Shown one piece after another: positions 1 to 36,092 of a stretch of 36,092 bases of DNA. A program made the translations under genes and the position numbers. The DNA lies in NCBI GenBank assembly GCA_945877905.1, contig CAMDUT010000006.1, forward strand, positions 1 to 36,092, in the 5' to 3' direction. This DNA comes from Phycisphaera mikurensis NBRC 102666. Its GTDB lineage: Bacteria; Planctomycetota; Phycisphaerae; Phycisphaerales; SM1A02. Positions within the stretch are counted from its first letter, which is position 1; each line of letters starts with the position of its first letter. Under the pieces are notes generated by a model. The model was not told the origin of the DNA. It saw nothing but the letters and a program-made list of their open reading frames with translations, and ran no database searches.

Positions 1-2
1 GG

Positions 3-101
3 CCCGCGAAGTCGAGCGCGGCGCGCGACGAGCTGCGCGCCCGCGTGGCCAAGGCCGCTTCGCGAGGCAAGGGCGGCGCCGCCGGCCCCGGCCTCTTCTG
101 A
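3..101 (+). CDS. C-terminal end of upstream gene, probably DNA topoisomerase VI subunit B (partial)
   Basis: Open frame from window start ending ...ARVAKAASRGKGGAAGPGLF* (TGA 99-101), 48 bp before the Topo VI A gene on the same strand. Identity is inferred only from the usual top6B-top6A adjacency; the tail itself is not diagnostic. Confidence 0.45.
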   Translation, partial: PAKSSAARDELRARVAKAASRGKGGAAGPGLF

Positions 102-149
102 CCAGAGACGCACCCGAACACGAACCCGTCACGGAAGGCGACCACCACC

Positions 150-1277
150 ATGGCCAAGGGCAAGACCGGCACGCGCAGCCTCAAGGAGCGCGATGCCGCC
201 ACCACGAAGAAGATCGTCGACCTCGTCTCGGACGTGGCGCGCAAGTCGCTCGGCGGCAAGGAGCCGAAGATCGACATCCCGACGCGCACGAAGGGCAACA
301 CGATCTGGAACAAGAAGCGCGGCATCCTCGAGATGGGCGACGGCGTCGCCGAGCGCCCGCTCTTCGACCTCAAGACCGCGAAGCAGTTCATGCAGACGAT
401 GCTCCACGCGTCGACGATCAAGGACCTGATCGCGGCCGAGAAGACCAGCAGCCTCCGCGGCGTCTTCTACAAGGCGAAGCACACCGTCGCCGGGACCCGC
501 GAGAACACCTTCGACACGCAGGACGAGAGCGACCCGATCCTCGAGGACCTCGAGGTGGCGCTCGGCGCGCTCCGCGAGGAGCTGCACGTCTTCGCCGAGA
601 ACCGCGGCTCGATGGTCGGGAACGTCACCATCGTCGACAAGGGCGACGAGATCGACTGCCGGCGCATGGGCTCGGGCGGGTACGCGCTGCCGTCGATCGT
701 CGAGCCCGACGTCATCCAGTTCAAGAAGTGCGAGGCGAAGTTCGTCCTGCACGTCGAGAAGGGCACGGTCTGGAACCGCTTCAACGAGGACCGGTTCTGG
801 GAGAAGCACAACTGCATCCTGACCCACGGCGCGGGCCAGCCCCCGCGCGGCTGCCGCCGGCTGCTGCAGCGGCTGAACCAGGAGCTGAAGCTGCCGATCA
901 TCTGCGTGCTCGACAACGACCCCTGGGGCCACTACATCTACAGCGTCATCAAGCAGGGTTCGATCTCGCTTGCCTTCGAGAGCTCGCGCCTGGCGATCCC
1001 CGAGGCGAAGTTCCTCGGGATCCGCGCGAAGGACTTCCGCGAATGCGGCCTCGACGACGCGGTGAAGATCGAGCTCACCGAGAACGACGTGAAGCGCGCG
1101 AAGGAGATCGCCGCCTACCCGTGGTTCGCGGGGCACAAGGGGTGGCAGAGGGAGATCGACGCGCTCCTCTCCAACGGGTTCAAGATGGAGGTCGAGTCGC
1201 TCATCACCAAGGACATCTCGTACGTCAGCGAGACGTACGTGCCCGAGCGTCTCAGGCGGAAGGACTGGCTGGACTGA
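150..1277 (+). CDS. top6A: DNA topoisomerase VI subunit A (Spo11/Top6A family)
   Basis: 375 aa; LRGVFYKAKHT fits the 5Y-CAP catalytic Tyr region; Toprim-like CVLDNDPWGHYIYSVIKQGS; C-terminal SLITKDISYVSETYVPERLRRKDWLD resembles the archaeal Top6A C-terminus. GGAAGG upstream. Confidence 0.9.
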   Translation: MAKGKTGTRSLKERDAATTKKIVDLVSDVARKSLGGKEPKIDIPTRTKGNTIWNKKRGILEMGDGVAERPLFDLKTAKQFMQTMLHASTIKDLIAAEKTSSLRGVFYKAKHTVAGTRENTFDTQDESDPILEDLEVALGALREELHVFAENRGSMVGNVTIVDKGDEIDCRRMGSGGYALPSIVEPDVIQFKKCEAKFVLHVEKGTVWNRFNEDRFWEKHNCILTHGAGQPPRGCRRLLQRLNQELKLPIICVLDNDPWGHYIYSVIKQGSISLAFESSRLAIPEAKFLGIRAKDFRECGLDDAVKIELTENDVKRAKEIAAYPWFAGHKGWQREIDALLSNGFKMEVESLITKDISYVSETYVPERLRRKDWLD

Positions 1278-2136
1278 CCGCCGGGAGCTCGATGCGGAAC
1301 CTCGCGCCCGGGGCGCCGTCGGCGACCGAGATGCTGCCGCCGTGCGCCTCGACGATGCGCCGCGCGGTCGCGAGGCCGAGCCCGTTGCCGCCGGCCTTCG
1401 TGGTGAAGTAGGGCTCGAACGCCTGCGCGCGCGCCTCGGGGCCGAGCCCGGGCCCGGTGTCCTCGACCTCGATCGCGACGCGCGCGGGGCGTGCGGCCGC
1501 GCCGCGGCCCTCGGGCGGCGGCGTCGCCACGCGCAGCGTGAGCGTCCGGGCCGCCTCGGGCGGCAGCGACTCCATCGCCTGCACGCCGTTCAGCAGCAGG
1601 TTCAGGATCGCCTGCTTCAGGAGCGCCGGGTCGGCGTCGGCCGTCGCGGGCGCGTCGGGCAGCTCGGTGCGAAGCCGCACGCCCGCCTGCTCGGCCTGGG
1701 CCAGGAAGAAGTCGGCGAGGTCCTCCGCCACGGTGCGCACGTCGACGGGGCGCCGGTCGAGCTGCATGCGCCCCGCGTAGCGGAGGAAGTCGTTGAGGAT
1801 GTCGCGGAGCCTCGCGGCCTCGCGCGCGAGCGTGTCGACGCGGCGCGTGACGCGGTCGCGCGCGGCGTCCTCGATGCCGCTGTCGAGGATCTCCTCGCGC
1901 AGGAGCTGCGCGTTCAGCGCCACGGTCGAGAGCGGGTTCTTGATCTCGTGCGCGAGCCCGCGCGTCATCGAGGCGATCTCGGCGTTGCGCGCGTCCTCGG
2001 CCGCCGTGCGACCGGCATCACGGATGCGCGCGCGGAGCGAACGCGACATCCACCACGCCGCGAGCGACAGCAGGACGGCATCGACCGCGAGGATCGCGAT
2101 CCACGGGACGGGCTGGGGAGTTGTCGTGGGGGTCAC
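1252..2136 (-). CDS. Sensor histidine kinase (HisKA + HATPase_c) with a single N-terminal TM and no evident sensor domain
   Basis: LAHEIKNPLSTVALNAQLL (H-box), NLLLNGVQAM (N-box), VEDTGPGLG (G1), GGNGLGLATARRIVEAHGG (G2). GTG start at 2136 overlaps the stop of the csp gene (GTGA). Confidence 0.88.
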   Translation of the reverse strand: MTPTTTPQPVPWIAILAVDAVLLSLAAWWMSRSLRARIRDAGRTAAEDARNAEIASMTRGLAHEIKNPLSTVALNAQLLREEILDSGIEDAARDRVTRRVDTLAREAARLRDILNDFLRYAGRMQLDRRPVDVRTVAEDLADFFLAQAEQAGVRLRTELPDAPATADADPALLKQAILNLLLNGVQAMESLPPEAARTLTLRVATPPPEGRGAAARPARVAIEVEDTGPGLGPEARAQAFEPYFTTKAGGNGLGLATARRIVEAHGGSISVADGAPGARFRIELPAVSPASPSA

Positions 2137-2387
2137 GCGCCGGTGCCGGCGGCGGGCACGCGGGTGAGCGAGCGCGCCTTGGTGGCGGCCCAGCCCTTCG
2201 CGCCCTGCGTGGCCGAGTAGGTGACCATCTCGCCGTCGTTGAGCGTGCGGAAGCCCGACTCCTGCTCGATGACGGAGAAGTGAACGAAGATGTCCTGGCC
2301 CTCGGGACCGACGATGAAGCCGAAGCCCTTGCGGGGATCGAACCACTTCACCTGGCCTTCGATGTTCTCGAGCGTGCTGTTCGCCAT
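2133..2387 (-). CDS. Cold-shock domain protein (CspA family)
   Basis: MANSTLENIEGQVKWFDPRKGFGFIVGPEGQDIFVHFSVI: RNP1 (KGFGFI) and RNP2 (IFVHF). The ATG at 2387 is preferred to the longer ORF start; GGAG lies upstream. Confidence 0.92.
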   Translation of the reverse strand: MANSTLENIEGQVKWFDPRKGFGFIVGPEGQDIFVHFSVIEQESGFRTLNDGEMVTYSATQGAKGWAATKARSLTRVPAAGTGA

Positions 2388-2488
2388 GTTGATTCGGGCT
2401 CCGTCTTGGTTGCTCCGCGCACCCCTACGACGCACGCGGAAGCGGGTGCGTGAGCACCTTCGGCTGCGAACCACCCGAGCCGGACCGT

Positions 2489-2517
2489 ATTGTGCGGCGG
2501 TTTCCGGACTTGTGCAA
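2489..2517 (-). promoter_or_regulatory. Candidate sigma70-type promoter for csp
   Basis: On the minus strand, TTGCAC (2517-2512) - 17 bp - CACAAT (2494-2489), implying a leader of about 95 nt before the csp ATG. Confidence 0.45.
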
Positions 2518-2637
2518 GTGAATTTCGGTTCTGTTCAGGGGTTTCGTGGGTCCTTTCCGGGGCCCGTGCGGCGATACCGCCGCAGGTGCCGCCCGGGCAG
2601 CGGGTTAGGTCGTCGCGCGGGGCGCCACCGTGATACG

Positions 2638-2672
2638 CACGCACCCCGCGGCGGTTCGCCGCGGGGTGCGTG
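2638..2672 (-). terminator. Strong hairpin downstream of pnp, possible terminator or RNA 3'-end stabiliser
   Basis: Perfect 16-bp inverted repeat CACGCACCCCGCGGCG-GTT-CGCCGCGGGGTGCGTG, 42 bp past the pnp stop; no clear U-tract. Confidence 0.55.
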
Positions 2673-2714
2673 GATGTGGGTGGATGGTTCACGCCCGGCC
2701 GGCGTGGCCCGGGG

Positions 2715-5015
2715 TCACTGGGGCGCGCCTTCGCGCTCGCGATCGCGGCGTCCGCCGCCGTCACGGCCGCCGTCGCGGCGGCCACGGTCGCCGCCGCGGT
2801 CCCCGCGGTCACGCCGTTCGCCGCCGCGGTCGCCGCCACGGTCGCCGCCGTCCTCGCCGCCGGCCGGCGCCTCCATGAGCGCCTTGCGGCTGAGCTTCAC
2901 GCGGCCGCTGTCGTCGACGTTGATGACCTTGACCTTCACGACGTCGCCGATCTTCACGACGTCGGTGACGTTCTTCACGAAGCCGTGCGCCAGCTCGGAC
3001 ACGTGGCACATGCCGTCCGATCCCGGGGCGAGCTCGATGAACGCGCCGAACTCCTTGATCGAGATGACCTTGCCCTCGTAGATCGAGCCCACCTTGATCT
3101 CGGCGCCGAGCGCCTCGACCTCGGCGCGCGCGATGGCGGCCTTCTCGCTGTCGGAGCACGCGATGAAGACGGTTCCGTCCTCCTCGACGTCGATCTGCGC
3201 GCCGGTGCGCTCCTGGATGCCGCGGATGGTCTTGCCGCCCGGGCCGATGAGCTTGCCGATCTTCTCGGGGTCGATCTTGACCGTGATGATGCGCGGCGCG
3301 TACTTCGAGATGTCCGCGCGCGGCGCCGGGATCACGGCCTCCATCTGGCCGATGATGTCGTGGCGTCCCTTGCGGGCGATCTCGAAGATGGTCTCGATCT
3401 CCTCGATCGACAGGCCGCGGGCCTTCAGGTCGAGCTGGATGCCGGTGATGCCCTCGCGGGTGCCGCTCACCTTGAAGTCCATCTCGCCGAAGAAGTCCTC
3501 CTCGCCGATGATGTCGATCACGTGGCCGACCTTGCCCTCGGAGCTCGTGAACCGGCCGACCGAGATGCCCGCGCACGTGGCCTTGATGGGCACGCCCGCG
3601 TCCATGAGCGCCAGGCAGCCGCCGCACACGCTGGCCATCGAGCTCGAGCCGTTCGACTCGGTGATGTCGCTGATCAGGCGGACGGTGTAGGGGAACTCCT
3701 CGGGGTTCGGAAGGATCGCGCGCAGGCTGCGCTCTGCGAGCGAGCCGTGGCCGATCTCGCGGCGGCCGGGGCCGGTGATGCGGCCGGCCTCGCCCGTGCA
3801 GAAGGGCGGGAAGTTGTAGTGCAGGTAGAACTTCTTCGCGTACTCCGGCAGCAGTCCGTCGACGATCTGCTCGTCCTTGATGGTGCCGAGCGTGCACGTG
3901 ACGATCGACTGCGTCTCGCCGCGCTGGAAGAAGGCGCTGCCGTGGGTGCGGGGCAGGATGCCCACCTCCATGTCAAGCCTGCGGATCTGGTCCTTGGTGC
4001 GGCCGTCCGGGCGGACGCCATGGTTGGACACGAGGTCATGCGTGATCTTCTTCTCGAGGATCCGCAGGGCCTCCTTGGCCTCCTTGGCGCGCTTGTCGGC
4101 GGCCTGCCAGGCACCGAAGGACACGTCGCCCGCGGGCATCGCGAAGAAGGTGTCGAGGACGTACTTCTTGACCTCGTCGACCTTGGCGTTGCGGTCGCGC
4201 TTGCCGGGGATCCGGCGGGCGTCCTTCATGGAGTCCCACGCCTTCTCCTTGACGAGCTTCATCACCTCGTCGGAGGGCAGCACGGGGGCGCCCATGCTCG
4301 GAGCGGGCGCGCCGCACTTCGTGCGGAGCTCGTCGATCATCTCGAGGATCGGCTTGATGCCGTGCTCGCTGCCGAAGCGGATCGCCTCGAGCATGGTCTT
4401 CTCGTCGACCTCGGCGGCGCCGACCTCGATCATGTTGATGCCGTCCTTGTGGCCGGAGAGCACCAGGTCGATGTCGCTGTAGTCGAGCTGCGCGACCGTC
4501 GGGTTGATCACGAAGACCGCGCCCTGCTCGGTGATGATGCGGCCGACGCGCACCGTGGCGATCGGTCCCTGGAACGGCGCGTCCGTCAGGCTCAGCGCGG
4601 CGCTTGCGCCGGTGCAGGCGAGCACGTCGCTGTCGTTCTGCGTGTCATGGCTCAGGACCACGCACTGCAGCTGGATCTCGTCGATGAAGCCCTCGGGGAA
4701 CAGCGGGCGGATCGGGCGATCCATCATCCGCATGGTGAGGATCTCCTTCTCGCTCGGCGCGCCCTCGCGCTTCTTGAAGCCGCCCGGGTACTTGCCGGCG
4801 GCGGCGGTGCGCTCGCGGTAGTCGCAGGTCAGCGGGAAGAAGTCGATGCCCGCGCGCGGGTTGGCGCGCACGGCGGTGCACAGGACGACGGTGTCTCCGT
4901 AGGTGGCGACGACGGCGCCGCCGGCGAGCTTCGCGACCTTGCCGGTCTCGAAGCGGAGGGTGCGTCCGCCGATCTCGCGCTCGACGGTGACGGCCTTCTT
5001 GGTGGTGTCGGACAT
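2715..5015 (-). CDS. pnp: Polyribonucleotide nucleotidyltransferase (PNPase)
   Basis: RNase PH-like domains, KH motif (IGKLIGPGGKTIRGIQERTGAQIDVEEDG), S1 domain (GSIYEGKVISIKEFGAFIELAPGSDGMCHVSEL); follows rpsO. Start at MSDTTKK with GAAAGAGG upstream. Confidence 0.96.
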   Translation of the reverse strand: MSDTTKKAVTVEREIGGRTLRFETGKVAKLAGGAVVATYGDTVVLCTAVRANPRAGIDFFPLTCDYRERTAAAGKYPGGFKKREGAPSEKEILTMRMMDRPIRPLFPEGFIDEIQLQCVVLSHDTQNDSDVLACTGASAALSLTDAPFQGPIATVRVGRIITEQGAVFVINPTVAQLDYSDIDLVLSGHKDGINMIEVGAAEVDEKTMLEAIRFGSEHGIKPILEMIDELRTKCGAPAPSMGAPVLPSDEVMKLVKEKAWDSMKDARRIPGKRDRNAKVDEVKKYVLDTFFAMPAGDVSFGAWQAADKRAKEAKEALRILEKKITHDLVSNHGVRPDGRTKDQIRRLDMEVGILPRTHGSAFFQRGETQSIVTCTLGTIKDEQIVDGLLPEYAKKFYLHYNFPPFCTGEAGRITGPGRREIGHGSLAERSLRAILPNPEEFPYTVRLISDITESNGSSSMASVCGGCLALMDAGVPIKATCAGISVGRFTSSEGKVGHVIDIIGEEDFFGEMDFKVSGTREGITGIQLDLKARGLSIEEIETIFEIARKGRHDIIGQMEAVIPAPRADISKYAPRIITVKIDPEKIGKLIGPGGKTIRGIQERTGAQIDVEEDGTVFIACSDSEKAAIARAEVEALGAEIKVGSIYEGKVISIKEFGAFIELAPGSDGMCHVSELAHGFVKNVTDVVKIGDVVKVKVINVDDSGRVKLSRKALMEAPAGGEDGGDRGGDRGGERRDRGDRGGDRGRRDGGRDGGGRRDREREGAPQ

Positions 5016-5199
5016 GGTGGTGTGCCTCTTTCTTTCTCTTGCGTTTCGTTGGTGTTCGGTGGTGCCCGGTCCGGGCGCGCGCCATGCGGGTGCACGGCGT
5101 CCCTCCGCCGTCGGGGCAGTGCCACGGCGCAGTCCGGGTCCGGTTCGCGGAAGGCTGCGCAATGCCGACTGCCGCCGGGGGGCGGCGGGGCTGCGCGCC

Positions 5200-5469
5200 T
5201 TACTTGCGGAGGCCGAGCTTCTGGATGAGCTTCTGGTAGCGCTCGCGGTCGGTGCGCGCGAGGTAGGTCAGCAGGCGGTTGCGGCGACCGACCATGAACA
5301 GCAGGCCGCGGCGGCCGTGGTGGTCCTTGGGGTTCGCCTTGAAGTGGTCCTGCAGCGCGCCGATGCGCTCGCTGAGGATGGCCACCTGGACCTCGGGCGA
5401 GCCCGTGTCGGTGGAGTGGGTCCGGTTGCCGCTGATGACCGCGGCCTTCTTCGTTGCGGAGATCGACAT
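5200..5469 (-). CDS. rpsO: 30S ribosomal protein S15
   Basis: 89 aa; [18 protein letters not shown]...[21 protein letters not shown]...[12 protein letters not shown]; rpsO-pnp synteny. Confidence 0.97.
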
Positions 5470-5509
5470 TGCTTCGGTGCTTCCTTCGTTTCCTTGGTTC
5501 GAGTCGCGC

Positions 5510-5537
5510 AGTGTAGTGGAAGCCGCGCGGCGCTCAA
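5510..5537 (-). promoter_or_regulatory. Candidate promoter of the rpsO-pnp operon
   Basis: Minus strand TTGAGC (5537-5532) - 16 bp - TACACT (5515-5510), about 40 bp before the rpsO ATG. Confidence 0.4.
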
Positions 5538-5606
5538 CACGCGCGGGCGATGCGCGGAGGCGGTCGTTATCGGCAGCGGGTCCACGTGCGTATCCTTCGG
5601 GGGACC

Positions 5607-7256
5607 ATGCCCGCAGCCGAAGCGACCGCCCCGGAAGGCCTCATGTCCGCCGTCGCGCAGTTCGTCGCCGAGCGCGAGCGGATCGAGCAGGGCGGCGGGC
5701 CCTCCGGCATCGAGCGACAGCACCGGCACGGGCGCCTCACCGCGCGCGAGCGCATCGCCGCGCTCCTCGACCCCGGGACGCCGTTCACCGAGTGCGGGCT
5801 GTTCGCGGCGTGGAACATGTACCGCGAGTACGGCGGCGCGCCCGCGGCCGGCGTGGTCACCGGGATCGGCACCGTCGAGGGCCGGCTCGCCATGGTCATC
5901 GCCAACGACGCCACCGTGAAGGCCGGCGCGTTCTTCCCGATGACGTGCAAGAAGATCATCCGCGCGCAGGTGATCGCGGAGCGCGCGCGGCTCCCGCTCG
6001 TGTACCTCGTCGACAGCGCGGGCGTGTTCCTGCCCCTGCAGGAGGACGTCTTCCCCGACACCGACGACTTCGGCCGCATCTTCCGCAACAACGCCGTGAT
6101 CAGCGCGCAGGGCATCCCGCAGTACGCGGCCATCATGGGCAACTGCGTCGCGGGCGGCGGGTACCTGCCGGTGCTCTGCGACACGCTGCTGATGACCGAG
6201 GGAAGCGGCCTCTACCTCGCCGGGCCCGCGCTCGTGAAGGCGGCGATCGGGCAGGAGGTCTCGAGCGAGGACCTCGGCGGCGCGCAGATGCACGCGCAGA
6301 TCTCGGGAACCATCGACTTCCGCGAGAAGGACGACCCGGCGTGCCTCGCCCGCCTGCGCAGCCTCATGCGCGCGAGCCGCGCGGCGCAGCCCGTGCCGCA
6401 GCCGCCGGAGCCCGCCGCCGAGCCGGCGCGCGCGCCGGCCGACGCGGCATCCGTCTTCCGCGACCAGCCCGGCCAGCAGTACGACATGGTCGAGCTGCTC
6501 TCCTGCGTCGTCGACTCGGGGAGCCTCGACGAGTACCGCGCCGAGTACGGCCGGTCGCTCGTCTGCGCGTACGCGCGGATCGGCGGGTTCCCGCTGGGGA
6601 TCGTCGCGAACCAGAAGAAGCTCACGCAGAAGAAGATGGCCGGCGGCAAGGCGGGGCCCTCGATGGCCACGAACATGCCCGCCGTCATCTACGACGACAG
6701 CGCCGACAAGGCCGCGCGCTTCATCATGGACTGCAACCAGCGCCGAATCCCGCTGCTCTTCGTGCACGACACCACCGGGTTCATGGTGGGCCGCGACAGC
6801 GAGCAGGGCGGCATCATCCGCGCGGGCGCGAAGATGGTGAACGCGATGTCGAACTGCGTGGTGCCGAAGCTGGTGCTCGTCCTCGGCGGCAGCTACGGCG
6901 CCGGCAACTACGCCATGTGCGGCCGCGCGTTCGACCCGCTGCTGACCCTCGCCTGGCCGGGCGCCCGCTGCAGCGTGATGGGCGCCGCGCAGGCGGCGAG
7001 CACCCTGCTGCAGATCGACCTCGCCGCGCGCGAGCGCAAGGGCGAGAAGGTGGACGAGGCGATGCGCGCACAGCTCCTGGCCGCGATCACGAAGAGCTAC
7101 TCCGAGCAGCAGGACATCCGCTGGGCCGCGAGCCGCGGATGGGTGGACCGGATCATCGAGCCCGCCCAGACGCGCTCGGAGCTCGTGGCCGCCATGCGCG
7201 TGGCCTGGCAGGCCCCCGTCGCGGGCGCGTTCCGCACCGGCGTGCTCCAGACCTGA
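5607..7256 (+). CDS. Acyl-CoA carboxylase, carboxyltransferase subunit (methylcrotonyl/propionyl-CoA carboxylase beta-like)
   Basis: Carboxyl_trans family: [105 protein letters not shown]. Start at [11 protein letters not shown] preferred over the 5550 start. Confidence 0.9.
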
Positions 7257-7283
7257 GCCGTCACCCGCCCGAGGAGGAATCGC

Positions 7284-7904
7284 GTGCGCATCGTCGTGGC
7301 CACCGGAAACCCGCACAAGGTCGAGGAGATCCGCGCGGTGCTCGCGCCGCTCGGGTTCACCGTGCTCTCGCTCGCAGAGACCGGCCGCCCCGTGCCCGCC
7401 GAGCCCGAGGAGCCGCACCCGACCTTCGAGGCGAACGCGCGGCTCAAGGCGCTGCATTACGCGCGGGCCATCGGCGAGGCCGTGCTGGCGGACGACAGCG
7501 GGCTCGAGGTCGACGCGCTCGGCGGCGCGCCCGGCGTGCACAGCGCGCACTGGGCGGGCGCCGCGGGCTCGCGCGCCGAGCGCGACGCGCGCAACAACGC
7601 GAAGCTCGCCGAGGCGATGCGGGGCGTGCCTGCGCACCTGCGCACCGCGCGCTTCGTGTGCACCATGTGCATCGCGACGCCGGCGGGCGACGTGCTGGTC
7701 GAGACGCGCGGCGAGATGGAGGGCGTGATCGGCGACGGGCCCCGCGGCGCGCACGGGTTCGGCTACGACCCGTGGCTGCGCCTGCCCGGCCGCGGCGTGT
7801 CGAGCGCCGAGCTTCCGTCCGAGGAGAAGAACGCCGTCAGCCACCGCGGCCGCGCGGTGCGGCGGCTCGCGTACCTCGTCGTCCACAAGCGGATCCGGTG
7901 GTGA
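7284..7904 (+). CDS. rdgB: Non-canonical purine NTP pyrophosphatase (RdgB/HAM1 family)
   Basis: MRIVVATGNPHKVEEIRAVL; ADDSGLEVDALGGAPGVHSAHWAG; GFGYDPWL; GAGGAGG SD before the GTG start. Confidence 0.94.
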   Translation: MRIVVATGNPHKVEEIRAVLAPLGFTVLSLAETGRPVPAEPEEPHPTFEANARLKALHYARAIGEAVLADDSGLEVDALGGAPGVHSAHWAGAAGSRAERDARNNAKLAEAMRGVPAHLRTARFVCTMCIATPAGDVLVETRGEMEGVIGDGPRGAHGFGYDPWLRLPGRGVSSAELPSEEKNAVSHRGRAVRRLAYLVVHKRIRW

Positions 7905-9163
7905 CGGTGGTCGCCGCGCGCTCCATCCCGCTCGAGATCCTCGCGCTCCCCGCGCAGCGCTACGGCTGCCACGGGTGCGGGGACTGCTGCCGCGACTTCA
8001 CGGTGCAGCTGCGCGAGGCCGACCTCGCGAAGCTGCGCGCGCAGCGATGGGAGGAGCGGCTCGGCGTCCCCGTGACGACCGAGTTCCGCGGCCGGAGGTT
8101 CCTGGCCCAGCGCGTGGACGGTGCGTGCGTGTTCCTCGGCGAGGGCGGTCGGTGCCGCATCCATGCGGAGTTCGGGCTCGAGGAGAAGCCGCTCGCGTGC
8201 CAGATGTTCCCGTTCGTGCTCGCGCCCGACGCGCGGCGCGCGCGCGCGGGCGTCAGCTTCGCGTGCGCGAGCGTGCTGGCCAACAAGGGCCCCGCGCTCG
8301 CCTCGCACGCGGCCGACGTGCGGCGCATGGCCGCGATGGTCGACGAGCTCGCGCCCGCGCGCACGATGCTCGACGACGCGACCGAGGCCTCGTCCGAGGA
8401 GCCGGACCTGGTGGCCGAGGCGCTCGACCGCTGGCTGCGCGACGCGTCGCGCCCGCTCGCGGAGCGGCTCGACGGGCTCGCGTGGCTCGCGCAGCAGCTC
8501 TCCGGCGCGCGGTTCGCCAAGGTGCGGGGGCCGCGGCTGCGCGAACTGATGGACACGCTGGTGGACGCGTTGCCGGACGAGCTCCCGCTGCACCCGATTG
8601 AGCCTGCCTCGCGCGCGCAGCGCGCCACCCTGCGGCAGGCCGCGTTCTTCCGGCTCGAGGACCCGAAGATCGGGGACCTGCGCCGGCAGGGAAGGGTCCG
8701 CGCGGTGCTCGGGCAGTACCTGCGCAGCCGCCGGTTCAGCCGCGGGCGCGGCGCCGTGCCCGCGATGGGCGCGGGCTGGGGCGGCGCAGTCGCCTTCGCC
8801 GCGGTGGACGCCGTGGGCCCGGTCGACGGCTCGCCCGATGCCGCGGCGATCGACGAACTGCTCACGCGGTGGCTGCGCGCCACCGTGCTCGGCGGGCGCG
8901 CGTGGGGCAGCGGCTTCTACGGGTGGAGCGTCACCGCCGGCCTGCAGGCGCTGGCGCTGAACGCGGCGTGCGTGCGGTGGCTCGCGCGGCTGCACGCGGC
9001 GGGCGCGGGCCGCCGCGCGCCCTCGATCGACGACGTCCGCGCCGCGCTCTCGCGCGTCGACCGTGCCTCGGGCCGCGCGCCGTGGATCGGCAGCCGCGCC
9101 GAGCGCATGCGGCTGTCCTACCTCCGCATCGACGACGGGCTGCGGTGCATCCTCAGGGCGTGA
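7901..9163 (+). CDS. YkgJ-type cysteine-cluster protein (putative Fe/Zn-binding)
   Basis: N-terminal RYGCHGCGDCCRDFTVQL...CVFLGEGGRCRIHAEFGLEEKPLACQMFPF motif; GTG start overlaps the rdgB stop by 4 nt. Confidence 0.82.
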   Translation: MTVVAARSIPLEILALPAQRYGCHGCGDCCRDFTVQLREADLAKLRAQRWEERLGVPVTTEFRGRRFLAQRVDGACVFLGEGGRCRIHAEFGLEEKPLACQMFPFVLAPDARRARAGVSFACASVLANKGPALASHAADVRRMAAMVDELAPARTMLDDATEASSEEPDLVAEALDRWLRDASRPLAERLDGLAWLAQQLSGARFAKVRGPRLRELMDTLVDALPDELPLHPIEPASRAQRATLRQAAFFRLEDPKIGDLRRQGRVRAVLGQYLRSRRFSRGRGAVPAMGAGWGGAVAFAAVDAVGPVDGSPDAAAIDELLTRWLRATVLGGRAWGSGFYGWSVTAGLQALALNAACVRWLARLHAAGAGRRAPSIDDVRAALSRVDRASGRAPWIGSRAERMRLSYLRIDDGLRCILRA

Positions 9164-10166
9164 GGGCCGCCGCCGGCGCGGCGGAGGCCTCGGCCCGCCG
9201 CCTGCGGTACCAGCGCACCGTCATCGGGATCGCGACGATGCCGAGCGGGATCGTCGCGAACATCTCGCCCAGGCTCTCCAGGAGCGCCAGCTGCGTGAAC
9301 CCCGCGTCGGCGTGCGCGACGTCGAGCCCTCCGCCGGCCATCCAGTTGGCGACGATCACGGTCGTCGCCTCGCGGAATCCCACGCGGCCGAGCGGGTTCA
9401 GCATCACCGCGATCGACGCGACGCCGAGCACCGTGACCGTGGCGAAGTCGAGCCCGAGCCCCAGGATCTCGCCCGCGCACCACATGCGCACGATCCAGAG
9501 CAGCACCTCGGCCGCGCGCAGCGTGGTGCCGAGCCAGTAGGTCGACCGCGTGGTGATCATGGGCGTCCACCGCCCCATGATCCGCTGCACGGGCCCGAGC
9601 CGCGCGAACCGGTGCAGCAGCAGGCCGCCCGCGGCGAGCCCGGCCACCACCAGCACGCACCAGGGCGCCCCGGCGTGCGGCGTCACCGCCGTGGCCGCGA
9701 CCACCGCGACCAGCGAGACGAGGATCACCACCGTCACCGCCGCGAACCACGCGGTCGCCTCGGCGAACGGCATGCGGTTGGCGAGCATCGCGTAGCCGTA
9801 GCGCGCGGGGAGCCCCAGGCGCACCGGAAAGAAGTTGCTGGTCGCCGCGAGAAAGGTGATCCACTGGATCTCCATGAACGCCAGGCGCCTGACCGGCAGC
9901 AGCACCAGCCAGAACAGCGCGCCGTCGATCACGAGGCTGGCGACGGTCGTCAGCGCGATCCCCGCGACGAGCCACGGGCGCGCCTCCCACGCGGCGCGCA
10001 CGCTCTCGACGATGCCCGCGCGCCCGGGCGCGTTCGCCGCGTCGAGCGCGCCCTTGACCACCCATGCCACGATCGCGACGCCGACGGCGAAGCCCACCGC
10101 CTGCAGCGCGAGGCTGCGCGGCGCCAGCGTGCGGCGCAATACGTCCCTGAACGCCCCGTCGCTCAC
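9153..10166 (-). CDS. Flippase-like/lysylphosphatidylglycerol synthase TM-type (UPF0104-like) membrane protein
   Basis: Multi-TM protein, start VSDGAFRDVLRR at GTG 10166; features ATSNFFPVRLGLPARYGYAM and LNPLGRVGFREATTV; follows GT2 with a 4-nt overlap. Confidence 0.7.
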   Translation of the reverse strand: MSDGAFRDVLRRTLAPRSLALQAVGFAVGVAIVAWVVKGALDAANAPGRAGIVESVRAAWEARPWLVAGIALTTVASLVIDGALFWLVLLPVRRLAFMEIQWITFLAATSNFFPVRLGLPARYGYAMLANRMPFAEATAWFAAVTVVILVSLVAVVAATAVTPHAGAPWCVLVVAGLAAGGLLLHRFARLGPVQRIMGRWTPMITTRSTYWLGTTLRAAEVLLWIVRMWCAGEILGLGLDFATVTVLGVASIAVMLNPLGRVGFREATTVIVANWMAGGGLDVAHADAGFTQLALLESLGEMFATIPLGIVAIPMTVRWYRRRRAEASAAPAAALTP

Positions 10167-10918
10167 GGCGCGCCTCCCGCCGCGCGGGGCGGCGTCGTGC
10201 GCAGGCGTTCGCGCGCGATCACCCAGAGGGCGCGCACGCCGTCGGTCCAGCCGATCTTCTTGCCCTCGGCGAATCCGCGCGGCGCGTAGCGCACCGGCAC
10301 CTCGGCCACGCGCACGCGCGCACGCGCGAGCGCCGCGGCGATCTGCGGCTCGATGCCGAACCGCTCCTCGCTGAGCCAGGGCCGCACGGCACGCAGCGCG
10401 GGCACGCGGAGCAGCTTGTAGCAGCACTCCATGTCGTGCACGCCGAGGCCCGTCGCGAGCTCGCTGGCCCAGGTGAGGAACCCGTTCACCGCGGCGTGCA
10501 GCCGACGCCAGCCCGTGAGCGGGGCGCCCGTTCCCCACCGGTTGCCGAAGACCGCCCCCGCGCCGGACTCGAGCGGCGCCAGGAGCGCCGCGTAGTCACC
10601 GGGGTCGTACTCGAGGTCCGCGTCCTGGACGATCACCGCGTCGCGGTCGTCTGCCGAGGCGAGCACCCGGTCGAAGCCGGTCATCAGCGCCGCGCCCTTG
10701 CCGCGGTTGCGCGGGTGCACGATGAGCTCGGCGACGCCCGGGTGCGCCGCGGACGCCTCGCGCGCCGCGGCGGCGGCCTCGGGCGGGCTGCCGTCGTCCA
10801 CCATCACCAGCCGCAGCGACCACCCGGCTGGGAGCCGCGCGCCCGCGACGCGTCCCGCGATCCTCGCGAGGGTCGGCCCCTCGTCGAAGACCGGCATGAC
10901 CACGTGGAGCACCGGCAT
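10163..10918 (-). CDS. Glycosyltransferase family 2 (dolichyl/polyprenyl-phosphate glycosyltransferase-like)
   Basis: VVMPVFDEGPTLARI, VDDGSPPEA, RNRGKGAALMTGF, IVQDADLEYDPGDY; C-terminal FGIEPQIAAALARARVRVAEVPVRYAPRGFAEGKKIGW. Confidence 0.9.
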   Translation of the reverse strand: MPVLHVVMPVFDEGPTLARIAGRVAGARLPAGWSLRLVMVDDGSPPEAAAAAREASAAHPGVAELIVHPRNRGKGAALMTGFDRVLASADDRDAVIVQDADLEYDPGDYAALLAPLESGAGAVFGNRWGTGAPLTGWRRLHAAVNGFLTWASELATGLGVHDMECCYKLLRVPALRAVRPWLSEERFGIEPQIAAALARARVRVAEVPVRYAPRGFAEGKKIGWTDGVRALWVIARERLRTTPPRAAGGAP

Positions 10919-10940
10919 GGCGCGCGCCCGACGCTCCGCG

Positions 10941-11993
10941 TCAGGCCTGCCCCTCGGGCTTGCCGAGCTGCGAGCGCATGGCGGTGTCCGCCATCATGTT
11001 CTGCATGCGGTAGTAGTCCATCAGACCGAGGCTTCCCTTGCGGAGCGCCTCGCTGATGGCCTTGGGGATCTCGGCCTCGGCGAGCACCACCAGCGCGCGG
11101 TTCTTCTGGCCCTCGGCCTGGAACTCGGCCTCCTGCGCCACGGCCAGCGCGCGCCGCTGCTCGGCCTGCGCCTGGAAGCGCTTCGTGTCGGCCTCGGCCT
11201 GCGCGGTCTGCAGGTTCGCGCCGATGTTCTCGCCGACGTCGATGTCCGCGATGTCGATCGAGAGGATCTCGAACGCCGTCCCCGAGTCGAGTCCCTTTGC
11301 GAGCACCGTCTTGGAGATCTTGTCCGGGTTCTCGAGCACGCTCTTGTGGTCCTCGGCGCTGCCGATCGTCGAGATGATGCCCTCGCCGACGCGCGCGATG
11401 ATCGTCTCCTCGGTGGCGCCGCCGACGAGCCGCGAGATGTTCGTTCGCACCGTGACGCGCGCGCGCGCCTTCAGCTGGATGCCGTCCTTCGCCACCGCGT
11501 CGATGGTCTGGCGGCCGCTCTGCACGCTGGGGCAGTCGATGACCTTCGGGTCGACGCTGGTCTTGACGGCGTCGAGGATGTCGCGTCCCGCGAGGTCGAT
11601 GGCGGTGGCGCGGTCCCACGGCAGGTCGATCTTGGCCTTGTCGGCGGCGATCATCGCGCGAACCACGCGCTCGATGTTGCCGCCGGCAAGGTAGTGGCTC
11701 TCGAGCTGGTCGGAGTCGATCTCGAGGCCGGCCTTCTTCGCGGAGATCCGGTTGAAGACGATCTCGGCGGGCGCCACCTTGCGCAGGCGCATCATCACGA
11801 GCTTCAGGAGGCTCACCGGCGCGCCCGAGAGCCACGCCTGGACGGCCAGCTGGATGTACTGGCTGATGACGATCAGCGCGACCAGGCCGATGAGGCCCAC
11901 GACCGCGAGGATGACCCAGAAGACGACCGAGCCGGTACCGACGGCCTGCGCGAGCGTCGTCGCGCCGTTCCCGAGGAAGTCAAGGTGCTGCAT
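10941..11993 (-). CDS. floA: Flotillin-like protein FloA (SPFH superfamily)
   Basis: N-terminal [114 protein letters not shown]. Confidence 0.95.
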
Positions 11994-12000
11994 GCCGCGG

Positions 12001-12006
12001 ATGCTA
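12001..12006 (-). promoter_or_regulatory. Candidate leaderless -10 element (TAGCAT) for floA; includes the TAG stop codon of the preceding NfeD gene
   Basis: Minus strand GGATAGCAT-CCGCGGC-ATG: TAGCAT followed by exactly 7 nt and the floA ATG; no -35 hexamer. Confidence 0.45.
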
Positions 12007-12642
12007 TCCGCGCGCCCGGACGGCCACGCGGCCCGCCGCGGCCTCGGTGACCACCACCTCGGTGCCCGGCTCGATCATGCCGAGGTCCGCGACCACCTCG
12101 ATGCGCTCGCCGCCGAACCGCGCGAAGCCCACGGGCCGCAGCGCGGTGAGCGCGACGCCCGAGTCGCCGGCCTTCACGGCGCAGGCGGTGGCGCGCGCCG
12201 TCGGCCCGGCCGGCGCGTCCGGGCCGGGCTCGTGCGCGTCGCCGAGCACCATCCTGCGCGCGATCGGCGTGCGCGACCAGAGCTTGAAGCCGAACACCAC
12301 CGCGAACGGCGCGCCCGCCGCGTACGCCACCAGCGCGGCGAAGCCCCACGTGACGCTGTGCATGAAGAACGCGACCACCGACGCCACGAGGCAGACGGCC
12401 GTGGCCACGGCGAGCACGCCGGCGGTGGGGACGAAGAGCTCGAGGAACGCGAGCACCGCGCCCACGCCGAGCAGCACGAAGCCCGTGGCGATGAGGGCGG
12501 ACGAGCTCGCCGCCGCGGCCTCGGCGGGCGCGGCGGCCGACGCCGCGGTGGAGGCGTCCTGCGCGAGCGCCGCCGCGCACGCCAGCGTCGCCGCAAGCGC
12601 GGCCATCGCGATCGTTCGGCGGATGTTCGTCGGCACGGTCAT
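12004..12642 (-). CDS. NfeD-like membrane protein (short form)
   Basis: Signal/TM helices followed by C-terminal OB-like domain [53 protein letters not shown] start overlaps the upstream NfeD stop (ATGA); adjacent to floA. Confidence 0.85.
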
Positions 12643-14333
12643 TCGCACGGCTCCACCTCCACACCATACGCGTCGGAGCGCACCACGCGGACGGGCGTCC
12701 CGGCGTCGACGAAGGCGCCGCGGGCCTGCACCTCCAAGGTGGCGGTCCCGAACTCCGCGCGGCCGACGGGCCGCAGCGGCGTGAGCGCGCGTCCCGCGTC
12801 GCCGACCGCCGGCCGCACGGCGCGCGGCGCGGGCGACGTGGCGCCCTCGATGCCCGCCTGCGCCTCGAGCACGGCCGCGCGCACGATGCCCGCGCGCGGA
12901 ACCACGCGCAGCAGGACCCACGCGGCGCCGCCGGCGAGGATGAGCCCGCCCGCGACGACGCCGAGGCCTCCAGCGAGGTCGCTGCGGCCCTCGGGCGTGT
13001 CGAGCGGCGCGCCGATGAAGCTGCCCACGATCCCCACCAGGATGCAGGCGACGCCCATGATCCCGACCACGCCGACGCCCGGGACGAGGAACACCTCGGC
13101 GAGCACCAGCGCGGCGCCCGCGACCACGACCAGCAGCGGCCACCACGACGTCACGCCCGCGAGGGCCGGCGCGCCCAGGAGCAGCACCAGCGCGACGGTC
13201 GCCGCCGCCCCAGGCCAGCTGAGCCCGGGTGCCATCATCTCGAGGACGAACCCGCCGAGCAGCACCGCGATCAGGAGCAGGCGCACCGGCCACGAGGTCA
13301 GGAACCGAACCACCGCGTCGCCGAGGTTCTCGTCGCGGCGGTCGAGCGCCGTCGCGCCGAAGAAGGCCGCCAGCGCGCGGTCGTCCTCGACCGTGGCGAG
13401 CGACATCCCGAACGCCGCGGCCTCCGGGCCCTGCACCACCAGCAACTCCTGCGCGCCGTCCACCTGTCCCGCCACGCGCCACGAAGGGGCGTCGGCCGGG
13501 GTCAGGCGCGCGCGCACCGGCGGTCGCACCTGCTGCTCCGCCACCAGCGCGTCGCGCTCCGCGTCGTTCGCGGGGCCGTCCTCGCGCGTCGCCCGGCGCA
13601 TGGCGCGGTCCACGAGCACCGCAAGCGGCCGCTCGCCCGCAAGCGCCCCACGCGGCGCGGCGCCCGCGGCGCGCGAGGTGGGCGGGTCCTCGCCGAACGC
13701 ATCGCGGAACTCCTCGCGGCCGACGAAGATGCGCCGCCCGTCCTCGGCCGACTCGAGCGCCCAGACCTCGTCGGGCGCGCTCACGAACGCGCGCACCACG
13801 GTCTCGTCGTAGCCGTTGCGGCGCGCGCTGTCGACCACCTCGCTCAGGACGGGCGCCTCGAGCTTGGCGCGCTCGGCCACGGGAAGCGGCTGGAGCCCCA
13901 GGCCGGGCAGGGCCGCGATCGGCGCGGCGTCGCCCATCGCGGCCGCGGGGCTGGTGACGATGCCGCGGCACGCGAGCGCGATGATGGCGCCGGCGCTGAA
14001 CGCGCGCGGCCGGACCCACGCCCACACGGGCACCGGCGCCCGTTCCTTCAGCCAGATGCAGAGCCCGAGCGTCGCGTAGAGGTCTCCGCCGGGGGTGTCG
14101 AGCTCGAGCACCACGGCGTTCGCGCCGTCGCGCGCGGCGGCCTCGACGCGTCGCTGGGCGCTCGCGCATCGGACGGCATCGATCTCCCCGTGCACGGTGA
14201 CCACCGCGATGCGGCTTGCCTGGCGCCATGCCGGCGCCGAGGCCACCTGCGCGCCGGCATGCGCCGACGCCCACGCCGCGCCCCCGAGCGCGAGCCACGC
14301 GACCAGCCGTCGGAACGGTCCCGCGATCCGCAT
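12639..14333 (-). CDS. NfeD family protein with N-terminal ClpP/SppA-like serine protease domain (long form)
   Basis: VVLELDTPGGDLYATLGLC, RAFSAGAIIALACRGIVTSPAAAMGDAAPIA, multiple TMs, C-terminal ALTPLRPVGRAEFGTATLEVQARGAFVDAGTPVRVV. Confidence 0.88.
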   Translation of the reverse strand: MRIAGPFRRLVAWLALGGAAWASAHAGAQVASAPAWRQASRIAVVTVHGEIDAVRCASAQRRVEAAARDGANAVVLELDTPGGDLYATLGLCIWLKERAPVPVWAWVRPRAFSAGAIIALACRGIVTSPAAAMGDAAPIAALPGLGLQPLPVAERAKLEAPVLSEVVDSARRNGYDETVVRAFVSAPDEVWALESAEDGRRIFVGREEFRDAFGEDPPTSRAAGAAPRGALAGERPLAVLVDRAMRRATREDGPANDAERDALVAEQQVRPPVRARLTPADAPSWRVAGQVDGAQELLVVQGPEAAAFGMSLATVEDDRALAAFFGATALDRRDENLGDAVVRFLTSWPVRLLLIAVLLGGFVLEMMAPGLSWPGAAATVALVLLLGAPALAGVTSWWPLLVVVAGAALVLAEVFLVPGVGVVGIMGVACILVGIVGSFIGAPLDTPEGRSDLAGGLGVVAGGLILAGGAAWVLLRVVPRAGIVRAAVLEAQAGIEGATSPAPRAVRPAVGDAGRALTPLRPVGRAEFGTATLEVQARGAFVDAGTPVRVVRSDAYGVEVEPCE

Positions 14334-14339
14334 GGGACA

Positions 14340-14345
14340 AGGATA
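14340..14345 (-). promoter_or_regulatory. Candidate leaderless -10 element (TATCCT) for the long nfeD gene
   Basis: Minus strand CGGATATCCT-TGTCCC-ATG, 6-nt gap to the start codon. Confidence 0.35.
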
Positions 14346-14353
14346 TCCGTGGC

Positions 14354-14388
14354 AAAAAGCGCCGCGGCCGGCGCGAGGCCGGCCGCGG
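14354..14388 (-). terminator. Intrinsic (Rho-independent) terminator of the prepilin-gene operon
   Basis: Perfect 11-bp stem CCGCGGCCGGC-GCGAG-GCCGGCCGCGG followed on the minus strand by CGCTTTTTGCC (T5); lies 27 bp past the stop of the 14415 gene. Confidence 0.8.
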
Positions 14389-14414
14389 GGAGGTTCATGT
14401 CGCGCGGGGCCCGG

Positions 14415-15392
14415 TCAGTCCCAGGTCGTGAAGTCGGGGCTCGGCCCGTCGTACGCCGTGAGCACGGCGGTGCCGGCCTGGTTGCTCTCGTTCGGCGAGC
14501 GCTTCTGCAGCACGAGCCAGCTGTCCGAGTTGCGACGGCCGGCCGCGGTGACGCAGAAGGTGTCGTTCTTGAACATGTTGTCGAAGCGCGCCTCGGCGCC
14601 CGTGAGGCTGGTTCCGCCGGCGCACGCGTCCTGCGCGAGCTTCGTCACGCTCTCGGGGTAGAACGTCCGGCCGAAGTCGACGTGGTTGTCGTTGTAGCAG
14701 GTGTTGCCGTCCCACTCCTTCGTGCTGCCGTGGATGAGCAGGGTCTTCGACTGCGTGAAGTCGTTGCCCGTGCCCGTTCCGCCCTTGGGACCGCGGTTGC
14801 CGAGGATGGCGAAGCGCGCGTTGCCCGAGTTGCGCCACTCCACCTTGCGGCGCAGCGCCGGGTCGAGCGGCATGGTGCCGTACGAGGTGTTCGACTGCGT
14901 GGTGAGGTCGGCCAGGAAGCCGGTGGGCGAGTTGCCCGCGGGCGAGCCCGGGTCGTACCCGCTGTCCCAGTAGACGTCCTGGGCGGGGTTGATGCGGTTC
15001 ATGTTGTAGCGGGCGCACGGGATCACGCGCGAGTTGACCTCGGCCGGCGAGACCAGGATCTGCGCGTTCACGTAGCCGCGGCCGATCATGGAGGCCCAGA
15101 GGTTCGCGTGCTGGTTGCGGCGCTCGTCGATGTCGCCGCGGCCGGCGATGGTGCCGACGCGGTTGATCTCGCCGGGCAGCGGCAGGACGCCCTGGCTGTC
15201 GTTGGAGGCGGTGACGAGGCCGGCGTGCGACTGCTTGATCTGCGTCGAGTCCTTCACCTGGCGGGCGCTGGCGCGGGCGCGTGCGAGCGCCGGCAGCAGG
15301 AGGCCCAGCAGCAGGGCGATGATGGCCATCACGACCAGCAGTTCGACGAGGGTGAAGCCTCGCGATGCGTGTTCCCGAGTGCGGTTGCGCAT
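14415..15392 (-). CDS. Prepilin-type N-terminal cleavage/methylation domain protein (type II secretion/pseudopilin-like)
   Basis: SRGFTLVELLVVMAIIALLLGLLLPALARAR, the class III prepilin signal; start at MRNRTREHASRG with AAGGA upstream. Confidence 0.88.
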   Translation of the reverse strand: MRNRTREHASRGFTLVELLVVMAIIALLLGLLLPALARARASARQVKDSTQIKQSHAGLVTASNDSQGVLPLPGEINRVGTIAGRGDIDERRNQHANLWASMIGRGYVNAQILVSPAEVNSRVIPCARYNMNRINPAQDVYWDSGYDPGSPAGNSPTGFLADLTTQSNTSYGTMPLDPALRRKVEWRNSGNARFAILGNRGPKGGTGTGNDFTQSKTLLIHGSTKEWDGNTCYNDNHVDFGRTFYPESVTKLAQDACAGGTSLTGAEARFDNMFKNDTFCVTAAGRRNSDSWLVLQKRSPNESNQAGTAVLTAYDGPSPDFTTWD

Positions 15393-15436
15393 GGGTATGG
15401 ATCCTTCGGTGTGGTTGGTGGTTCGGGGCCCGGGGC

Positions 15437-16453
15437 TCAGTTGCCGTCGAGCATGTCGTGGGCGGGGGTCACGCGGTAGCGGGCGTTCGACGCCGACTCC
15501 ACGCGGTAGTGGATCGCGAGGTAGCCGTCGCCGCCCGAGAAGGGCTGCGTGGTCTGCTCGGTGCAGCCGACGCCGGTGAACTCGGCGTTGGCGGTGGTGC
15601 CGGCGCAGGCGAACATGTTGTCCTTGGTGAGGTTGCCGCCGTTGAAGCTGCCGCACTCGTAGAACGCGGTGTCGGGACGGAAGGTCTCGACGAACTCCAT
15701 GTGCGTGTCGGCGAAGCAGGCGTTGCCTTCCCAGCTCTTCGGCGGCCCGTGGAGGCGCAGCGTGGGGCTGTTCTCGTAGGTCGGCGCGCCGCCGGTGCCG
15801 GTGCCGATGTTGCCGTCCTGGCAGCCGCGGGTCACCAGGTGCACGCGGGTCGAGTCGAGGTTGTTCTTCCAGTGCTGCGTCTTGCGCAGTCCGCACAGCG
15901 CCTGGTGCGCGTAGGACGTGTGGCAGGTGGCCGTCTGGCTGCCGTCGATGAACGCGACCATGCCGGTGGCGCCGGTGTAGCCCGTGTCGTTCGGCGTGTC
16001 GCCGTCCCAGTAGATGTCGGCCGCCGGGCGGTAGACGTCGAAGTTGTAGTTCGTGTACGGCCGGACGATGGGATTGATCTCGGTCGGGCCGACCACGAGC
16101 TCGGGCGAGTACAGCTGCATCGCGATGCAGGCCGAGTACAGGGCCTGCGTCGTGTTCTTGATGTAGTTCTCGTTGCCTTCGCCGGGGATCTGGCGGGGGC
16201 CGACGCCCGCGCCGGGGCCGTCCGGGTCGAACGCCGCGCGGTTGATCATGCCCGGGATCGGCAGCCGGCCGGACTTGCTGTCCGCCGCCTTGCCGACCAT
16301 GGCGGTGTGGATCTGCTTGAGCTGGTTGGAGTCCTTGACGGTCTTCGCCTGGGCCTGGGCCTTGGCCAGGGCCGGCAGGAGCAGTCCCACCAGCAGGGCG
16401 ATGATCGCCACGACGACCAGCAGTTCGATGAGGGTGAATGCGCGCTTCTTCAT
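15437..16453 (-). CDS. Prepilin-type N-terminal cleavage/methylation domain protein (paralogue of 14415-15392)
   Basis: MKKRAFTLIELLVVVAIIALLVGLLLPALAKAQ; shares D[IV]YWD and the HGxxKxW[DE]GNxCxxDxHxxF motif with the downstream paralogue. Confidence 0.9.
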   Translation of the reverse strand: MKKRAFTLIELLVVVAIIALLVGLLLPALAKAQAQAKTVKDSNQLKQIHTAMVGKAADSKSGRLPIPGMINRAAFDPDGPGAGVGPRQIPGEGNENYIKNTTQALYSACIAMQLYSPELVVGPTEINPIVRPYTNYNFDVYRPAADIYWDGDTPNDTGYTGATGMVAFIDGSQTATCHTSYAHQALCGLRKTQHWKNNLDSTRVHLVTRGCQDGNIGTGTGGAPTYENSPTLRLHGPPKSWEGNACFADTHMEFVETFRPDTAFYECGSFNGGNLTKDNMFACAGTTANAEFTGVGCTEQTTQPFSGGDGYLAIHYRVESASNARYRVTPAHDMLDGN

Positions 16454-16696
16454 GAATGGATTCTCCGGCTCGATGGTGACGTGACCGGGACGGGCAGGCG
16501 GCAGCGCCCCGTCACGATTCGGGGGGTGCCTTGGGTGATGCGAACATGGCTGGCCCGCACGCGCGGAGCCGGCCGACGAACGACCGCAGGGGTGCGCATC
16601 GCTTCGTCCGCGGCCCGGAATGCCGTGGAACGAGGTGACGGTGCAGGGCGCGTGGGGCGGGGAGCCGCGGTGGACGCAGGATGAGTGCGTCAGGTG

Positions 16697-16787
16697 GATG
16701 CCGTGCGGCGGATGAATGGCATCAGGGCATGGGCTCGAGCGTTCGCTCGAATCGACCTGCGGGGCAGGTCTGCAAGATGCCGCACGG
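16697..16787. other. Candidate structured RNA/DNA element with nested and mutually exclusive inverted repeats
   Basis: CCGTGC (16701-16706)/GCACGG (16782-16787); GGCATC (16718-16723)/GATGCC (16776-16781), enclosing hairpins TCGAGC-GTTC-GCTCGA (16735-16750) and GACCTGC-GGG-GCAGGTC (16754-16770). GGCATC can alternatively pair with GATGCC at 16697-16702. Confidence 0.5.
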
Positions 16788-16815
16788 GGATCGGTCCGGG
16801 GTCGGAGGCGACCAA

Positions 16816-16850
16816 GCGCGTCGGGATGTCGGCGGGTCGTAGCGACGCGC
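16816..16850. other. Inverted repeat in intergenic region
   Basis: GCGCGTCG (16816-16823)/CGACGCGC (16843-16850), perfect 8-bp stem, 19-nt loop. Confidence 0.4.
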
Positions 16851-16975
16851 CATGGGGAATGTACGCAACCTGAACGTCAATTGATGCCCGACGGAGTGCG
16901 AGGCCACGAATTTCTTGTCGCGAAGCCATTCGTCCGATTCCGATAAATCCGGCCGTGGGTCGGTCGAACCTTCCT

Positions 16976-16981
16976 TACGAT
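16976..16981 (+). promoter_or_regulatory. Candidate leaderless -10 element (TACGAT) for the RidA gene
   Basis: CCTTACGAT-TCCGCCC-ATG, exactly 7 nt to the start codon. Confidence 0.45.
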
Positions 16982-16988
16982 TCCGCCC

Positions 16989-17450
16989 ATGGACTTCGCC
17001 GCACACCTCGCGTCGCTCGGGATCACGCTCCCCCCCGCTCCCAAGCCGGTCGCCGCGTACATCCCGGCCGTGCGCACGGGCAACCTGATCTTCGTCTCGG
17101 GGCAGCTGCCGATGCGCGACGGTGCCCTGATCGCCACCGGCCCCGTGCCCTCGGCGTGCTCGGTGGATGTGGCGCGCGAGTGCGCTCGCCAGTGCATCCT
17201 GAACGCCCTCGCCGTGGTCGGCGACCAGCTCGGCGGCGACCTGTCCCGCGTCGTGCGGATCGTGCGCGTGGGCGCCTTCGTGCAGTCCGACGACGGGTTC
17301 ACCGAGCAGCCCAAGGTGGCGAACGGCGCCAGCGAGCTGCTGCAGCAGGTGTTCGGGGAGGCCGGTCGGCACGCGCGCGCCGCGGTCGGCACCAACGCGC
17401 TGCCCCTCGGCGCGAGCGTCGAGATCGACCTCATCGTCGAGGTGCGCTGA
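16989..17450 (+). CDS. RidA family protein (YjgF/YER057c/UK114, atypical ~150-aa form)
   Basis: [31 protein letters not shown]...[12 protein letters not shown]...[66 protein letters not shown]. Confidence 0.9.
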
Positions 17451-17468
17451 GCCTCCCGGCGGCCGGCG

Positions 17469-18890
17469 TCACTTCTTCAGGAGCAGGAGCACCATCACCG
17501 CGTTCGCGGCGACGCTGAGCCCCAGGAGCGCCAGCATCGCGATGCCGAGCGGCGTCGTGAACGGGCTTGGCGCGGTGGGCGCGGCCGCCATCACGAGCTG
17601 CTCGTCTCCCGGACCCTCGAGCTGCTCCAGCCCGGCGCCGGGCGCGTCGAACTTCGGGCGCGCGTGCACGGGGGGTTCCCCGCGCGCGACGAGGTCGAGG
17701 TCCTCGATCAGGTCGCCCGCCGAGCGGTAGCGCTCGCGCGGGTCCTTGGCCATCATCATCTCGATCACCATCGAGATGCCGCCCGAGAGCTCGCGCACGA
17801 TCTGGTCGGGTGGCACGAGCGGCGCCTTGAGGTGCTTCTGCATCACCTCCTTCGGGTTCGCGCCCTCGAACGGCAGCCGCCCCGTCACCATGTGGTAGAG
17901 CGTGGCCCCGAGCCCGTAGATGTCCGTCGCCGGCGTCAGCGCGCCCGCCCGGACCTGCTCGGGCGAGATGTAGTAGGGCGTCCCGAAGACCTTGCCCTTC
18001 TCGGCGTCCGCGGCGGCGGCGTCGTTTCCCTCGCGCGCGAGCCCGAGGTCCGCGAGCTTCACGGCGCCCGAGGCGTTGAGCATCAGGTTCTTCGGCTTCA
18101 CGTCGCGGTGCACGAGCCCCTTCGCGTGGGCATGCCTCAGCGCGCACGCGGCCTGGCGCGCGATGCGGATCGCCTCCTGCTCGGGGATGCGGCGCTTCGC
18201 CTCGATGATGTCGTGGACGCTGCCGGAGTCCATGTACTCCATCACCATGAACAGCATGCCGTTCGGCGCCTTGCCGAACTCGTACGCCGCCACGATGTTG
18301 GGGTCGTTCAGCATCGCGGAGAGGGTCTTCTCCTTGAGGAACCGGTCGATGTACGCCTGCTCGGACGCGTACTTCGGCGCGACGAGCTTGATGGCCACCA
18401 GGCGGTCGAGGCTCTGCTGCTCTGCGAGGATCACCATGCCCATGGCGCCCTGGCCGAGCTTGCGCTTGAACCGGTAGCCGGGAATGAAGTCGTTCTTGCC
18501 GGGCGCCGGCGCCGGCGCCGTGCCCGTGGGGACGCCGGCCTGCGCGACCATGCTCGAGCCCTCGGGGCCCGGGCCGCCGCCGCCGATCGCGTCGTCCTTG
18601 ACCCACTCGCGGAGCGTGTCGATCTGCTCGGCAGTGAGGATGCCGCGGCGGACGAACACCTCGGTGAAGCGCGCGGCGCGCATCTCGGGCGGCAGGCGCT
18701 TCAGCTCCTCGAACGCGGCCACCACCTGCTCCTTCGTGGCCATGCCGCGCTCGACCGCCGCGCGCCCGATGAGCGTCTCGACGGTGTGGCGCACCTGGCC
18801 CGACAGCGTCGTGCCGAGGCGGGCGCGCTCGAGCCCCGGGGGGGTCTGTTCGCCGGCGGGTGCGTGGTCCTGCGATGGGTGCTGCGTCAC
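17469..18890 (-). CDS. Serine/threonine protein kinase with C-terminal TM tail anchor
   Basis: [70 protein letters not shown]-terminal [29 protein letters not shown] start at 18890 is the likely but uncertain N-terminus. Confidence 0.9.
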
Positions 18891-18911
18891 GGAGAGGAAG
18901 AGACGTGAAAC

Positions 18912-18917
18912 TATACT
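18912..18917 (+). promoter_or_regulatory. Candidate -10 element (TATACT) of maf in a 39-bp divergent intergenic region
   Basis: GAAACTATACTGTCAAG; the reverse strand reads TATAGT (18915-18910), a candidate -10 for the divergent kinase gene. Confidence 0.4.
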
Positions 18918-18929
18918 GTCAAGCCTCTC

Positions 18930-19541
18930 GTGAACGTCACGGCCGACATCGCGCTGGCCAGTTCCTCGCCGAGGCGGACCGCGATCCTGTCCGCCGCCGG
19001 GGTGGCGTTCGAGGTGGTCGCGCCGGCGATCGACGACGCCGACCTCTCGACCGCCGGGCGCGATCCCGCGCGCGTCACCATGGCCCTCGCGTGGTTCAAG
19101 GCACGCCAGTCGGCCGCGGCCGTGCGCGCGCGCTGGGGGGCATCGGGGCCCCGGTTCGTCGTCGCCGCTGACACGCTGTGCGAGCGCGAGGGAGCGCCGG
19201 TGGGCAAGCCGCTCGGCGCGGAAGACGCGCGCGCCATGCTCAGGTCCCTGCGCGGGCGGCCGCACCGCGTCCATACGGGGATCTGCATCCTCGACCGCAC
19301 GGACGGCGCGCGGCGGATCTTCGGCGACTCGGCGACCGTGGCGCTCGGCGACGTGGCCGACGAGGAGCTCGAGCGCTACGTCCGCTCGGGCGAGTGGGCG
19401 GGGAAGTCCGGGGGCTACAACTACGCCGACCGCGCGCACGCCGGCTGGCCGCTCTCGTGCGACGGCGATCCCGAGACCGTGATGGGGCTGCCCTCGCGCC
19501 TGGTGGTCGAGGCGCTGCGCTCGATGGGGTGGCGCGCGTGA
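18930..19541 (+). CDS. maf: Maf family nucleotide pyrophosphatase
   Basis: IALASSSPRRTAILSAAGVAFEVV; VVAADTLCEREGAPVGKPLGAEDARAMLRSLRGRPHRVHTGI; GKSGGYNYADRA; GLPSRLVVEAL. Confidence 0.9.
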   Translation: MNVTADIALASSSPRRTAILSAAGVAFEVVAPAIDDADLSTAGRDPARVTMALAWFKARQSAAAVRARWGASGPRFVVAADTLCEREGAPVGKPLGAEDARAMLRSLRGRPHRVHTGICILDRTDGARRIFGDSATVALGDVADEELERYVRSGEWAGKSGGYNYADRAHAGWPLSCDGDPETVMGLPSRLVVEALRSMGWRA

Positions 19542-20581
19542 CGGGCGACGCGCGCGGACCGCTGCCGGCGGCGCTGCGACCGCTCGCCGTGCCCGTGTCG
19601 TGGGCGTACGGCGCGGGCGTGCGCCTTCACCGCGCGATCGCCTCGATGCGCACGCCGCACGACGCGGGCGTGCCGGTGGTGAGCGTCGGCAACGTGTCGG
19701 CGGGCGGCACGGGCAAGACGCCGTTCGTTCGGTGGATCGTCGGCGCGCTCGAGGAAACGGGGCACGTGCCGGCCATCGCGATGCGCGGCTACCGCGCCCG
19801 CGGGGGCATTTCGGACGAGGCCGAGGAGTACCGCGCCATGCTGCCGGGCACGCCGCTGGCGGTCGGAGGCGACCGGGCCGCCGCGATCGCGCGCGTGCGC
19901 GCTCGGTTCCCGGAGATCGACGCCGTCGTGCTCGACGACGGGTTCCAGCACCGGGGGCTTGCTCGCGCGCTGGACGTCGTCCTCGTGGACGCCTCGCGGC
20001 CGGCGATCGACGGCGCGCTGCTGCCCGCGGGCTGGCTTCGCGAGCCGGCGGACGGACTGCGACGCGCCGGCCTGGTGGTGGTCACGCGCGCCGCGCACGA
20101 GGACGGGCGCGTCGAGGACCTCGTGCGGCGCGTACGCGGCCGTGCGCCCGACGCGTGGACGCGCCACGCGTGGCACGTCGTCGAGCGCCACGCGGGCGCG
20201 GAGCCGCGGCCCGACGTCGCGACCGACCTCGCGGGCACGCGCGTGGTCGTCGCGTGCGCCATCGGCAACCCGCAGGCGTTCGCGCGCGACGTGCGCGCGC
20301 ACGGGGCCCTGGTGGCGGCGGAGCGGTTCGCCCCCGACCATCACGCCTACACGGACGCCGAGGTCGACGCGATCGCGGCCGATGCCCGCGGCCTGCCGGT
20401 GGTGGTGACGGGAAAGGACTGGGCGAAGGTCGGGCCGGCCGTGGCGCGTTCGCGCGGCGCGGCCGCGCGCTGCGAGTGGCTGATCCCCCGAGTCGGGATC
20501 GAGTTCGTCACCGGCGAGGGCGCGGTGCGGGGCGCGCTGGCCCGCGCGATGGCGTCGGCCGGTCAGGTGACGCGCGCGTGA
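19538..20581 (+). CDS. lpxK: Tetraacyldisaccharide 4'-kinase (lipid A biosynthesis)
   Basis: VVSVGNVSAGGTGKTPFVRWIV (Walker A), RGYRARGG, DEAEEYRAM, VVLDDGFQHRGLARALDVVLVDA, VVTGKDWAKV. GTG start overlaps the maf stop (GTGA). Confidence 0.93.
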   Translation: MTGDARGPLPAALRPLAVPVSWAYGAGVRLHRAIASMRTPHDAGVPVVSVGNVSAGGTGKTPFVRWIVGALEETGHVPAIAMRGYRARGGISDEAEEYRAMLPGTPLAVGGDRAAAIARVRARFPEIDAVVLDDGFQHRGLARALDVVLVDASRPAIDGALLPAGWLREPADGLRRAGLVVVTRAAHEDGRVEDLVRRVRGRAPDAWTRHAWHVVERHAGAEPRPDVATDLAGTRVVVACAIGNPQAFARDVRAHGALVAAERFAPDHHAYTDAEVDAIAADARGLPVVVTGKDWAKVGPAVARSRGAAARCEWLIPRVGIEFVTGEGAVRGALARAMASAGQVTRA

Positions 20582-20610
20582 ACGTGTGGATGGGCCGGGG
20601 ACAGCCTGTC

Positions 20611-20627
20611 TGCGGCGGAATGCCGCA
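20611..20627 (+). terminator. Possible weak terminator hairpin after lpxK
   Basis: TGCGGC-GGAAT-GCCGCA followed by AATCATTGCATTC; no clean T-run. Confidence 0.3.
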
Positions 20628-20663
20628 AATCATTGCATTCGATGGGGTTGCGGCGAACGGTCC

Positions 20664-20692
20664 TTGACTCCGCCCGCATCACTTCCCATACT
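20664..20692 (+). promoter_or_regulatory. Sigma70-type promoter of the HU-family gene
   Basis: TTGACT (20664-20669) - 17 bp - CATACT (20687-20692). Confidence 0.65.
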
Positions 20693-20700
20693 GCACGTCG

Positions 20701-20728
20701 CGCCGAGGGCATCCGTGGATGCCCGGCG
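20701..20728 (+). promoter_or_regulatory. 5'-end hairpin in the HU-family mRNA leader
   Basis: CGCC-GA-GGGCATC-CGTG-GATGCCC-GGCG, strong stem starting within a few nt of the predicted TSS. Confidence 0.5.
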
Positions 20729-20749
20729 ACGAGGATCCAGGAGGCCCCG

Positions 20750-21082
20750 ATGGCAACGGTCACGAAGAAGGAACTCGTCGAGCGGCTGGCGGACCAGACC
20801 GGGCTCAAGCGGCAGGACGTGCGCCGGGTGGTTCAGGGCTTCCTGGATGAGGTGATCAACGAGCTCTCGCGCGGCAACCGCCTGGAGTTCCGCGACTTCG
20901 GCATCTTCGACGTCCGCGAGCGCGCCGAGCGCATCGCGCAGAACCCGAAGACGCTCGAGCGCGTCACGGTGCCGGCCAAGCGCACCGCGCGCTTTCGCGT
21001 GGGCCGGCTGATGAAGGAGTGCGTCGACACCGGCACGCCGGTGCCCGCGTCGGCCGAGCTGACCGCCGCGGCCGAGGCCTGA
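20750..21082 (+). CDS. HU/IHF family DNA-binding protein
   Basis: MATVTKKELVERLADQTGLKRQDVRRVVQGFLDEVINELSRGNRLEFRDFGIFDVRERAERIAQNPKTLERVTVPAKRTARFRVGRLMKE; AGGAGG SD 5 nt before the ATG. Confidence 0.93.
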   Translation: MATVTKKELVERLADQTGLKRQDVRRVVQGFLDEVINELSRGNRLEFRDFGIFDVRERAERIAQNPKTLERVTVPAKRTARFRVGRLMKECVDTGTPVPASAELTAAAEA

Positions 21083-21125
21083 TCACGGTCGATCGCTCCG
21101 TTCCCGCCGGTTCCCAACCCGATCC

Positions 21126-22643
21126 ATGACCCCCCCCGAGCCGCATCTCCACGCGGGCCGCCCCGACGCCGCGCGCGACGAGCGCCCGGGCCGGCGGCGC
21201 GATGCCGTGCGGCGCACGGTGGCGGACCCCGCCGAGGTGGCGCGGCTCTTCTCGGCGCTGCCTCCCGCCGCGCCCGAGGCGGAGATGAGCCTCCTGGGCT
21301 CGATGATCGTCGACCCGAAGGTGATCCCCGACGTGATCGGGATCGTCTCGCAGGCGGATGACTTCGCGAAGGCCGGGCATGGGACGATCTTCCAGCACAT
21401 GGTGGCGCTCTACGACGCGACCGCGACCATGGAGATCGTGTCGCTCGTGCAGCGGCTCGCGGACCACGGCGTGCTCGACGACGTGGGCGGCTCGAACTAC
21501 CTCATGGAGCTCGCCGAGGGCGTGCCGAGCGCGGCGAACGCCGCCGAGTACGCGCGGCTCGTGCGCGAGAAGGCGACCCTGCGCGAGCTGATCCGCGCCG
21601 CGGGCGAGATCCTGGTCGACGCCCACCAGTCGCGCACCGATCCCTCGCTGGTGCTCGGCGAGGCCGAGGCGCGCATCTTCGCGATCGCGCAGCGCCGAGA
21701 GGCGCGCGCGGCGGCCACGCTGCGCGACCTCATCGACGAGGCGATCCGCACGCTGCAGGCCAACGAGGGCAAGCACGTCACGGGCGTCCCCACCGGGTTC
21801 GACCAGCTCGACGAGATGCTGAGCGGGCTGCAGAAGGGCGAGATGGTCATCCTCGCCGCGCGGCCCTCGATGGGCAAGACCGCGTTCGCCCTCAACATCA
21901 CCGAGAACATGGCCGCCTCGGGCGCGCCGGTCGCGTTCTTCAGCCTCGAGATGGGGAAGCAGCAGCTGGTGCAGCGCATCCTGTGCGCGAAGGCCGGCGT
22001 GGACGGCCAGAAGCTGCGCAAGGGCATGCTCAGCCGCGAGGAGTGGCGCGCCATCGTGGGCGTGTGCGGCGAGCTCCACGAGCGGCCGATCTTCATCGAC
22101 GACACGCCGGGCCTCACCCTGCTGCAGATGCGCTCGAAGGCGCGGCGGCTCAAGGAGAAGCACGGGATCGGCGCGATCGTGATCGACTACCTGCAGCTCA
22201 TGAGCGCGGGTACCCGCACCGAGAGCCGCCAGGTGGAGGTCAGCGACATCTCGCGCGGCGTGAAGGCGATGGCGCGCGAGCTCGAGGTCCCCGTGGTGTG
22301 CCTCAGCCAGCTCAACCGGCAGTCCGAGGACCGGCAGGGCCACCGCCCCCGCATGAGCGACCTCCGCGAGTCCGGCTCGATCGAGCAGGACGCCGACGTG
22401 GTCATGATGCTCCACCGCGAGGAGTACTACCACCTGCAGGACCCGAACTGGATCGAGGCGAACCCGCAGAAGGCGAACGTCGCCGAGGTGCTCGTCCTCA
22501 AGCAGCGCAACGGCCCCACGGGGACGGTCGAGCTGTTCTGGGACAGCCGCTCGACGGCGTTCCGCAACCTGGCCCCGCAGGGCCGCGCCGCCGGCGTCGA
22601 GTACGCGGCGCGCGGCGGGTACGACGGGGACATTCCGGCGTGA
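21126..22643 (+). CDS. dnaB: Replicative DNA helicase DnaB
   Basis: PEAEMSLLGSMIVD, GVPTGFDQLDEMLSGLQKGEMVILAARPSMGKTAFALNI, FSLEMGKQQLVQRIL, IVIDYLQLM, LSQLNRQSEDR, LRESGSIEQDADVVMMLHREEYY. Confidence 0.97.
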   Translation: MTPPEPHLHAGRPDAARDERPGRRRDAVRRTVADPAEVARLFSALPPAAPEAEMSLLGSMIVDPKVIPDVIGIVSQADDFAKAGHGTIFQHMVALYDATATMEIVSLVQRLADHGVLDDVGGSNYLMELAEGVPSAANAAEYARLVREKATLRELIRAAGEILVDAHQSRTDPSLVLGEAEARIFAIAQRREARAAATLRDLIDEAIRTLQANEGKHVTGVPTGFDQLDEMLSGLQKGEMVILAARPSMGKTAFALNITENMAASGAPVAFFSLEMGKQQLVQRILCAKAGVDGQKLRKGMLSREEWRAIVGVCGELHERPIFIDDTPGLTLLQMRSKARRLKEKHGIGAIVIDYLQLMSAGTRTESRQVEVSDISRGVKAMARELEVPVVCLSQLNRQSEDRQGHRPRMSDLRESGSIEQDADVVMMLHREEYYHLQDPNWIEANPQKANVAEVLVLKQRNGPTGTVELFWDSRSTAFRNLAPQGRAAGVEYAARGGYDGDIPA

Positions 22644-22660
22644 CCGGGCAAGGGGAGGGA

Positions 22661-23290
22661 ATGCGCAGACCGCACGCGCGTTCTGCCGGGCGGATGGACG
22701 GCAGCGCCGACTTCGCACCCATCCTCGCACGAGCCGCCCGCGGCGACGCCGCGGCGTGGCGCGCGGTCGTCGACGAGTACGCGGGGCGGGTGTACGGGCT
22801 GCTGCGCTCGCAGGGCGCCAACCCCGACCTCGCCGAGGAGATCACGCAGTCGGTGTTCTGCACGCTCGCGGCGAAGCTCGCGGAGTACGTCGAGGGCGGG
22901 CGATTCGAGAGCTGGCTCTTCCGGATCGCGATGAACCGCCTGCGGGACGAGGCGCGGCGGCGGCGCCGTCATGCGAAGCCGGTGGGCGAGCCCGAGGTGC
23001 TCGAGGGGCTGGCGGGGGAGGCGCCCGCGCCGCGCGAGGCGCCGGACGCGGATGAGGTGGTGGCCCTCCGCGGGGCGCTTTCGCAACTCGGCGAGGCCGA
23101 CCGCGAGATCATTGACCTGCGGCACGTTGGCGGCATGAGCTTCAAGCAGATGGCCGAGCATCTCGGCGAGCCCCTCGGGACGCTGCTCGCGCGGCACCAT
23201 CGGGCATTGGCGAAACTCCGCGCGATCCTCGTCGGGGAGGCCGGGGGCGGGGGTCCGCCGACGCCGACCTCCAAGGAGCGCACGCCATGA
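22661..23290 (+). CDS. ECF-type RNA polymerase sigma factor
   Basis: Region 2 ARAARGDAAAWRAVVDEYAGRVYGLLRSQGANPDLAEEITQSVFCTLAAKL...FESWLFRIAMNRLRDEARRRRR; region 4 LSQLGEADREIIDLRHVGGMSFKQMAEHLGEPLGTLLARHHRALAKLR. Start could be GTG 22640, ATG 22661 or ATG 22694. Confidence 0.9.
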   Translation: MRRPHARSAGRMDGSADFAPILARAARGDAAAWRAVVDEYAGRVYGLLRSQGANPDLAEEITQSVFCTLAAKLAEYVEGGRFESWLFRIAMNRLRDEARRRRRHAKPVGEPEVLEGLAGEAPAPREAPDADEVVALRGALSQLGEADREIIDLRHVGGMSFKQMAEHLGEPLGTLLARHHRALAKLRAILVGEAGGGGPPTPTSKERTP

Positions 23291-23378
23291 CGGGGCGGGT
23301 CTCGAGTTATCAACCCTATGGGGCGCCGGGCGTGCAATGCCGCACCGCGTCGTTCGTTCAGATCAGGAGGTTCAACCC

Positions 23379-23870
23379 ATGAACGGTTCGTCCGACCATC
23401 ATCCGGAACTCGATCCCGCGCTCCGCGCGCTTGCGGATCGGCTCGACGCGCGTGGTCGCGCGCATGCCGCCGAGCGCCCCGGCCTCGCGGACCGAGTGTT
23501 CGCCGCGAGCCGCACGGAGCTCCCGCGCATCGACGTGGTCGGCCGCGTGGGGTTCGCGTCGGCCGCGGTCCGCCGCTGGTCGTTCGCGGTCGCGGCCACC
23601 GTGCTGCTCGCGGCGTCGGTCGCGGTGTACATGCGCGCGCTCCCCGCGGCGAAGGTGCCCGCAGGGGACATCGCCGCGGCGCGCTCGGCCGTGCTCGCCC
23701 CTGCCAGCGGCTCCGAGTCGCTGCTCGTGGCGCTCATCGACCAGGAGGCGGCGCTCGACGACGACGACGGACTGGATGCCGCGAGCGCGATCGCGCTTGC
23801 GCACCGAGGGTCGGCCGACCTCGTGGCGGTGGAGCTCGACGAGCTGCTCGCGACCGGGGGCCGGCGATGA
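23379..23870 (+). CDS. Small single-TM protein, putative anti-sigma factor for the adjacent ECF sigma
   Basis: Cytoplasmic N-terminus PALRALADRLDARGRAHAAERPGLADRVFAAS, one TM RWSFAVAATVLLAASVAVYMRAL, short C-terminal domain; AGGAGG SD; position directly after the ECF gene. Function inferred. Confidence 0.6.
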   Translation: MNGSSDHHPELDPALRALADRLDARGRAHAAERPGLADRVFAASRTELPRIDVVGRVGFASAAVRRWSFAVAATVLLAASVAVYMRALPAAKVPAGDIAAARSAVLAPASGSESLLVALIDQEAALDDDDGLDAASAIALAHRGSADLVAVELDELLATGGRR

Positions 23871-24634
23871 GCGCGGCGCACGCGCGCGCGTCGGCCTCCG
23901 TGGCCGTGGCATTCCTCGCCTGGTGCCTCGCGTTGCCCGCATGGGCGCAGGCGCCCGCGTCGCAGCCGGCGCCTCCCGCGCCCGCGGACCCTGCGCGACG
24001 CGGCGACGGCCCGCGCTGGCGCGCGGACGCCCCCATGGCCGCGGAGATGGCCGATCGCATCGTGGCCGTGGCTCGGGACGTCTCGCCGGAGCTCGCCGCC
24101 GAGATCGAGAAGGCGCGCACCGAGAGCCCCGAGCGCATGGCGCAGTCGATGCGCCAGAACGCCCGTCGGCTGATGGGCCTTGCGGTGCTCAAGGACCGGA
24201 ACCCGGATCTCTACGCGATCCGCGTCGAGGAGCTCCGGCTGCAGCTGGAGCTCCGGGCGCTCGGCGAGCAGTGGCGCGCGGCGAACGAGGCGAAGGACGC
24301 TTCGCGTGCCCAGCAGCTGTCGCAGCAGATCGACGCCAAGGTGCGCGCGCAGGTGGACGTCGACCTCAAGGCGCGCGCCCAGGAACTGGTCGCGCTCGAC
24401 GCGCAGCTGAAGTCGCTGCGCGAGGAGCTGGTCGACGAGCAGCGCCGGATGGCCGAGCGCGTCGCGGAGCGGATCGAGGCCGTGAAGAGCGGGCAGCCGA
24501 TGCCCGGGCGCGACCGCGACCGCGCGGGCCCGGGCGGCGGCGATCAGGGCGAGTCCCGTCGGCCCGCCCGCCCGCGCCCCGACGAGCGCGCGCCGGCCGA
24601 CGGCAAGCCCTCGGGCGCCGCGGGCGCTCCGTAG
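23867..24634 (+). CDS. Secreted/periplasmic alpha-helical protein with coiled-coil core and disordered Arg/Pro-rich tail
   Basis: Signal peptide SVAVAFLAWCLALPAWAQA; helical RIVAVARDVSPELAAEIEKARTESPERMAQSMRQNARRLMGLAVLKDRNPDLYAIRVEELRLQLELRALGEQW...LKSLREELVDEQRRMAERVAERIEAVKSG; ATGA overlap with the previous gene. Confidence 0.7.
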   Translation: MSAAHARASASVAVAFLAWCLALPAWAQAPASQPAPPAPADPARRGDGPRWRADAPMAAEMADRIVAVARDVSPELAAEIEKARTESPERMAQSMRQNARRLMGLAVLKDRNPDLYAIRVEELRLQLELRALGEQWRAANEAKDASRAQQLSQQIDAKVRAQVDVDLKARAQELVALDAQLKSLREELVDEQRRMAERVAERIEAVKSGQPMPGRDRDRAGPGGGDQGESRRPARPRPDERAPADGKPSGAAGAP

Positions 24635-24637
24635 ACT
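24632..24637 (+). promoter_or_regulatory. Candidate leaderless -10 element (TAGACT) for the first permease gene; contains the upstream TAG stop codon
   Basis: TAGACT-CCGCCGC-GTG, exactly 7 nt to the start codon. Confidence 0.45.
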
Positions 24638-24644
24638 CCGCCGC

Positions 24645-25625
24645 GTGGATTCGCTCCAGCGTCGCTGGGCCATCGCAGGGTGGTCGGTGCTCATGGCCAT
24701 CGTCGCCGCGTGCGCGCTCGCCGCGCCGTGGAGCTTCGGATCGGTGCGCATGGGCGAAGCGGAGGTGGCGCGCTACGCCGCGTCCAACCTGACGCTGAAT
24801 CACCTGCCCCCCGCGTGGCGAGCCCTCGACGAGGCGCAGCGCGCCCGAGTCGACGCGGCGGCGGCGGCAGGTGACTACGTGCCTGGCCGCGCGCTCGGCA
24901 CCGACGCGCTGGGACGCGACATGCTGGCACGCCTGCTCGCGGGCGGCGTGTTCAGCCTTGCCGTCGGGCTCGCGGCGGCCGTCATCGCCGTGACGCTCGG
25001 CACGGCGTGGGGCGCGCTTGCCGGGTACCTCGGGGGCCGGACTGACTCCGTCATGATGCGGTTCGTCGACGTGCTGTACGGGCTTCCCTCGATCCTGCTG
25101 GTGGTGCTGCTCGCGGTCGCGGTCGACGGCCTCGTCGCACGATGGTTCGGCTCGCTCTCGCCCGCGGCCTCGCAGGCCGTCGGGCTCGCCGTGCTCTTCG
25201 TGGCCATCGGCGGCACGGGGTGGCTCACGATGTCGCGCGTGATCCGCGGGCAGGTGCTGAGCCTGCGCGCGCAGCCGTTCATGGAGTCGTGCCGCGCCGT
25301 CGGAGTGCCGGCGTGGCGGCAGTTCACGATGCACCTCCTGCCGAACCTCGTCGGACCGATCGTCGTCTACGCGACGCTCGCGGTGCCGGCGGCGATCCTG
25401 AGCGAGAGCTTCCTGAGCTTCCTGGGGATCGGGGTGCGCGAGCCCGTGCCGAGCTGGGGGAACCTCGCGAGCGCGGGGCTCGCCGAGGTCAACCTCGTCG
25501 ACAGCCGTTGGTGGCTCCTCGCGGCGCCGTGCGCGATGATCGCCGCGACCCTCGTCGCGCTCAACTTCGTCGGCGACTCGCTGCGAGCGCGGTTCGACCC
25601 CGCCGCGGCGCGGTCGCGGTGGTGA
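24645..25625 (+). CDS. Peptide/oligopeptide ABC transporter permease (DppC/OppC-like), first copy
   Basis: GRALGTDALGRDMLARLLAGGVFSLAVGLAAAVIAVTLGTAWGALAGYLGGRTDSVMMRFVDVLYGLPSILL; EAA-like CRAVGVPAWRQFTMHLLPNL; SESFLSFLGIGVREPVPSWGNL. Confidence 0.92.
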   Translation: MDSLQRRWAIAGWSVLMAIVAACALAAPWSFGSVRMGEAEVARYAASNLTLNHLPPAWRALDEAQRARVDAAAAAGDYVPGRALGTDALGRDMLARLLAGGVFSLAVGLAAAVIAVTLGTAWGALAGYLGGRTDSVMMRFVDVLYGLPSILLVVLLAVAVDGLVARWFGSLSPAASQAVGLAVLFVAIGGTGWLTMSRVIRGQVLSLRAQPFMESCRAVGVPAWRQFTMHLLPNLVGPIVVYATLAVPAAILSESFLSFLGIGVREPVPSWGNLASAGLAEVNLVDSRWWLLAAPCAMIAATLVALNFVGDSLRARFDPAAARSRW

Positions 25626-25722
25626 CCCGTCGATAACGCGCCGCGGCGTGCGGCCCCGGGGCTCGTCGCGTCGCGTCCTGCGGGCATCGTTCCGCTACGC
25701 TTCGCGTCCCGCGAGGATTCCC

Positions 25723-27651
25723 ATGCAGAACCGATTCGGCGTCAAGGACTTCCTGTTCCTGGTCGTGCTCCTGGCCACGCTCGGCAGCGTCTGGCTGTCG
25801 ATGGTCCAGAAGACGCGCATGGAGCTCGCGCAGGGCGAGATGAAGTCGAAGCTCGCCGAGATCGAGCAGCAGGTCGCGCAGCTCGGGCGCACGCTCGAGC
25901 GCGGGGTCGGGGTGCTGCCGCCGCCGGCGGGATCCGCCGGCGGCTCCACGGCCTCGGCCGCCCCGTCCGGCCCGGCCGCGTGGGCACGCCCGGGCGTCAA
26001 GGTCGAATCGTGGCCCGCGCCGCACCCGGCCACCGACCCCGGGTCGATCCCCGGCTTCGCCGTGGGCGGCGAGTTCACCGAGCTCTTCGAGGCCCAGCCG
26101 GCGAAGCTGACCCCGTACATCTCGGCGGACGTCTACTCGACGCGCGTCCTCGACCGGGTGTGCGAGGGCCTCGGGTCGTTCAACCCGAAGACGCTCAAGA
26201 TGGAGGGCGCGCTCGCCGACGGCTGGCAGGTCGATCCCGAGGGCCTGTGGATCCGCGCGCACATCAACCCCCGCGCGCGGTTCAGCGACGGGCAGCCCGT
26301 GACGGCCGAGGACGTGCGCTGGACGAACCTCGACTTCATCGCCAACCCGCTCATCGAGGCCGAGCGCGCGCGCAGCACGCAGGACAACCTCAAGGACGTG
26401 AAGGTGATCGACGAGCGGACCGTCGAGTTCGTGTTCAAGGAGCCGCTCTTCACGAACACGCTCATCGCGTTCGGCAACCCCGTGCTGCCGAAGCACTACT
26501 ACGCGAGGTTCGAGCCGGGCCAGGTCAACCAGGCGACGGGCCTCCTGATGGGGAGCGGCCAGTTCCGCATGGAGCGGCTCCCGAACGGCCCGGACCAGCT
26601 CGACGCGCAGTGGACGCCCGGCCAGGACATCGTGCTCGTGCGCAACGAGCAGTACTGGGCCGAGAAGCCCTCGCTCGACCGGATGCGGTTCAAGACCATC
26701 AAGGACGACCTCGGGCGCCTCGTCGCCTATCGCAACGGCGAGGGCTCGATGATGCTGCCCACCTCGCCGCAGTTCAACGCCGTGCTGCGCGACGAGCCCG
26801 ACTTCGAGAAGACGACGTACGCGCTCAAGTGGACGAACATGCGCTGCGGCTACAGCTTCATCGCGTGGCAGTGCGGCCCGCGCAACGGCAAGCCCACGCC
26901 CTTCGCGGACACGCGCGTCCGGCGGGCCATGACCATGCTCCTCGACCGCGAGCGCATGATCCGCGACATCTGGGACGGAATCGGTTCCGTCTCGAAGGGT
27001 CCCGTGAACCCCGAGAGCCCCGGCAGCAACCCGGGCGTCAAGCCGCTGCCGTTCGACCCCGAGGCCGCGAAGGCGCTGCTCGCCGAGGCGGGCTGGAAGG
27101 ACCGCAACGGCGACGGCATCCTCGAGAACGAGCAGGGCGACGCGTTCACGTTCGAATACACCTACGCGACCGGCGGCGAGATCTCCGAGCGCATCGCGCG
27201 CTTCGTGAAGGACAGCTACGCGAAGGCCGGCATCGTGATGAAGACGCGCCCGGTGGACTGGAGCCGCTACCAGGAGCTCCTGAAGCTGCGCGACTTCGAC
27301 GCGATCACGCTCGCGTGGGGCTCGAACGCCCCCGAGAGCGACCCGCGCCAGATCTGGCACTCCGAGAGCACGAAGGAGGGCGGCGACAACTTCACGCAGT
27401 GGAGGAGCGCGCGCGCCGACGAGCTCATCGAGAAGGGCCGGCGCACCATGGACGAGGCCGCGCGCATGGCCGTGTGGCGCGAGTTCGAGGCGTGCGTCGC
27501 CGAGGACCAGCCGTACACGTTCATCCGCGTCGCGCCCTGGCTGCGCTTCGTGAAGCGCGACTTCGGCAACGTGAACACGTACAAGACGGGGCTGCAGCCG
27601 GAGGAGTTCTTCCGGATGGGCACGGCCGCCGCGACCACCCCGGCGAACTGA
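25723..27651 (+). CDS. Peptide ABC transporter substrate-binding protein (SBP family 5), membrane-anchored by an N-terminal TM and coiled coil
   Basis: ALADGWQVDPEGLWIRAHINPRARFSDGQPVTAEDVRWTNLDFI, YYARFEPGQ, PDQLDAQWTPGQDIVLVRNEQYW, FADTRVRRAMTMLLDRERMI; N-terminus KDFLFLVVLLATLGSVWLSMVQKTRMELAQGEMKSKLAEIEQQVAQLGRTLE. Confidence 0.9.
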   Translation: MQNRFGVKDFLFLVVLLATLGSVWLSMVQKTRMELAQGEMKSKLAEIEQQVAQLGRTLERGVGVLPPPAGSAGGSTASAAPSGPAAWARPGVKVESWPAPHPATDPGSIPGFAVGGEFTELFEAQPAKLTPYISADVYSTRVLDRVCEGLGSFNPKTLKMEGALADGWQVDPEGLWIRAHINPRARFSDGQPVTAEDVRWTNLDFIANPLIEAERARSTQDNLKDVKVIDERTVEFVFKEPLFTNTLIAFGNPVLPKHYYARFEPGQVNQATGLLMGSGQFRMERLPNGPDQLDAQWTPGQDIVLVRNEQYWAEKPSLDRMRFKTIKDDLGRLVAYRNGEGSMMLPTSPQFNAVLRDEPDFEKTTYALKWTNMRCGYSFIAWQCGPRNGKPTPFADTRVRRAMTMLLDRERMIRDIWDGIGSVSKGPVNPESPGSNPGVKPLPFDPEAAKALLAEAGWKDRNGDGILENEQGDAFTFEYTYATGGEISERIARFVKDSYAKAGIVMKTRPVDWSRYQELLKLRDFDAITLAWGSNAPESDPRQIWHSESTKEGGDNFTQWRSARADELIEKGRRTMDEAARMAVWREFEACVAEDQPYTFIRVAPWLRFVKRDFGNVNTYKTGLQPEEFFRMGTAAATTPAN

Positions 27652-27669
27652 ACCGACCCGCGCGGACCG

Positions 27670-29190
27670 ATGGTCTCCTACCTCGCCAGACGCCTCGCCT
27701 TCATGGTCCCGACGGTCCTGGGGATCACGTTGATGGTGTTCTGCCTGCTGGCCTACGCGCCGGGCGGCATCGGTGCGGGGCTCGCGGTCTCGGGCGGGCA
27801 GATGAGCGACACCAGCAAGGTCGCCCAGATGCAGGCCTACCTCGAGGACCGCTACGGCCTCAACGACTGGGTGATCGTGCAGTACGGGCGGTGGCTGTCG
27901 CGCATCTCGCCCGTGAAGTTCGGCGAGCGCGACCTGCGCACGCCGTCGGGCGAGCGCGTGGCGCCCCCGCGCGCGATCGACGACCCGCCGCTCGCCGCGG
28001 CGTTCCCGACGCCCGCGGTGCCCGTCGACGCGTTCGAGCCCGCGGCCGGCGACGACCTGGTCGCGCAGTTCAAGAAGCTGCAGCGCGACGCCGAGGGCAC
28101 CCGCCGCGAGTACGTCGGGAGCGTCCGGCTCTTCCGCGACGCGCTCGCCGACTGGGCGCGCGCGCAGGGGCCGGCCATGGCGGGCCGCCTCGACGCCAAG
28201 GGCTCGGCCGACCCCGGCCGGTTCGAGGGCGTCGCGATCGACCCGGCGTCGCCCGGGTACGCGAAGCTGCGGGCCGCCGCGGACGCGATGCACGCGAAGT
28301 GGGTCGCCGCGCGTCGCGCGCAGGCGCTCGCGCTCGCGGCGTTCCGCGCGGGGCCGTACCCCAAGAGCGGGATCCCGCTGGTGCCGGGACTGGTGTCGCT
28401 CGACACGCCGGACCTCGGGGTCGCCTTCAGCAAGAACCGCCCGGTGTGGGACCTGATCGCCGCGGCGCTGCCGGTGACGCTCCTCATCAACCTGATCGCG
28501 TTCCCGATCTCGTACCTGATCGCCGTGCCCACGGGCGTGCTCGCGAGCGTGCGGCGCGGGGGCTGGTTCGACGTCCTGAGCGGCTTCCTGTACCTCTCGC
28601 TCTACTCGGTGCCCACGGTGCTCGCGGGCGTCTTCGCGATCGGGTTCCTCGCGAACCGGCAGTACCTGGGATGGTTCCCGGTGAGCGGGCTGCACGAGAG
28701 CGGCGCCGAGGCGTTCACGTTCCTGCCGCACGCGGACGCGGCCGGCACGTGGCACCGCGGGTACCTCGTGGACACCCTGTGGCACGTCGCGCTCCCGGTG
28801 CTGTGCCTGGTGTACGGGTCGTTCGCCGTGCTCTCGAAGCAGACGCGCGCGTCGATGCTCGACAACTTCAACGCCGACTACGTGCGCACCGCGAAGGCCA
28901 AGGGCGTGCCGCGCAAGGACGTGGTGCTCCGCCACGTGTTCCGCAACAGCCTGCTGCCCCTGATCACGATGTTCGTCGGCATCTTCCCGGCGATGCTCGC
29001 GGGCAGCGTGGTCATCGAGCGCATCTTCACGGTGCCCGGGATGGGCAGCCTCATCCTCGAGGCGATCGACCTGCGCGACCGCGAGATCATCCTGGCCAAC
29101 ACGTTCATGATCGCGTGCGTCAACCTGCTGGCGCTGCTCCTGGCCGACATCCTCTACGCGGCGGCCGACCCGCGGGTGAGCTATGAGTGA
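27670..29190 (+). CDS. Peptide ABC transporter permease (DppB/OppB-like) with ~160-aa insertion in the first periplasmic loop
   Basis: MVSYLARRLAFMVPTVLGITLMVFCLLAYAPG; DLGVAFSKNRPVWDLIAAALPVTLLI; DYVRTAKAKGVPRKDVVLRHVFRNSLLPLITMFVGIFPAMLAGSVVIERIFTVPGMGSLILEAI. Confidence 0.92.
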   Translation: MVSYLARRLAFMVPTVLGITLMVFCLLAYAPGGIGAGLAVSGGQMSDTSKVAQMQAYLEDRYGLNDWVIVQYGRWLSRISPVKFGERDLRTPSGERVAPPRAIDDPPLAAAFPTPAVPVDAFEPAAGDDLVAQFKKLQRDAEGTRREYVGSVRLFRDALADWARAQGPAMAGRLDAKGSADPGRFEGVAIDPASPGYAKLRAAADAMHAKWVAARRAQALALAAFRAGPYPKSGIPLVPGLVSLDTPDLGVAFSKNRPVWDLIAAALPVTLLINLIAFPISYLIAVPTGVLASVRRGGWFDVLSGFLYLSLYSVPTVLAGVFAIGFLANRQYLGWFPVSGLHESGAEAFTFLPHADAAGTWHRGYLVDTLWHVALPVLCLVYGSFAVLSKQTRASMLDNFNADYVRTAKAKGVPRKDVVLRHVFRNSLLPLITMFVGIFPAMLAGSVVIERIFTVPGMGSLILEAIDLRDREIILANTFMIACVNLLALLLADILYAAADPRVSYE

Positions 29191-30693
29191 CAGGACGCCC
29201 GCATCCCCCGCCGCGCCCGCGGCCATCTCCGGCATCGACGTGATGCGCGGGGTGGGCGCCGTGCGCGCGAAGGGCTTCTGGGCCGATGCCTGGGGCCGCG
29301 TGCTGTCCCGCCGCGGCGCGGTCTTCGGGATCGCGTGGATCTCGGTGGTCGCGTTCTTCGCGGTGTTCGCGCCCTTCGTCGCGAACGCGCATCCCTACAC
29401 GCTGGTGCGCGTCGCCGCCGACGGCGCGGCGGTGCGCGAGTGGCCGCTCTTCGCCAACCTGACGCCGACCGACATCCTGCTGGTCGCCGGCGCGCTCGTG
29501 GGGCTGCCGTGGGTCTTCCTCGGGACGCGGAAGCTCACGCGCGCGCAGCGCCTCGGGATGCTCGTCGTCGCGGCGCTCCAGTGCGGCGCGGTGGTGGTGC
29601 TCGGAGGCGCGCTCCTCGCATGGGCGCAGGGCGCGGACCGCGCGGAATGGCTCAAGGACCTCGCGCGCGGCGCGGCCGGGCCGTGGCTCGTCGTCGGCGG
29701 GGTGTCGGCGTTCGCGACGGCGCTCGCGGTCGCGGTGCCGTCGGTCGACTCGCGCGCGCGCCGCCTTGCCACCGGAGTCGCGGTCGGGCTCCTGGCCCTC
29801 GTGGTCACGGCGGGCGCCGGCGGGTCGTCGCTCGTCAACTTCGAGCGCTACCTCGACGACGAGCGCTCGGGCGCCGTGCGCGACGTCGCGTGGGCGCCCG
29901 TCCCGTGGTCGCCGCAGTACACGCGCAGCGACATGGTGGCCGTGCCTCCCGGCACGAAGGTCGCCGACTGGGGCCGGATGGGCGAGTTCAAGGGCACCGC
30001 GTTCGGCGGGCGCCGCGTGCTGCTCGGCACCGACGCGCTCGGCGGCGACGTGCTCTCGCAGATGATGTGGGCGTGCCGGCTGTCGATCTCGATCGGCATC
30101 GTGTCGACCGGGCTCTCGGTGGCGATCGGCGTCACGATCGGCGCCGTCATGGGCTACTTCGGCGGCAAGGTCGACCTGTTCCTCTTCCGGGTGGTCGAGA
30201 TCTTCATGGCGGTGCCGGTGCTCTTCCTGCTGATCGTCGCGGCGGGCGTCCTGCCGCGCGACACCTACGTCATGATGGCCATCATCGGGTGCTTCAGCTG
30301 GACCGGCGCCGCGCGCTTCACGCGCGCCGAGTTCCTGAAGCTCCGCAACCAGGACTTCGTGCAGGCCGCACGAGCGAACGGGCTGCCCGTCTCCAAGATC
30401 CTCTTCCGCCACATGCTGCCCAACGGCGTGACGCCCGTGCTGGTCGACGCGAGCTTCGCGATCGCCGCGGCCATCACGGTCGAGGCGACGCTCAGCTACC
30501 TCGGGCTCGGTCCCGACGGGCAGGCCTCGTGGGGCAAGCTCCTCTCGAGCGCCACCGCGGCCACGGGCACCTTCGTGTGGTGGCTCGCGGTGTTCCCGGG
30601 CGCCGCCATCTTCCTCTCGGTGCTCAGCTACAACCTGCTCGGAGAGGCCATGCGCGACGCGATCGACCCCAAGCTCAGGAAGGCGGCCCACTG

Positions 30694-30694
<1 letters not shown>
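29183..30694 (+). CDS. Peptide ABC transporter permease (DppC/OppC-like), second copy, with long N-terminal multi-TM insertion
   Basis: LLGTDALGGDVLSQMMWACRLSISIGIVSTGLSVAIGVTIGAVMGYFGGKVDLFLFRVVEIFMAVPVLFL; QAARANGLPVSKILFRHMLPNGVTPVLVDASFAIAAAITVEATLSYLGLGPDGQASWGKLL. Confidence 0.92.
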
Positions 30695-31752
<1,058 letters not shown>

Positions 31753-31783
31753 GCGCGGGGCACGCGGCGAGGCGCGGCGCGCC

Positions 31784-31789
31784 TATCGT
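31784..31789 (+). promoter_or_regulatory. Candidate leaderless -10 element (TATCGT) for bcp
   Basis: GCCTATCGT-TGGCCCC-ATG, exactly 7 nt to the start codon. Confidence 0.4.
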
Positions 31790-31796
31790 TGGCCCC

Positions 31797-32408
31797 ATGG
31801 CGCCCATCGAAGTCGGCCGCAAGGCCCCCGCGTTCTCCGCTCCCGACCAGTCGGGCACCCGCCGCACGCTGAGGGAATTCGCGGGCCGGCCGCTGGTCCT
31901 CTACTTCTATCCGAAGGACGACACCCCGGGCTGCACGGTCGAGGCGTGCTCGTTCCGGGATGCCTGGGCGCGGTTCCGCAAGGCCGGCGCCGACGTGCTC
32001 GGCGTCAGCCCGGACGGCGCCGCGAGCCACGGGAAGTTCATCGGGAAGTTCCGGCTGCCGTTCGCGCTGCTCGCCGACGAACCCGCGGGGGCGAAGCCGC
32101 CCGCCATCTGCTCGGCGTACGGAACGTGGGTCGAGAAGTCGATGTACGGCAAGAAGTACATGGGCGTCGCCCGCACCACGTACGTCATCGGGCCCGACGG
32201 GAAGGTGGCCGCCCGCTTCGACAAGGTGACCCCCGAGGGCCACGCCGACGAGGTGCTCGCGGCGATCGCGGCGCTAGGCTCCCCGCCATGCAAGGCCACG
32301 CCGTCGAAGTCCGGTTCAAGCGCCTCCGCGCGGGCGCCCAGGTCCCCGCGTACCAAAGCCTCCACGCGGCGGGCCTCGACCTCCACGCGTGCCTCGAAGC
32401 GCCGATGA
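31797..32408 (+). CDS. bcp: Thioredoxin-dependent peroxiredoxin (Bcp/PrxQ) with anomalous C-terminal extension overlapping dut
   Basis: LYFYPKDDTPGCTVEACSFRDAW with C-X4-C; family-like end near ADEVLAAIAAL, after which the frame continues ~46 aa (GSPPCKATPSKSGSSASARAPRSPRTK...) into the dut gene. Confidence 0.88.
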   Translation: MAPIEVGRKAPAFSAPDQSGTRRTLREFAGRPLVLYFYPKDDTPGCTVEACSFRDAWARFRKAGADVLGVSPDGAASHGKFIGKFRLPFALLADEPAGAKPPAICSAYGTWVEKSMYGKKYMGVARTTYVIGPDGKVAARFDKVTPEGHADEVLAAIAALGSPPCKATPSKSGSSASARAPRSPRTKASTRRASTSTRASKRR

Positions 32409-32737
32409 CGCTGGCGCCGGGCGACATCGCGATGGTGCCGTGCGGGTTCGCCATGGCGATCCCGCACGGGTTCGAGGCGCAGGTGCGCCCGCGCAGCGGG
32501 CTGTCGACGAAGTTCGGCATCTCCATGCCGAACGCGCCGGGCACGGTCGATTCGGACTATCGCGGCGAGATGATGGTGCCGCTCATCAACCTCGGTCGCG
32601 CCGCCTTCACCGTCGAGCACGGGATGCGCGTGGCGCAGATGGTGGTCGCGCCGGTCGCCCGCGCCCTGGTGCGCGAGGTCGACGAACTCGACGGGACGGA
32701 GCGCGGGCAGGGCGGGTTCGGCAGCACGGGGCGGTGA
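32288..32737 (+). CDS. dut: dUTP diphosphatase
   Basis: VPAYQSLHAAGLDLHACL, RPRSGLSTKFGI, NAPGTVDSDYRGEMMVPLINL, HGMRVAQMVVAPV, RGQGGFGSTGR: all five trimeric dUTPase motifs. Confidence 0.95.
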   Translation: MQGHAVEVRFKRLRAGAQVPAYQSLHAAGLDLHACLEAPMTLAPGDIAMVPCGFAMAIPHGFEAQVRPRSGLSTKFGISMPNAPGTVDSDYRGEMMVPLINLGRAAFTVEHGMRVAQMVVAPVARALVREVDELDGTERGQGGFGSTGR

Positions 32738-32763
32738 GCCGGGGGCGGCCCGCTCGGAACCCC

Positions 32764-32769
32764 TATCAT
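32764..32769 (+). promoter_or_regulatory. Candidate leaderless -10 element (TATCAT) for the DegT-family gene
   Basis: CCCTATCAT-CCTCGGA-ATG, exactly 7 nt to the start codon. Confidence 0.45.
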
Positions 32770-32776
32770 CCTCGGA

Positions 32777-33967
32777 ATGGCAACGATGACCGCCCGCGAG
32801 GTGAACGTCCCCCTCCTGGACCTCAAGGCCCAGTACGCCACCATCCGCAAGGAGGTCGAGCCGGTCGTGCTCGAGGTGTGCGAGAGCCAGTACTTCATCG
32901 GCGGCCCGAAGATCGACCAGCTCGAGAAGGAGGTGGCGGCGTACTGCTCGGCGAAGCACGCGATCGGCTGCGCCAACGGGTCCGACGCCATCCTGCTCGC
33001 GCTGCAGGCCCTCGACGTGGGCCCCGGCGACGAGGTGATCCTGCCGACCTTCACGTTCTTCGCCACCGCCGGCAGCGTCCACCGGCTCGGCGCCCGGCCC
33101 GTCTTCGTCGATATCGACCCGGTCACCTACAACGTGTGCCCTGCGTCCATCGAGCAGGCCTTCGGGTGCCACGCGAAGGTCAAGTGCCTGATGCCGGTGC
33201 ACCTCTTCGGCCAGGCCGCGGACCTCGACGCCGTGATGGCGATCGCGAAGGCGCGCGGGCTCACCGTGGTCGAGGACTGCGCGCAGGCGATCGGCACCGA
33301 GGACGTCCACGGCCGCCGGGTGGGCAGCGTCGGCGACATCGGGACGTACAGCTTCTTCCCGTCGAAGAACCTCGGCGGCTTCGGCGACGGCGGCATCATG
33401 GCCACCAACTCCGACGCCTTGGCCGCGCGCATGAAGCGCCTGCGCAACCACGGCATGGAGCCGAAGTACTACCACCACGAGATCGGCATGAACTCGCGCC
33501 TCGACGCGCTGCAGGCCGCGGTGCTCAGCATCAAGCTGCGGCACCTCGACGCGTGGAGCGCCGCGCGCCAGGCGAACGCCCGTTGGTACGACGAGTTCCT
33601 CCGCGGCCACGGCGCGGCCGACAGCTCGCAGCCGGTCGACTCCGGCGGGCTGCCGATCCGGTTCCCGAAGGCCCCCGCCAAGGGCCGGCACATCTACAAC
33701 CAGTACGTGGTGCGCGTGCCCGCGGGGATCCGCGACGCCGTGCGCGACGAGCTCGCGAAGCGGAAGATCGGCACCGAGATCTACTACCCGCTCTGCCTGC
33801 ACATGCAGGAGTGCTTCAAGTCGCTCGGCTACACGCCGGGCATCTTCCCGCACGCCGAGCGCGCGGCGAAGGAGGTGATCGCGATCCCGATCTACGGTGA
33901 GCTCACCGACGAGCAGCGCCTGTGGACGGCCGAGAGCCTGGTGGACGCGGTGAAGCGGCTCGCCTGA
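32777..33967 (+). CDS. DegT/DnrJ/EryC1/StrS family PLP-dependent aminotransferase (nucleotide-sugar aminotransferase)
   Basis: NVPLLDLKAQYATI, YFIGGPKIDQLEKEVAAYC, ANGSDAILLALQAL, DEVILPTFTFFATAGSV, VVEDCAQAIG, GTYSFFPSKNLGGFGDGG, LRNHGMEPKYYHHEIGMNSRLDALQAAVL. Confidence 0.94.
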   Translation: MATMTAREVNVPLLDLKAQYATIRKEVEPVVLEVCESQYFIGGPKIDQLEKEVAAYCSAKHAIGCANGSDAILLALQALDVGPGDEVILPTFTFFATAGSVHRLGARPVFVDIDPVTYNVCPASIEQAFGCHAKVKCLMPVHLFGQAADLDAVMAIAKARGLTVVEDCAQAIGTEDVHGRRVGSVGDIGTYSFFPSKNLGGFGDGGIMATNSDALAARMKRLRNHGMEPKYYHHEIGMNSRLDALQAAVLSIKLRHLDAWSAARQANARWYDEFLRGHGAADSSQPVDSGGLPIRFPKAPAKGRHIYNQYVVRVPAGIRDAVRDELAKRKIGTEIYYPLCLHMQECFKSLGYTPGIFPHAERAAKEVIAIPIYGELTDEQRLWTAESLVDAVKRLA

Positions 33968-33979
33968 GCGCGCCCGGCG

Positions 33980-34660
33980 TCACCGCGCGAGCGCTTCGAG
34001 GCCCGTGAGGCCGATCGGCTCGCGCGCGTGGAACGGCTCGCCGGTCGCGGTGCCGATGCGGCTCCCGAAGTACGTGCCGGCCGCGTCGAGCCACTCGACC
34101 ACGTGCCGGTTGCGCTCGTTCTCCACGAACTGACTGCGGTACGCGAGCACCGCCTCGCGCTTGCGCGCGGCGAAGCCCGTGGTGTCGACGACGAACGAGG
34201 GCTGCGGCACCGTGCGCAGGTGCGTCGCCCAGTAGTGAAAGAGCCACTTCGCGTGCCATGGTTCGCCGGGCAGGTCGGTCTTCGTCAGCTTCGCGTCGAA
34301 GCGCGCGTCCTCGACGATGCGCGTGCCGGCCACGTGGTCGGGGTGCGCGTCCTCGGGGTGCGGGACGAAGATGACGTCCGGGCGGAAGCGGCGGATCTCC
34401 GCGGCCACGAGGTGCCGTGCCGCCACGGAGTGCACCAGCTCGCGGTTCGGGAGCCCCAGCGTCACGCGCTCGGCGCCGAGGATGCGTGCGGCCTCGGCGG
34501 CCTCCGCCGCGCGCCGCTCGCGCGTGCCATGGGGCGTGGGTTCGCCGTCGGTGAGGTCGAGGAGCAGCACGCGGTGCCCGGCCGACGCGAGGCGCGCGAT
34601 GGTGCCTCCCATGCCGAGCTCCTGGTCATCCGGGTGCGGGCCTGCGACGAGGACGTTCAT
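33980..34660 (-). CDS. PIG-L/LmbE-family deacetylase (BshB1-like)
   Basis: MNVLVAGPHPDDQELGMGGTIARLASAGHRVLLLDLTDGEPTPHGT; PDVIFVPHPEDAHPDHVAGTRIVEDARFDAKL. Confidence 0.9.
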   Translation of the reverse strand: MNVLVAGPHPDDQELGMGGTIARLASAGHRVLLLDLTDGEPTPHGTRERRAAEAAEAARILGAERVTLGLPNRELVHSVAARHLVAAEIRRFRPDVIFVPHPEDAHPDHVAGTRIVEDARFDAKLTKTDLPGEPWHAKWLFHYWATHLRTVPQPSFVVDTTGFAARKREAVLAYRSQFVENERNRHVVEWLDAAGTYFGSRIGTATGEPFHAREPIGLTGLEALAR

Positions 34661-34667
34661 GCGAAGG

Positions 34668-34673
34668 AGCCTA
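34668..34673 (-). promoter_or_regulatory. Candidate leaderless -10 element (TAGGCT) for the PIG-L gene; contains the upstream TAG stop codon
   Basis: Minus strand CGCTAGGCT-CCTTCGC-ATG, exactly 7 nt to the start codon. Confidence 0.45.
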
Positions 34674-36092
34674 GCGGCTCAGGGCGCGCGCGATCTCGGC
34701 CATGCGCGTCGCCGCCGGGCCGTCCCGGTGGACCAGCGGCGCCAGCTTCGCGGCGCGCGACGCGAGCTCCGCCCGCAGCGCCGCGGCGAGCGGCGCGTTC
34801 CCGGCGGCGCGGGCATGCGCCTCCTCGGCCGCCAGCCTCCCGACGAGCGCCCACTCGGCGCGGTGCGATCCCATCCACGAATCCGCCGCCGGCGCGTCCG
34901 CGGCCGCCGCGAGCGCCGCCCCGAGCGCGGGCCGGGGCGCGGCCCACGGCGCGACGCGCTCGGAGAGCAGCGCCACGAACCAGGCGAGCGGGAGCTCGTC
35001 GTCGAGCCTCGCCAGCTGCGCGTCGGCGCCCGCCGCGTCGCCCGCGAGCAGGCACTCGAGCGCCAGCGCGCCGCGTCCGGCGATCGCCTTGGGATGGATG
35101 GCAAGGTCGGCGACGGGGCTCGACCAACCGCCCCACCGCTCGAGGTCGCGTGCCCCGGCCAGCCGCGGCGACAGTGCGTTCGACGCCTCGAGCGCCGCCA
35201 TGACGCGCGCGAGGCGCAGCATCGCTCCCGTGGCCTCCGCCGTGCCGCGTCCGTCGGACCACGCCTTCACCCACCGCGTGCGCGCGCGGTCGATCGCGCC
35301 CAGGAGGTCCTTGCCGCGCCCGAGCGCCGCCTCGGACGCCGCGGGGCTCGATGCGCGCAGGCCCGCCTCCAGCGGCAGCGACCGGAAGGTCTCGAGCTCG
35401 CGGGCGAACCGGTCGACCGTCGCGCGGGCGGCGGCCTGCTCGGCGGGGAGCTTCAGGTTCGCCACCCACCGCTTCGTGAGGGCGACGAAGCGTTCCCGCG
35501 AGGGTGCGTTCATCGCGGCGATCGCGTCCGGCCAGCCCTTCATCGCTGCGAGCCGCGCCGGGTCCGCGGCGCCCGGGTCCGGCGCACCGTCGGGCGCGGC
35601 GCCCGGGTCGGCCGGCATTCCTCCGCCGCCCGGCCCGAGTTCCGCCTCCGCGGGCCACGCCGTCGCGGGAACCACCGCGGGCGGCGCGCCCGGGGCCCCC
35701 GTCGATCCGGACCCCTTGGCCTCGAGCAGCGCGACGGCCTCGCGCATCGGCGCGAGCACCTCGCGGAGCGCGCGCTCGGGCTCGGCCGCGGGCGGCGGCA
35801 CGTCGAGCCCGTGCTCGGCCGAGCGCACGAACCGCGCCAGCGCCGCGGTCACGGCGGGGCTCACGCGGCGCTCGGCCTCCGCGGAGGCGAGCGCGGCATC
35901 GAGCGCGGCGCACGCGCGCGCGAGGCGCAGCCCCGCGACCGCCATGGCCTGCGCGTCGTCCGGCGCGTCGTTGCCGCGGGAGAGCAGGTCGAATGCCACG
36001 CGCCGCAGCGCGAGCGCCGCGTCGCGCGCGGGCCCGGGCGGCGTCGCCGACATCCGCTCGATCTCGCGCCGCACGGACTGCGCCGCCGCGAC
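34671..36092 (-). CDS. Hypothetical Ala-rich protein, 5' end beyond the window (partial)
   Basis: Frame open to the window edge (VAAAQS-VRREIERMSATPPG...); ends ...RMAEIARALSR*; Pro/Gly-rich linker in the middle; no recognised domain. Confidence 0.6.
   Translation of the reverse strand, partial: VAAAQSVRREIERMSATPPGPARDAALALRRVAFDLLSRGNDAPDDAQAMAVAGLRLARACAALDAALASAEAERRVSPAVTAALARFVRSAEHGLDVPPPAAEPERALREVLAPMREAVALLEAKGSGSTGAPGAPPAVVPATAWPAEAELGPGGGGMPADPGAAPDGAPDPGAADPARLAAMKGWPDAIAAMNAPSRERFVALTKRWVANLKLPAEQAAARATVDRFARELETFRSLPLEAGLRASSPAASEAALGRGKDLLGAIDRARTRWVKAWSDGRGTAEATGAMLRLARVMAALEASNALSPRLAGARDLERWGGWSSPVADLAIHPKAIAGRGALALECLLAGDAAGADAQLARLDDELPLAWFVALLSERVAPWAAPRPALGAALAAAADAPAADSWMGSHRAEWALVGRLAAEEAHARAAGNAPLAAALRAELASRAAKLAPLVHRDGPAATRMAEIARALSR

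Follow-up and report, generated by a model that had tools for sequence, protein, structure and literature searches.

Introduction

An ATGA-type 4-bp stop/start overlap between neighboring genes brings about translational coupling; it joins the translation of genes on one mRNA and creates no new transcript. A stop codon that overlaps the Shine–Dalgarno (SD) motif of the next gene has been found to shift stop usage at certain spacings (PMC2784483). Promoter elements can also lie close to the start codon. TA-led leaderless genes, described in high-GC genomes, carry a TANNNT -10 box ∼12 bp upstream of the start (Zheng et al. 2011, PMC3160421), and in Deinococcus-Thermus a -10 element that directly adjoins the ORF drives leaderless expression, as tested with reporters, and is described as sufficient without a -35 element (PMC12340547). 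The first of these studies mentions neither stop codons nor Planctomycetes (PMC3160421), and the second does not mention stop codons (PMC12340547). In the open-licence literature, we found the SD/stop analogue (PMC2784483) and no report of stop codons used as -10 boxes.

Here, we analyze a stretch of 36,092 nucleotides (the window), one of the 201 contigs of a 2.47-Mb Phycisphaerales MAG. The original prediction, made from the letters of the window, was that its TAG stop codons double as the first half of a TAGNNT -10 box of the next gene, which would begin 7 nt further on, and that TAG is kept where such an overlapping leaderless promoter is needed.

Genome and gene calling

The window has a GC content of 72.6%, and its FloA protein is 89–91% identical to those of Phycisphaerales MAGs, e.g., Phycisphaerales bacterium UBA966. 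Genome-wide counts covered 2.03 Mb, i.e., ∼82% of this fragmented MAG. Genes were called with a codon-usage model that is blind to promoters and penalizes overlaps mildly; gene starts are predicted. In the 2.03 Mb, 1779 genes were called, with TGA (1505), TAG (131) and TAA (48) as stops, so that TGA accounts for 89% of stops in the genome. For the spacing analysis, we used genes with a reliable score and recorded same-strand starts 11–16 nt from the first base of the stop.

Results

An independent codon-usage call of the window returned exactly three TAG stops, one TAA stop (the gene at 5200–5469, rpsO according to the earlier reader) and TGA everywhere else, in agreement with the original prediction. 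Each of the three TAG stops forms part of TAGNNT-N7-start, and the sequences at 24632 (+), 12006 (−) and 34673 (−) match those described before. On the forward strand, TAGACT (24632..24637) contains the stop (24632–24634) of a helical-protein gene without a Pfam match (23318..24634), whose stop is certain and whose start is uncertain, at either 23318 or 23867. The same hexamer is the putative -10 of an ABC-type permease gene (BPD_transp_1; 24645..25625, +; Pfam PF00528, E 3.8e-24), from which it is separated by the 7-nt spacer CCGCCGC (spacer and GTG start, 24638..24647, +; TAGACT-CCGCCGC-GTG). This is the commonest spacing at such overlaps, and it would place the transcription start at or beside the G.

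The other two junctions lie on the reverse strand. TAGCAT (12001..12006, −) ends the second of two NfeD-like genes (12004..12642, −; a gene call with the NfeD C-terminal domain in frame, E 3.8e-6) and is the putative -10 of floA, which encodes a flotillin-like protein (10941..11993, −; Pfam PF12127, E 1.2e-147), with the spacer CCGCGGC and the ATG start at 11991..12000 (−; TAGCAT-CCGCGGC-ATG). The two NfeD-type genes stand in tandem upstream of floA (12004–14333, −); the first (12639–14333, −) has NfeD1b and membrane domains and its own TATCCT-N6-ATG, an ordinary putative -10 at 14340..14345 (−). Similarly, TAGGCT (34668..34673, −) is the stop of a hypothetical gene of 467 aa without a Pfam match (34671..36074, −) and the putative -10 of a gene for a PIG-L family deacetylase (33980..34660, −; Pfam PF02585, E 3.9e-28), with the spacer CCTTCGC and the ATG start at 34658..34667 (−; TAGGCT-CCTTCGC-ATG).

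Putative -10 boxes that coincide with no stop are also present in the window. These comprise TACGAT-N7-ATG (16976..16981, +) before a YjgF-family gene at 16989 and TATCAT-N7-ATG (32764..32769, +) before a DegT-family gene. A TAG-bearing box, TAGGCT-N7-ATG (32275..32280, +), precedes the gene called at 32288; its TAG at 32275 is the stop of no called gene, the preceding one ending at 31752.

To place these cases in the genome, we compared the three stop codons by their distance to the next start. As the original prediction would have it, a same-strand start some 10 nt further on and a T at +5 were both strongly overrepresented at TAG stops: a start at 11–16 nt was found for 37/113 TAG genes and 4/44 TAA genes, compared with only 60/1453 TGA genes (TAG vs. 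TGA, odds ratio 11.3, p = 5e-20), and the share of TAG among stops was ∼37% at this spacing vs. 5% elsewhere. When the next start lay 11–16 nt away, T occupied +5 in 34/37 TAG and 3/4 TAA stops vs. 3/60 TGA stops. Of the remaining same-strand TAG stops, 8/34 had the T, and so did 5/42 TAG stops that end convergent genes (34/37 vs. 5/42, p = 1e-13). When offset 13 alone was counted, the T was present in 16/16 TAG and 1/1 TAA stops vs. 0/12 TGA stops. A count of raw ATGs, which uses no called downstream starts, found an ATG at 12–16 nt for 36 of the 71 same-strand TAG stops, 32 of which had T at +5. A pattern search of the genome for TAGNNT-N7-RTG, a crude measure that ignores the reading frame, gave 76 hits vs. 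61 in the reversed control.

We then examined the hexamer irrespective of stop codons. TANNNT lay 12–16 nt upstream of 36.5% of divergent starts, compared with 2.2% for the control interval of 22–26 nt. It also preceded 40% of starts with a gap of 10–20 nt to the upstream gene but only ∼3% of starts that overlap the upstream gene. Since the hexamer is frequent at divergent and gapped starts and rare at overlapping ones, it follows the need for a promoter rather than the opportunity for translational coupling, and judging by these positions, putative leaderless-type promoters are general in this genome. The base before the start codon is usually C, and the resulting pyrimidine-purine step suits a transcription start. 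No -35 element was seen within the upstream coding ends, TTG occurring at -35 spacing in ≤2% of sites. Position 3 of ordinary -10s is C in 49%, G in 27%, T in 22% and A in 3%. The -10 precedes the start by 12, 13, 14, 15 and 16 nt in 138, 138, 39, 87 and 35 cases, respectively, with peaks at 12, 13 and 15 and a clear dip at 14.

Altogether, 437 genes are TANNNT-led, and 205 of these follow a gene on the same strand. In 38 of the 205, the stop of that gene coincides exactly with the -10 (34 TAG and 4 TAA). From -60 to +15, every other offset has 0–6 upstream stops, with none at -3 to -1 or at +1 to +4. Against ∼2.6 per offset, 38 coincidences correspond to a Poisson p of 9e-31. The observation that a TAG stop can be the first half of TAGNNT is confirmed genome-wide. 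The partner genes that we sampled are real, since 9/10 of the proteins from overlap pairs carry Pfam domains. A second, minor compact arrangement, TAYNNTGA, in which the last T of the hexamer is the T of the upstream TGA, occurs in four genes at offset +5.

These counts also refine the picture drawn from the window. The spacer of 7 nt is the mode and is not fixed, ranging from N5 to N10. TAG is the stop at 34/38 overlaps and TAA serves at the remaining 4/38, a ratio of 34:4 that fits position 3 of ordinary -10s, where G makes up 27% and A 3%. The notion that TAG is kept for an overlapping promoter would hold for ∼34/114 TAG stops; it does not account for the other 70% or so. Forty-two convergent genes end in TAG without a promoter reason.

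We also compared two of the junctions with their counterparts in relatives. At NfeD→floA, TAA (8 loci) or TAG (4 loci), followed by [C/G]AT, N6–N9 and ATG, was found in 12/12 readable genus members. Among these 12, there was no TGA (a stop without a -10) and no TAC or TAT (a -10 without a stop), which suggests that both functions are conserved at the floA junction across the genus. Gene calls on the pooled loci of genus mates confirmed the stops, with T at +5 in 13/13 TAR stops at overlap spacing. The genus comprises members of ∼60% GC and members of ∼73% GC (loci L142–L152); at the floA junction, most low-GC members have TAA and most high-GC members have TAG. The permease junction behaves differently. 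Here, TAGACT is invariant across 12 readable genus loci, but its TAG is the stop in only 2/12, the present genome and its nearest relative. In 6/12 loci, a TGA lies in frame three codons upstream, in 3/12 a TGA lies 29–44 nt upstream and out of frame, and one locus is unreadable. Since TAGACT is kept although the upstream gene mostly stops earlier, the promoter is the conserved element at this junction, and the use of TAGACT as a stop appears to be secondary, either derived or labile. The predicted dual role is thus borne out by conservation at floA, whereas at the permease junction it is the putative promoter that is conserved. Across the wider order, leaderless genes leave a weak signal (∼12–14% of divergent starts) and overlaps are few. 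Samples from other lineages gave no basis for judgment, being small or containing few TANNNT-led genes: Deinococcus deserti plasmid 2 has 15 same-strand TANNNT-led genes with 1 overlap, Thermus pTT27 (50 kb) has 6 with 0 overlaps, and Rhodococcus pRHL1 (550 kb) has 15 with 0 overlaps. A FloA search of the plasmid collection returned nothing useful.

Discussion

Together, these results make it highly probable that stop codons and -10 boxes are fused at these junctions, such that the leaderless TANNNT promoter of the next gene overlaps the upstream stop and dictates its identity. The lineage would rely heavily on leaderless transcription, with RNA polymerase directed mainly by a TANNNT -10 that ends 5–10 nt before the start and has no visible -35 partner, and the 5′ end of the mRNA would lie at or beside the start codon; promoter activity and leaderless translation are steps that we infer. 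In genes arranged head to tail, the TA of the -10 would often come from the upstream TAG, and sometimes from TAA, with the sixth position fixed as T. A single hexamer would then end the translation of gene A and start the transcription of gene B, which would gain a promoter of its own while using zero free intergenic DNA. At overlap junctions, the downstream promoter would dictate the stop codon because TGA, although it makes up 89% of stops, cannot supply the TA. Read from sequence, the interpretation given in the original prediction is supported, softened on three points.

We considered three other explanations. Chance, or a coincidence that stems from the TA-poor, GC-rich composition of the genome, has a vanishingly small probability: the three window cases are weak alone, three out of three at the genome rate having a probability of ∼0.03, but the genome-wide counts exclude it, with p values of 5e-20 for the spacing, 1e-13 for the T at +5 and 9e-31 for the 38 coincidences. 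It is improbable, too, that TAGNNT with its start is a translational signal, i.e., a termination–reinitiation context or a ribosome-binding element, and no promoter at all. The gene pairs are near enough for coupling, and ribosomal protein S1 has also been invoked to account for AT-rich signals before starts (PMC5397173); yet the same hexamer stands at the same distance from more than a third of divergent starts, which have no same-strand upstream gene, and it is rarest at overlapping genes, where coupling is tightest. Moreover, TAG stops of convergent genes do not share the T at +5 (5/42), which rules out a translation-termination context as its cause.

The remaining explanation, which we regard as a real though rather unlikely possibility, is a passive trap: selection on the downstream gene keeps the -10 in place, and frames from upstream run into an in-frame TAR, the stop itself being unselected. 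This is what the permease junction looks like, with TAGACT invariant in 12 loci, a stop in two and, in six, in frame but preceded by a TGA three codons earlier. Likewise, of the TAR -10s that do not overlap a stop, 11/34, about one third, share the frame of the upstream gene; as this is the neutral rate, a selected in-frame back-up stop behind the real one is ruled out. However, given a random frame and the ordinary composition of position 3, an upstream frame that reaches the -10 is expected to stop there in ∼10% of cases, whereas 38 genes stop on the -10 vs. 17 that read on within 40 nt, in calls that mildly penalize overlaps; floA, moreover, keeps A or G at position 3 in 12/12 members. The fused hexamer may have evolved by such trapping or by recruitment, in which stops give rise to promoters or the two functions are maintained jointly. 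The trap is favored by the permease junction and by the in-frame rate of 11/34, while the 38:17 ratio and floA favor more than a trap.

Fusion of the stop with the -10 would connect subjects usually handled apart, namely the choice of stop codon, the evolution of promoters and the compaction of genomes, and would give a concrete reason why TAG stops persist in a genome dominated by TGA. It would further make internal transcription starts within apparent operons predictable from sequence alone, and in such lineages, assigning co-directional neighbors 10 nt apart to a single operon could be a mistake. GC-rich genomes have little TA outside stop codons, and the fusion also points to these codons as a possible origin of new promoters there. 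More generally, we see an about even chance that leaderless-rich, TGA-dominated genomes retain or recruit the minority stops TAG and TAA as ready-made -10s, so that stop choice would in part be a transcriptional trait and fused hexamers would be doubly selected and conserved over the lifetime of a genus.

How do these junctions compare with known systems? With the ATGA overlap, they share the principle that the bases of a stop codon are common to the signal of the next gene. ATGA-type overlaps also occur in this genome (296 TGA genes at offset -1), and the starts studied here are set apart from them, lying 11–16 nt beyond the first base of the stop. With the stop/SD overlap (PMC2784483), they share an initiation signal of gene B that overlaps the stop of gene A; there, however, the signal is an SD motif acting in translation, while here it would be a promoter hexamer, the spacer is N5–N10, and TAR takes the place of TGA. 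At our overlaps, the constrained pattern is TA...T rather than an SD motif on the stop codon; AGGA, GGAG and GAGG are absent at most listed junctions, AGGA occurring only in the TAGGAT class. In Deinococcus-Thermus (PMC12340547), likewise, the -10 immediately precedes the ORF; the phylum differs, and the evidence came from reporters there and comes from sequence here. Hexamer, distance to the start and low information in the three middle positions are shared with the TA-led leaderless genes (PMC3160421). As in that class, TANNNT ∼12 bp upstream is enriched over neighboring positions and stands at the first genes of transcription units rather than at tightly coupled genes. The leaderless genes described there are operon-proximal, whereas at our junctions the stop codon of the upstream gene is part of the box.
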